Source: Bolinopsis microptera (Eukaryota; Ctenophora; Tentaculata; Lobata; Bolinopsidae). From it: DNA of 64,000 nucleotides. The DNA lies in NCBI RefSeq assembly GCF_026151205.1, contig NC_087073.1, positions 5,973,001 to 6,037,000 on the forward strand, written 5' to 3'. The notes beneath the pieces are model-generated. The model saw only the letters and a list, made by a program, of their open reading frames with translations. It searched no databases and was not told where the DNA came from. A program made the translations under genes and the position numbers. Of this stretch, positions 1 through 64,000 are shown in pieces (positions within the stretch are counted from its first letter, which is position 1; every line of letters starts with the position of its first letter).

Positions 1-735
1 GAGATTATCACTATCTAATCCCTGGCCCTTGATCAGGGGTGTGATATGAGCTAGTTTAGCGCCATCAATACTGCCAGAAGATAATGAAGCATTTACTATG
101 TCAACTAAGACGGGTAGTAGAACCTCAAGGTTTTCTTTAAAGATGTTTGCAGGTAGAGGGTCAATTGAAGAAGACTTGATCTCAGATGCCTTGATTATCT
201 CCTCTAGTTCTTCTAGAGTAGTTGGAGAGAACTCAGCTAGTTTTTCTCCGCAGTAAGAGGGCGTTTGATCGTCAGACTCCACATGATCAAAGTTATTTCG
301 TATTGCCTTTATTTTCTCCTGAAAATATACGTTAAAGTTTTCGACTGTGTCCTTGAGAGACTCCGACGAAGGCAACACAATGCTTTTATCCCGATCAAGA
401 AAGGTGTCCACAAATCTAAAAAGACTCTTAGAAGAATAGGAATGCTTTATGAATTCGACTTTGAAAAACCCATGTTTCTTCCTGTCTGAGAGTTCTGTGC
501 ACTGCTCTCTGATTGATTCATAGTGTTTCTTGTCAGTTAAAGATCCGGAGATTTTCCACTTTGTCTCGGCTTTTCTTCTTTGGCTTCTAAGTGCTTTATA
601 TTCACCATCGAACCAAGGGGCAGACTTACGTTCTTTGATTTCCTTTGTGAGGAGAGGAGCATGGTTATTCAGCACAGTTAGGCACTTAGAGTTGTATAGG
701 CTGATGCGGCTTTCAAATGACGGCATTTCAGCTTG
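1..735 (-). pseudogene. LINE linker and start of reverse transcriptase
   Basis: An open minus-strand frame from 735 to the window edge, in phase with the endonuclease upstream. It contains the conserved linker (APLLTKEIK, APWFDGEY, a basic RRKAETKWK block) and the entry to the RT domain: SSSIDPLPANIF, then LVDIVNASLSSGSI, then HITPLIKGQGLDSDNL. The last block matches the segment just before the NYRP motif of CR1-like reverse transcriptases. The catalytic FADD motif would lie to the left of the window. Confidence 0.8.
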
Positions 736-738
736 TCA

Positions 739-1377
739 TAGACCCTCAGGATCCATTACAGTAACCAATTCCTCAGCAAGATTATCCGCAAAACAATTTT
801 TGTCAATTTCTTTGACATTTCTGAATGTGATAACTTTTTTCTTGTTGAGATTGCTTGCAACTGTTTTTGTGAGGCTAAAAGTAACCGGGAAATGGTCACA
901 GTTTGGGAACATTTCCGAGGTGTGCGAGTCTACTGTGACACTCTTTGGATTGACTATCTGATGGGAGGAGATTACAACATCCAGAATATGTCCTTTGTTG
1001 TGAGTTGGATCTCTCACGTATTGATGCAGTCCATAGCTGGCCAATACTTCAGTCAGTTTGGCCGTGTTTCTTGATTTATGATCATCCAAATGAATATTAA
1101 GATCACCACAAATTAAAAACTTCTTGTATTTCATGAATATGTTCCCAATAAACTCATCCAAATCTTCAAAAAATACATCAGTCAATGACCCTGGTCGGTA
1201 AACACAAGCACAGAGGACAGTATCACCCGATGAGTCTCGAAATTTGCCTAAAACTGCTTCAAACGTATCTCCACACTTATCAAACACAGGAGTAAGGTTC
1301 AAATCACTTGAATTGTAAATAATTCCAACTCCTCCGCCTCTGCATTTAGCGGAGTCTTTCCTGATGTAGTGAATCAA
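739..1377 (-). pseudogene. LINE AP-endonuclease domain (5'-truncated)
   Basis: About 213 codons from the first Met to a TGA at 736-738. They carry the endonuclease/exonuclease/phosphatase fold signatures of LINE ORF2: GGGVGIIY, VYRPGS, GDLNIHLD, then a T-H-N-K-G-H-I-LDVVI block and NCDHFPV. The usual first 60-100 residues, which hold the earliest catalytic Asn/Glu, are missing, so the enzyme would not work. Translation resumes in the same frame beyond the stop into the linker and reverse transcriptase at 735-1. Which target DNA this endonuclease family cut cannot be told from the fragment. Confidence 0.85.
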
Positions 1378-1378
1378 G

Positions 1379-1505
1379 TAACAATAGTAGATCTATATTT
1401 TCCGTCTGTACAGCCATTACAGATCCCAAATATTAGACAGCACAGCACCAACTTCTATATATGTATAAGACATTTTGTATAAGAACATCTAACTAGAATT
1501 CATAG
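1379..1505. repeat. Direct repeat R1, copy a
   Basis: About 125 bp starting taacaatagtagatctat and ending near catctaactagaattcat. It recurs at 2196-2315 in the same orientation at roughly 90 percent identity, with one short indel. The LINE fragment abuts its left edge. R1 may be the end of an unrecognised element. Confidence 0.85.
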
Positions 1506-1641
1506 TATACTGTATGAATTCAGTATTTTACATGAATTCAGTAATTTACAAGTTCCTCGGAGTTCAAACTCAACATTTTACGCGTTCCCTCAAACTTGTA
1601 CCTGTTGTCATTGTGAGTATTTACTATTTTCTATTTGTTAC

Positions 1642-1753
1642 TACAGTAAAACCGCATCCCGATTTACCGCAAACCCTGATTTACCGCAAATCCCGATTAA
1701 CCGCGGCTTTTTCCTTTCTCCCAAGCTCCGCGGTAAATCGGGGTATTACTGTA
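1642..1753. mobile_element. pogo/Tc1-type MITE
   Basis: A 112-bp unit with imperfect terminal inverted repeats of about 25 bp. The left end reads TACAGTAAAACCGC and the right end, reverse-complemented, TACAGTAATACCCCGA. TA dinucleotides sit at both ends, as for Tc1/mariner/pogo insertion. Inside the left half the motif cccgatttaccgc is repeated three times with variation. It is too short to code. Confidence 0.65.
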
Positions 1754-2195
1754 CATCATGTTCTGCTCCCTCGAAAACTAATATCGATTAAAGAATTTTC
1801 TGACGTTGTTGACAGTTAAAAGCTGCTCCCCGATTACGAAAGTATGTCTTGAATAACTTTTTAACCTTCAGCATTCTCACACGCAGGTTTAGTGTATAGA
1901 TTACCAACATTTCGAAACCATCCTTACTTTCGGTTATTTTGATGATATTGGTGATACTATGAAATGTTTGTTGACTGAAGGTGTTTTGTAGGTGTATAAT
2001 TTGGGCTTCTGGAGCTCAGCAACAATACAACAGAGACAACAAATGAAATACAGAAATTAGTTTAAAAATTAAAATTGAACAAACCTGTAGGGCTATTTTT
2101 GACTAATAAATAATACACCACACAAAGCTCCAACAACTCGACAACTTGGATCCTCAACAGAAAACATGCGACCAGTCATAGTGTTAGTAACAAAC

Positions 2196-2315
2196 TAACA
2201 ATAGTAGATCTATATTTTCCGTCTGTACAGCCATTACATATCCCGAATATTAGACAGCACAGCACTAACTTCTACATATAAGACATTTTGTAGAATAACA
2301 TCTAATTAGAATTCA
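2196..2315. repeat. Direct repeat R1, copy b
   Basis: Second copy of the 120-bp repeat seen at 1379-1505, same strand. The 690 bp between the copies hold a pogo-like MITE and no gene that I can see. Confidence 0.85.
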
Positions 2316-5300
2316 TATTATAAATTCATTTCTTGGAAATCAGACATTTGTGATCGCTCTCACGCTCTATTAGTTGAAATCGGACGATATTCCGAACTCG
2401 TCTACTTCCCATATGGCCGCATTTGTATAACTCTCCACCCAGCGGCATATTCATCTCTCCATGTCAAAGTTCCTTGGGATCTTACATACCAGGAACTAAA
2501 GAATAACACGTTCAGTTAGATGCAACTCTCAACACTCACACTATTCGGAATCTTGTGAAAAGAACTGCCAAAGAAGTGTTGCTATCCCTGTCAAAGTTAC
2601 TCAAAGTAAGATTTTATCGTATGAAGATGTATCGATCCCGGACGTATACCTTACGCCCTTATTTGGACGACTATTTTTGAGCAAAATGTTCTCCACTTCA
2701 CATAATAAGGTAATTCTTAAAAATCTAAGAAAATCTAATATATATAAGTTTTACCCAATATATATGTATAAGTGGTACTCAACAAATGAAATAAATCGTG
2801 TGGAAAATGGAAATTATGACACCTTAGAAAATTTCTCAAAAATGTAGATTTTCAAATTAAATTGTAATTATACTTCGTATTCAAATCTTGAAGAAGAAGC
2901 TGATGCTGCTTTTAACTTAAGAGAGATCACCTTGAATGTCCCGCTGATGAAGTAGTATTTATGATGAAATGATAGAGAAAAACATAGTCTCCTGGGAGAT
3001 AAATACTCGGAATTGTTTTGATGTGGTTCACAGATACATTAAACCATGGTTGATATTTCTACCTCATGAAAGCCAAAGTATTGTTGGGAACGTAAATCTC
3101 CGATTACTCGCATTGTAGCGGGGATTATGCTGGATTAGATATTGTCTTGATGGGTTTATATACACAATTGTATGATGGATAATATACCAAAACTCAACCC
3201 TTTTTATCACAAGTTACTCTTGAAACCGTGCCATAGCGCACTACGGAAATTATATAATTTCTCTATTAGGGTGTGCATGTTTTTGATATCCTTGGACCGA
3301 CTAAAAAATGGTTCAATTACAATTGTCCACGTTTGCAGTTTTGACTCATTCAATATCGCTCTTACAAATAGTAGGTACTTGATTCTACTCGAATTTGTCT
3401 CTATTGCTAGATATTAAAAAGATGAGATCATGAATCCTCATTGTGTAATATCCCAACGAGTGATACCTGCAACAGATATATATCGCCTCACTTTATATAT
3501 AGTAAGATTTTCATCATCTAGTAAATATTCTTGTCTTCTCCGGATGATATAAATCGAAACAAAAATGATTCAATCGTGAAAGATGAGAATAAATTGCCAT
3601 GTTCCACCCATATCTGAAGCAATACATATTGATACCTAAGCAGTGCCCTTTGTTCAGCGTTATTATATACCATCTCTTATTTCGCAAGAGTGTCGTCATG
3701 GAATGTTACTCGCCAGTGCTTGATCTAACAAACTATTTCCGTCTCCGAACAAAGTTTCTCTCTGAAAAGGTCTTCGCTAAATTACATTTCCCTGTAAAAA
3801 GCATAAAACGTCCAGCATTCAGTGATGTCACGTGACCATGCGCGCGTCTCTTTACGTGTCGTCCGCAATCTGAAAGAAGAAGCAAATTTCGAAATGTCTT
3901 ACCAGTGATCTCATATACTGCTCCATGACTCACTCTGTAACATGAACCGTGTTTAATTCAATCACATATGTGGAATAAATTCTATATTACAATGAGTTGA
4001 AGAAATCTGGGACCACAACGTTCGTTAGATGCAGACTTATGTCTGATCCTTTGTTCATGAGGGTACGCTAAGACATACTATTGTACCTTAGACATCCCTG
4101 GATTCTATACACAATAAACCTGGATAACTCATTTATTCCTCAACCGGTAGAAAGAGGGATCTCCTCTGCAGCTACTTCATGTCGGAAAACCAAAGCAATT
4201 GTTGGCCAATGTAGGCACTAGGCTTTAATATTTAGTCAGCCGAATGTGGGAGCGAAAATTAAGCTCAAGGGGTCGAATAAAAAATCTAAAGTCACCTTGA
4301 AATATGGGCAGCCTGATTTTATAACATGCTGACTACTTTTTATCCGCCGGATCTACCTGTCGATCTTCTGATTAGAATATTGTTGAAATGTGGACTGATG
4401 AGCTTTCTGTGTAGTGTTCTTGACAAAGTGTGTCCTACGAAGGGATTGCTTGAATTGTCATCCGGAAACCGTTGTTATCAGCTGGTCTATGGTATTGGAT
4501 TCATATGTGTACCCATGTGGCATGTGGCCATCAACGGATTAACATATAAACCCAGCATCTGTTTAAAAATTAGCCTAATGAGGCAATTAAATCAAAGAAA
4601 ATTACACATCTCATCATTAATGTTATCATTAGGACCGTAACCCACAGTATGTGAGATCAAACTATAATTTGCGGGTATGTTGTGGTCGAGCCGCAACAGT
4701 ATTTCCTCTTTGTTGCGACGTTACGTTTCTATGGACCAGACTTGGCTATAGTCCAAATCTCCGCTCTTGACAGTCCTATAAGAAAACGTCACTATGTAAG
4801 AGCAGAATTTTAAAAGTGAGCTGAAACCAAATAATAATGTCTACAGGAAGTCGGCTACTCCGGAAGCTCAACGACAATTTTTAACTGGAAACAGTCGCTA
4901 CTGAATAGTTGGGTTCATGCCAAGTCTTTGATTCCACCCAGTCTCTAAAGACACTAGCGACTTTTACCAATACTTTTAACTGACGTTGTTTGAGCAGGAT
5001 TGTAAATAATTTGTAGGGTAGCCGGATGGGACTAAGAAGCACGAGATATGCTGAAGAGTGTGAAGTGTGGGGCTTCAATTAAACTGTTCGTTACTGAGGC
5101 AAGCGACAAAGAAGTCCTGTAGTTTCCACTGCTATCAGATCGCAGTTCCATTGAAGAACAAGCACGTGTTTTGCAGCAGCTTTCGTGAACCTGGATGGGC
5201 TGATGTTTAACCCCATCTAGTGAGTGGTCATCATACTTTATGGTATAGCTATAAACTAAACGAAATGTATCAAAAATCTGAAAAAAGTAGACGAAGTATC

Positions 5301-6223
5301 TGGAACAAAGATTAGGTTTGATAGGCCGGATTATCTGGCGGTAGGCCGTTGGTCAATGGTCACGAAATTGCAGTATTACTGTAGTCAACAAAACTTGGTA
5401 TACAAGATAGAAATTCAGCGATCCACAATTAAACGTGTTCGATTTCATGTGAACTTCTGTTATATACTTTGATATGATTTGGATCTTGGAGGAGCTCTTG
5501 AACATTAGTGAAAACTGAAACTCTGGACCAGCTAGTCCTGGTTAAGTTAATTCCAAACATGGGTCAGTTAAGTACCGACATTTAGTTTACATTCAATCAC
5601 ATAAAGTCTTTTGAATACTACTGGACCAACTCCGGAAAATTGTCTGTGTACGAAATGATCCTGCGTCCAGGAGTTGAAGTCTCGGGTGTTGAAGTCTCTG
5701 TGACTGTATCACGTCTCAAGTTGAGACTCCCAAGGTGATCTGAGCAACCATTACACTCAATTCTCAAAGCACTGATGCGGTGATAATTCCAGCTCTACTG
5801 AGTGTATCATTGTCTCACACGTTCTACGACTGGATACCCTAACTATCACGTCCTATCTTACTATCTTCCAATGTCACAGTTATTAATGCACACCACCTTT
5901 AATATGATCGCATGATTATCGAAAGCTTCCAAACAAGATTGATATCGTTAAACAACTCTGTTCCCTGGACCCTTACATCATTATATATGAGAACCATAAG
6001 CTATATCTCTGATATCAAGATGTATGTAATTGAAAATATGTCCGCGTCTGGTCAATTTATCGCCCCTGTGAATTCGAGAACTGGTGAACGACACAAGACA
6101 GCCCATTGTGTCAGTGGAACGTTTCCGACATCGGACAACCCGCTTTCATAAACTGTTTTTACTAAGACTCTACCAATTCTATCTGATAATCATGAGACTA
6201 CCCTAAACATGAAGTTACTCTTT
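2316..6223. other. Intergenic, no gene recognised
   Basis: The open frames here are short and on both strands (longest about 104 codons near 4326), with no known motif and no clean exon boundaries. The base composition is ordinary for the window. I see no RNA gene or regulatory site that I could defend. Confidence 0.5.
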
Positions 6224-6380
6224 AGGGGTCGTTCCCAAATTACGTCATCAGCCGAGGGGGAGGGGGGTTTCTAAATGATTACCTAGTGCAATTTTGACAC
6301 AATAGCTATGTGTAAAACTGATAACGGAAGGGGGTAAAAATGTTCCAAAAAGTGATAACATAATATGTAAACGACACCTT
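6224..6380. mobile_element. MITE family G, copy 1
   Basis: A 157-bp element with TIRs: left AGGGGTCGTTCCCAAATTAC, right (reverse complement) AAGGTGTCGTTTACATATTA. It shares its interior (attttgacacaatagctatg, then a G-rich run) with the copies at 6441-6604 and 23301-23485. Non-coding. Confidence 0.75.
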
Positions 6381-6440
6381 ATATAGTTGATACAGAAAAA
6401 CGGACACTGGACAGTTGAGAAAATTTAATTTACATTACAT

Positions 6441-6604
6441 TACATAGTCACTTTTTGGCCAATTTTTAACCCCTCCCCCCATCCGTGATCAGTTTTACAC
6501 AGCTATTGTGTTAAAATTACACAAGCTAAAGCTTAATCATTCAGAAACACCCTTGCTACCCCTCCGTGATTATGTTATATATGTGAAGCCCCCCCCCCCC
6601 CCCC
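6441..6604. mobile_element. MITE family G, copy 2, inverted and diverged
   Basis: The reverse complement of the family-G element. It contains ggccaatttttaacccc, tttacacagctattgtgtta and an outer end running into 16 consecutive C. Lying 60 bp from copy 1 in opposite orientation, it makes a large imperfect inverted repeat. Confidence 0.65.
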
Positions 6605-7435
6605 TAAAATATCAGCGAAGCTGTGTACACCCCAATTAATAGTTGAAAATTGGTCAAAGTGACGATGATCGATATCGTCATATCGCCACTAAAGCAGTTG
6701 TGTGCTGATCAGCGAGAGTTGCTACCTTATTGGGGACGATCTTGTTTTTCGCACCATAGTATTAGTGTACATCTGGGAGCGTTCATGTTTGACATCTCAT
6801 ATGACTACAACTACTTCGACAATGATACTTTTTTCAATCTCATTCTGGAAGGTCAACAAAGTGACGTCATTACAGTTGTAAACGCTCCCATTACATACAT
6901 TACATTACATATATTTCTTTGTCTAATAATTATACAGAAAGGGGTACAAATGACCATTCTGTTTAAGCTCACATGTTCCCTATTAGAATAAACATTCATT
7001 GTGTAATCAACATTGATAATAAACATGAACAATAGTACCAGCTGAACTTCAGATTGATCAGGAGTAAAAATTGTTAGTTCGGTAATCTGTTGATTACTCA
7101 GTCGGAGCACGAACTGAGTATCATTTCAGGGGCATAGTCCATGCAAACGACACATTCTGTGCATAGTTCGAGCAGAAACACTGCACACATAAAAGAGATG
7201 CTGATTTGTTTATATTACAAGATAACTATTTAGATAGTAATATGGAATGTGATTACTAGGTTCGCACCTAACAGTGCCCCAATCGTGCATCGACAGATAA
7301 CTGAATTACTAAAAATTATGGATTGAAATTCAATTTGTAGAAATAAAACACAACCAAAAATTACTGTCAATATCTTCTAGTACTATTTGATTCAAAATTA
7401 TCCAAATCAATAACAAAGTATTTCTCCAGTTTCAG
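6605..7435. other. Upstream region and probable first intron of the CCCH gene
   Basis: No coding motif is visible. A good 3' splice site (ttctccagtttcag, ending 7435) lies just before the ZC3H10-like start codon, so a non-coding first exon and promoter probably lie in or left of this stretch. I could not place them. Confidence 0.4.
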
Positions 7436-7439
7436 AATC

Positions 7440-8384
7440 ATGTCAGATTTTAGAGGGATGCCCAGAGGTCCTCCTTCCAGTGTTATGAGGCCGATTGGTC
7501 CGGGTCCGATGATGAACCCTGGACCCATTAAGCAGCCCATATTCCCCACCCTCTGTCCAGACTTTATGAAGGGGGTCTGCAGCGTTTTCCAGTGTCCCAA
7601 AAATCATCCGGAAGCGTCTTTACTGTTCTGCCAACCCTACCAGAGAGACTGCTGCCAAGCAGGACAAGCCTGTACGTACATGCACGCCACAGCAGAAGAA
7701 GAACAATATTACAAGGACACCGGCCTGATCCCTCTCAGATTCATGCACAAACCTATCAGGATGGAACGAGGTAAAGGGTGCTTGCCAAACGGGCAACCTT
7801 CTTTGTTTCCCACTGAAAACAGTAACACACCCACCACACCAGTAGAACCACAAATCTTTACCCCTCCACCGCCAGTCATTGCTCCAGAACCCATCATCAT
7901 GACTCCAGAGGTTATGCCTGTGGTAAGTTCTGGAGAAAAACACAAGAGTGTAGAGCCAGACCCTCCTACCAAGAGACAGAAGCTGTCTTACGAAGAGATT
8001 GATATCGAGAGGAACATGTTGAAAGAGAAGGTGAAGATCCTGGAGAAGAAAGTTGAGACTCTTGATGCTGCTAACGATGTACTTCTGGAGAAGAATGCCA
8101 AGTTGAGATCCTCCTCGAAACGGTCTCCAGACAGAAAGAGATCTCCAGACAAAGAACACCGAGGCAGACGAGACAGGAGAGACCGAGACAGATCTCGAGA
8201 CAAGAACAGGTCCCGTTCTAAGGAGAGGGCCAGGTCTAAGGACCAGGTGCAGGAGGGTGGGAACTGGAAGGATAACAACAACCGCGGTGGAGGAGGCGGA
8301 CGATGGAACAACAACAACAACGCCGATCAGTTTAGCAGCAACCCCACCTCGGGACACAATAACTACAACAACCGACCGGTGTAA
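7440..8384 (+). CDS. ZC3H10: ZC3H10-like CCCH zinc-finger protein, 314 residues
   Basis: Predicted RNA-binding nuclear protein. A Gly/Pro/Met-rich N-terminus (1-38) precedes two CCCH fingers: CX7CX4CX3H near residues 39-57 and CX7CX5CX3H near 64-82. The second runs straight into EEEQYYKDTGLIPL, a close match to the segment after the last finger of ZC3H10. Residues 100-170 are Pro/Thr-rich. A coiled coil near 186-218 (LKEKVKILEKKVETLDAANDVLLEKNAKL) is the second ZC3H10 hallmark. The tail is RS/RD-rich, then Gly/Asn-rich with RGGGGGR, as in splicing-related proteins. Vertebrate ZC3H10 has three fingers; two are visible here. The coding part is one exon, with an acceptor at 7435 four bases before the ATG. 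An AATAAA lies right after the stop (8390). Confidence 0.8.
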   Translation: MSDFRGMPRGPPSSVMRPIGPGPMMNPGPIKQPIFPTLCPDFMKGVCSVFQCPKNHPEASLLFCQPYQRDCCQAGQACTYMHATAEEEQYYKDTGLIPLRFMHKPIRMERGKGCLPNGQPSLFPTENSNTPTTPVEPQIFTPPPPVIAPEPIIMTPEVMPVVSSGEKHKSVEPDPPTKRQKLSYEEIDIERNMLKEKVKILEKKVETLDAANDVLLEKNAKLRSSSKRSPDRKRSPDKEHRGRRDRRDRDRSRDKNRSRSKERARSKDQVQEGGNWKDNNNRGGGGGRWNNNNNADQFSSNPTSGHNNYNNRPV

Positions 8385-8389
8385 CTAGT

Positions 8390-8397
8390 AAATAAAT
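8390..8397 (+). terminator. Candidate polyadenylation signal of the CCCH gene
   Basis: AATAAATA a few bases after the stop codon. It is very close to the stop, so a signal further downstream may be used instead. Confidence 0.35.
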
Positions 8398-9513
8398 ATT
8401 TTTAAAGGAGTAAAGAAAATTACTAAACTACGTCTTATCTCATATTTGTGTTTGTTCATGGCATTTGTATTGGAGAGGCAACGTGCTCTACTTTACACCG
8501 AGTGCAGACCGTGACATTTAACTAAGTTACAGAACCAGAAAGTAAACACTGACGGTGTGCCAAAAACGGATTGATTATTCCTTGCGAAAGGGATGTATGT
8601 TTTTTATATTGTTTTGTGCTATATAATTATCAATATATTATTGACTTATGAAATGGAAGTTATTCATACAAATGTTATATGAATACTCATAAGTAATGTT
8701 ACGAGCCCAAATCCGTGACATAGACAATCACAATGTAATTCTATTGAAAAGGACAGTAATCAGAAGTTGATGGTGAAAGAGATTGAGAGTAAAGCGAAGA
8801 CAACACTAATAGTGTTTGTCATGTAGCACATTTTCATACTCAAAATTTGTTCCAATCGAGTTACGTACACACACTAGTTGTCACATAGAATGTTATTATG
8901 ACTAATACTAATAGATATGTTGACAAGATAATTCAACGATGTATAATTCAACGTTTTATTAAATAATCTGAGTATTGCGGTTGAAATTGGTTCTCCTGTA
9001 ATATCATATTGCAGTGCCAAGTTGTACGTTTATTTTAAATTCAATTTTCAACGCAAGAAAGCGAATTTTTCATTCTCTGTGCTGCATTGATGGAATCGAA
9101 ATACTTTGGAAAGTCTCTTTACTTTGGAATCACAGAACTAGTGTCTCGATGAAAGCATAAATGAAATGTCTCGATTAGTCCTGGTGATACTTGAGTCATA
9201 ATTAAAATGAGCGCTATCGGAGATAATTTATTTCACCTTTCAAGTTCAACTGATAGTCCGGGCTGAAAGGGGAATCCGCTGGTATTGAGTGTTCGAAAGG
9301 ATATTTCAACGGAATGTTAGTGTTACTTAGGGCCTTTTCCAACGAAACTAGTCATGTCGCCAATTAAATGGACAAAGTTGGAAGTCTCTACGACCTTTCG
9401 AAAAATGAGTTTCGACTACGTGCCATATTTGATGATGCGCGGCATTTGGAGCTTCAGTAAGTGTAAAAGTCGTTCACATAGCCATGTGTATACGCGTACT
9501 GCGTGACGCGCTT
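8398..9513. other. 3' flank, no gene recognised
   Basis: Likely 3' UTR and intergenic DNA. There are no open frames of note and no recognised repeats up to the first MITE insertion. Confidence 0.5.
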
Positions 9514-9521
9514 GTTGTACT

Positions 9522-9638
9522 TTACTGGGCAGCGCTCAGCCTGTCATTCCGCCGAATCTCTGTTTGGCGGAATGTTGTTATTGATTATTATATTGACTAT
9601 TATGTTTATAAACATAATAGCCTGAGGTCCCCAGGTAA
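9522..9638 (+). mobile_element. MITE family M, copy 1 (8-bp TSD)
   Basis: A 117-bp element from TTACTGGGCAGCGC to CCCCAGGTAA. It is flanked by a perfect 8-bp duplication, GTTGTACT, at 9514-9521 and 9639-9646. The ends form a short imperfect inverted repeat (TTACTGGG / TTACCTGGG). The 8-bp duplication fits the hAT or P superfamily; there is no coding capacity. Confidence 0.9.
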
Positions 9639-10386
9639 GTTGTACTGCAAGCGAGAGGGCTCTGGTTAGAGCAATGGTTAGACTTAGAGCAATAAAAGTC
9701 GCATAATTTGACGAAATTCGTTAATTTTCAAAGTCCTTTCAATCGGACTTTTAAAACTGTCCACAAAACTTGGAGGATATCAGAGTTGGTATAGTGATGA
9801 AAATGGGACAAAAGACTTTGCTTTGAATTGTAATATAATTAATAATGTCTATAAATGATTGGACCATATGCCTCAAATTTTTCGGACAGTTTCCTTGTAA
9901 GTCTATGAATAAGCGTACCGATTTTTGTTACAATTGGATCGAAGGAAAGTTACTCAATATGCATTTGCTTCAAGACTTTTGTGCTTGTAGGTTTACAACA
10001 TACCAGGACGCGCGCCGAGTTGGACTCGTCGACGGTCCAGATGGAACTGATATTTTACGAGTATCACCGGTCACCCGTTAATTTTGTGCTGGCCGAGATT
10101 AGCGCTAAAAAGACCATCCTACAGTCGGCACGCGCGGCTCACTGTCGATGGCGCACTACATAAATTGTAAATATTTAAATCACATGATACACTTTTGAAA
10201 AAATAACAAGCTCAAAACGCTACTGTATTATTTTTCCGTAAAAAACACAATGCACAGTAAATTGTTCAATGTTAAAGGACTAACCCATCGCGTTACTTTT
10301 GAGAAGAAAGCGGCGCGCGCTACTTCGAAGAAATTTAGACGAGTAACATCCGTCAAGTGAATGGTGAACATCTCGCCGATTTGTTA

Positions 10387-10461
10387 TTACTGGGCCGCGC
10401 TCAGCCTGTCATTCCGCCTAATCTCTATTTAACAACATTAAAGCCTGGGGTCCTCAGGTAA
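10387..10461 (+). mobile_element. MITE family M, copy 2 (nested at the edge of copy 3)
   Basis: A 75-bp element from TTACTGGGCCGCGC to CCTCAGGTAA, flanked by ATTTGTTA at 10379-10386 and 10462-10469. The right duplication overlaps the first three bases of copy 3, so copy 2 inserted across the left border of copy 3. Confidence 0.88.
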
Positions 10462-10466
10462 ATTTG

Positions 10467-10561
10467 TTACTGGGCCGCGCTCAGCCTGTCATTCCGCCGA
10501 ATCTCTATTCGGCGGAATCTCTATATGATTATGAACATGATAACCTGAGGTCCCCAGGTAA
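10467..10561 (+). mobile_element. MITE family M, copy 3
   Basis: A 95-bp element from TTACTGGGCCGCGC to CCCCAGGTAA. Its own target duplication GCCGATTTG lies at 10562-10570 on the right. On the left it is at 10375-10383, split away by the later insertion of copy 2. An internal palindrome gattccgccgaatag-type hairpin is present (ccgccgaatctctattcggcgg). Confidence 0.85.
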
Positions 10562-10567
10562 GCCGAT

Positions 10568-10842
10568 TTGTAGCGCGATGCACTACTGGGCCGCGCCGCG
10601 AATCTTCTCGCAACCACATGCAGATCGGCAACCACATGCAGATCGGCGAGATGCGAAGGATTGACATCGTGAATCAACTTACCTGGGACCCCAGGCTATT
10701 ATGTTCATAAATATGAATAGAGATTCGGCGGAATGACAGGCTGAGCGCGGCCCAGTAAGAATCAACTCGCCGATCTAACGACAAACGAGAAAAGCATTTA
10801 TATTGGATGCACGGCGCGGCCCAGTAGTCCATCGCGGTACAA
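10568..10842. mobile_element. MITE family F, short copy, carrying an inserted M element
   Basis: The inverted ends are TTGTAGCGCGATGCACTACT on the left and, reverse-complemented, TTGTACCGCGATGGACTACT on the right, both followed by GGGCCGCGCCG. The interior has cgcaaccacatgcagatcgg in two direct copies, then gagatgcgaaggattgacat. Family-M copy 4 is inserted at 10679-10758. I found no clear target duplication for this element. Confidence 0.7.
10679..10758 (-). mobile_element. MITE family M, copy 4 (inserted in a family-F MITE)
   Basis: An 80-bp element in inverted orientation (TTACCTGGGACCCC to GCGGCCCAGTAA). A perfect 8-bp duplication, GAATCAAC, flanks it at 10671-10678 and 10759-10766. Confidence 0.9.
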
Positions 10843-10969
10843 CTTTTGTCGAGGTACCTCAAAAATGATCTTTGATATAACGATTCCTCGTTTAATTTTG
10901 GTCGATGCATGTCAACTTAATGTAAAATCAAACAATTGTTATAAAATTATTTTGTTGGTATCAAATTAG

Positions 10970-11033
10970 TTACCTGAGGACCCCAGGCTTTAATGTTGTT
11001 AGGCGGAATGACAGGCTGAGCGCGGCCCAGTAA
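10970..11033 (-). mobile_element. MITE family M, copy 5
   Basis: A 64-bp element, the shortest of the five, from TTACCTGAGGACCCC to GCGGCCCAGTAA. A perfect 8-bp duplication, CAAATTAG, flanks it at 10962-10969 and 11034-11041. Confidence 0.9.
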
Positions 11034-11860
11034 CAAATTAGATGTGCTTTCGGTAGAGATATAGCGCGGGTCTTTGGAAAATGTTTGCATTTGAGCATAT
11101 CCGATCATCAAACATTGTGTTACTGGTGACAGATCAAATATCTTTAATCTTTTACCCCATTTTCAAAAAAAGCTCACGCACACTCTTTAAGCAGGAAACA
11201 ATTGTACAAAAATCCGAGCAAGTTTATGTTTAATCGTGCACCTCCTAGTAATAAGGTTTATCAAATGCTTTTCACGTTGTAGCGCGATGCACTACTGGGC
11301 CGCGCCGCGCATCTTCTGCAGATCGGAGAGATGCGAAGGATTGACATCGTGAATCAAATTTTTAAGGAGAATAAGAAGAGGTTACAAATGAACTGAATGA
11401 AATACAAAAATTGCTGTTAGATCTTACATCAGAGAAAAGTGCAAGTTATTGGCTCTCATAGTAGTGTATTGTGCACAGTACACACCTTTTTTGAAGGGTT
11501 TTCCGAGGTAATTTCCAATTCTATTGTTTAAAGTATCGACAATGTTAACATCTGGCACACGGCGACCTTTGTACAGTGTGCTGATGAGGTGAGATAATGT
11601 CTGTGCTTTGATCTAAATTTAGTGTACCGTTTCAGGAAAACACCTGGAACTTTGCTTACACTATTTGACTACTATTTAGCTTTCAGTTGTATGCTGCGTA
11701 AAATTTATTTCTGCTTCGCACCTAATTGTTATTATCTTTAACTTTAAGCTTAAGTTTTTAAATTATTTTACTGTAGTCGGTCACGTAACACTAACTGTTT
11801 GATATGAAATCTAATTTATAAATATCACTTTCGGGATGCGGATGGTTACTCTTCAGCAGC

Positions 11861-12088
11861 TCAAGAATAATACGTCATTGTATAGCCGTAAACCTTGTAC
11901 AGCATAGTATAGATACAGTAACAGCTGTGCAATATATTTGACACAAAATTCTTTGCCAAGAACTGGTCTAGATATTTTCTACTTTCTAAAATTATATCAG
12001 ATCTCCATAAGGTAGTATGACGCAATGAATAAAGATGCAACTGCCAGTGCGCCATGTTAATTACTGTTCCCAATTCTTTATTAATCAT
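11861..12088 (-). CDS. Small conserved open frame in left arm, 75 codons from Met
   Basis: Starts MINKELGTVINMAHW and ends VYGYTMTYYS. The same frame is open about 33 codons further upstream (with TSIDELLSDTEQIFTG), to about position 12187, so this may be part of an exon rather than a stand-alone gene. I recognise no family; the composition is Tyr/Leu/His-rich and could be helical. It lies downstream of, and on the same strand as, the C2H2 gene, so a spliced C-terminal exon is possible. The identical copy in the other arm is at 14275-14502. Confidence 0.4.
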   Translation of the reverse strand: MINKELGTVINMAHWQLHLYSLRHTTLWRSDIILESRKYLDQFLAKNFVSNILHSCYCIYTMLYKVYGYTMTYYS

Positions 12089-12217
12089 ACCCGTAAATAT
12101 TTGCTCGGTATCTGACAGCAGTTCATCGATTGATGTTCCGTGTTCTGTTTCCTGGTATTTTGTGAGCGGAATATTTTCTTGAGTAGGATAAGATGAAATC
12201 CGTCACCTTATCTTACA

Positions 12218-12540
12218 CAATACTGAATACTGAATGAATACTGACTACTGAATGAATACTGAATGAATACTGAATGAATACTGAATGAATACTGAATGAA
12301 TATTGAATGAATACTGGATACTAAATGAATACTGAATGAATACTGAATACTGATTGAATACTGAATGAATACTGAATGAATACTGAATGAATACTGAATG
12401 AATACTGAATGAATACCGAATGAATACTGAATACTGAATGAATACTGAATGAATACTGAATGAATACTGAATGAATACTGAATGAATGTTGAATAATGAA
12501 TACTGAATAATACTGAATAATATACTGAATACTGAATGAT
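12218..12540. repeat. 11-bp minisatellite in left arm
   Basis: About 28 tandem units of aatactgaatg with occasional shortened units. The mirror copy in the right arm differs slightly in length. With an 11-bp period each frame cycles through the same three phases, so the strand reading tattcattcag has no stop codons in any frame. Confidence 0.95.
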
Positions 12541-12689
12541 AATTATGATGTATTATTTTTTTAAAGTTATAATGTAGACAAGGAAACACACGTTTAGATT
12601 TTTGAAGATAACTTTAACTAAACTATATTCAATAACTCTATATATCCAAATTCTTATCTCAATAATTATCAACGTTTTGGTTATAAAGT

Positions 12690-13436
12690 TCAAGAATCTT
12701 CCTGACGATATATTTGTGAAAGTTGAAGAAGCTTGATGACAATATTTTTGTTCTCGTTCATTAGTTTATTGACATCAGATAGACTAGTAGTCGTGATAAC
12801 TGCATTCAACAGAGCTTGTTCTTCCATACTTAAAATTGTGGCGATGTCTTGTCCACAGTCAATGAGATGCTGCTCAAATTTCGCAAACATTTCCGTTTTC
12901 ATTATGTAAGAGAATAAAAAGTCCATACATTTGTTTTCTTCCTTGCACAATTTACTTTGTAACAGGACATCTAGAGATTTGAGTAATTTCGACATATGAT
13001 TTACCTTTTTATTTATTTGGTTGATTGCTACACCTTTCCGCTTGCCTTTGTGTTGCCGAACTGAGTCAGATTCTAACTCATCACTACTTGACACACTTCT
13101 ACTATCACTATAATATGGTGTTTTTGACTCATCATCAGCACTTGTTTCCTCATAGTTAGAACCGTCTTGTTGAGATTCTTCAGATATTATCGTATCAGCA
13201 TCTGAATATGTGGAAGCAGGATAATCCAGTTTTACATCAGTCGCATCCGAGTTAGCTTTTGATAGTGGTTGAATGTTAGAGCTTGTTTCTGACTCTCCGT
13301 TCTCTCGATGATACCGACTTTTGTGTGAGGACAGGCTATATTTATTGACAAAAGACTTACCACAGAATGAGCAAGATATAGGACTCATGATATTACAAAG
13401 GATACGTTTAGAACGTTTTGCAACAACAGTCTTCAA
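12690..13436 (-). CDS. C2H2 zinc-finger protein of the palindromic element, 248 residues
   Basis: The single intact gene of the element. A basic N-terminus is followed by one classical C2H2 finger, CSFCGKSFVNKYSLSSHKSRYH (C-X2-C-X12-H-X4-H, residues about 22-43). Next come a long acidic Ser/Asp/Glu-rich region (50-128) and a KGKRKG basic patch. The C-terminal half (about 140-248) is predicted helical with regular Leu/Met spacing (NHMSKLLKSLDVLLQ, then LMNENKNIVIKLLQL). One finger, an acidic linker and a helical domain suggest a DNA-binding protein that oligomerises, perhaps one that recognises the element's own ends; that role is inference. The stop codon lies a few codons inside the left arm. 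No transposase, integrase or polymerase motif is visible. The start is the first Met after an upstream stop; the second Met (MSPISC) is also possible. Confidence 0.65.
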   Translation of the reverse strand: MKTVVAKRSKRILCNIMSPISCSFCGKSFVNKYSLSSHKSRYHRENGESETSSNIQPLSKANSDATDVKLDYPASTYSDADTIISEESQQDGSNYEETSADDESKTPYYSDSRSVSSSDELESDSVRQHKGKRKGVAINQINKKVNHMSKLLKSLDVLLQSKLCKEENKCMDFLFSYIMKTEMFAKFEQHLIDCGQDIATILSMEEQALLNAVITTTSLSDVNKLMNENKNIVIKLLQLSQIYRQEDS

Positions 13437-13644
13437 ATATATTATTCAATCTAACGGGAATGCTTCAAATTTTTTGGAGTAATTAACTCAGACCCACGTG
13501 CTATTTTATACAAATAAAAAACAACTAATCTGCTTTCCCTGATCGACGTGTCTTTTTCTTAACCAACAGTTAGGTCCCATTGTATTTGTATGTACGGGTG
13601 TTAAGGACTTCGGGCTCCCTCCCTCCTTTCCTACCCTCCCTCCC
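13437..13644. promoter_or_regulatory. Probable promoter region of the C2H2 gene
   Basis: The only single-copy non-coding stretch between the arms, 208 bp upstream of the minus-strand gene. It contains AT-rich DNA and a pyrimidine-rich run (ctccctccctcctttcc). Assigned by position only; no core promoter element was identified. Confidence 0.3.
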
Positions 13645-13812
13645 CGTCAGGAAGATTCTTGAACTTTATAACCAAAACGTTGATAATTATTGAGATAAGA
13701 ATTTGGATATATAGAGTTATTGAATATAGTTTAGTTAAAGTTATCTTCAAAAATCTAAACGTGTGTTTCCTTGTCTACATTATAACTTTAAAAAAATAAT
13801 ACATCATAATTA

Positions 13813-14148
13813 TCATTCAGTATTCAGTATATTATTCAGTATTATTCAGTATTCATTATTCAACATTCATTCAGTATTCATTCAGTATTCATTCAGTATT
13901 CATTCAGTATTCATTCAGTATTCATTCAGTATTCAGTATTCATTCGGTATTCATTCAGTATTCATTCAGTATTCATTCAGTATTCATTCAGTATTCATTC
14001 AGTATTCAATCAGTATTCAGTATTCATTCAGTATTCATTTAGTATCCAGTATTCATTCAATATTCATTCAGTATTCATTCAGTATTCATTCAGTATTCAT
14101 TCAGTATTCATTCAGTAGTCAGTATTCATTCAGTATTCAGTATTGTGT
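13813..14148. repeat. 11-bp minisatellite in right arm
   Basis: Mirror of the left-arm array, unit tattcattcag. The long open frames reading IQYSFSIHSVF here are a by-product of the 11-bp period, not a gene. Confidence 0.95.
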
Positions 14149-14274
14149 AAGATAAGGTGACGGATTTCATCTTATCCTACTCAAGAAAATATTCCGCTCA
14201 CAAAATACCAGGAAACAGAACACGGAACATCAATCGATGAACTGCTGTCAGATACCGAGCAAATATTTACGGGT

Positions 14275-14502
14275 ATGATTAATAAAGAATTGGGAACAGT
14301 AATTAACATGGCGCACTGGCAGTTGCATCTTTATTCATTGCGTCATACTACCTTATGGAGATCTGATATAATTTTAGAAAGTAGAAAATATCTAGACCAG
14401 TTCTTGGCAAAGAATTTTGTGTCAAATATATTGCACAGCTGTTACTGTATCTATACTATGCTGTACAAGGTTTACGGCTATACAATGACGTATTATTCTT
14501 GA
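14275..14502 (+). CDS. Small conserved open frame in right arm, identical copy
   Basis: The same protein as the minus-strand frame 11861-12088, read outward on the plus strand. Because of the palindrome the two copies point away from the element centre. This copy has no C2H2 exon upstream on its strand, so if the frame is an exon of that gene only the left-arm copy is usable. Confidence 0.35.
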   Translation: MINKELGTVINMAHWQLHLYSLRHTTLWRSDIILESRKYLDQFLAKNFVSNILHSCYCIYTMLYKVYGYTMTYYS

Positions 14503-15159
14503 GCTGCTGAAGAGTAACCATCCGCATCCCGAAAGTGATATTTATAAATTAGATTTCATATCAAACAGTTAGTGTTACGTGACCGACTACAGTAAAATAA
14601 TTTAAAAACTTAAGCTTAAAGTTAAAGATAATAACAATTAGGTGCGAAGCAGAAATAAATTTTACGCAACATACAACTGAAAGCTAAATAGTAGTCAAAT
14701 AGTGTAAGCAAAGTTCCAGGTGTTTTCCTGAAACGGTACACTAAATTTAGATCAAAGCACAGACATTATCTCACCTCATCAGCACACTGTACAAAGGTCG
14801 CCGTGTGCCAGATGTTAACATTGTCGATACTTTAAACAATAGAATTGGAAATTACCTCGGAAAACCCTTCAAAAAAGGTGTGTACTGTGCACAATACACT
14901 ACTTCTCATCACTCCCGCTTGAGTCATTCGGATTTTGCCGCAACAAGCAAGAATTCATTGTCATACGTTGTATGACCCGCCGCGCACGGCTCCCCCTGTA
15001 CCATAGTGAAACGACCGTGGGGGTCGCAACGTGATACAAGTCAATCCTTCGCATCTCGCTGATCTGCATACATTTGTGGTTGCGAGAAGATGCGCGGCGC
15101 GGCCCAGTAGTGCATAGCACTACAAATGTGAACTAGCTATTAATTTAGAGCTAAAAAAT

Positions 15160-15272
15160 TGAACTGGCTACTTCTACTACTTAATAAAGGGTTTTTATAA
15201 AATTTACTAAGATTTCTTATTCAATTTCATATTGAATTTTTATATAGGTAAGGGCCAATGCTATATTATGTG
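15160..15272. repeat. Direct repeat R2, copy a (interrupted by a hAT element)
   Basis: Reads ggctacttctactactta ... tttttatataggtaagggcc ... atattatgtg and continues after the hAT insertion as tatattgtttgaattttctt (16479-16498). The same order of blocks occurs at 17666-17796. Confidence 0.6.
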
Positions 15273-16470
15273 CAGGGTTGCCGGGGGACCTTAAAAACCT
15301 TAAAAAACCTTAAAAACCTTAAAAACGGCAATTTTGGGCAAAAAACCTTAAAAAAGACGTGAAAAACGGGCAAATTTTCGGGTTTTTAAGGTTTTTTAAG
15401 GTTCCATACCTAAATTATACCTAGCTTGATGTAGATCTAAATGGATTTTCCGGATTAGTAAAATTTTCTGAATTATACCTAGCTTGATGTAGATATGATA
15501 AGATTTTCTGAAATTATACCTAGCTCGGTGTAGACCTGATAAGATTTTCTGAAATTATACCTAGCTCGGTGTAGATCTAATTGGGTTTTTCTGAAATTAT
15601 ACCTAGCTCGGTGTAGATCTAATTGGGTTTTTCTGAAATTATACCTAGCTTGTTGTAGATCTATTGGGTTTTTCTGAAATTATACCTAGCTTGTTGTAGA
15701 TCTAATTGGGGTTTTCTGAAATTATACCTAGCTTGTTGTAGATCTAATTGGGTTTTTCTGAAATTATACCTAGCTTGTTGTAGATCTAATTGGGTTTTTC
15801 TGAAATTATACCTAGCTTGTTGTTGATCTATTGGGTTTTTCTGAAATTATACCTAGCTTGTTGTAGATCTAATTGGGGTTTTCTGAAATTATACCTAGTT
15901 TGTTGTAGATCTAATTGGGTTTTTCTGAAATTATACCTAGCTTGTTGTTGATCTATTGGGTTTTTCTGAAATTATACCTAGCTTGTTGTAGATCTAATTG
16001 GGTTTTTCTGAAATTATACCTAGCTTGTTGTAGATCTAATTGGGTTTTTCTGAAATTATACCTAGCTTGTTGTAGATCTATTGGGTTTTTCTGAAATTAT
16101 ACCTAGCTTTTTGTAGATCTAATTGGGGTTTTCTGAAATTATACCTAGCTTGTTGTAGATCTAATTGGGTTTTTCTGAAATTATACCTAGCTTGTTGTAG
16201 ATCTAATTGGGTTTTTCTGAAATTATACCTAGCTTGTTGTAGATCTAATTGGGTTTTTCTGAAATTATACCTAGGTCGGTGTAGATCTAATTGGGGTTTT
16301 CTGAAATTATACCTTCCCCCTTTAGATATGTCATATGATTGCAATTTCTGTAGCGGAAACCTTAAAAAACCTTAAATTTAACTGTTTTGGACCTTAAAAA
16401 TGGGTCAAAAGGGGCCTTAAAAGACGTGAAAAAACCTTAAAAATGACTCTCAAAAATGCCGGCAACCCTG
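15273..16470. mobile_element. Non-autonomous hAT element filled with a 42-bp minisatellite
   Basis: A 1198-bp element with perfect terminal repeats CAGGGTTGCCGG / CCGGCAACCCTG and a perfect 8-bp duplication, ATTATGTG (15265-15272 and 16471-16478). Both subterminal zones are packed with the motif CCTTAAAAA in several copies (15288-15410 and 16355-16445), plus aagacgtgaaaaa on both sides. Such arrays are typical of hAT transposase subterminal binding sites. The middle is a minisatellite. There is no transposase, so it would need one supplied in trans. Confidence 0.88.
15411..16312. repeat. 42-bp minisatellite inside the hAT element
   Basis: About 20 units of 40-43 bp, consensus containing ctgaaattatacctagcttg then ttgtagatctaattgggttt. 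The outer units are more diverged (agctcggtg, agcttgatg), the central ones nearly identical, as expected from unequal exchange. The open frame on the minus strand across it is a by-product of the period. Confidence 0.95.
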
Positions 16471-16744
16471 ATTATGTGTATATTGTTTGAATTTTCTTAT
16501 TGAGAGATGTGATAGCGGAGCTATTAGAAACTGCTGGATGTAAAGACGTTAACACTGAACCTCTCCTTATTCCTGTCAACGGGACAGAACTTCCTGCAGG
16601 GACCAAAAAAGCAGATGGAGCTAGATTAGATGTAAGCACTAGGAGTATTTGGAACCCATTGGAAAGGGCATTTTTAGATGTAAGAGAATTTCATGCTGAA
16701 GCTTTTTTGAATGAAAGCTGGACGGTGCCAGGTATTTCCAATGA

Positions 16745-17152
16745 TCAATTAAAACACATAAAATAATAGTGCATAATAATCCCTCTGTTCAGGGCACTGC
16801 ACACTAAATGGTCCATGTTTAGTATGAACTCACCCCAACACCTCAATAGCCTAAAATGAAATCTAACCAAAATATTGCGAAAACTATGAAGTTTTGTGTG
16901 CCTGTCCTGCGATCGCTCTTCGTCGGAGCTCAGCTCAGCCTTGAACTGTTTCATTTTTTCCGCCTGAAACCGCACAAAGTGGAACGATTCAGAAAACAAT
17001 AATGCCAAAGTGTCTTTCCTCGCATGTTTACACACTGCTAACGTCACACGTCAACTGGACCAGTGCACCCGACTTGTTCCATTGCTTTAGGTATCCAAGC
17101 AGAACATTTCCCGAGCAGCTCCTCCAACTCCTTGTCGTTAACAGTAGCCATG
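16745..17152 (-). other. Unrelated sequence between the two fossil blocks
   Basis: Minus-strand reading shows a possible start (MATVNDKELEELLGKCSAW, from 17152). A second open stretch starts at 17047 (MTLAVCKHARKDTLALLF, with HFVRFQAEKMKQFKAEL further on). They are in different frames and not joined. They may be remnants of another inserted gene; no family recognised. Confidence 0.25.
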
Positions 17153-17240
17153 GCATACAAGCTACAAGCACACACAGTAATCTCGCCGTTAAACTAGGCG
17201 AGATAAGCAAGCTGATAGGAGACAACAAAATTACAAACTA

Positions 17241-17335
17241 ATGCAATTAGTGTGTGGCGTGAACTGTCAAACGAATGCAATTAGTGTGTGGTGTGAACTC
17301 GAGTGTGTGGCGTGAACTGTGTGTGTGGCGATCCT
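17241..17335. repeat. Short tandem repeat agtgtgtggcgtgaact
   Basis: Four irregular copies of gcaattagtgtgtggcgtgaact and shortened forms. Confidence 0.8.
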
Positions 17336-17665
17336 TCCAATAAGGCTGTCTAGCTATGAGAGACAGAAGAAAAGCGCATACAACAAAAGGATCATTGAAG
17401 TGGAGCATGGGACATTTACACCAATAGTCCTATCAACAACAGGTGGGATGGGAAGAGGAGTTAATACTTTCTTCAAAAAGTTAGCTATCCAGAAAATCAG
17501 GTCAAAGATACAGTGAGGACATGACATTTATCAGGAAAAGAGAGAGATTTGACTTATTGAGAACAACAATTATTGCTCTCAGAGGAGAAAGATGAATAAA
17601 AAATGGTAGTGCAGTTAAAATATCAGATTTAGATATAAATTTACAGCCAGTGCATTGATTGTCAT

Positions 17666-17796
17666 GTGGCTACTTTTACTGATAAGGTTTTTTATAAATT
17701 TTCCTCAGTTTATAAGGGGTTTTTACTCAGATTTTAACTTTTATATAGGGTCATTGTGATATTATCTATATATATTGTTTGAAAAATATTCTTGTT
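17666..17796. repeat. Direct repeat R2, copy b
   Basis: Matches copy a in block order: ggctacttttactgataa, tttttataaa, cttttatatagggtcat, atatattgtttga. Identity is moderate with indels. It closes the segment that carries the fossil gene. Confidence 0.55.
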
Positions 17797-19037
17797 TATC
17801 ATGTATCAGATGCTTGAGCATTGACTAAACAGGTGGTGGTGGGGTAACGTGATGTGGAAATGTATTACATTATTGCATGATGTGAACTGATCTCTGGATC
17901 TTGTGAGGTAGTTTTATCGTCACCTAGTGAAACCCTGGCTCTGCTTGCAATGATATGAACCTTGCTTGTGATGATATATTAACCCGGCTTGAGCTGGTCA
18001 TAGTAGTTCAGGGACTGTGTCAAACATTAAACTAGGACCAGTGACTTATGAGGGGCCCTGGATCTCAACCACCTACCTGCCTAATTATGCCGAATCACCT
18101 CATCATTCCCGAAACATGTTTATTTGGCTCAGTTGTTTTCCTTCAATATTGGAGCTGATTGGATTTAAGAGCCTATGGAACTGTTACTGAGCACATATCT
18201 CTGTTTAAGTTAAGTGCATGGTATTCAAAATCTGAAACAGAATAGACTCCCACAATTTGAAGCCTTTCACCACAGGGTTTATGTGAGGTTTTCAAGGTGG
18301 TTATCCAAGCTCCAATGCCACCAGAATGGTGGTCTTATTTTGATAATAATATGTTAATTTCGGATCTAGTCCAACGATCTACACCTAATCCACAATCTAA
18401 GGTTCAAGCATTTATCATTATTATATAATTGTGGTCGATCATCTCTTAATATATCAAATTTTAGAAGCTTAGGTCTGTACAAGTTTTATTGCAGTTTTGG
18501 AATCCAGATAAAAATCCTGGGAAAATCATGAAAATTGTGAAAAATTGCTGGATTCCAGAAAATCACTTGCATACCTTATATACTATATAGGGTATATATA
18601 TATGATACATAACATTTGATTATATTCTTTATCGATATTCAATTCTATAAAACAGAGAATGAAGTGCTATTAGTATCACAGGTTAAGCTAATAGTAACTG
18701 AGCAAGGTGAGAAGATTATAGATTTAAGGCAGGGATGGGTTGGCTTTAGAGTAGAAAAATAGATAAGAGGGTGTAGGGTATCTACTTCAAACAAGTGACG
18801 TGAATTACAAAATTCTTTTTTAGAACAATAATGTCCCTAGCCTATTTCCTGTTGCAATTTAAAACCATCTATATTTCCTTAACAAAAAATTGAATATCGA
18901 TCTTAGAAGGTTAAATGGCACTTAGGCTCAAATTAAACAGTCCTTATAAATTACCTCGATAACAAATTTCTTATTCTAATATGAGATTCATTTATTATCA
19001 TTTCAATAACATAATCTAAACTTTAAAAACATTGCAG
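17797..19037. other. Upstream region of pseudokinase gene A
   Basis: No gene seen. It should contain the end of a 5' UTR intron, since an acceptor (aaaacattgcag) ends at 19037. A CA/TG-rich stretch lies near 17880-18000. Confidence 0.4.
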
Positions 19038-19064
19038 GTAATGTCAGCCGAGTAACAAGACATC

Positions 19065-19817
19065 ATGAGTAAGTTTATGAGCAAGCTCACAAAGAGATCT
19101 TCATCTTCTAAGAAATTCGAGGGTGCTGTTGAATGTACAGATTTCGAATGTGTGACATTCCAAGACAAACCCTATCAGATGGACAGTCGTCCCCTTGTTG
19201 ACGTTGCTGCTCCAATACCACCCTTTACAGAACCTGCTTGCAGATTTGAAAGAAGTGAAGGACGACAGTCGTTCAACGAAGGAACTGAATCAAAATTTGG
19301 AGGTCGTCTTAATCAGAGCAGTATTGCTACGGTTAACAATTTGACTGCAAATGATAGAAGATTATCACAGTCACATGTTTTTGGTGCAGCAAACCAAGCA
19401 ACAGCGAGCGCTAGCAATGAGCCACCTGTCGTAAACCAACAGCATCAAGATGCAATGGCGAACCTGCAGCGCAAACGACCAGGATCTGCGAGATATGCTC
19501 GTCCTGGTGCTGTTAACGGTGTAAAACACGGCTCTTCCTCATCTCTGTCATCAGCATCCTCTGCTTCATCCACTGGGTCATACTCAAATAACATCGGTAA
19601 CGGATTCGGACACCCGGAACATGCAGAACTTATTCAGTCGATCAATGCGTCTTTGAACCAGCTCTCACTGGTGGAGGATATGCAGGATCTCATGCCTTCT
19701 ACAAACGCTCCTCCTCTCAAACCGAAGAGACCGTCGACTGACCGAGTCAAAACAACAATGGCATTTTATGCCAACAAACCATCCTTCAGCTCCGACAATC
19801 GGCAACCTAGCGGACAG
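19065..19817 (+). CDS. Gene A coding exon 1 (251 codons)
   Basis: Starts MSKFMSKLTKRSSSSKKF 27 bp after an acceptor at 19037 and ends ..RQPSGQ at a good donor (CAG/gtgagt), phase 0. It is a low-complexity scaffold: Ser/Asn/Gln-rich, a run of about 16 residues rich in Ser and Ala (SSSSLSSASSASS), and the class-II-like SH3 ligand PPLKPKRPS near 220. A Tyr nearby (AFYANKP) could be a phosphorylation site. PEAK proteins have long disordered N-termini of this kind. The frame stays open past the donor for 230 bp, so an unspliced form could end at 20048. Confidence 0.75.
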
Positions 19818-22800
19818 GTGAGTGCATATTTCTATACTGTCAGTCATCAGTACTGGTTTGTGACAATTCCGGTCTCTAATCGTCGTTCCGTGGGGTGTCA
19901 TGTTTGCTGCGTTAAAATAGTTGAGTACGCTGTTTGCATGTCAAGTGACAATATGTCCCCTTGTAACGTTGCGTGGTGTGGTGATCGTCCTGTTACTGAT
20001 ATGATAGGTGTTGGCACGTGGTTTAGAGGTGTTGTCACGTGGTTTTAGAGGTGTTGTCACGTGGTTTTAGAGGTGTTGTCCAGTTGTCACCCGGGCTTTC
20101 TCCTCCCTTCCCATTCTTGATCTTCCGGATAAAATGACTTAGTGCAATTTACTGTTAACGAATAACCAGGTCTGGAGTGCAAGTGTGCAGGCTTAGTTAC
20201 TTATTTATCATTCGCATCGGTGTAACATACATAGTGCATTAGTTTTTGTTACGGATTTCTAGTCGTCAATTCTTTACAACCTCACTAAATGTAGACATGA
20301 ATGTTAGCGACATTGTACAATGCCATACTTGGATCTGACATAAAAACGGTGTTTTTATTTTATCATACGCCTTACTTAATAGATTACTTTATAAATTGCC
20401 GATAGTTATTTATATCTCGTAACCTGATAGACCGATCGGTATTCGCAATAGCTCTCTTGTATTTGTTTCACGATTTTTGAACCAAATATTGGGCATATTT
20501 GAGTTGGTTTACATGGGTTTATTCCTCGTTGCTATTAAACATTTTGACACTAAAACCCAATTAATGCCGACAGTCCAATTACGTGATAAATATACATTTT
20601 ATGTCGTAGTCTGTTTTTTGCGGGTTGTAATTGACATAATTATTTGAATTAACTCATTAAACCTAATTACGTCCACAAATAGGTTACGAAACCTGGCATT
20701 TACCTTTGGCTGGGATACCTTGTCTATTTTTGAATTCTATTTTCGTCTCGTTTAGTTGGCTGGGATTCTAGTTTTAGTGACACGTGAGGTAGTAGCTCCG
20801 GGGTCACGTGGTCAAACAGAAGATGCCTCACCGTCACAGATACAACAAGTACAACACCATGCCTCTGAGGAGACTGAGGATACCTCGCTCGTTGGTCATG
20901 GTACGAATCTAACAACATTTTAGAATTATTTTAAAGATTATGGTATCGGGGATGTCAAGTTGGGTTTTCTCCAGAAATTAATTGTAACTGTGCCCGTTAC
21001 CGTACGTTTTTTTTCCGTAATTGTATTAATATCAAATTTAGTTAGTTTGTTTGTCAGATGTGCTCATTAACGTGTCTATCAGCAAAGATATTTAATAAAT
21101 TACTGCTAGTAACAATAGTTTCCTTACTTATTTAAGATATTTACCTCAAATAAATTACTGTAAATAATGGTCGTTTCCTTTAGAGTACGACATAGCTCGT
21201 TTGCCATTTGTTCTTTTGACGATTATCAATGAATATTCAATATCCTAGCTATCATAATAGTAAATGAACTGCCGTAACATTTATACTTATATTGCATGAT
21301 ATATCTGGATTCATAACATACTGGCGCAAAGCAACTCCAAACCACTAGGAAACTGAAAGAAATGAGAATTTATTATATCCTTGTCACGGCATTGGCTGGA
21401 GCAAATGTTCTAATGTTTTCACAGCTTATTTGCCAATACAATTTCTTAATTGTTCGGAGTGTATTTTGAACGGATGTCGGCTATATTTGATTTTAAAGAG
21501 TGCTCGTTTGGCCCCAGGTCGTGTATTTCTGTCCGTTTTAGACCGTCTTTTGCCGATGCTTCTGCTTGTAATGTTGAATTTTGTTATGTATGATGTTACG
21601 CTCTCATATTGTGTAACATGAGATTCTTACTCATCATTACTCAGTATAACTAAACACAAGTGCTCTGACCAATAACCATGTAGTTGTGAATTTCCCCAGA
21701 AATTACCCTCAAAATAGCGCGTTATCATTCCAGTAGGTACTTATAAAACTCACATGACATATTCAAGATCAAAACTTCTTCATCCCTCAATCTGTCCCAC
21801 ACTAACACCATGTTAAAATAACCTCATATGATTCACGTCTCTCAACAGCAGGCCGAAAATTAATTGCACTTTTAGACAGACAACACGGTAAAAAGTATAT
21901 CAACATAAATATAATGTGTTGCAAATTGAAAGACCATATAAGTACAACGACATTTCTGCTAATGCCACATGAGTGTCTCCAATGGAGGCCCTTTAAAAGC
22001 TCTCCCTTATAAGTTTGCTGACCTTTTTATAACTTCCATCTCTCAGTAAGTGTTGTAAGATATAATACCTGTAATAACCTGTAGTAACTACCTCGTAGTT
22101 CTTACAAGGTTAGAACTTTTAACCGTCCAATCATATCACTGATAATATCATGAGTACCCATCACGTTCGTCTTCAGAAGGACATTGCCAAGTCTAGTTTT
22201 AACATTACCCGCGACTTTGTTTAACATTGCTTCTGGTACCAGCTGTTTATTTGAGCACCTACACTTCCCAGTAGACTACGTCTACTCCGTCATTTCACAG
22301 TTCACACTGGTAATTTAACCTGGTCTATTATTAATCTCCAGGTGACGCAGTACACTGTCCCCTCCTCGCATTATACCGAACACCTGTTATACTCAGTTGT
22401 AGTCAGCTTTAGAGCGTATCACGGTACTACTGCCTGCCTTGTTCTTGTAACGTAACTATAAGGCCCTGTCATCACTATGACTATTTAACATGCACCCCCT
22501 ACACCGCTCCCCTTGATCCCTCACTTCATGTTCTACGTGTATATCCCTTCTGTAATATATCTCCCACTTTTAGTCCGACTTTACTTTCAACTGTCCTTGG
22601 GAACCTTAATATTTAATGTTTTGTTGATCTTTTCCGCTCAGATATCCAATCCTAAGATCTGTGTAGTACTTTCTATTTTGAGGGAACGCTTTGCTCGTTT
22701 GTGAGTTCGATGAAAACTATATCTAAAATGTCAATGAGGCGAAGGCGAGATAATCTGGTGAACAATATCGACTGGTCGCCTTGTAAGAAGTTGGGTTCCC

Positions 22801-25800
22801 CTCAAGTCAGTCGCTCCAACAAATTGGTTCACTCGAAGTCGGTACACTGGGTAAGTGTTACTTGTAACCACTGGTTACTTGTAATAGTAAAGTATACTTG
22901 GGTAGTGAGCCGAGTTAACATGGTCATCATTTCCTTTTTATGGAACCTGAGCTAATATTAGCTAATGTAGCGAGATTTTAAAGTTCCTTTGTTGACTTTG
23001 TTGTTGTCTAAATGTCTGTTCCGCTAGGATTGCCCTGCAATTTTATACCGGAAAACGGAAAGTTCTCGAAGTTAAAGAGTCACATTTTTACCCATTCCTG
23101 AAATCCTCCGTTTCCTTTGACCACGAATAACATTTATTTTTAACCTCCTCGATGTAAACCTCGAGTTGACCGAGCTCAATGTATCGCATATTACATAACA
23201 CTCATTCGCCTGCCAATTACCAGCTTTACTTTTTCAAAAGCCCCAAGCAAAAACGTTATATCATCCCGATCACATCATGACATATTTGAAATATTTGCTA
23301 AGGGGTCGTTCACAAATTACGTAATCAGCTGAGGGGTGAGGGGGTTTTCCAAATGATTACGCTAGTGTAATTTTGACACAATAGCTATGTGTAAAACTGA
23401 TTACGGAGGGGGGAGGCCGAGGGGGGGGGGGGGGGTTAAAAATTGGCCACAATGTGATTACACGTATAATATGTGAACCGCCCCTAAACGCATCCTGCAC
23501 TGCCTTGACTGTGTGATGTAATATAAGGTGACTAAAAGGGATACCTTCTCCGGCAGGTACATGATATCATAATTAGTTTACTAATAATATTTCTCATTTC
23601 TCAAATTCTCATGTCCGATAACGATCATTTCGTTATCCTGCAGTGCGTGTAAGGTCGCAATTATTGTTGCTATCGTAATCTCACCTTCTCGTCCCCGGAC
23701 ACCACGTTTGTCACCCCGCTAAAAACCCATTGTTCCCCCGGTTGTGTCATCACTTGCACATCGTGTAGCGAGTATTGTGTGGAGACCCTTTCCGTGCGGT
23801 CTTACTTCGGTTACGTAACTTCTCAATCGTCAAGTTATTGAATCTCATTCGTTTGTCTAGTTGATTACCGCGACCGGTTGCAATCATTGTGGCGCTTATC
23901 AAGATCTCACTGGTAAAAACTTCATAACCTTTTCGTTTAAGTAGTAATTGGTTAATTAATTTCATAGGTTTTCCTTATTAAAGTGTGTCGATAAGGTCCT
24001 CACAAAACTCGAGCTGTTGTGTAACTTGAACTTTAATATTTACAGTCCAGGAATATCTTGTTAATTTACTGATAATTGACAACAAAAATGTGTTGGGCAA
24101 CCAGCCTACACGTGTAGTGCTTGTCGACTGTGTTGTTTGTGTGTGTTTAAGTGTGTGTTAGATTAACTAGTAGTTGTTAAGTAAGATACTTAGTTAACCT
24201 ACATACATGTCATAACTTAGATTTACTAGTAGTTGTTAAGCAAGATGCTTAGTTTAACCTAACGTATCCTTGTACAGTATATTGTTCATTGTGTTCATTT
24301 ACTTATGCAATTAAGGATTTGCTTAACGAATCATTTATAAAAATATAAGATCCTATGAAAACCGTCAGCTTTATTTCCGAGTTAGTTCAAGGCTAAATTA
24401 AGAACAAGTATTTTGACATTCTAACACTGGTCTCCTCCTACAGTCTTCCCTTGAAGAAGAGAGCCCAGGGGTCGGCATGACGACAACAGTCAGTAACCAC
24501 AGCAACAGTACCAACTCTCTCCACAACCACCACGGAGCGATTAACAACATCACTAACAATAATAACAACATCTCCCCACATGCCTCCTCTACCACCATCA
24601 ACTCTACTCACAGCAACTGTTCTCAGCATGGACAGAGAGTGCACGTGTGCAAGCACTTCATCTCCGGGTAAGTACAGGGACAAGGGACCAGGGTACAGGG
24701 TACAGGGACTGGGGATAAGAGTATAGGGGCATGCAGCTTCACTTAATATTGCGCGTTCAGAGCAAGGTTCTGATTTTTATTCTAGATGTAATTGTTAAAA
24801 TTTGGGTCCTTTATGTAATAAGCTCGGATTGGCTTTTAAGATCACGATAAGCTTTATAGATCACGATAAGATAATACATGAGAGAACATTTTAAATTTGA
24901 CACGACTAAGGAATTTTCTGGACTCAGCTCTGGATTTAGATGAAAGATTCTTATTTATAGAACAATGATCAGAGGTACTAAAGATGCGTAATTGGACTAA
25001 GCACACCATGATCTTAACTTTTCAATCGAACCCGTACAAAATCGATCCTGAATACATTAACGATAATATGCATACCATTTGAAGCTGAACAATTTCTATA
25101 TTTTTGACTAGTTGCAATCCTGTTATAATTGAGGACAGTAATTGGAGGACCAAATAGTTTGTTCTAAGCGGGATATAAAGTTTTCGGAAGTATGTTGCGG
25201 AGTGGTAGGGAGGGGTGTGAAGTGGTGTATTGACGTGGTAGCTGATCACGTGGTAGCTGATCACGTGGTACTGATTAAACTTGTTGGGTACTGATATGTG
25301 ATACAGGTGGCACAGCTCCAACACTGATCCAGGGTGGTTTAGTGTAGCTTGGTGGGAACTAGTTAAGTCTCCAAGGTCTAAGTGTTCAGGGTCACTCCCC
25401 ACTTATGGCACTTAGACCTTAACTAAACGGCATATGTTCGAGCACGTGCCGTTACATGTACTTGAGTATATACCGTTTAGTTAGGATCATGTGATTTAGG
25501 CGAGTGATTTATTCAGAACAAGAAACTGATTACATAGTCTACTTTGTCAAGTAGATAAATTAATCGTACCTCAGGAACAAAAAGGCCCTGACAGAAATAC
25601 TGAAGATGTTGAATACCAGACATACGGTTAGAGATGATCTCAGTTTGAAGGGCTGGTCTGATTATCTGGTGTGCAGTTCTAGGTATGTTACTATAAAATA
25701 CATAAAATACATAAAATATTTTCTTATATTGATATTCTATAATTCTATAAAATATATATATATTTATATTTATATTATATTTTCTGCTATCTTGTATTAT

Positions 25801-28800
25801 ATTATGCTGTAGTACTACTGTATTATTTGCTTTGTATTACATGTTGTCAGACGTAGTCAAAACCTTAGTCAAGTTAATAATATAATAATATTATATAATA
25901 TTCTAGTAATATTGTAATTTTGTTTACGCTCATCGTCACCCCACGGCTAGCGCTCTCATTAATAGTCACCTAGATGTCTCCCTCGTTACTGTAAATCACC
26001 CAAACAATATTAACAAGGTATGTATATATAATATTAAGGTATTTTTGGACAAATATGGGCATGAATTACCATTTTACGAGCCTCTATGTTTGTTTAAAGT
26101 AGCCCCGTTTTTAAAGAAATGGCGGTGTAAGGTCTATTTCAGTGGTCTCTTGTTTCATCCCCTAATAATAATCAAGTTCCTTTCTGAGTATTGTAATGAA
26201 TGTTGTCTTTGAAAAGTGGCAATCTAGATTCTTCAATGTAAAAACACAATTAACATTACTTCAATTTAATTACCATTCGGAATTTTCTCTAGATGCTTCC
26301 CTCTGTAACCTGCACCAGATCCAATGAGTCATGTCACTGTTCCAAATGTTTATACAGACCACAACCCGTGAGTGTAAGATACCACATAAGCTCCCTTGTA
26401 GGAACTACATGTGAAGTGAATCTTATAATGTGTCTACAGTGCTCTATGTGAACAGTTCACTTCCGGGTCTTTAACGATAATTTGTCGTTAGATCGGGCAG
26501 GCTTTGATGACGTCATCATGATATTATAACATTGCAAAACATTGTGGAGTTGTGGAATGTGGATATATCAACATAGACTATTGGTTACACTTTACACTCT
26601 ACATTCTACACATATTATACTCAGTTTATTGTTCATTGTTCTGTTGTAGACGGTAATATAATATGAAACGATATGTTGGAGCCCTATAGCATTCTCTAAT
26701 CCGTGATCTTCTGAACAATTCTTTTAACTCTTAGTCATAAATATGACCGATAAAATAATTCACTGATATTTTGGATAATTATTTGAAGTTATTAAAGGTA
26801 TTTACTATTGCAACAGGTGAAAACTATTTACAATTATTGTTAGGAACGAGAGTAGTATATAAACCCCGCTAACAGGATTGCTTGCGCAGGATACTGGTTG
26901 ACACGGAGAAGAATAGAGGGTGTTACAAAGTGAGGTGTGCTAACACTGACAACCTGGCCCTGCCTCAACGTGTCTACCTAGCCAAGGTAACTAGCATTCC
27001 ACACATTTCATTCACTTGTAATATTATATATATCCACTCCTAGCTGGCACCTTCCGTTCTTTCAATCATTCTGAGCATGCACCAGCTCATTAAAGTTCAT
27101 TCGTCCTTCCATTCATCCGAGTCAGCCCTTCATTCCAATTGCCACGCCTTTCAGAAATAGGTCTCCCTCTTCCGCTCATTTTACTCCCACGACCCACTAC
27201 ACCGTTTTATTTTGTAATCATATCACATAATACATCATGAACCATTTCGAATTGTTAGCTAAGCTAATGAAGTGAACAATCTTAAACTATTTTTGAAGCG
27301 ATAAAGAATTTGTTTATTGTTAAAAATTGTATAAATATGTATAAATATGTATGAAATTGGTAAATTCGCCCTGTTAAAGACCTTATAGACGTTATATTGT
27401 GCAATGTCACCGCATCATCTGCCTGACGTTTTAACGGTCAAGATAAAGCAAGTGCAATGTTAGGTGGTTAAAAGTGTTACTGTGCGCCCGGACACTTCCT
27501 CAAAACCCGCATTTAATTTTAATGTTAACCCGCCAAATTAAAGTTTATGGAGTTTAATTTACTCTTTACATACGCACTCATAATTTAAATAGAATTGTTT
27601 CCGCATATAATGTCTATTAGAATAATATACATATTAATATGTCTAATATAATACATAATAATATGTCTAATATGTCTGCGTGAAAATTCAGTGTATAACT
27701 CGTACTACTTTCTCATGTTGAGACTGCATGCGATAAACACACTCTCACACATGCACTGAGAGGTATTGGTCAGTAAGTACAAGTCGTAAAATACTTGAGA
27801 TAACTGTGGGGATATTTAGATTTTAGACCGCCTAACATTATACAGGTATTATACAGCTATGCGTACAGGTATGATAATTGATACAATTCCACACTGTGTT
27901 TGTGAAAAGTTCGAGAACATGTTGTTGTACACGGTGGGTATATTACTATCATCATAATATTATAAACATGCAGGATAACTCCGCTTAATGCTATGTAAAT
28001 AGGCGATTAAAGTTCACCTAATCTTATGTAAACATGCTATTTAAGTTCACATATTATAAAAACATGCGAAAAGTAAAGTTCCTCTGTACACTATACTAGA
28101 ACTAGGAGGTGTGAGATTAAACACGTTGTACAGCAGAGAGACAAGGTCAGGGGAGTTGTGAACGTGTAGCATCTCCCTATCCGACGTGTAGTATCACACT
28201 TTGTCCCGGAGCAGTAACTACACGTGGTGCAGTGTAGCTCTGCTCCCTCTCTCTCTGTCTGCTTGATATACTCTGATTTGCTTCCCCCTACTTAGAGTTG
28301 TTCCTCCTCTCCCCAGCTGCTCAGTCTAGACCAACTAGACCAACAATTGTACACAGAGTGTCTCGTCTCCCGACCTCTTGTCGCTGGAGGTAGGCCGACT
28401 GTCGCAGTGCTTGTCAATGTTCTGCCGCACTACTTCCAACCTCGCAAAACAAGTTCGTTCTACATCGTCAAGTTTTGCAACGTAGACTCTCAATTCCCAT
28501 ACCTACTCAACCTCGTTACTTGCGGTTCAAGTGCGGTTTTGCGGTTGGCTTGCTGACCATGACTGTTTGGATAGTTTTCACTTTTCTGCTAAAAACCTTC
28601 GTTGATTTCACACCAAATGTCTTAGAATAAACATTGGTAATATGTACGAGATCACAGACGTTAGTCTAGTACCCTCCATATTTTAGATTACCTTGTGATT
28701 ACTACTTTCCTGTCTGATTAGCTTATTCAGTGAGAGGCGTTTAATGATCCAGTCACATAATGTTATGCAATTATAATAGTAACCATAGTAACCATCTCAA

Positions 28801-31800
28801 CCCCGCCTCATTGCCATGATATTCGATCCCGTTAACATTCAATTAGGAGCGTTAATTGCATCACCTCCCCCAATCAACAACTAACCTACGTGAGAAGCGA
28901 CTACCCTAGTGAGGTGTAATGCGGTCACAATTGAGAAGAACAGATGTGTAATTATCCCATATATGGTCATAGCTTTGCCCTCAAAACTTGGGATGATCTT
29001 TTCAGACTTGTTCGCAGTTGTTCCAACACTATGTTAGTTTTCTACTTCCACTTTCCCTCTGTTAGCGCTCTCTACCGCAGTGCTGTGAATGATTTTACCC
29101 TCTCTCTCTGTTCTCTACACACCTAGATGTCAGTGGGGATTAAGATGTTAGTTAGAGTGTACCTACGTGCTGCTCCTGTCACGTCAACTATTTAACCTAT
29201 CAGAACGCTCTAACTTTAACCTCTCTCTATCAATCATCTCTCTCGCTCTTTGCCGTCCTATCATGTCTGTTCTTAAAATTAAAATTCCTGATTGTTGCTA
29301 TTTTGTTGAGAGTATTATATATTATGCTGAGGTTTGACAATGAGCTTTAATTCGCGGGGATGTTACATTATCTTGCAGCAAGTATGTTGAATCGGTTTCC
29401 AGGTTCGAGTTAGAATGTCATTCTTTCTTTTCGCAAATACCTGATTGATGATTCATCGATAACGAATGGTTATCGTGCACACTTGTAACCAAGTACGTGT
29501 TATAATGTGGCCTCCTCTCAAACTGCCACTTTTCTTTGCTGGACTGTCACAGCTTCACAAGTGGCTGGTGAAGGGGCATCATTTTGATATTTTCATACAA
29601 AGTCTCACTTCTATAACTTCCACTAAAGTGTATCTTCCATGGGTATGTCGGAGCGTGCACTAGCTTTTTTAGAATTTATAAATTTATTTACAAGTGTGAG
29701 CTGATGACCGTGGAAACAAGCCATGTCTGAGCACACTGAATTCTTAGTTTAGAATCAGTTAAACAAGGAACTCTGTCAACAGTCATTAGAGAATTAGCTT
29801 TGGTGGAATAAAACTGTTATTACAGTGTAGTACAGCTGTGTTATCACACTGTTCAAGTGTTCTCTACTGTTCTTGTTCTCTGCAGTTGGTCTTTGTTAGA
29901 TAGCCAGTGTTCAAGTCCTTTGTTTGAGGACCTTTTGCATAGAAAATATGGGGCTCTGACAAACATTTTACCTGTTTTGCTATCTTTAGTTGTATGCTCT
30001 TCTCCTGCAGTCAGCAGCAGTCAGCAGCATGGCAGTCACAAGTCTGTCTCCTGGATCATAATTCTCGGATTATCTCTTTTTACTACAATCCAAGATTTGA
30101 TAAACGTGCTAAACACAACATGACTCGGTGTCATGCATAGAGGAGCTCTCACTTCTCCCTGAAGCGTTTAGCTTAGCTGTTTAGTGGGCTCTATCATCTC
30201 GTAATGATATAATTAACCAGTGTTTGACGTAACGACGCTGTTTTTCTTGACCGTCTTGTATTCTTTACGTCCTTTCTTTTAATCTTCCGTCCGCAAAACT
30301 TGTAGTTTACTGCTGTTTTGTTTTGAGCGATCGGTTATGGTCACAGTTGACTGGTTTCGTGTGTTTGTTGTGAGCTTATGGTTAAGTCTTGACGCAAGAT
30401 GGTGATGCGCCGCTTTTGTTAATTGAATAAAAAGCTAGTGCTGATTTAAAAATTGTCCTTCTCGAAATCTTGGCGTATAGTTTCTTAGTTTCGAACGATC
30501 TGCTATCAGTATCACGGTTGTGCGGTTGTGCAAATTTTATTTGAACTATTAGTGAATTATTCCCATCATTCCTGTATGGTGGTGATACATGATAGATAAG
30601 GACTTATGTATTGATTCCTGATATACAAGTAGCCGGCCCGGGTATTTGCTCCTCTAGTAACATTGTACCTCTCTCTGTAGAGAGTCTGTAACTCCCACAG
30701 TTAGACAGTTAGCTCCTCCAGCCTGGAAGTCTCTAGTCTCTCAGCACAGTACACAGTGGGGCAGCAGTGCAGAGTACTGCTGTTCACTGCTTGTTGACAC
30801 GCCTTATTTCTCGCTCCTCCGCTTCTAATATGTTATTATGTACTGTTCCGAGCGGGAGAAGAAAGGGGGGGGGGGGGGGGGGGGCTAGTCTTTACAGTCT
30901 TTGTTTTTCGGCATAATGTAAAAGCGTGAAGACGAATGAGGAGAAATATACACGTCGGACCCCCTGGCCCCCGGAGTGGTGAGCGGGGTGGTTGTTTGCT
31001 GGTACTCCGTGCAGCGTTGTTGCATGTTATTCTTCACTCCAGGAAAATATGTGTCGTAATTTGTATTATTCTTTTGTTGCGATGTTATAATACGTTTGTG
31101 TTGTTTGAATTGTTGATTGTGTGAGGTTACGATTGAGTGTTTTCTGTTGTTTTGGTTTGGAGGTTTGGAGGTTTACTGTCCATTACTTGGGAATTTATCG
31201 GTAAACATATATATGTTAAGCGAGTTAGAACCTCGACGTGTTAAGAAAAGCTTGTTTTAAGACATCGACAGACTATATAAAATAGTAAATACAGTTCCGA
31301 GAGACTTTGATAATTTCCTTGTTGACAGAGAATTTTGAATGAGTTTAGTTAGAAGTTCCATTAACAAGATCGTACTTCCTCAATTACCAGACTTCAGAAA
31401 CGTGCTGGAAGTGAGAGAGATCTAAAGTAGTATTATCTCTTGAACCTGAGTAGGAAATGATAGGAGTGGGTTAATTGCAATAAGATCGAGTAAACGCGGC
31501 CACTCTTACTACCCTGCTGCTACTGCAAATTGCGGGTGTTCTCTGTGTCGTGATCAATGCCCTTCACTCTTGTCACTTGTCTCACAATTTGATTTGTTTC
31601 ATCCTTGTTTCTAGGAGTTCAATATCATGCTATGGTTTACAGCACTTCATAAATTTCAATGAGCAATATCAGAAGTGGACCTGAAAGTATTAATATCTGT
31701 TGCGTCAGCTAAATATTGTTACATTACGTTGGTTTATCGGTTTTATAGATTTGCAATTTTGTGGTTTCATGGCCAACACCTGCTTATAAACGGATATTTT

Positions 31801-34800
31801 GTCATTTTCCCCCACTTTTTCGTGTGTTAAACTTGATACTTCGCCAAACAAGCAAATTAATCACCACTACTTCTATTTAATTGTTAACTGAAAGACAATT
31901 AAATTGAACAGTTGCAACTGATTAGTGTCAAAAATAGCTTGCATGGTGCTATTGAAGGATAATTTAAATTTATTTTTGAACTATTAACTCCAAATTAAAC
32001 GTGGTGGGACATCAGTCTGCCAAACTTCCAAGGCAACTTGGTTTAATTTCATAGGTCACCCGAAACATAAATTCATTTGTCTTCAACGTGGTTAGGACCC
32101 TGCTATTGGCGGTCAGTCAGCGGTCAGTCAGCAAGGTCTCTTAAGCAACTTAAATCCTCGCCACCGACACTTTTTTCTGCTCGTCAAACATTGGGCTGCA
32201 ATATTTTCGGGGTACTTGAAAAGCTAAAAGAACCGACATTTTTTTGGTTGCGATACTTAGTACCCACAAATATCCCCACAGTAAATATGTTTAATGTGGT
32301 CGGATTAAAACCAACCTTGATTCGAATTAATGTAGTTTTACTAGTAATATCCGCCTTTATGCATAATTATATAAATTCACTGGAAAAACACAGCGTGCAT
32401 ACCATAACATTGTAATATATGACAACTTCTCCCGTAGTTTTGTTTGTTTTCTCAGCGATTTCCTCTAACGTTACACAACTGACGGCACATGGTACTTCTC
32501 TACTGGTGTTTCTGCTCTGACATTTGTTTTGTTTTGTGGTGATCTATTAACCTAGATTCCTTCTGCTGCTACCCTTGAGGTTGTAGATTGCCTAGCTGTT
32601 TTATTTTCAAGTGTTTGGGAGCTAATGTTTAAGGTATTTGCCACTTCTGGGTTATGTGAACTGATTCCCACGAAAATCTACTAAAAATGTTTCATTTTTT
32701 GGATGGCTAAATTCCTGTGAAATTATCGTAGCTTTGTTTCTAACCTTAACAAATCACTTCTGCTCTGGTAGTTATATGTTTGTTGGCATCATATCTTTTG
32801 CCTGTAACCAGATTTGACTAAAGATACTTGAAATTAAGCGCCTGCACTAAATCACACTAAACATGTATAATACACACATAATACAACATAATTAGTACAG
32901 TCCAACTCGGCAAAAGCACAAGCTCACTAAGATACAGATGCTCAGTAGTTCTATTGTTTTCACGGGGACTTGTTGTTCTCCGGTAATTGATCACGTGACC
33001 AGCTAATTGGCTAATTGCCACTTTTGAGTGGTTCTCCACTTCTTGAGCTCCGGCTTGCGTGATATGATCACAGCTTTAGCTTTTTGGGTTGTAATTTGGT
33101 ACATACTCTTTGCTAGGTAAAGTCTAGATTGTATGTTCTGAAAACTGCACTAGCCCAGTTATAGGCGGCTTCCTTTCTAAACAATGAACATAATAATACC
33201 CCCTTTACCATCAAGGACCAAGGTTATCCAATTAATGATTGCCATTAATGGATTACGATTCCGCATAATTCAACAATATTTACCAATAATAATTCAACAA
33301 TACTTAGTATTTACCGTTAATCAGGATAATTTTACATTATAAGCTACATTAATTAATGAAGGAGAAGTTTCGTTTCTTTTCTTTGTATGTGGTGGCGATC
33401 TTGATATTTTTCCTCTCGAACTTTCCAGTCTTTTGTGTTAACAGTCCTTGTTTGAATGTAGATTCAGTTGCTCTATAATAATTTATTCAAATTTATCCGG
33501 CTTTGGAATTTCTTTGAGGAATTTGTTTCGAATAAAAAGCTCGTTGAAAGCACGTTTAGTGTATTGATAATTCTAACGAATTTTAGTGTCAATCGTGCAT
33601 AATTTGTTCCTAAAGGCATCTTGCTCCATTTTATACTATCTATACAACCCTTCCGTCCAAATATTAATCATTTGTTTCTTTTCTCAACCAATCATTAATC
33701 GATTACCTCCACCAATTTGACGTTTAATTGGCATAATTATTCACACTAATGACATTAATTATCCCGGGTATTAATTCAGTGATCTGTTTAGTTCTAACCG
33801 CCCATTCTCCAACCAGACATTTGGTCTCATTACTTCGTCCTGCCAGACAAATTTAATCAGCCCTCAACAGCCTGCTTGAAATTCATTTTACAAATGCTGT
33901 ATCTCTCCCTCTCTCTCTCTCCCTCGCTTGCATATAGCAGGCTTCAAAGTAGTTTTTGATTAAAACTGATTTGATGTCTTCGTTTGAGTTTGAGCTGTCA
34001 TATTATTCCTGAACTGTCACTTTTATTCTTGTGATTTTTGTTCGTATTATGATGACCGTGCAAGTTTAAAAAGACAATGAGATATTGTGGGACATTACCA
34101 GATCTAGCTAAAGTAGCACCCACTCTAGACACTGCACGCTCCGTTACCAGACAGTGGCGGGAATTAGACACAATGTATACTCGCCACATCGGATTAGTTA
34201 GTGAATTACCTGTAAAGATGGGGGCTGCTTTGTTACCAGTGTTATAACAGGAGGATTAGTGGCGAGAGTGAGCATGATATTGGGTCGGATCACTGGTCAC
34301 TGGTCATATAATGCCGGCTTTCTGAGAGGAACAAAATCAGTATCAGTGTGGTGGTGATACTGAGAAATGATATTTCTATCTAACAGTGATCAGCACAACT
34401 AGATCCAGTGATACATAGCATTCAGCACTGCACTGGTGATACATTATCCAGCAGTGATCTACTAATGTGGTGACTTTCGGTGCACGGTGTGGTCCTTCTT
34501 AGCATTCCGTTACGGAATTGAGCCCTCATCAAGGGCATCCGGACTACCAAACTCTCCGGCTCTTCATTGGGCAGATCGGGATAGGTGTTGAAACAAAGTC
34601 AAAACTAACACTTAGCGCCAATTTCTCGTTCAACATCAGGATGTAAAGTGTTATGTTCCAAATCTTTCATTTCTTAATTCTGTTTAATTAACCTTTCCTT
34701 CGAACAAAACTACAACTCTCTTGATTGTCAGAGTCTCAACTTTTACTACACCACTTATCACTATATAGTCTTGTAGTCACCAGTTGGTAGACAGTCATGA

Positions 34801-37800
34801 TGTTTTGCGTCATTTCACTTCATATCTTCTGGTAAGTGGTTGTCGCCCACGCTTCGCAGTTTAATTTAAGGTTGTCGTATTTGGTTGTTTGCTCTGCTGG
34901 TTAATAATTCGTGTGATTGGAACTTGAAAGTGTTGTGAATGATATAAAGTTGTGGTGGTTACAACAAGAATTGGTTTGTGTCATGGCGCTAGTTTTGTAT
35001 AACAATTAATGGGTGTCTTCTCCTATTTACATCCTCCCGTTACCATACATAGGATCCATCGTGAATAGAGAAAAAACGATTAAAACATTGTCATAATTAT
35101 GATAATCCGGATTAAAATCGTTAAAGGTGTTATTTTCGAAATGATATTTAAATGACGGGAACAGGTAAGGGTAAGTGGGCTAGGACCTTGATAGCAGTAG
35201 GAAAACAATCCCTCATTGGAGCATATTCTAACAAGGTGATAACACCGCAATAAGTGGACATGTTAACAGTTCCCAATATTTGCAAAACAAGAGGGCTATG
35301 TGTCAGTAACATAATGGTGAATTATCGATAAGGAAATTACATGAGTCATCATTCAAAATATATATATATATATCGGTGCACGAGATAAAAATACAATATG
35401 ATAAAAATACTAATATGTGGTAATTTCTTTATAAGTCACACTTCCCACTTTTACAGTTTTACAGCCAGATATTATACGCGCCTTTTAACAACGCCTTATC
35501 GTTTTGAACGGACAACAAAATATTGGTTTAGCTGATGTCATGTTGGTAGCTTATGATTTGCAAAACTTTCCGCATAAAGCTAATCTGTTTGAAGGTGAAC
35601 CTAAAAAGTTTGAATTGGTCAAACAAAACGCATCTTTAACACAATATGTCAAATGATGATGATTCCTTTGAGATTCAATATGTTCTGCCAGTTGAAACAT
35701 GTTGAGTTCACCCTCAAACAAATTAGCACTGTTATACCCCAATTTTACTAATTGGCGTTAACATATGGCACAGGATTGGGTAATGAGTGTCCTAACACGT
35801 CTGATTCTGTTCCCTTGTGCTTTTGAGATTTTTGACTTTTACGCTTGATTACCATGACCATATTTGGTATTGTTTGTTCTGACAGATATCGAGTATCTTG
35901 CTTGATTCACCTCCTCCACTGACACGCGTTATTTTTGAATAGTTCTGCTCTTGAGAAGACAGGCGAAAATGATGGCTGATTATCGGCCGCTATAGTTGTG
36001 ACTCGTGCAGCAATTAGTGGGCGTTATGTGGCGGAGGTGTCGGACGAAGAGAAAAGCGTGTCATCAGACACCACCCCGACACAGGCCCTGAAATAACTGC
36101 ACGTGTTGCCGCGCAGTTGCACGTGTTAGGTTTTAACTAGTTTAAATCCGGTCAAACACTTTCGGGTTGATACTTGCCTGCTTTGCGTCGTCTTCTGTAG
36201 TTATTTCTTCATATGCATTTTGCACGGACGAATTTAGATTTAAACTGTTAAAATATACAGCATAGTATATTATTATATTCATTAGCACCTCTGCTATTTG
36301 CACACCAATAATGACAGTAATTTGTGCTGCTTTTCATAGATTTGTATTCTGTATTCATTGCCGGACCGGTTGTAGTACTGCTGTTATATCGTGCGGGCTT
36401 GCTTTATATTAGTTTGAGCTCTGACGATGCTGAAATAATTTTAGCGCTTGCTTGCTAGATGAAATTGTGTACCTCACGTTATTATGTTGCAATTTTCGTT
36501 AAATAGATGTCATATTATATATTTGCAAGTGTTTTCTACGCTGCTTCTCAAAAAAAGAGAAAGTTTTCTTGATAATTGATGCTACTCAAAGCTAAGTTTG
36601 TGGATTTTAAATGTTATATCAGATTAGATCATACCCCAGAGGGCTCTATCTTCTATATTTTGTGTAATACATTCTGCTTGTTTTGCTTCCATGGAAATAT
36701 CAAATTTCACATGATGATGATAATATTTGTATCCTACTCAGTATTGAATTGTGGTTGGACTGCTACCTGTGAAGAATTCATACACGATTTATCTGAAGAA
36801 TTGAGATATATTCCGAGGAAAATTAAAGCTTAAAACACGAAACGTTAAAATAATTATTCTAGAATGGTTACATTTTGCACGGAATTTAAAATTTCTCTCC
36901 ATTACAACAAATTTGAAGTATTTCCTCACGAAGATTTAACGATTCCGGCAAACTTTCAAATTCCAGAGCTCTCACAATTATTCAGTATAATGTACTAAAC
37001 GAATTGAATACCAGGATAGAATATCTTGGAGTCTTACATCAGATGCTTTTTTCTGGTTTTCATTGTTAGAAGTAGAGAGGTAATCAGTCAGAATAAATCA
37101 ATAAGTCTTGATTATAGTATAGCTTGTAATTTTATATAAATCTAGCAGCCATCGCTGAACTATGGTTCCACAGACAGAATGTATGCTATATCCTTAGTCC
37201 TCATTTGCTATGTAGTTAAAGATATTAAATTGCATTTATTTTTTCCGGTATAAGAAACAAAGCGGTGGCATTTCTGAATGGTAATGATGCTAACTAGTGA
37301 CAATCCTTGGTACCATGATAAAAATCAGTCAGCCCTACTTTCTAAAATATCCCATCTAAAAATTACGTAGCTTGTACTGCATTAGATGCATTTAGAGTCT
37401 CGTACTTTGAAGCATTCAACATCCTACGTTTCTCTGTCCACAACGCTATATTAATACTTGACAACTCCAAAACACGTGTTCTTCTCCGGCCATTGACGTG
37501 GTTTTCTCCGTTCTTTCCCACACAGGGCACGCTACACAACACCAGAACCACTCCTGAGTTTTCCCTGAACCAGAGATTAATGAACAATTTCCGGAAACCG
37601 CTCTATAAGTACAAGTTACGATGATAGATCCGCAAATGTGATTACCAGATTACGATTGACTTTTGTGATAGTAACTGAAATTTAGCACGAGGTTATTTTC
37701 TAATATATACCGCGCTGTCTTCCCTTGGTTGATCACTTTCTGTTGCCCTGTGACGGTCTAGTCTTTGTTTTACATACTGCTGAGGTGGGAAGGTGACTAA

Positions 37801-39219
37801 ACTTGACTAAACTTGGATAATCTATCATGGAGTCAACTTATATATAAATTAGCACGTCATTCCATAGAAATTAGATAATCTATAACGCCTAGAGATCATC
37901 CTCTAAAAGGATCCACCCAAACTCAGCTAGTTCAACTTGTCGGCTCAGTTTTGTCAAGTCAAAGTGTTTGTTTAGTTTTAGTAAAATAGCGGGTCTCTAA
38001 CTCCTTTTTCCTCGAGTTTCCTAAAGTTTCTGGCGACTGGCTGGCCCTCGGAGGTCATCTGCTTAAAGAGGATCCACTAAAACTCAGCTAGTTCTAGTCG
38101 GCTTGTTCAGTTTTGTCAAGTCTCTACGTTGTTTCGGGAAATTTTCAGCTTGCGGTTTCTCAAAGTTTTTACTGACTGGCCGAATGTGAACTACTGACCA
38201 ACCCTTTGATTCTCCCTACAGAAACCCTCTAGCATTATATTCCAACAACCCGGCCACTGCCATACAAACCTTCCCTTCCTGGAAGTGTACCATGTCTGAC
38301 ACCCCCGGCCCCTCTCTCTCTGTCTCGTCTACCGGCCCTGGTGCATGTACTGCTACCCGCTCAATTTATAATATCCTACAGTCTTCCTGTACTCGGCTCG
38401 TATAATATGTGTATTAAATACATTACTTCTTGTGTGTGTGTCAATGTTGTGTAGTAGTTTGTACTTGGTATATTTTAGTTGACGGCGTCTACTCGCTTGC
38501 TTTACCTCCCTTTTTTCCTGTTCATTTCCCTTCGTAGGCAAGTTCAATTCTTCCATCATTTGCTCTACTGTTGGCTTTACTGTTGGAGCACCGTTTAGAA
38601 AAGTGTCTTCGTGTTTTGTTTACCCAGTTAGCTACTTGGCGTGGGCATGACAACTTGATTTTTAAATAAACTAACGAGTAACGCAATTTTTAAATAAAGC
38701 TTAGATTTCAGTTTTTTAATATTCATTTAATTGTTAGCGGTCGCTTCTTTGATTTTGTTAGTTGAAGTAGAAATGCAACAACCGTAAGAAATAGGTTTTT
38801 AAAGCTGGAACTCTTTTGATTTATTATGTATTCAGTTATTCTTGCTTGTCTGGACCCGTTTAATGTGGCGCTTTGTTTTTTTGTTTCTAAGGTTACATCT
38901 TTAGCATCAATCTGTCCACGTATAACTATACATCATTTAAATGAAGTTTCGATTTCGGTTTTTGATTAATAGCAATCGTTTTTTTCTCTAAAGCCTTCTA
39001 GGTTCATTACAGTCAGTAGTTCTACTCGCAGATCAGACGGATCCTGACTCCTCATCTATTTATCCTGTAGATCTCAGTAAATTACAGCGTCAATTCATCC
39101 TAATCAGATTACAGCTGTCAGCGGTGAGAGGAAAACCAGCCCAACCTGACAAACTCCACCTACATCTCCACAGAAACGCACGTGCAGCACAATTAACTTA
39201 TATACACAGTATCAGCTAA
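19065..39219 (+). CDS. Gene A: PEAK/NKF3-related pseudokinase-like gene (tentative exon chain)
   Basis: Exon chain inferred from splice sites and phase: 19065-19817, 24444-24667, 25575-25682, 26890-26986, 28317-28389, 38233-38340 (weak), 39002-39123 or read-through to the stop at 39217-39219. Phases agree throughout. The encoded N-terminal tail is Ser/Asn-rich with a PPLKPKRP SH3-type ligand. Then come a helix (NKKALTEILKMLNTRH, DDL) and an N-lobe with YLVCSSR, GCYKVRC, DNLALPQRVYLAK. These align block by block with gene B (QLLVLARRRQ, DDL, IAICGKR, VVYPIKL, DDLMFPHKKLTIK), and the intron after ...LAK / ...TIK is at the same place and phase. Gene A and gene B look like tandem paralogues. No HRD, NPF or C-terminal helix block was found for gene A. 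Either exons were missed or the protein is a truncated pseudokinase. Confidence 0.5.
20015..20085. repeat. 20-bp tandem repeat, intron of gene A
   Basis: About 3.5 copies of ggtgttgtcacgtggtttta, each with a CACGTG E-box. Confidence 0.9.
20756..20900 (+). CDS. Candidate exon of gene A (48 codons, phase 0 to 1)
   Basis: A strong pyrimidine tract and acceptor (ttctattttcgtctcgtttag) and a donor at CATG/gtacga bound an open frame reading LAGILVLVTREVVAPGSRG.., then TEDASPSQIQQVQHHASEE. It is in phase with exon 1, but its phase-1 end does not fit the exon at 24444. It would need an exon I did not find, or is a cassette of another isoform. Confidence 0.35.
20901..22709. other. Intronic, no further exon recognised
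   Basis: AT-rich DNA with a few short open frames and no splice-bounded coding block. Confidence 0.4.
22710..22850 (+). CDS. Candidate alternative first exon of gene A (47 codons)
   Basis: Reads MKTISKMSMRRRRDNL, then NIDWSPCKKLGSPQ, and ends KSVHW at a perfect donor (CTGG/gtaagt), phase 0, which fits the exon at 24444. Upstream acceptors would bring stops into frame, so this is more likely a first exon from an internal promoter than an internal exon. Very basic, Ser-rich. Confidence 0.4.
22851..24443. other. Intron of gene A with one MITE
   Basis: Holds the family-G MITE at 23301-23485 and a duplicated phrase ttactagtagttgttaagnaagatncttagtt near 24150-24260. No coding sequence recognised. 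Confidence 0.5.
23301..23485. mobile_element. MITE family G, copy 3
   Basis: A 185-bp element, TIRs AGGGGTCGTTCACAAATTAC / AGGGGCGGTTCACATATTAT (right end reverse-complemented). The interior is shared with 6224-6380 and includes a run of about 16 G. Confidence 0.8.
24444..24667 (+). CDS. Gene A exon (Asn/Ser/His-rich, 74 codons + 2 bases)
   Basis: Acceptor tctcctcctacag, donor TCCGG/gtaagt. Reads SSLEEESPGVGMTTTVSN, then a low-complexity Asn/His/Ser/Thr stretch, then GQRVHVCKHFISG. Phase 0 in, phase 2 out, joining the next exon to give ISG-NKKALTE. Confidence 0.65.
25417..25486. repeat. Near-perfect 70-bp inverted repeat (hairpin)
   Basis: The arms aactaaacggcatatg and atataccgtttagtt pair over about 18 bp with two or three mismatches around a 25-nt loop. 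It is the size of a pre-miRNA, but also of a minimal MITE. It lies in the intron just upstream of the 25575 exon. Confidence 0.6.
25575..25682 (+). CDS. Gene A exon: helix and start of N-lobe
   Basis: Acceptor cgtacctcag, donor TCTAG/gtatgt, phases 2 and 2. Reads NKKALTEILKMLNTRHTV, DDLSLKGWSDYLVCSS. The helix followed by DDL and a Y-x-V-C strand matches the segment of gene B that leads into its N-lobe. Confidence 0.65.
26890..26986 (+). CDS. Gene A exon: N-lobe strands
   Basis: Acceptor attgcttgcgcag, donor CCAAG/gtaact, phase 2 in, 0 out. Reads ILVDTEKNRGCYKVRC, then NLALPQRVYLAK. In an alignment anchored on D-x-L and P-x-x-V/L-x-x-K with gene B, the beta-3 Lys of gene B (YPIK) falls on Arg here (YKVR). 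Confidence 0.65.
28317..28389 (+). CDS. Gene A exon: alpha-C region
   Basis: Acceptor gttcctcctctccccag, donor TGGAG/gtaggc, phase 0 in, 1 out. Reads LLSLDQLDQQLYTECLVSRP; the QLDQQ..E pattern lines up with QQDAQQRMCFEND of gene B. Confidence 0.6.
28390..38232. other. Large intron or intergenic stretch, no exon recognised
   Basis: Nearly 10 kb of AT-rich DNA with scattered short frames. A phase-compatible mini-exon at 34764-34832 (donor TTCTG/gtaagt) was seen but has no similarity support. A run of 20 G lies at 30865-30884. No gene called. Confidence 0.45.
30865..30884 (+). repeat. Poly-G run of 20
   Basis: An uninterrupted G run, possible G-quadruplex and a likely sequencing or length-variation hotspot. 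Confidence 0.9.
38233..38340 (+). CDS. Weak candidate exon of gene A
   Basis: An open frame bounded by ctctag (a stronger acceptor, ctacag, lies 11 bp upstream but in the wrong phase) and a weak donor (CCTG/gtgcat). Reads LYSNNPATAIQTFPSW, then SDTPGPSLSVSS. Phases fit exons 28317-28389 and 39002-39123. Confidence 0.3.
39002..39123 (+). CDS. Candidate exon of gene A: hinge and alpha-E
   Basis: Acceptor gccttctag (or attacag 11 bp further in, also open), donor AGCG/gtgaga, phase 1 in, 0 out. Reads LQSVVLLADQTDPDSS, then LSKLQRQFILIRLQLSA. It resembles gene B's FVISDFLSEGN and VCLLLLQLFRALHHL in order and pattern. If the donor is not used, the frame runs on to a stop at 39217-39219. Confidence 0.4.
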
Positions 39220-42200
39220 CCAGAACTAACCAGCTTCTGCAGCTGCCCAACTACCACCTCTCTTCTCCCTACCACCCCGCTTATTAGATTAGAGATTTAA
39301 ACCGATCCGCCTCAGGATGCTAACTCCGGCTACTAACTAGCTGATCGGCTGAAGAAACGTTAGCATTATAATAATAGTCACGTGACCCAGAATTATTAGT
39401 GCCCCTGTCAATTATACAGGGTGCTGGAGAGGGGTTGCTGTAGTTGTCATGACTTTCATCCTGTTTGGCAGCATGTCTGATTTAGGTGGTGTTTCTGGTG
39501 TGTGCTATTTTTAGTAACAAGCCGCTTTACTCGTGATGTGAGCTTTGTTTGCTGTGCTGCTGTACTGCCGTAATATTAATTCATGTCTATCTGTATATAT
39601 TCACTCGGCTTGATTCTCCACGTCTTGTTGAACTTTTTTTAGACAATTTAAGAGTTTTTGCCTCTAACAGGAGTTTGTGGAGACAGCTATTTTAAGTTTT
39701 TAATCTTTCTTTAAGTGGTAGAATCTTAGTGCTTATCTGTCTCTTAAGATGTTTTAAAAACTATATTTAGATTGTTTAAAGTTAGAAAATAATAGAGCTT
39801 TGGCCGTGGTGGGTTTACCTACGTCAATCTTAATTCTAAAATGTGGAGTGAAGATGATTTAATTGACTATTATGTCTGGAGCCAGCCACTTGTACCGTAA
39901 CGAACAATACTGGTTCAGTGTTGTGGTTTAGTGCATGATATACTACTACCCCCAGCATACCTGGCTCTGGTCAATGTCTCAATAATGTTGTTTAAAATCC
40001 AATATTATAGTGTTATTCTAGAAACATACGCCATCGTAACCTGAGACGAAATTTTCCTGAGAACAATTTCACATTCACTTGAAAACCGTTGAATATTGAG
40101 CATCATAACGTAATAATATGATCCATATACACGAATTTACTCTTTTACAACTCCTCTTGAGTCTATTAATTACATGTTTCGTAAATTCCTGACTAATGCC
40201 TTCATTTAGCACTCATTTCCTAACTCCATTTTAGCAAGCCATCATTTATTTAATGGTTATGGCGTCAAATTTATCCCGATATATCTGTCGCATATTTTCG
40301 ATAATGAAGAAGTAATATTATACAACAGTAAGTTGTGGTGATCGTTTCTCCCCCGCTCCTTCAGGTTCCAATACATGTGTGGCTTAATGACCTCAGTGAC
40401 TGGAGCCAGGAGTGGGCACCAACACTACCGCTACTTCAGATCCAATGTGGCTGGAGCCAGGGCCAGGGTCAGGAGAGGAATCATCTTCATACTCATAACA
40501 GTTGGTGAGAGGGGACAGAGCCCACCACAGCTACAGCCTGGAAGGAGGCCTACCCACTATCACAAAACTGTGTGACTGGAGCCAGGGTCACCGCATGTGA
40601 TGATTCAGATCCAATGTGGAGTGGTGTTTTGATCCAGGTAGCCAGGGTACATTGAGATGGCTAATGCTACTATCTGATATTGCTCCACCACCTGGTGTTT
40701 AGTGTGTGTGTGGTTCAGCCTGTAACAATATCATGTTAGCATATCCCGGCACTGAGTACACCAGGAGTATTCACACAGCGAGGGAGGGAGGGGGAGGGGG
40801 TAGGAGGGGGGGGTCACCTGAGAGATAGCTCCTTGATCGGAGTGGTTACCCTATTGTTGAGAGCCTTCGTCTCGGGAAGTGGGAACTACCAGTGCCTTTA
40901 TTGAGTGGTTTTTGCTACAATATTATATAACCTGGGATCTTTAGTGACGAGCTCTGCTGGTGGTAAATTTCTGTGGACATCTGGTGCTTAAAATGTAATT
41001 AGACTAATGGAGCATTTGTAATTTAAAGAAAGGAACATCTCTCCTGAGCATATAGTTACAACTTACAATTAATGTGAGACTCAATTGAATTTAAAAATCA
41101 GGTGTAATGCACTTTTTCAAATGATCAACCAAGCGATAAGGTTATAGTTAGCAGTTAAAGGTTACAATTACTCACCTCTGATAGCACCTATAGACTACAG
41201 TGTGTAGTGCTGATATTTGAGTAGTGCCACTTTAAACCACAAAACAAACTACCAACCTCAACAGTCAACATAATAATATACCAACTACCAGTATCACGAT
41301 AGTGTCAAACCTCAACATGTACCATTTCACAGTACAGTGCGAAACCTCAAGGCTTCCAGACTTGCTCTCAAGTTTTATCGCTATGCCACAATAAATACAG
41401 TCTTGTCTGGGATTTAGTTTAAGTGTTTTTATTTAAATGCAGACGTAAGCGAATAAACTAAATAGTCCTGAATTCTGACCGTTTTTGGTACCAGTAATAG
41501 CATTATTACTTTATTAGTACGCACGTGTGTCACTGGTCCAGTGCTCGTACCACTGCCACTGTACCAGTTACCTGCTTGTTAGCTCCAGTAAAAATAGCCT
41601 CAAGCACCAGTACTACTCTCCAATGCATCAGTAGTATCAGTACTACTCTCCAAAGCATCAGTACTCTCTATAGACTTCACGTCCCCAGTCTCATCCTCCT
41701 GACAGAAGTGTTAACAGCAGCAGTGCCGGTGATTTAAACGCTACCCAATTTAAATTCCACCTCTGTTACTGAGGCTCTCATTAGAGGAGCGGGTTTTGCA
41801 GCAAGGCCGCTGTCAGCAGCACGGTGTGAAGCTTCCCTGAACCCTGCTTTGTCAGAGTCACTTCTTCTGCTTCTCTCCGGACTGGTTCTCACAGTGTCTT
41901 TACTGATCAAATCTGTGCCTCCCTTTTTGTTTTGTGTTCTTTCCTGCTTCCTTTACTTGTATCCTGGAGTTGGAGCCAAATTTAAAGTGAGTCGATTGTT
42001 TTGTTCTCCAAGGTTTTGTTCTCTACGGTGCCCACATTTGGGCTCTATAGGTTATATATTCCCTTACTTCGAGCAGTCTTTAAATGATATTTTATTGCTG
42101 TCTGTATATTCAAGATGCTAATCCTCTTCTTTAATAAATGATTACTCAGAGTAACGACGCCGATGTTAGCAGTAATTCTTGTCGCAGATCACTTTGTTAC

Positions 42201-45200
42201 ATTATTAGTATCACCGTGTACAAGCCTACAAAGAAAGTCTTTAAATAATATTGTACACGCCCTATTTCTTGCGTTCCTTAGTATGTCGTCAGATTCTATT
42301 GATAAGGAGTAGTTGCAATTCTATGAGAATGTAAACAGGAGCATTCTACTATAAGGGGGAGTATACTACACATACTACACATACTAAGTGTACTTAGCAG
42401 TAGCTGCAGAGAGCAAGTCCAAATATAATTTAAAGTTTCATTTAAGAAGGAAGGGAGAAATACAGCATATTTGGAGTGCAGGTGGAAATTACAAACCCTC
42501 AGTCCTGAGTCCCCCATTTCCGTGATCTGAGCAAAGAAAGTGTGAGTGTGTGGTTAGAACAACAGGTCCTGTGCTCCCGTGAAATAGTCCAAGTAGTCTG
42601 ACTTCTGAGGAATACAAAGACAGAGAAAGTCTACGGCCCACTAGAGCTGGGTACCCATGACTAGCTGGAGGATCACTCCCAGCTCCCTGGAGGAACACTC
42701 CCAGCTCCCTGAGCAATGATCAGAGGGCTCAGAGTTTGATCACGGCCTAGTCGTCACCACGTCTAGGGTAATGTACCTCAAGTTCCTGTCCCCTGCATCC
42801 CCGGGTACATTATGTTACTAGTCCCTCTACCCCTCTCAATTTACTGCCATGTCTGCTACTAGAGGATCAGGTTTTTTAAGGCACACTCTGTAGACAATGT
42901 TATCCTTAAAACGTTAATTTGTCGGGTCAACAAGGCTGGCGGAATGTTGCAATATGGCTGCACAGTGTGCCCGCTGTATGCTGGCTGCTGGTGCAACGTT
43001 TCAGTTTTTGTTCCAGCCAGACAAATCTAAATCTTGCCGTTATAGAATTACCCGACAATCTGGTGTACTTTTCCTAATTAAATGACGATGTTGATGATCT
43101 AGGCGCATCAGTATTTAAGTTTTACAGATCAGTTTGACTGGTAACATGGCGGTCTGTACTGACACAGATCACTCAACTATCCAGGGTGTTAGTTAGGGTG
43201 TCACACGGGGCAAGGTGTATCACGTGATACGAGGCAAGGTGTATCACGTGACGGAGTACGGGACGGAGTAGCCTAGTAGTGTCACCGTTGTGAGCACTCA
43301 GAACACTCCGGATATTCTACACCCTACTCACCTAATCCGCAAACTGGTCACTCCGTCAGCGTTCCAGAAGTACCCCATGGGACCATGGCACATGTGCGGA
43401 TATTATGAGCACTGAGAGAGTCAGAGATATCCACACATGTGTATATAAATCAGAAGGTGACGTGATGGGCACTAAGTTAATTAGACTAATTTAGGGAACG
43501 TGTTGACGTTTAGTTTCCAGATCTACATTGAGTAATATGTAGCCACACTTTACACTTTGTAGCCACATTTTATTTCTTTGTCCTCCGTTTGGTTGTATGA
43601 TGACGTGTTGTGTGTCGTTAATTTGGTGTACGGGGCGAATCGGTTTAGTTGTGCCAACTTGTAGTGACTTGGGATAGTTGTGGTGGTCACCATTCTAGTT
43701 TAATTTGCAGTTTGCACCCTGCGAACAATGCTACGATGTTGAGTGTAAGTGTGAGTGTCTTATTGTTCTGCTTGAAGCTTTGAAGCTGATGCTGTTTAAC
43801 ATATTCCATGTGAATTGTCAATTCCTTATTCAGGGTATGTTAAATATTTTTACGTTCATTTGTTTGGATTGATCACGTCTAAAAATAGAGTGAGAGTTGT
43901 ATCACATTGTACGGGTCTTCCTCTGATAGCTTGACACTGAATTAGACTGACAATTAACGGTGTCCTACTGAGTAAGACGCCAGCTCCAGTAGTAGGAATA
44001 CTCTCAACTCTCACTGTCTGATGTGTATGTTGCTTCTTGTCCGCGGGCTGGTGAGCTCTAATTTGCACCTCTCCAGCTCGATATGTACTGGTCACCGGAC
44101 ATGACAAGTATACTGTACTGTTATAGTCCTATTTGCTGTACTGTTATAGTCCTATTTGCTGTACTGTTATAGTCCTATTAGCTGTACTGTTATAGTCCTA
44201 TTAGCTGTACTGTTATAGTCCTATTTGCTGTACTGTTATAGTCCTATTTGCTGTACTCTAGTCCTATTTGCTGTACTGTTATAGTCCTATTTGCTGTACT
44301 CTAGTCCTATTTGCTGTACGTTTCTCTTGAGTATCTGGCAGCTTGCAGCTGTTATGTTTAATTCTCAACCTCTGATTAGCAAGTAGCAACACTGGTATTG
44401 TGGTATCTACAGGGTCATGCAAAATAAATGTTGAGATTTTAAATGGCCATTACTTCTGAGACAAATTAAGAAAAACACTCAATTTTTCCATGTTTAGCTT
44501 ATAAACATATTTGGAAATTAGAATAATACAATAAAAACAGTATATGTACCATTTCATAATATTTATAGTATCTACCATACCACAAGTTGTTACTTCTTGT
44601 GTAACATTGTTCCGGCTCTGTAGTCAGTACACACCTGAGTAATAGGTATTTAGCTGAGTCATGGCTTTCAAATCAGATCACAACGTTTGACAAACGCGTC
44701 ACTAATTATTCAGACAGAATTTGGATATAATATTTCCTGTTCGAATCAACCAATTAAACTAATTATTATACGTGATTCAAAGCTGTGGGCGCAACTGTTT
44801 TCTGATGTGACGTAATGGAGAACTACACAGTGTTTAGTGGTAGCTTCTGTTGATATCTCACTCTCAGTGCACCTGTTTGTGACGTCATTGTTTTCACATG
44901 ACGTGACGTCATCATCAGGACATCATCATTAGGACATCATCGTGTAATCATAACTTCTCCCTCTTCTACAGAATTGTTGATATCTCCATTCTCCAGTTAT
45001 TGTTTAATGTTGGTCGCGTGTGTGTGTGATCATGTAGTGTTGTTTACCAAAGACAGTTGTTATTTGTTTGTCTAGTATCCCTCATTGTGGCGAGGTGTCA
45101 CTACTTTGGCCCTGCCCTGTTCAAAGCAGTATCTTCATTACTTGCTCCTTCATACATTTGTTTGTTTCTTTTTGTGCCGCCCAGACTGCCGCCTTGTCCA

Positions 45201-45532
45201 TTATCTTCGTATCTCAGTGTTGTATCTAGTGTTATATCTTTGTGTTGTTCAGTGTTCGCCTTTCTCTGTATAGTCATATCTGTTAGCATAGTTCTGTTTC
45301 TTGCTTCTTGTTGAGAGCTTGTGTTTAGCCTGGTCACTAGTATAGATATGCAACAGATAGAGGTCTGTTTCACTTTCACAGCCGTCTCAACTTCACACAT
45401 TGTTGAGAGTTTGTGTGAAACTAAGTTCCGCTCTAATATACCTGCTAGTGTATGGCAGTGTCATCGGGGAACACTTAGCTATATCCCCCATTTAAGAGAT
45501 CCTGCGGAACCACTTAAACTTTTACACGCCGG

Positions 45533-45563
<31 letters not shown>

Positions 45564-47499
45564 ATGGGACGGATGTCTGTTATAAAGTGATATCCTGACA
45601 TGGGAGCTATTTAGGCGAATGTGTGACAGTTCCAATTTAAACTGATGAAAATTTCACTGCTGTAACTTTTAGTCTGCATTAATTTCAGTGAAATTAGAGC
45701 TTATTTGGACTAACTTCTGTGGATAGACTCTCTGTTACTTGTAATTCACCGGAATTAAAATTCAAGTTTTTGTAGAATCTCGTGCTATTTTGAGAATAAT
45801 TGGCTTGCATTGATTGAAATAAACAAATGTGCTAACCACAGTTTTAGGAATAAGCTCGGCAAAAAACTAATCCAATCTAGAATGTCAGACACATACAGTA
45901 AGTGTAACTTGTCACCTATAATAGCTATGTTACATTGATACCCAATGATTTATGACATTAGGGCGATCAAACAAGAAAAATACTTGTTTCTGTAATCTCC
46001 TCTCAATGATCTGTTTCCTATCAATTCACTGCATTGTAATACCCTGTATAAAATAAAGTGCGTGATATTTATGTGGTCAAATTACCAATCTTATTAAATT
46101 GCAGCGTTATCATTTCTTGTTCGAGCCTTGTACATAAGTTGTCGATCTCAGTTACATAATGCGATCAATTAAGCGATTTCAATGTTTGATATCATATTTA
46201 ATGGCTTGTTTAGTGGTTATGTTGTTTCCTTGTCACCTCCTAATTTAAACGTCATGTTTTGGTTCCTTATTCTTTAATCTGAACACCGTCTAAATAGGTG
46301 TCTAAAAGGAGTCTGCTAGGTGGGTGGTGTGTGTTTCACAAAGACAACGTCTCGTTTGCTCGCCAAATTACTGCAATATTTACTGTTCTTACCTCGTGCA
46401 CTACATTTTTACTATTTCTAGCTTCCCTGCGCTATTATTATCATACGAGTCTGAATTTTATATCTTTATAATCACGTACCTGAAAAGGGAATATACGCTG
46501 ACAGCTGGATATAATGCGCTGCAAACCGTCTTGTTCTTATTTCTTAATAGCAAACATAATAATATATTAGATTTAAATCGACATCCTATAAATAACCTCA
46601 TTTTCAAGATTATGTAATCTGTAAATACCCACTTTATACCCTTACTTTCAATGCAATATTTTATATTTGTCCCACGAAAGTAATGATAATTGTAGTCGTG
46701 GAGCTACGGCGCCATTTTGAGGAGCTACGGCGCCATTTTGAACTCGTTTCCGGTCACTTTATCTCCCACCATTGTTCGTGACAAAATCCTATATATGCAA
46801 TTTAATAATGATACCACACAGTTTATAATATCCCATTTTATTTTTGCCAGGTATTTCGTGTATCAGATTAATTTCAAGGAGTGTGTAATCTCGTGTGAGG
46901 CTAGCAACTACTCAAATTTCTTTGTCCTCAACACACACACTCTCTTATATATTCCTTATTTTACCTGACGTTGACTTTTCTGCCGTTCTAAGACTTTTAA
47001 ATTGTTCAAAGCTACAATGAATTAGACACAGTGTTAAAATGATGATTTCACGTCTCGAATTGTATGCGTTTTGTTTTTATCTGTATCCGCGATTGTCCGT
47101 GCGGCGGCTTGATCGTGATCGGTTAAAGTAGTCAATTATCAGTGCGAGATCGGCAATTTGTCGACCTTTTTGTGAGATCATCTTCCAGTTTCGACCATGT
47201 GTACGAATTATGGTGTAATTTCCTTTCTGTTTGCGGTTACATCATAGGATATCGAGGAATCTCGCACTTTGCCTAAATTGCTTATCTATTTCCGATCGAA
47301 GCTTGCTAGGTTCGTGAAATTTGTCATGTTTGTCTCCGACAAGCAACAATTTTAAATGTTACATCTTTGTCAGGCTTATTCAGGTTACATCGAAATGATT
47401 TAACTAACTCCAACATGAATTTCAGTGTAGTCAGGTGTTAATGAATATAATATATGAGAACATCTGCTGAGAACACGTGACACTCGCACCGGAGCAACA
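39220..47499. other. Between genes A and B, no gene recognised
   Basis: Contains a 23-bp minisatellite (44111-44320), a G-rich run (40786-40812), a CT microsatellite (45534-45560) and a duplicated ggagctacggcgccattttg (46697-46741). Open frames of 60-100 codons occur on both strands without motifs. The promoter of gene B should lie at the right end. Confidence 0.45.
44111..44320. repeat. 23-bp minisatellite
   Basis: About nine units of ctgttatagtcctatttgct plus gta, two of them shortened to ctgtactctagtcctatttg. Confidence 0.93.
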
Positions 47500-48462
47500 A
47501 TGCCCTCTTTTTTAGCCAACAAAAAAGCCAACTTCATCAAAGCAGCTACCCGAGCAAAGAAAAATGACAAGAAAAGACCGGAATCTGCTTCCTCGCAGAA
47601 ATCAGATACTCACTCCAACTCATCCACCGCTACAGTGAGACCTATCCAACGTGAAACAGAGGTTATAGAAACTAAGCCTGAACAGCCTATTGATCTGATA
47701 GACGAGGAGAAAGCTATGGCTAAGAAGCTTGACGAGCTGACACTGACCATCCCTAAATCTAAAAGTGAACACACAGGGTTCCACAGCTACGTGGTCTCCC
47801 CCTCACCTGGGCAACTCAGTATCTCCAGAACTGAGAGTTTTGGTGATATAAAGACACTCCACAACGTCAAGTCTAACCCCACCACCCCTGTGAGCTTCAC
47901 TAACGGTCCGTCTCCACGCTGTGACTCCCTGTCTCGAGGGGAGAGATCCCTGACCATGTCCCGTAACAGACGCGAGGCTACCTACTGCAAGTACCTCCTC
48001 CGCAATGCTGCACACCGACGAAGTGCCTCTAGATTGTCTCAAAAAGTTAACAACGATCCTAATTTACGGGCCGTTATCAACAGAGAAGCAGAGACACCCA
48101 GCGAGTTGACCAGTGTAACTTCTCTGTCATCATTTGGGAGTATGTCTTCCTTCCACTCCATCAACTCACTGACAAGTCACAGTAATAGAGACGATGCTTC
48201 ACTCGGCCGGGACAACCTGGGACGAGTCATGGCAAAGGAGAATAAGAACAAGATCACACAACTCCTGGTGTTGGCACGACGTCGCCAACTCGCTAAGGAC
48301 GACCTCAAGAAGTTCACGATGAAGGATATAGCTATCTGTGGAAAGAGGATGGATAGAGCTTACTTACTAAACGAGGACCTGCACTACTCAGGGGTGGTGT
48401 ATCCTATCAAACTGGTTTCTATTGATGATCTGATGTTCCCTCACAAGAAACTAACAATCAAG
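47500..48462 (+). CDS. Gene B exon 1: disordered tail, flanking helix and N-lobe start
   Basis: 321 codons, MPSFLANKKANFIKAATRAK to HKKLTIK, donor CAAG/gtagga, phase 0. The frame has a stop 15 codons before the Met, so this is a true start rather than an internal exon. The donor is ordinary; read-through would end at 48480. Confidence 0.82.
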
Positions 48463-51400
48463 GTAGGACACACAAAATAACATGTTATATATTCCACAGT
48501 AGTATGAGTAAATAGTTGGAATCTAGCACTTTATTCCACAGTAGTATGAGTAAATAGTTGGAATCTAGCACTTTATTCAGGGGTCTGTAAGGATCGAGCA
48601 TAGGATTGATGAGTCTTGGATACCCCACACTCACTACACTAATAGTTAACACGGATTTGATCGAAATTGAAATATTTCACCCAGATTTCGAGCATAGATA
48701 TATTATATTTTATGGATATTTCAAGCTAGATTAGCTCTCTATGGTGTCTAGATCGGCCCGCAAATCCGACTGTCATTGCCTGCTACACACCGCACATTTG
48801 ATATAAACGTTTTGCTGCCAGCAATTCAATTCTATTAGAGGACAAATGTATTGTTTATATAGTTCTCCTACTAAGAACCAGTGCTTGCTTGCTCTACAAT
48901 CACAGTCTCTCTCACACACAGAATCACACGTACACTGCCATAAGAAATACAGTTCAGAAACAATCTGTATTCAGGAAACCGCAAATATCTGACCGGAACG
49001 GGGATCTTAAAAGGGAACTTACGGGAACGTGAACGTGAACGTTTCAAAATTAATAAATACACGGTTAATAAATAATACACTGCAATACGCCCGACAAACA
49101 GTGTGTGTATTAGGCCCCGTTAGTGTGTGTGAGAAGTATGTGAAGTTAAGGTGAAGTGACTTGTTCAGGAACATACTTTTCCTTGTCAAGCTCCTGTACA
49201 CACAGTTAATGTACATCTCTTACTACACATGTGCATTATATAACAAGTAGTTTGTGTCAGTGGTTTTGTTATAGGGTGCACAATGTGCACATACTCTGGT
49301 TTTGTGCACGTGCTATGGTTTTGTGCACGTGCTATGGTTTTGTGCACGTGCTATGGTTTTGTGCACGTGCTCTGGTTTTGTGCACGTGCAGGTATTGTTG
49401 TTCTGTCAGCATGCACATTACATGTGAGCTATTTTAAGTGGACATATTATTAAATCACTGTGTCAAAATTCGGCATAACGACATCTCAAATGCAGAGCCT
49501 GCTGGACGAGCTTGAAATGCTACATTGTATTATTTGGTAAGTTAAATGTGTCCGGAGGTGACGGTCAGCTGCAGTCCCGAAGCAGTCAAGCTGCAGTCCA
49601 GCTGCAGTCCAGCTGCAGTCCCGCAAGATTGAAGGGGTTGGTCCTTCCTGGTGTATAAGAAATACTCGCTACATCAATCACTGAACAATTGTGATGTACA
49701 CCAGTAACTACACGCTGACGTGTTACATGGTGACAATTCGTCCCAATCTCCTGTTAATTTGACAAATTGTAGCAGTGCTGATTACTACATCATAAAACTG
49801 GTTCACACTCTAAAGCACACGTGACTCGTGAGGTTATATTTTCAGACACTTATATTTAGTCTCAAGTCTAGTCATTTGAACTGGTTACTTAATCCTTACT
49901 TAAAATCTTTAGAAATAACCCCACACCGTGAAAGGTAATAATGTCGGTATGATTTCACATGAAAATGTGAGTTGGATAGTGCCCAGGTAGCAGTGATCAG
50001 TGTGATTTGATTAGTATGCTGTAAAGTAAGCGCCCCCCCCCTGATTAGTATGCTGTAAAGTAAGTGCCCCCCCCTGATTAGTATGCTGTAAAGTAAGTGC
50101 CCCCCCTGTAAAGTAAGTGCCCCCCCCCTGATTAGTATGCTGTGAAGTAAGTGCCCCCCCCTGATTAGTATGTTGTTAAATAAGTGCCCCCCCTGATTAG
50201 TATGTTGTTAAATAAGTGCCCCCCCCTGATTAGTATGTTGTTAAATAAGTGCCCCCCTGATTAGTATGTTGTTAAATAAGTGCCCCCCGCCCCCTTCCCC
50301 ATCACTGGATCCCATGGTGTGTGGCCTTATGTTATACTGAACACTTACTTACTGTCAGGCTTATCATTGTTCATCATTACAGTTGTTCTTACTGGTCATT
50401 AGCTTCACTTCTTCTAACAACTACACTATTAACAGACACACACACATTCAATTACGGTTATAAGCTTGCACAATATACAATACGGAATACTCTTCTGTGT
50501 GCAGACTGTAGACACAGAGTAAATAGTATCACGTCCATAGTTACATGCCAGGAACTCCATGCTGATACTACTTATCGTAAGTTTTTACTTTCAACTGTAA
50601 GACTGAAAATGTTGACTCCGCCAAACATAAAATGACTGTATCATTGTGTGTGACTGTATGGTTCTTGCTATTTTGCTGAGTCGTGATAACAGTAAATACA
50701 TCTCCCTCCACCATGATGGATACCATTGTAAACTCTTTTCTATAACTTTAACAACACTAACTTGATGTCCTCGGTCTCACAATTCTCCTGGGAATAAACT
50801 CAACAATAAGTAGTGAAACTACTTACTAACTCAACAACATTCACTTTCACTTTCACCGATGATTTAACACGAGAGTCACCCAGATCATGACTCTGGAGAG
50901 TTTGCCAACGTTCTCCCCAGGGAATAAAGTTTATCAATTAGTACGGCAACACTTGTCACTACCCTGTCATATCAGCATGCAACACTTGTAGTGCCCAACT
51001 CTCTACTTGTACTATAATTCTAGTCGATTCCTCTCACAGTGGTGTTATATTAGACATGGCTTCTGGCTCGGTGGTTTCACTTTTTATTTCACTTTCACTT
51101 TCACTACCCTCTCATATCAACATTGTCTTGCAACAGTGCAACAGTGCAACACTGTCCTGCAACGGTGCAACACTGTCCTGCTACTTGCACTATAATTATA
51201 GTGAATTCCTCGTACCGCACAACGGTGTTACAATAATTCTATTTAGGTGGTTTCTTTTCAACTCTAGTTTGAGTCTGCTGTATCTGCTGTAGGTATGTCT
51301 GCAATAAACGTTATTTGTGGTTTGAAGTGTCTAATATTTTAAAACGATCTTCAATAGACTGTTCATCAGTACTGACAGTGAGCTACAAGGACTATTCTAG

Positions 51401-54400
51401 TGAATACTGTACCGCGGAATGGTTCTATATTACTAGTGGTTTAGGTGGTTTCTTTCCAGATCTAGTTTCAGTTTGCTGCGGGAAAGATGTCTGGATTTGG
51501 CCAAATTTGTGTCTAATGAGTTTTAAAACGATTCGTCTGCATCAGTACTAAATTTCGCAATGACATGGTTGCTAAGTAACAAATATAATGTACTATGTAT
51601 TCATAGCACCAGATACAGAGTTTCAGAGCCTCACTTCACTAGTTTCATTATCAAGTATTTACATTCTAAACAAGGTGTATCACAAATATTTGGTGTTTGC
51701 CAGTTTTGAACTGTAACTAGAGTATCGTATTCTGGGTTTCAATTAGGCGTGGGGGAGGGGGATCTTGAATCCTTACTTCAGCTCTACTTTATGTTAGTAA
51801 TCCAGGAGGTATTAATTAACCTCAAACTGATAAATTAGCAGTGATCATGGTTTTTTATAGATCGAGTGCACCAGAAGTGCGTCGCCTAAAACCCCTGCAA
51901 AAAAATGAACCGTTATTTTTCCTAAATTTTGTATGAATTATAAACAAGTCTGGGCGTGTGTAGGATAAAGACAATGTTTGGCTGGCTCCACCCCGCACAC
52001 TCCCCAGTTAACCAGTACTCTAGAGTTCTAGAAACCTGATCGTGGAACCAGGTGGCAGACTAAACACTGGGGACGGTAACCCCAAATTACTATCACGTAG
52101 TCATGGATTAAATAGCTCCTGGTTTTCAGCAGAATCATGTAATAAAATCGCTCCAGAACATTCTACAGAGTGTATGAGACTTTAACTACAGTTGAGCGGT
52201 TCTGAAGGAACTAATGCTTCCCTGACGCTGTGCTGTGTAGTAAAATAATCAACATTCCACAAAGTAATATATCACTGTAACTGTGTTGTTTATATTCACT
52301 GTTTACACAAACGTCAGTAGTGTAGAGGTTAAGATCATCGTGTTTACTTAGTGCGCGTGCTTAGTATCACGATTAGAATAATTCATATAGGGGTTGGGAG
52401 CCAAAAAGTATGGAGAGAAATGTTCCTTACAATTTCAATGGTTCGAAAACAATAATTGATCATTATTAATGTCATAATGATAAATGAGTCATGAAGATTG
52501 AATAGTTAAAAGATAGAACAGAGGTTTAATTTGATAGAGTAATTAGAAGCCCTTTTTGCCATCCAATTTCGTTCTTCAGAACGGATTGCGTGCAACGCTT
52601 AAATAGTTTCAGTCAGCTTAATAATTGATGTTTATTGCAATTGTGGCAATGAATTAGATTAAATTATTATAATCATGATACAATTAAATATTAATGTAAT
52701 ATTTATACGTTAACTTTTACACGACTCACATCAGCTGATAGAGTATTACACAGTACACATATAATACAGTACACACCGCATAATATACTATAACATAATA
52801 TAATAATATAACAAGTTAAGAAACTACATGCTTACTTGACATGTTCTACATTAGCTAAACATTTGTTCTGATAATTGAATTACTCCATATTATCACCATG
52901 TTTAGAAGATAAAAACATATTAATAGAACTTATAAGGGAGTTAGAAAACAATATATTAATATACAAATGACATTTTAAAGTGGATATTAAATTATTGCTG
53001 GTAGAGAAAGTAACTCTGTCAGAACGCCACTGCATATTGTATACTAGGTGGACCACGACCTTTTCAACCGCTACTACTACACTCCCATTATACCATATAC
53101 GGAAGAAAAGGGTATATTGATATTCTGAGGCACTGAAAATATAAGTGACCTTTTGTTCCTAAGCTCAACAGTAATCATGGTATTGGATGGTATTGGATAG
53201 TAGTATTTCTACCTAGCTTTTGATGATGTCCCTAATGTTTGTCCATAATGTCTGAACTGATATAGAAGTGCATAACTTTGATATTTACTAAGTCTCGCTA
53301 AGCACGTACTCGGAAACCGCTAAAATTATTTTTTTTTCAAAATCCCGGCCAGTTTTCAAAATGAACACCACACGCCTCACCACAGATAAAGTTGATTAAT
53401 TTCACCCCAAATGATATGAAACCCCCCGGCCCCCCCCCTCCCCTGGCCCCCACTTACAAGTAATAACAAAGTATAGTATACAGAGAGAGTGTAGTGTGTA
53501 CACAGCTGAGCGGAGACACGTTACAATAACCACAGTAGATTTTCCAACAAGCAGTGATTTTAATCTTCACTCTTGAACATTGACATGCTCAGTGTGACAC
53601 CGAGAGAGGTAGAGAGAGGTAGAGAGAGAGGGGGAGGGAGAGAGAGGAAGGGATATTGCTCTCAACTGAAAACACTATTAACACACGTTATAATATAATT
53701 TATATATATTATATATGTAGCTTAGCAGGGTCACTTAACCTTGACATGATCATTGACAGGATATGTCTCGGAATTCTAATAATTTACCTGGATTCTATTT
53801 TGTGTAATAACATGTTAAATTTGAGCTCGATTTATTGAGTTGGAACTTCCGCTGCTCATGTAGTTGGCTGGAGATATATTTGAGCACTCTCTGGACATGA
53901 TTTTAAATCCTTAATTTAAATAAAAGCCACTAATAGACTACGTAAATTGTTGTTCGAGATAGTTCACTTCTTATTTTGACTGGGTCTAAATTAAACACCT
54001 CATTTTATTTAATATAATAATTCAACATCTCTTATCACTTAATATGATAAAATATAGAATTTAGAATTACAAAATTATCCAAGTTATATTCAGTCGCATA
54101 ATGTAATATTTCATGTTATCATCTCACCTCAAAATGTCCTCAAATGCAGAAAATTTAAAACATTGATACTCCAAATTCAATATAAGTGAGCTCGGGAAAA
54201 CAATCTAACGAAATTGTAACCTCGATTTAAAAAAGAGTCCTAACGGTAATTCTATTTTCAGATCCAGTGTTCTTCTCAACAAGACGCACAACAGCGCATG
54301 TGTTTTGAGAATGACTTCAAGATCAGTTCCGCCCTTCCTCCTCACCCTAACATCACAACTTCTTACGCCAGGTAATTTGGTTTTACACTTAGGTTCACAG

Positions 54401-57400
54401 TTGGGGCGGTGGTATGGTTACAGGGTTACATCATGCCTGATGCCTTACACTCAGTGTTGCAGTTGATGTTACAGGTTTACAGTGTGAGTATGCAGTACGA
54501 TCAACTTATTGTTACAGCTTACACTTAGTGTTATTCTTATTGTTACATCGAGGTGTAGCACCATTCCATTCCAGCATTTCTTATGAATGATCTCATTCAT
54601 TAGAGTAGTATAGACTGTGATTAAGTTTATGGTTTCGTCAAGGGTACTTAACTGCATTATAAGACGCAGAATTCTGTCCGGTCACTGGCTGAGATCTTTT
54701 AGAAACTTCTGACTAAAACATGGTCAAAATTGTAATGTTTAATGTTCGGAGGAATCTGAAAAATAACGTAGATGGTTTTACAGTTTTGTTGATTCCTGAA
54801 GGGGGAATTTCGAGTCCCCCTTTGTTGAGGTCACTAACTCGTAACTATAAATTTTTGTGGTATCTAAATTGTAGAGAAGGGCCCCTTCATCGGAGTCATT
54901 TAATTACAAATATTTGATAATCCCCAAAATGCTTTTAGGTTTATCATATTTGATTGAAAAGTTCCTTTTTGATCCAATTCTGATATTGTTCCAAGTAGCC
55001 ACAATACTTGATATCAAATTAAACAATTACATTAAGAAATTACAGAGAGATCACTAAATTGTTCCGTGACCATATTGCTCAGCACAAATTTCTTTGTAAT
55101 TTCTTTTGAATAGGGAAATCCACACTATGTACCCATATCACGTTTCAACCCTTTTAAACTTTCTTTTTCAACATTAGATATTACTCTTGCTTTAGTTTTT
55201 CAGTATTATAACTCGAAGTCAATTCATTTCCAATTTTATTACCCAAATCTTTCTCCCTTTCATTTTCACTAACCCAATTTTGAACCAGGTTTTCGGACAA
55301 AGTCCCTGAAAATCTCCCTGATTTTCCGTATGACGCAGCCGGAAGGACCGACTCTACCTTCGTTATCTCCGATTTCCTGTCCGAGGGAAATCTTCGGAGT
55401 TTCGTCAAAGAAAATCAGCACTTGTTGGAACACAGAGTAAGTGTTACCTTATTCTAATTACAATTCATACATTTAACCGTTATAAGGTTTTTGCCGCGGT
55501 TTTTTGCCGGTCTAAAGTAATCGGAAATAAGCATGAAGCGAGCAGAAGGTTGGTTTATCGTCATAATTCAAATTATCTGGGGTGGATTACAACAAATTCA
55601 TGGGGCGTGTTCTTGGTATTTAATTCTATACATCTGAAGATAAGGGCCCTTATCTTACACTACACTCAGTTTCTTTAATTAGAAATATTTTAAAATCTTA
55701 GGCTACTGTACAAGTTTTCTAACAGTTTGCAAATCCTAGACTAGGTTTCTTACAGCGAGTTTTTACAAAAAAAATTGAGTGTAATCTGATAACCTAGAAA
55801 TGGACCTTAATAAACTCATCTTTTAGGTTGAAGAGTACGAGTACGAAGTTTGCCTCCTGTTACTTCAACTATTCAGAGCCTTACATCACCTTCACGAGAA
55901 TAAGGTAAATAAATAACGGACAACATTATTATTTACTTTCCATTATTTTACTAATCTGTTTGTTAATGTTTGTTCCACTTTTCTGAAAGGTCTACTACCC
56001 AAGTTCAATACGGAGTATCATTATTTTAATGTAACTTGTCGAGAGTAAATATACATGGAATATTTGTCGTTGCATGAGTACAAATATGTTGTGCAGTCAC
56101 GCATTACTACATGTCTACTTGTTAAGTTAAAGCTTTTAAAACCAGTTTCAACTCACGATACTCACGATCCAGTTAGATATTGGCCATTGCTCATGCTCTC
56201 GTTGTGATATCAAAGAGATGGAAGTAGCACTTTCGTTTCATTAAATTTCCATATTCCAGGCTGTTCACCGGGACTTGAAGTTGGAGAACGTCTCAGTGGG
56301 AGCTGCTGATCACCCAGGAGGTGGAAAGAGACTGTCTCTGTGTAACTTTGGGTACTCCCTCTACCAACCTGAGAAATCGGAGCCGTTCATTGTGAACCCT
56401 GACGATAGTAACACATGGTTAGGTGGGAATATCCCCCATTTACCTCCAGAGATTCTGAACCCCTCCGAGGAAATCACCGAACTTGACTACACTAAAGCTG
56501 ATGTGTTTGGGGCTGGTTGTATGATTTACGAGATGCTTAACCTGATGAACCCGTTTGAGGGAGATGATAGTCTGATCAAGAAAGTGTATTCTCAATCTGA
56601 CTTACCGCTGATCCCCAAGAGATCTAGATATTCTTATGCTCTAGATAGACTGGTTTGTCTGCTACTCAGACACAAGCCATCGAAGAGGATCTCCGCTAAA
56701 CGAGCTGGTGATCTTGTAGAAGTTATGCTTTGGGGCCCAGAAGAATTACGGGTAAGATTTTAATAATTTTACTTAGAGAAATTCCATGGTTGTGGGACAC
56801 GGGAGAAAAAATGAAAAACGAGCAGTAACACGCGGTCGACTTTGATTGTACTCGAGGGTGAACCGCGCTGCAGCTTTTGCCGCGCGTTTTTCTAGCGCGC
56901 GCACAATTAATTATGCATGCATCTTATCCGTTATAATACCTTCCGGGAATTATATCCACTAAAACTCGGGGACACCGAGGGCTGATAATTTGCTCATTTT
57001 TCCCGCAAGAGAAGCGAGGGTATTATCAGCCCAGACTCAGACTGGCTGGCGGCAAGTTTCAAAACAAATAACACTGGCGTTCTATATATTAGACACTATA
57101 TTGTATGATGCGCACGTATCGGATTACACCCCTTCTGCAATCGGAACCGGAACGTATTATAAAATATAATACCTCCGCAACTTCGTGCCCGCAAATTCCC
57201 TCCAGCAAGCTGTCGGGAATTATAGCGCGCAGCACTCAGTGGCGGAGGTATTATAGTATTATAACGTTTAGTTATTCACACCACATGCATGATAACTCCA
57301 TTGTCCATTTTAATTATATTTTAACAATAGCATCATTAAATCAATACGGTGTCATTGCTGTTTGCTAAAAGTGGCAATGGTCGAAGGAAACCAGTACCTA

Positions 57401-57779
57401 CGTACTACTTACATACTTGACGATCACCATGATTTATGAATGTGGTTCCTTAAACTAGGTCATTCCACCCTTGGAATAATTACTTCCTGGAAGATTAAAC
57501 ATTCACTAAATATTCCAATTTCAGGGTTCTGACAGAGCAGCAGCTGAACAGATGGCCGCTGAATGGCTCGAACAACAACGCAGTGAGATTCTCTCCAACC
57601 TCGCTCTGAAGCTCGCTGAAAACTTCACACCTCAGGGTTCTCGTGTGCAGAACTCAGCCGGCTTCTCACTCGAGGACGAACTTAAATGCAAATTCCTGAG
57701 GGAAACATCGGCCCGAGCTCTTACCACTAATTTGTACCTCTTATCCCAATGCCAGCGTGCACAACAGCGTGGCTTATAG
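47500..57779 (+). CDS. Gene B: PEAK/NKF3-family scaffold pseudokinase, 681 residues, six coding exons
   Basis: Exons 47500-48462, 54262-54371, 55289-55436, 55827-55904, 56260-56751, 57525-57779; all phases agree. Residues 1-245 form a disordered Ser-rich tail with basic patches and RSAS/RCDS phospho-site-like motifs. A helix (about 247-270) precedes the N-lobe; YPIK gives the beta-3 Lys at 304. HPNI (alpha-C/beta-4) lies in exon 2. The catalytic loop is HRDLKLEN (436-443), followed by CNFG (461-464) in place of DFG. ADVFGAGCMIYEML, NPFEG and MLWGPEEL follow. The C-terminal helices 598-681 (WLEQQR, SLEDELKCKFL, LLSQ) match the split dimerisation helices flanking PEAK1/PRAG1 kinase domains. Those proteins act as dimeric scaffolds in Src/CRK/Grb2 signalling at the cell cortex; a similar role here is inference. 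It is shorter than human PEAK1, nearer PEAK3 in plan. Confidence 0.8.
48491..48574. repeat. Perfect 42-bp tandem duplication
   Basis: Two identical adjacent copies starting attccacagtagtatgagta, 11 bp after the read-through stop of exon 1. Confidence 0.97.
49293..49390. repeat. 19-bp minisatellite
   Basis: Five units of gcacgtgctatggttttgt, each with a CACGTG E-box. Confidence 0.95.
49560..49621. repeat. Short CTGCAGTCC repeat
   Basis: Four irregular copies of agctgcagtcc in the first intron of gene B. Confidence 0.85.
50009..50288. repeat. Minisatellite with C-run spacers
   Basis: About eight units of ctgattagtatgctgtaaag then taagtgc plus 5-9 C. The unit drifts from atgctgtaaagt to atgttgttaaat along the array, and the C-run length varies. 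Confidence 0.95.
53580..53655. repeat. GA-rich microsatellite
   Basis: Runs of gagagaggtagagagaggta and ggagggagagagaggaag. Confidence 0.9.
54262..54371 (+). CDS. Gene B exon 2: alpha-C and HPNI
   Basis: Acceptor ttctattttcag, donor GCCAG/gtaatt, phases 0 and 2. Reads QQDAQQRMCFENDFKISS, then PPHPNITTSYAR, a typical alpha-C to beta-4 junction of a kinase N-lobe. Confidence 0.85.
55289..55436 (+). CDS. Gene B exon 3: hinge region
   Basis: Acceptor ttttgaaccag, donor CACAGA/gtaagt. Reads PENLPDFPYDA, TFVISDFLSEGNLRSFV; the last part is the beta-5/hinge/alpha-D pattern. Confidence 0.85.
55827..55904 (+). CDS. Gene B exon 4: alpha-E helix
   Basis: 26 codons, acceptor catcttttag, donor ATAAG/gtaaat, phase 0 both sides. 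VEEYEYEVCLLLLQLF then RALHHLHENK, the helix that precedes the catalytic loop. Confidence 0.85.
56260..56751 (+). CDS. Gene B exon 5: C-lobe
   Basis: 164 codons, acceptor ccatattccag, donor TACGG/gtaaga. Contains HRDLKLEN, CNFGYSLY, IPHLPPEIL (APE-like), ADVFGAGCMIYEML, MNPFEG, RISAKRA (C-lobe Arg) and MLWGPEEL. Confidence 0.9.
56752..57524. other. Intron 5 of gene B with MITE-like inverted repeats
   Basis: An unusually GC-rich patch near 56840-56900 (cgcgcgc words). It also has an inverted repeat gggctgataat...attatcagccc (56990-57033) and a MITE at 57165-57255. Only this intron shows such composition. Confidence 0.5.
57165..57255. mobile_element. 91-bp MITE in intron 5 of gene B
   Basis: TIRs TATAATACCTCCGC at both ends, flanked by GTATTATAA on both sides (57154-57162 and 57256-57264). 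That would be a 9-bp duplication if real, although AT-rich words match easily. Confidence 0.5.
57525..57779 (+). CDS. Gene B exon 6: C-terminal dimerisation helices
   Basis: 84 codons plus TAG, acceptor attccaatttcag. W-L-E-Q-Q-R, a long Ala/Leu helix, then SLEDELKCKFLRETS and LYLLSQCQRAQQRGL. In PEAK proteins the W...LED.L...L pattern builds the dimer interface together with the helix before the N-lobe. Confidence 0.83.
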   Translation, partial: GSDRAAAEQMAAEWLEQQRSEILSNLALKLAENFTPQGSRVQNSAGFSLEDELKCKFLRETSARALTTNLYLLSQCQRAQQRGL

Positions 57780-58955
57780 TTCATACTGTCTCCTTTATCT
57801 ACAAAGTGTTCATCCATTTTAGGATGGAATTGTGAAATCTGAATCGTGAGATTTCCAACGAAAACGAAAAGCCAGACGTGCTAAAAACCAAAGCGAGAGT
57901 TACTACATTGAAAGACTCTAGATATAGAGATATCGTGTTCGTTGCGGTAAAAACTATTCGTGTTCTTAAGACTAAGAGAACAGTTCGGAGAGATCATGTG
58001 TGCCTGCATTCGTTTAGATGGGAACTTAGATTGATAGCTCATTTAAGTTTAATTTTATTATATGATGATTAATATTTGTAGAGAATATTACTTTTATAGT
58101 TTTGTATCATCGAAAAACGGGTGTTAACTATGAAAAGTTGATTGATGGATTATTAGGATTCACTATGGACATGGTAGTACTTATGGCTGGGTCGTTATCG
58201 GCTACGACTACAGAGGAATATTTTTTCTCATCCTGTCTGGTCAAGACTGCGTCATTTTTGTTCCATGTTTTATCTAAATCATGTGATAGTGTAGGTCTAG
58301 GTTTTTAGCCCAAGCATGCGCTATAGATTTTTGTTTGATGAGATTGCATATAAAATTCGGAATCACTTTTGTTTTATTATGCATTTTTATTAAAGAAAAG
58401 TATCCTTTAATCGTGCATTTTTGTTTGATAAATAATTTGTCGTTAAGCTATGGCCGTGTCACTGTTACTTGTTTCTTCTTGATTCCTAATTTGAGGATCT
58501 TAGTTTAAACATGTTTCTATATCGTACGTAGCTCACTGACTATGGCGCTGTGTATTTGATTATAAGTCACTCAATCGCGGTGACTTCAGAATTTGTAAAT
58601 TGTTTTGTGAATTATTTTACTGTAAACTGTGGTTTTCATGACTCCCTTTCTACTTCTAAGCCTGTAATATAATTGTAGTACAAGTATCCATTATCTCTTT
58701 ATATCCAACAAAATGGTCTGTGTTTTTACGTTACCATGACCACCATAGCAACCTGTGACCTGGTGACCAGCTAGTCTGAAGCTCTGTTCGAGAGTTTATA
58801 AAGCGCCCTGGGATATTGGCTAACTAAGAGTATCTCTTGGCGATTGTAGTTTCCATCCATATTAACCATCAATGACACTGACCAAGTCAATAGGAACAAG
58901 AGCAGATTTTCGGCTGGTCCATGATTCTCGATACGACGGATGACACCACACTTAC
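57780..58955. other. 3' UTR of gene B and intergenic DNA
   Basis: AT-rich, no gene recognised. Several AATAA/ATTAAA-like words (about 58388) could end the gene B transcript. Confidence 0.4.
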
Positions 58956-59091
58956 CTTCGAACGGGTTCATCATGTTCGAGTAGATATCAGTGTACGTTT
59001 CAGAGTGTAAGTAATTCAGACGCTGTATCAGTTCTTTACGATATCTGTTCCAAGGGAGCATTGAGCAATCAAGAATCACAAATTTAATCGT
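58956..59091 (-). CDS. Isolated exon candidate, minus strand
   Basis: Bounded by an acceptor (aaaacgtaaccag, ending at 59092) and a strong donor (TTCGAAG/gtaagtgt, at 58955/58956). Reads TIKFVILDCSMLPWNRYR, then KELIQRLNYLHSETYTD and NMMNPFE, open throughout in 45 codons. The family is unknown to me; the final MNPFE resembles MNPFEG of gene B, but the rest does not align. No partner exon was found. Confidence 0.3.
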
Positions 59092-59775
59092 CTGGTTACG
59101 TTTTGGATGTTTTTACGTTTGTTGCTCCAGATATCGCATCAAGGCAAAGAAAGTGTGAGGATTTAGGATGACGTTCTGAATGATTTCAGCTTTACCTCAT
59201 ACTGTTAAGTGTTGTAAGCAATTGTTGTATCATTATTATTAAACTTATGGGTAGTCTAATTTTCACGATCATATCTTGAGCGACATTAAAGTTAATCAAA
59301 AACTTAAATAATAATATAATAATATTTAATCCCAAAAAGAAAGAACAAAACAAGTGGCGTAGAGAAAATAGTGCTAATTATAGTTATTTGGAGAGATGAT
59401 AGTAACTATTTATAGTATAGTCCAGCGTCCCCCACACGTGAACTTATACAGTTATACTGACCCCCAGTCTTAATACAAGATCCTTGCAGCATTTTAGTTC
59501 CTTCTGTTCAGACAAATCTTGTCTTCCTCGTTTTCATTATCACATACAGGTCTGAAAAGGAATGAATTTAGTATGCATTAAGTAATAAATATTTGAATAT
59601 TTAGGAGAGATTTACAGAATATATACACTAGAAGTGTGAACTAATTTCGTATTTGAATGCTTTACAACGCAATCCAAATGTCTTCTCCTCCTTTGTGGAA
59701 GTTTTTAGTTAACTGGTGCCTGTATCTAAACTTAAAGCGAAAGTGAAAGTTTCTTGTTAACTCAAACTGTTACCT
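59092..59775. other. No gene recognised
   Basis: AT-rich spacer and likely 3' UTR of the minus-strand pentraxin-like gene. It has two copies of the phrase aaagtgaaagtgaaagtttc or close variants near 59735-59800. Confidence 0.4.
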
Positions 59776-60705
59776 CTATCTAAAGTGAAAGTGAAAGTTT
59801 CTATTACACTTGTATCTAAAGTGTCTCTGTAGTGTGTCCTCGTGACACTTCAAACTACGCTTAGTTTCTGTCAGCTCCTCCTGGGTGTTGGTGAGGGAAG
59901 TATTGGTTTCTGTCAGCTCCTGCCTGGTGCTCTGAAGCTCCTCCTGGGTGTTGGTGAGGGAAGTATTGGTTTCTTTTAATTCTTGTTCCGCCGTGTTAAG
60001 CCTTTCTTCAATCCGTCTCAGTCTTTCGTTGGGGTCAGGAACTACGGAGCAGTTTGTAGGGATCTCAACCACATTTCCAGTTCGTTGCTGCGACATTATA
60101 TTCTCCCACTTGAAAAGTCTATTTGAGTTGAGTATCTCCTCTTCAGAAGAACACATGTCAGAGGCCATTGCTCTTATCTCTGTAGAGGTGAGTACCCTGT
60201 TGAAAATGTTCATCTTGAACAAATCTCCGCCAAAAATGAACCTCGACGCCACCACCTCATCAGCTCTATTCCCCAGACTCATTTTACCTCCGGTCTTTAT
60301 TTTACTCTGTTTCGTGATTCTAGACCCAACTTTCTCACCGTTGAAGTAAGCAGCGAGAATGTAGCCCCCCCATGTCCAGCAGAAATGATACCACTCATTT
60401 ACTGGGGCAGTGAACTTACCGATCAGACTGAGATTACTACTGACTACCTCGTTCCAATGTTCACCAGCTTCTAGATAAATGTGAGAATGGCTGGCGACGT
60501 AGTAATTTAGTACAACCGGGTTGGACGTCTCACTTCGCCTCTTAATCCAGGTGCAAATTGAAATTTGTGTTGCAAATGGGCTCATGTCTGGGTTCCATTG
60601 TATTTTGTCACCCTGACCATCCCCAAAACTTAATGCACTGTACTTCTGTTGTGCTGGAGAACAGCCCACTCCCAGGAGAAGCGTGACAACAACCACTAGA
60701 ATCAT
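59776..60705 (-). CDS. Secreted pentraxin-like (LamG fold) protein with coiled-coil tail, 309 residues
   Basis: A signal peptide at 1-18 (ILVVVVTLLLGVGC) is followed by one concanavalin-like/LamG domain at about 22-205. Pentraxin marks: ISICTWIKR and WYHFCWTWGG, the paired cysteines of pentraxins. HFCWTWGG nearly fits the H-x-C-x-[ST]-W-x-[ST] signature. FGGDLFKMNIFNRVLTSTEI matches the C-terminal strand/helix of the fold. Residues 226-295 form a coiled coil with an internal repeat (ETNTSLTNTQEEL twice). Three N-glycosylation sites (NLS, NCS, NTS) are visible. Pentraxins bind sugars or membranes with calcium and oligomerise; neuronal pentraxins also combine a coiled coil with this domain, but with the coil first. 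Here the coil comes last. The coding sequence is a single exon as far as visible. A specific function cannot be given. Confidence 0.75.
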   Translation of the reverse strand: MILVVVVTLLLGVGCSPAQQKYSALSFGDGQGDKIQWNPDMSPFATQISICTWIKRRSETSNPVVLNYYVASHSHIYLEAGEHWNEVVSSNLSLIGKFTAPVNEWYHFCWTWGGYILAAYFNGEKVGSRITKQSKIKTGGKMSLGNRADEVVASRFIFGGDLFKMNIFNRVLTSTEIRAMASDMCSSEEEILNSNRLFKWENIMSQQRTGNVVEIPTNCSVVPDPNERLRRIEERLNTAEQELKETNTSLTNTQEELQSTRQELTETNTSLTNTQEELTETKRSLKCHEDTLQRHFRYKCNRNFHFHFR

Positions 60706-61036
60706 TTAGAGAGAAATACTGGACCTAGAAATACTGTTCGAAGAAATAAAGGAATAAATAAATTTCAGTAGTTAACGTTTGTTTATAGTTGGTCCTGATT
60801 TTATTATCATGTATGTGAAACAAAAAATCTAAATCTAAATCGTAGAAATATTCCATTGTTTGATAACGTTACAAAGGACATGTTAGAGGCGTCAACCTCA
60901 ATTCTATTCATAGACTGGCATTTATGTCTTTAATATTGAGATGATTAGAAAAATTCAATTGTCTTGCTTCAAGAAAATAGCTTCAAGGTTTCGGTGACCA
61001 GGTGAAACTTGAAGTTCATAGTGACTTCTTTAGACC
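60706..61036. promoter_or_regulatory. Upstream region of the pentraxin-like gene
   Basis: The minus-strand gene's promoter should lie here. No core element could be singled out. Confidence 0.25.
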
Positions 61037-61039
61037 TTT

Positions 61040-61260
61040 AATGTCCGTATTACCCAACAACGCCTTTAAAGATGACCTGTACTTTATGTTTAAAGACGAC
61101 TTCTATTTAAATTAGGATTTAAAATTTTGGCATATTACCCAACAATTTAAAGGTCACCTTTAAATTTAAAGCCGACCAAATTTTTAGTCAAAGACGACCT
61201 TAAAATTTCCATTATTTTGGTATTCCCCAACAAAGGTCCCCTTTAAAAGATCGAAGAGCT
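61040..61260. repeat. Three diverged ~85-bp repeats at the left end of the Harbinger element
   Basis: The phrase attacccaacaa followed by a tttaaag/ggtc block occurs near 61048, 61132 and 61219 (the last as attccccaacaaagg). It probably marks the subterminal region of the transposon. Confidence 0.5.
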
Positions 61261-61450
61261 CAAAAAACCGGTTTAACCAGTAATTTTGGCGCGTTTTATA
61301 TTCACTTCCCAATTACATCCAGGTTTCCTCATAGTGAACTTCCTATATCGATGTCATTTGTAACCATTTCTGTGCTTGTTTTGTCAAATACTTTGCTCCA
61401 GTTCAATCAATTTGTCACTTTTTGGATTGCCCCTGAAGTGAGAAGTCATA

Positions 61451-62524
61451 ATGAGTAGTATTGTCAGCATAACCGATATTGTGGCAGTTGAAGAGCTCGC
61501 TTCACGTCATGCTAGACGATCACGAATTTACAGACCTGTTCGTGATCGCCGTAACCCTTTGCTGGAGTACGATGATGTTGAGTTTTTCCGGCGCTTCCGC
61601 ATGCATAAGGACGGTTTTCAGCACGTGTTTTCTCTTGTTGAGTCTAAACTTAGGCATCATCCAACGAATAGGAATTCTCCGATACCGAAAGTTCTTCAGC
61701 TAGCAATAACTATTAGGTGCTACGCTAACGGGGATTTCCAAATAGGTAATGGTGATTTATTTGGTGTCAGCCAGTCGTATGTATCCAAAACAGTTCCACG
61801 AGTCTCTCAAGCTATTGCGTCTCTATCCGCGGATCTTATCAAGTTTCCCTCCGGATATTATCTTAAAGAGGTTCATAACTTCTTCTTAGACTATTCAAAC
61901 TTCCCTGGTGTGTGTGGTGTGATAGACGGCGTGCATATACCAATCCAAAGCCCAGGTGGTAAACAGTCCGAACTCTATAGGAATAGGAAAGGTATTTTCA
62001 GCATCAATTGTCAGGTGGTATGCGACCACAAGCATAAGCTAACTAATGTGGTTGCTCGGTGGCCAGGTAGCGTTCACGACAGCAGAATGTGGAGCAATTC
62101 GCAGTTGTGTATGGAATTTGAGAGCGGGAGTCATGAGGGGATTTTGTTGGCTGACAGTGGCTACCCACTATCCCGACAAGTTATGGTGCCATTCGATTAT
62201 CCGTGCAGCGACAGGTTCAGGGGGCGATTTAACAGAGCTTTATGTAAAAGTAGAGTTTTTGTTGAACAATCAATCGGAAACTGGAAAAGGCGTTTTCCCA
62301 TATTATCTAAACAAATGAGGTGTAAGGTTGATACAACGTTAACTATTATCGTTGCTACTGCTGTTCTTAACAACATCTGCATCGATCTCAAACAACCAGT
62401 TCCAGGAGGAGATGCCCCAACAGGAGAAGGAAACTGTTATGACGATGACCCTTTTCAGCCTGGTAAAGATTTTATGTTTGATGGGGAGGATGTTCGAGAT
62501 GTGATTGTTAACCGATTTGTTTGA
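61451..62524 (+). CDS. Harbinger transposase (HARBI1-type DDE_Tnp_4), 357 residues
   Basis: Catalyses transposition together with the Myb-like protein encoded 365 bp downstream. An N-terminal helical region includes a helix-turn-helix-like GDLFGVSQSYVSKTVPRV (about 101-118). The catalytic core has Asp159 in GVIDGVHIPI, Asp210 in WPGSVHDSRMW and Glu272 in RVFVEQSIGNWKRRF. The conserved ADSGYPL (234-240) lies between. The spacing and the 357-residue length are normal for HARBI1-like proteins (about 350). No stop or frameshift. The domesticated host gene HARBI1 is an alternative, but the neighbouring Myb-like gene and repeats favour a transposon. Confidence 0.92.
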   Translation: MSSIVSITDIVAVEELASRHARRSRIYRPVRDRRNPLLEYDDVEFFRRFRMHKDGFQHVFSLVESKLRHHPTNRNSPIPKVLQLAITIRCYANGDFQIGNGDLFGVSQSYVSKTVPRVSQAIASLSADLIKFPSGYYLKEVHNFFLDYSNFPGVCGVIDGVHIPIQSPGGKQSELYRNRKGIFSINCQVVCDHKHKLTNVVARWPGSVHDSRMWSNSQLCMEFESGSHEGILLADSGYPLSRQVMVPFDYPCSDRFRGRFNRALCKSRVFVEQSIGNWKRRFPILSKQMRCKVDTTLTIIVATAVLNNICIDLKQPVPGGDAPTGEGNCYDDDPFQPGKDFMFDGEDVRDVIVNRFV

Positions 62525-62888
62525 TAACAGTATATTACTATTAAGCTATTAACGATGAAATATTTTCTTCTAGTCCTAGTACTTCAAAATGTTCAAAATG
62601 TACTTTTATTTTTGCTAGAATTAAAATGCGTGCCAAAAATAAACTTGATTTTCTCGTTCATTTGTATTATACCGATGACCCTATTTATTGAACATACTTT
62701 TTCATATCCTTGTTTTTAATTTCTGCGTCTGCTCAATCTATCTACACTACATTTGTACTTCAGAAAATGCAATATGTTATAAAGCTATAAATTGCAAAGT
62801 TATTTCATTCTACTTTTTATCTTTATTTACTTACAATAATACATATTGATGACGTAGCATATTTGATAAAAATCATCTTGCAGAGACC
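62525..62888. other. Spacer between the two Harbinger genes
   Basis: AT-rich, 364 bp. It may hold the promoter of the second gene; AATAAA (62638) could end the transposase transcript. Confidence 0.4.
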
Positions 62889-63932
62889 ATGGTAGACATA
62901 GCCGATTCAGAGGAGCCCCTGTTTATTGTTGGAAATAGAAAGAAGCAGCAAATTAAAGGTGAAGACAAGAAAGGTAAAGAAAGGACATCAAGAGGGAAGA
63001 AATGGAGTCCAGAAGAAACACGTTTTCTCATAGACCAAGTCGATAAAAAACGCCATATTATTGAGTCGAAAGCAACTAACCGTGGCTTTAAGGAGCTGAA
63101 CCTTAAGAATGAAACTTGGCAAGAAATATGTTTGGCCCATAACAACAAAATAGACTTCATTCCCCGAACAGTTCAGAGTATCAAATCGAAATGGGACAAT
63201 ATGAAAACTGACTGCAAGAAGAGAAGTGATGACCTACAGAAGCACCTTAAGAAAACAGGTGCAGCTCCTGACAGCAGCTTGAACCTTACAGCCCAAGAAG
63301 AGAGAGTTTTGGGCATAATGAATGTGGTGAAAACTTCTCTTCAAAACCCGTTCGACGATGACTCTGCTTGCTCGTCAAAAACCTACAGATGCAGTTCAGC
63401 ACCTGCTGTGCAACTGCAAGAGAGTGAAGATAACGACTCCACCGATAGTAGAGCTGACAGTAGAGCTGACAGTAGAGCTGACAGTAGAGCTGACAGTAGA
63501 GCTGACAGTAGAGCTGACAGTAGAGCTGACAGTAGAGCTGGTCAAGAGGAAGACATCGGGTCAGGAGACGACGAGATAGAGATTGTCGCCGCAGAAGGAT
63601 CGAGAAGTAGGAGCACAAGCATATTACCAACTCCCACGCCTGTAAAACGGAGGAAAGTTGGAAATGCTAAGCTAACGAGGGAAGATCTGGACAGAACACA
63701 GATGGAAATCTGGGAGTTGCAAAAACAGCAAATGGCAGAAAAACACCAAGCCTATCTAGACACCCTTGACCACATTAAAAGTGTTATAAGTATGAGTAGC
63801 TCATGGAAGTCTCAATCGAGTCTAGCTGATCAACCTGAGCAGACTGCTCAGCCTGATCAGCTAGACTCGATTAGGACTGCCATGAGCTGGATTGCCAACC
63901 TGGACACTGTTGAAAATCTTGAACAACTCTAA
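62889..63932 (+). CDS. Harbinger Myb/SANT-like protein, 347 residues
   Basis: The second Harbinger gene. In studied elements it binds the transposon ends and carries the transposase to the nucleus and DNA. A Myb/SANT-like domain (about 36-115) starts KKWSPEETRFLIDQV and includes TWQEICLAHN and TVQSIKSKWDNMKTDCKK, the trihelix pattern of Myb_DNA-bind_5-type proteins. An acidic linker then carries eight tandem DSRA tetrapeptides (about 189-220) and an acidic stretch. A basic PVKRRK possible nuclear signal follows, then a long helix (EDLDRTQMEIWELQKQQ, about 255-300) likely for oligomerisation or transposase contact. Start context ccATGG is good. Open from start to stop. Confidence 0.85.
   Translation: MVDIADSEEPLFIVGNRKKQQIKGEDKKGKERTSRGKKWSPEETRFLIDQVDKKRHIIESKATNRGFKELNLKNETWQEICLAHNNKIDFIPRTVQSIKSKWDNMKTDCKKRSDDLQKHLKKTGAAPDSSLNLTAQEERVLGIMNVVKTSLQNPFDDDSACSSKTYRCSSAPAVQLQESEDNDSTDSRADSRADSRADSRADSRADSRADSRADSRAGQEEDIGSGDDEIEIVAAEGSRSRSTSILPTPTPVKRRKVGNAKLTREDLDRTQMEIWELQKQQMAEKHQAYLDTLDHIKSVISMSSSWKSQSSLADQPEQTAQPDQLDSIRTAMSWIANLDTVENLEQL
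63448..63540 (+). repeat. 12-bp coding minisatellite (DSRA repeat)
   Basis: Eight nearly perfect units of gacagtagagct encoding Asp-Ser-Arg-Ala in the Myb-like protein. A length multiple of three keeps the frame. The reverse strand of the same array gives a spurious open frame of LYCQ repeats. Confidence 0.96.
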
Positions 63933-64000
63933 AAAGTAATTGTAAAGTATGAGAGTAGTTTACAGATGGAATTAGAGGAGATTAGGACTGATTTTATTGG

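Follow-up and report, generated by a model that had tools for sequence, protein, structure and literature searches.

The window analysed here, a 64-kb stretch of the Bolinopsis microptera genome, harbors a short, nearly mirror-symmetric mobile element of 3.4 kb with the following features.

11454..11459, no strand: left TCTCAT copy of the 6-bp target-site duplication (flank comparison and joined-flank search)
11460-14903: the window element
11460..11465, plus strand: terminal (AGT)2, identical to the Maverick end motif given in the accessible part of PMC8097293
11460..12707, plus strand: left arm, 1,248 bp, starting with (AGT)2GTA
11520..12076, plus strand: segment of apparently other origin (sequence identity to relatives)
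12219..12540, plus strand: degenerate tandem repeat of TGAATGAATAC-like units in the left arm (by eye, limits approximate; overlapping inverted matches)
12690..13388, minus strand: intact C2H2 gene, 232 aa, of which 18 nt at the gene end (12690-12707) lie inside the left arm
13389..13644, no strand: unique central sequence that aligns collinearly with the middle part of L009, a relative with two genes, as far as L009:4009
13644..13645, no strand: internal-deletion junction, ~826 bp missing compared with L009 (4010-4835)
13645..14903, minus strand: right arm, 1,259 bp, finishing with TAC(ACT)2
14904..14909, no strand: right TCTCAT copy of the target-site duplication (flank comparison)

An initial annotation had described two nearly identical arms of about 1.25 kb, a TCTCAT duplication at both outer edges, AGTAGTG/CACTACT termini and one intact minus-strand gene in the centre, all of which were borne out. 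Upon alignment of 11460-12707 to the reverse complement of 13645-14903, 1,247 of 1,248 aligned positions were identical, the arms differing by one mismatch and by an 11-nt insertion in the right one; the longest ungapped inverted pair spans 1,035 nt, and mirror symmetry was detected in 71% of the 50-bp bins of the element. Its end sequences are AGTAGTGTA and TACACTACT, which read as (AGT)2GTA and TAC(ACT)2. The flanks match over exactly 6 bp (11454-11459 and 14904-14909), and among the 75 AGTAG and 83 CTACT sites of the 64-kb window the element was the sole pair, 300-25,000 bp apart, with identical 6-bp flanks. The joined flanks ran unbroken over the junction in at least 31 copies of a host repeat (31 of the 56 matches listed, two of which are the window locus itself; 40 of 2,690 candidates were scored), demonstrating that the element is a clean insertion.

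The central gene (12690-13388) has no internal stop, and its 232-aa product consists of a single N-terminal finger (C-x2-C-x12-H-x4-H, intact), an acidic middle and a conserved C-terminus. The C2H2 gene evolved under purifying selection: in comparisons of intact C2H2 genes, whose pairs are not independent, 20 of 21 pairs gave a dN/dS of less than 0.5 (range 0.15-0.77), with p<0.05 in 15 of the 21. For the L020/L021 pair a dN/dS of 1.33 was obtained, resting on six differences, and L010 and L011 each have a stop in one of their two C2H2 copies. The protein is probably a binder of element DNA and may act as a replication or end-recognition factor. Structure prediction from the single sequence gave a mean pLDDT of 46.8, with values above 50 only in part of the C-terminus. 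In PHROGs, no match to the C2H2 protein was obtained, and when PDB and PHROGs were searched with the C2H2 protein or family and with the polymerase of L043 (described below), the only hits were weak ones to zinc-finger and endonuclease VII proteins and two to glutathione transferases (E 0.38). In viral contigs, a search that reaches close relatives only yielded no confirmed relatives of PolB or C2H2. Homology to the zinc-finger/coiled-coil protein of Polinton loci, which is alike in layout, was not supported by hhalign (probability 0.4%, with 9 and 2 sequences).

With the 6-bp duplication, the (AGT)2//(ACT)2 motif and terminal inverted repeats of 1,248/1,259 bp, the window element displays traits of Polintons/Mavericks. 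The accessible part of PMC8097293 describes Maverick ends (AGT)2//(ACT)2 or (AG)3//(CT)3 with a proposed jumping-back role, 6-bp target duplications and inverted terminal repeats of 46-1,447 bp, the window arms being 1.25 kb; vertebrate Mavericks measure 12.7-24.6 kb there, as compared to 3.4 kb for the window element. In the ORF list for 11460-14903, neither a protein-primed PolB ORF nor an rve-type integrase ORF was present (intact integrase copies lie elsewhere in the genome), and besides the C2H2 gene no ORF in this interval is large enough for a capsid, packaging ATPase or protease; a transposase-sized ORF was likewise not found in the element. Because PolB, integrase and capsid genes are lacking, the element is not a Polinton proper; its classification as a non-autonomous palindromic element of Polinton/Maverick type is well supported, and it is probably a satellite of such elements. 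A non-autonomous Polinton relative had been suggested on the basis of 6-bp duplications and AG ends, with which other copies and PolB elements carrying the same end motif agree; the wholly new class that had been considered is not needed. Palindromic Polinton derivatives of such kind were not found in the literature searched.

The nearest relatives of the window element are palindromes of 5.5-6.9 kb with one C2H2 gene per arm, so that the proposal that the element keeps only a DNA-binding protein holds for the window copy but not for its closest relatives. Compared with L009, the ~826-bp deletion took the second C2H2 gene apart from its final 15 nt. Judged from sequence comparison, the window copy is an internally deleted member of a family whose nearly perfect palindromes carry a C2H2 gene per arm between (AGT)2//(ACT)2 ends, and its single-gene condition is a secondary state. 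The first 59 bp of the window end are common to L009 (100%), L010 (98-100%) and L011 (91.5% identity), each of which has its own 6-bp duplication, differing from the others. The arms are moreover mosaic (rows wholly within the tandem repeat were omitted from the comparison with relatives): 11520-11777 is only ~81% identical to L009, though L009 is the nearest relative on both sides, and 11539-12076 shows 90-91% identity to L025/L026. Both arms show the same mosaic.

Both ends could be read in 19 elements, comprising 11 C2H2 elements, three with a single PolB, four with an inverted PolB pair and one gene-less palindrome, the duplication of which is legible once a nested insertion is removed. 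The target-site duplication was exactly 6 bp in all 19 and its sequence differed in every one (e.g. TCTCAT, GACGCC, GGCGGC), while 18 of the 19 start with AGTAGT and L037 with AGTAGA. Further copies that share their borders and are flanked by 6-bp duplications, for which the initial annotation had proposed to search, do therefore exist. From the first 20 C2H2 loci, L009, L010, L011, L014, L018, L019, L020, L021 and L022 were counted, and eleven (L012, L013, L015, L016, L017, L023-L028) were left out with ends beyond the stretch, lost or unrecognised; in L017, merely 5 bp of left flank are present, 5/5 matching the right flank. L037 was counted and L038, which runs off its stretch, was not; at C1:3701454-3715105 only the right end (L057, not L056) showed the exact motif, L062 showed one end only and L058-L061 no exact end motif. 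Inward-oriented C2H2 palindromes were left out of the end readings. Altogether, 69 C2H2 gene clusters were found, fragments included; 33 form outward and 6 inward pairs and 30 lie on a single strand, and the presence of inverted pairs in both orientations argues for repeated palindrome formation. The C2H2 palindromes read contain, beyond the C2H2 gene, merely repeat-derived frames or later insertions, and no PolB, integrase or capsid genes were recognised in them. No intermediate, RNA or protein of these elements was observed.

Elements of 8.2-9.0 kb with the same end motif and duplication length encode a family-B DNA polymerase together with a relative of the C2H2 protein. In L043, these are a 1,253-aa PolB and a 198-aa protein sharing 28% identity with the C2H2 protein (E about 1e-10 to 1e-11); PF03175 matched the polymerase core with 51.5 bits and was absent from the list when the whole-length polymerase was scanned against Pfam. 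Elements of 12-15 kb, again with this end motif and duplication length, carry a polymerase gene near either end in opposite orientations. In the PolB palindrome that was read through (C7:6690411-6705670), PolB is the only recognised gene. The initial annotation had proposed to look for full Polintons sharing this end over the first 50-100 bp; what the window family has in common with the PolB elements is limited to the (AGT)2RT core and a duplication length of 6 bp, and the longer end sequence differs. A Polinton locus on C1 contains an intact rve+chromodomain ORF of 407 aa, which adjoins a protease of adenovirus type, a weak match to an IVa2-like ATPase and a 531-aa ORF; of 80 matches to this integrase, 14 extend, uninterrupted by a stop, over 353 or more of 358 residues. 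In the stretches read, the ends of this integrase-bearing Polinton were not found, and thus none of the integrases is tied to (AGT)2 ends. The right end of a Polinton-like locus on C11 was not found either, and a search of the genome for the DJR capsid family, run without positive control, gave no match.

Palindromic defective genomes are known from protein-primed replicons, namely adenovirus SYREC and derivatives of yeast linear plasmids. There, too, one genome end is doubled as an inverted dimer and replication is provided in trans, but these forms are extrachromosomal, whereas the palindromes described here are chromosomal, have 6-bp duplications and occur as families. Foldback elements such as Galileo/FB resemble them in their long arms with internal tandem repeats and their largely symmetric structure. 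Bidnaviruses, according to the accessible part of PMC4061559, similarly represent a transfer of a Polinton-derived PolB and terminal inverted repeats into another genome, but are two-segment ssDNA viruses with capsid genes. As to Polintons/Mavericks, the same genome harbors PolB elements that end in their motif as well as a locus encoding a Polinton integrase, protease and ATPase; unlike in Polintons, the nearest relatives of the window element are near-complete palindromes with a doubled gene.

Taken together, we consider it probable that the window element is a Polinton-type satellite, an internally deleted copy of a snap-back palindrome that relies on PolB replication and Polinton integration in trans. 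At the element ends, which would act as protein-primed origins, replication would be started by a family-B DNA polymerase that PolB elements bearing the same motif provide in trans, and the AGT repeat, as suggested by the published motif, would permit jumping-back initiation. Strand-displacement synthesis may then expose single strands; through their folding back or through template switching, one end would be copied onto the other, giving rise to palindromes whose mosaic arms are identical. The linear product would be inserted through a 6-bp staggered cut by a Polinton-type rve integrase encoded at another locus of the genome, a step of which the 6-bp duplications are visible at the insertion sites. 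The palindrome family probably borrows its copying and inserting enzymes from its big Polinton relatives.

A reading that we regard as unlikely is a multipartite system, in which PolB, C2H2 and integrase reside on separate, interdependent elements and are not defective satellites of complete Polintons. The C7 palindrome with PolB as its only recognised gene, the gene content of the C2H2 palindromes and the purifying selection on the C2H2 gene are consistent with it, although this selection may date from the time of the gene in complete elements. Since L043-type elements hold both genes in one piece and a locus with the Polinton gene set exists, helper and satellite suffice. An equally tentative variant is a split self-synthesising system, with polymerase, zinc-finger factor and integrase on different (AGT)2-ended elements; its spreading form would be a complete palindrome made by the polymerase, so that each element has its gene twice and the copies are kept nearly identical.

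It is similarly doubtful that the host makes the palindromes, by inverted duplication at breaks, hairpin-capped ends or arm conversion after insertion, from otherwise ordinary Polinton derivatives. Conversion could uphold the arm identity of ~98-99.9% found in the palindromic elements read, and palindromic extension is reported for a transposon without PolB, piggyBac-5, in the accessible part of PMC11202377. However, the symmetry stops at the element borders with the 6-bp duplication outside, several families contain inverted gene pairs, which are found in both orientations, and some palindromes have tiny central loops (11, 48 and 30 nt in L014, L022 and L047, respectively).

Far less probable is a chance resemblance to Polintons of a cut-and-paste transposon of the foldback or TIR kind (Galileo/FB, Mutator, Ginger2 or an unknown superfamily). 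Foldback elements typically have very long arms that contain tandem repeats, and the window element has no integrase inside, but Galileo/FB belong to other superfamilies with 7-9 bp duplications, a P- or Mutator-type transposase and no known link to PolB, and here duplications of 6 bp and no transposase-sized ORF were found. Ginger2 targets 6-bp sequences, yet its ends TGTNR and target RTATAY (PMC2836005, accessible part) were not seen here, where AGTAG ends and 19 different targets occur. Moreover, the constant 6-bp duplications and (AGT)2 ends are common to PolB elements of the same genome, and a relative of the C2H2 protein adjoins PolB in L043. Finally, large palindromes are a known assembly hazard, but an assembly artefact, about which the initial annotation had cautioned, or a chance inverted repeat has a negligible probability, because L009, L010 and L011, at separate loci, share the 59-bp end yet differ in their 6-bp duplications, the joined flanks are present in other repeat copies, and one PolB palindrome lies inserted at the margin of another palindrome, where both duplications are legible.

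Many lineages of eukaryotic DNA viruses are traced back to Polintons, whose protein-primed replication has been inferred, not demonstrated. Dozens of inverted gene pairs and Polinton-ended chromosomal palindromes would be a fossil record of this replication, including strand switching and arm repair. Such a genome would demonstrate that Polintons, like cut-and-paste transposons, have their own satellites, and small natural substrates would become available for tests of PolB priming and integrase recognition.

The window corresponds to G000:C2:5973001-6037000 of a genome of 264.65 Mb in 232 contigs; copy counts are lower bounds.

Window element and its closest relatives, loci L009 to L011
11460-14903, palindromic element of the window
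12690-13388, minus strand, intact C2H2 gene (232 aa), sole gene of the element
L009, 6.0 kb, 6-bp duplication GACGCC
L010, 5.5 kb, 6-bp duplication GGCGGC
L011, 6.9 kb, 6-bp duplication TAGCTT

The borders of the window element and its duplication are established, with TCTCAT on either side and a matching flank of exactly 6 bp. Its arms measure 1,248 and 1,259 bp, and their alignment shows 1,247 identities in 1,248 positions plus a single 11-nt indel. When the window was scanned for AGTAG/CTACT pairs 300-25,000 bp apart with identical 6-bp flanks, only this element was found. Both flanks were joined with a single TCTCAT and used as query, and 31 of the 56 listed genome matches crossed the junction with 80-87% identity (40 of 2,690 candidates scored; two of the 56 are the window locus itself). 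The surrounding repeat is thus present elsewhere without the element. Most junction-crossing matches were 152-153 bp long per 152 query bases, leaving no space for the duplicated bases to occur twice. The window element is a clean insertion. It is embedded in other repeats (11280-11350 and 15030-15120), and the stretches at its sides, ending near GCGCGGCCCAGTAGTGCAT, are mutually inverted and have similar copies elsewhere in the genome. Genes for a DDE_Tnp_4 transposase and for a Myb/SANT-like protein are neighbours at 61442-62524 and 62853-63932 of the window, a combination usual in Harbinger-type transposons.

L009, L010 and L011 have a 59-bp end in common with the window element (91.5-100% identity), and each of their arms bears one C2H2 gene transcribed outward, with a stop in one of the two copies in L010 and likewise in L011. 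The single C2H2 gene described in the initial annotation therefore holds for the window copy but not as the original state. Compared with L009, the window element is collinear through the gene and centre to L009:4009 and resumes at L009:4836, and so lacks 826 bp, which hold the second C2H2 gene in L009. Judged from this alignment, the single gene is a secondary state left by deletion. The arms were nearest to L009 in the first 59 bp (100%) and at 11989-12539 (93%), and nearest to L025/L026, whose proteins are 76% identical to the C2H2 query, at 11539-12076 (90-91%); identity to L009 at 11520-11777 was 81%. This mosaic is alike in both arms, which differ by one mismatch, and its simplest reading would be recombination or template switching, after which one arm was copied onto the other.

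A genome search with the C2H2 protein gave 127 matches in 69 clusters, fragments counted (33 outward-facing pairs, six inward-facing pairs and 30 clusters on one strand). The window element belongs to a palindromic family; 70-99% of 50-bp bins were symmetric in ten of its relatives. Central loops measured 11 nt in L014, 48 nt in L022 and 30 nt in the central part of the C7 PolB element (L047). Non-LTR-type reverse-transcriptase frames lie within two C2H2 palindromes (L013:1761-4943 and L018:3547-4638), apparently as later insertions. Another, at L023/L046 (C11:19575400-19588500), stops within its right arm. After it comes a Polinton-like locus that contains PolB and a set of adjacent genes on the minus strand; palindrome and locus may be fused, or one nested in the other.

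The window C2H2 protein has a single finger, at its N-terminus, which scores 21.6 bits with Pfam zf-C2H2 and so falls short of the curated cut-off (25.2); the middle of the protein is acidic and its C-terminus is conserved. Among seven intact C2H2 genes, compared in 21 non-independent pairs, dN/dS was 0.15-0.77 and below 0.5 in 20, and a one-sided selection test gave p<0.05 in 15 of the 21. The strongest values came from the six pairs involving L037 (p 4e-5 to 2e-4), whereas the close pair L020/L021 is a counter-example (dN/dS 1.33 on six differences). This pattern of purifying selection indicates that selection has kept the gene across the history of the families, not necessarily in each present copy.

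Searches for PolB gave 20 family matches and 38 protein matches.

PolB elements and a finger protein of the C1 Polinton, an integrase-bearing locus
L043, 8.6 kb, ends AGTAGTATA, inverted repeat of about 160 bp, duplication GTAGAC
C7:6690411-6705670, PolB genes outward, duplication TACTTG
C9, two elements with inverted PolB pairs, duplications GACGTC and CTTGTT
C8:6275905-6289861, PolB fragments inward, duplication CATAAA
L049:3-386 and L050:1432-2301 (minus), C1 finger protein

The L043 polymerase has 1,253 aa; PF03175 was matched by its core alone (51.5 bits) and was not listed when the whole length was scanned. L043 also encodes a protein of 198 aa that shares 28% identity with the window C2H2 protein over the C-terminal part. 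Two sister copies of 9.0 kb (duplication ATATTA) and 8.2 kb (CGTGTC) have polymerases 99 and 97% identical. In four elements (one on C7, two on C9, one on C8) a PolB inverted pair lies within a single pair of ends; symmetry was read in the C7 element, and ends and gene pairs in those on C8 and C9. No further gene besides PolB was recognised in the centre of the C7 element. Each end of the C8 element is a 96% match to the 134-bp end of the C11 Polinton-like locus. All 19 elements with both ends read had a 6-bp duplication, and 18 started with AGTAGT; PolB elements sharing the end motif thus co-occur with the C2H2 palindromes. For vertebrate Mavericks, PMC8097293 gives the end motif (AGT)2//(ACT)2 and 6-bp duplications, and proposes a jumping-back role of the AGT repeat in protein-primed replication.

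The C7 PolB palindrome is inserted at the right edge of L044:3398-5409, a 2.0-kb palindrome with AGTAGTATATGATGC ends in which no gene was recognised and whose duplication is TGTATT once the nested element is taken out. A tandem array of 42-bp period starts at C13:1213749, its unit containing AGTAGTGTACTGTGCACAC (two mismatches to the window element end), and a shorter one of 33-bp period lies at C4:15940585; both may be satellite DNA grown out of an element end.

The C1 locus has a partial PolB match and encodes a 407-aa integrase (rve and chromodomain), an adenovirus-type protease and an ATPase ORF weakly similar to adenovirus IVa2, below cut-off. A 531-aa ORF without Pfam match occupies the capsid position and is a putative capsid gene by size and order. 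With the C1 integrase as query, 14 of 80 genome matches were free of stops and spanned 353 or more of the 358 residues, and such integrases are candidate enzymes behind the 6-bp duplications. Five open 363-aa integrase genes (C5:4404232, C5:12592569, C10:8559163, C11:6947303 and C13:6368330) are 83-85% identical to that of C1. No PolB was found near them among the 38 matches listed (37 of 215 candidates scored), and they may belong to Polintons whose polymerase has diverged or else to elements carrying mainly an integrase. The C1 finger protein, encoded next to the integrase, combines one C2H2 finger at the N-terminus with acidic repeats and a coiled-coil-like stretch, a layout resembling the window protein; a relative of its C-terminal part is encoded at the C11 locus (L046:8606-9199, minus). 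Comparison of the window protein with these C1 and C11 proteins gave no support for homology.

By coding criteria the window element does not qualify as a Polinton, and the name proposed for it is Polinton-type non-autonomous satellite. Among the open-access papers searched, none describes a palindromic or non-autonomous derivative of Polintons in its title or abstract, so an earlier description elsewhere is possible. Opposite gene orientations and differing contents (C2H2, PolB, or none in L044:3398-5409) suggest that palindromes formed repeatedly. Most likely, PolB would start in trans at the (AGT)2 ends, and single strands would fold back or switch template, yielding palindromes with identical arms; palindromes made by the host remain a rival for this step. 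After fold-back or template switching, a Polinton integrase would insert the product, and the C2H2 protein would help by binding element DNA.
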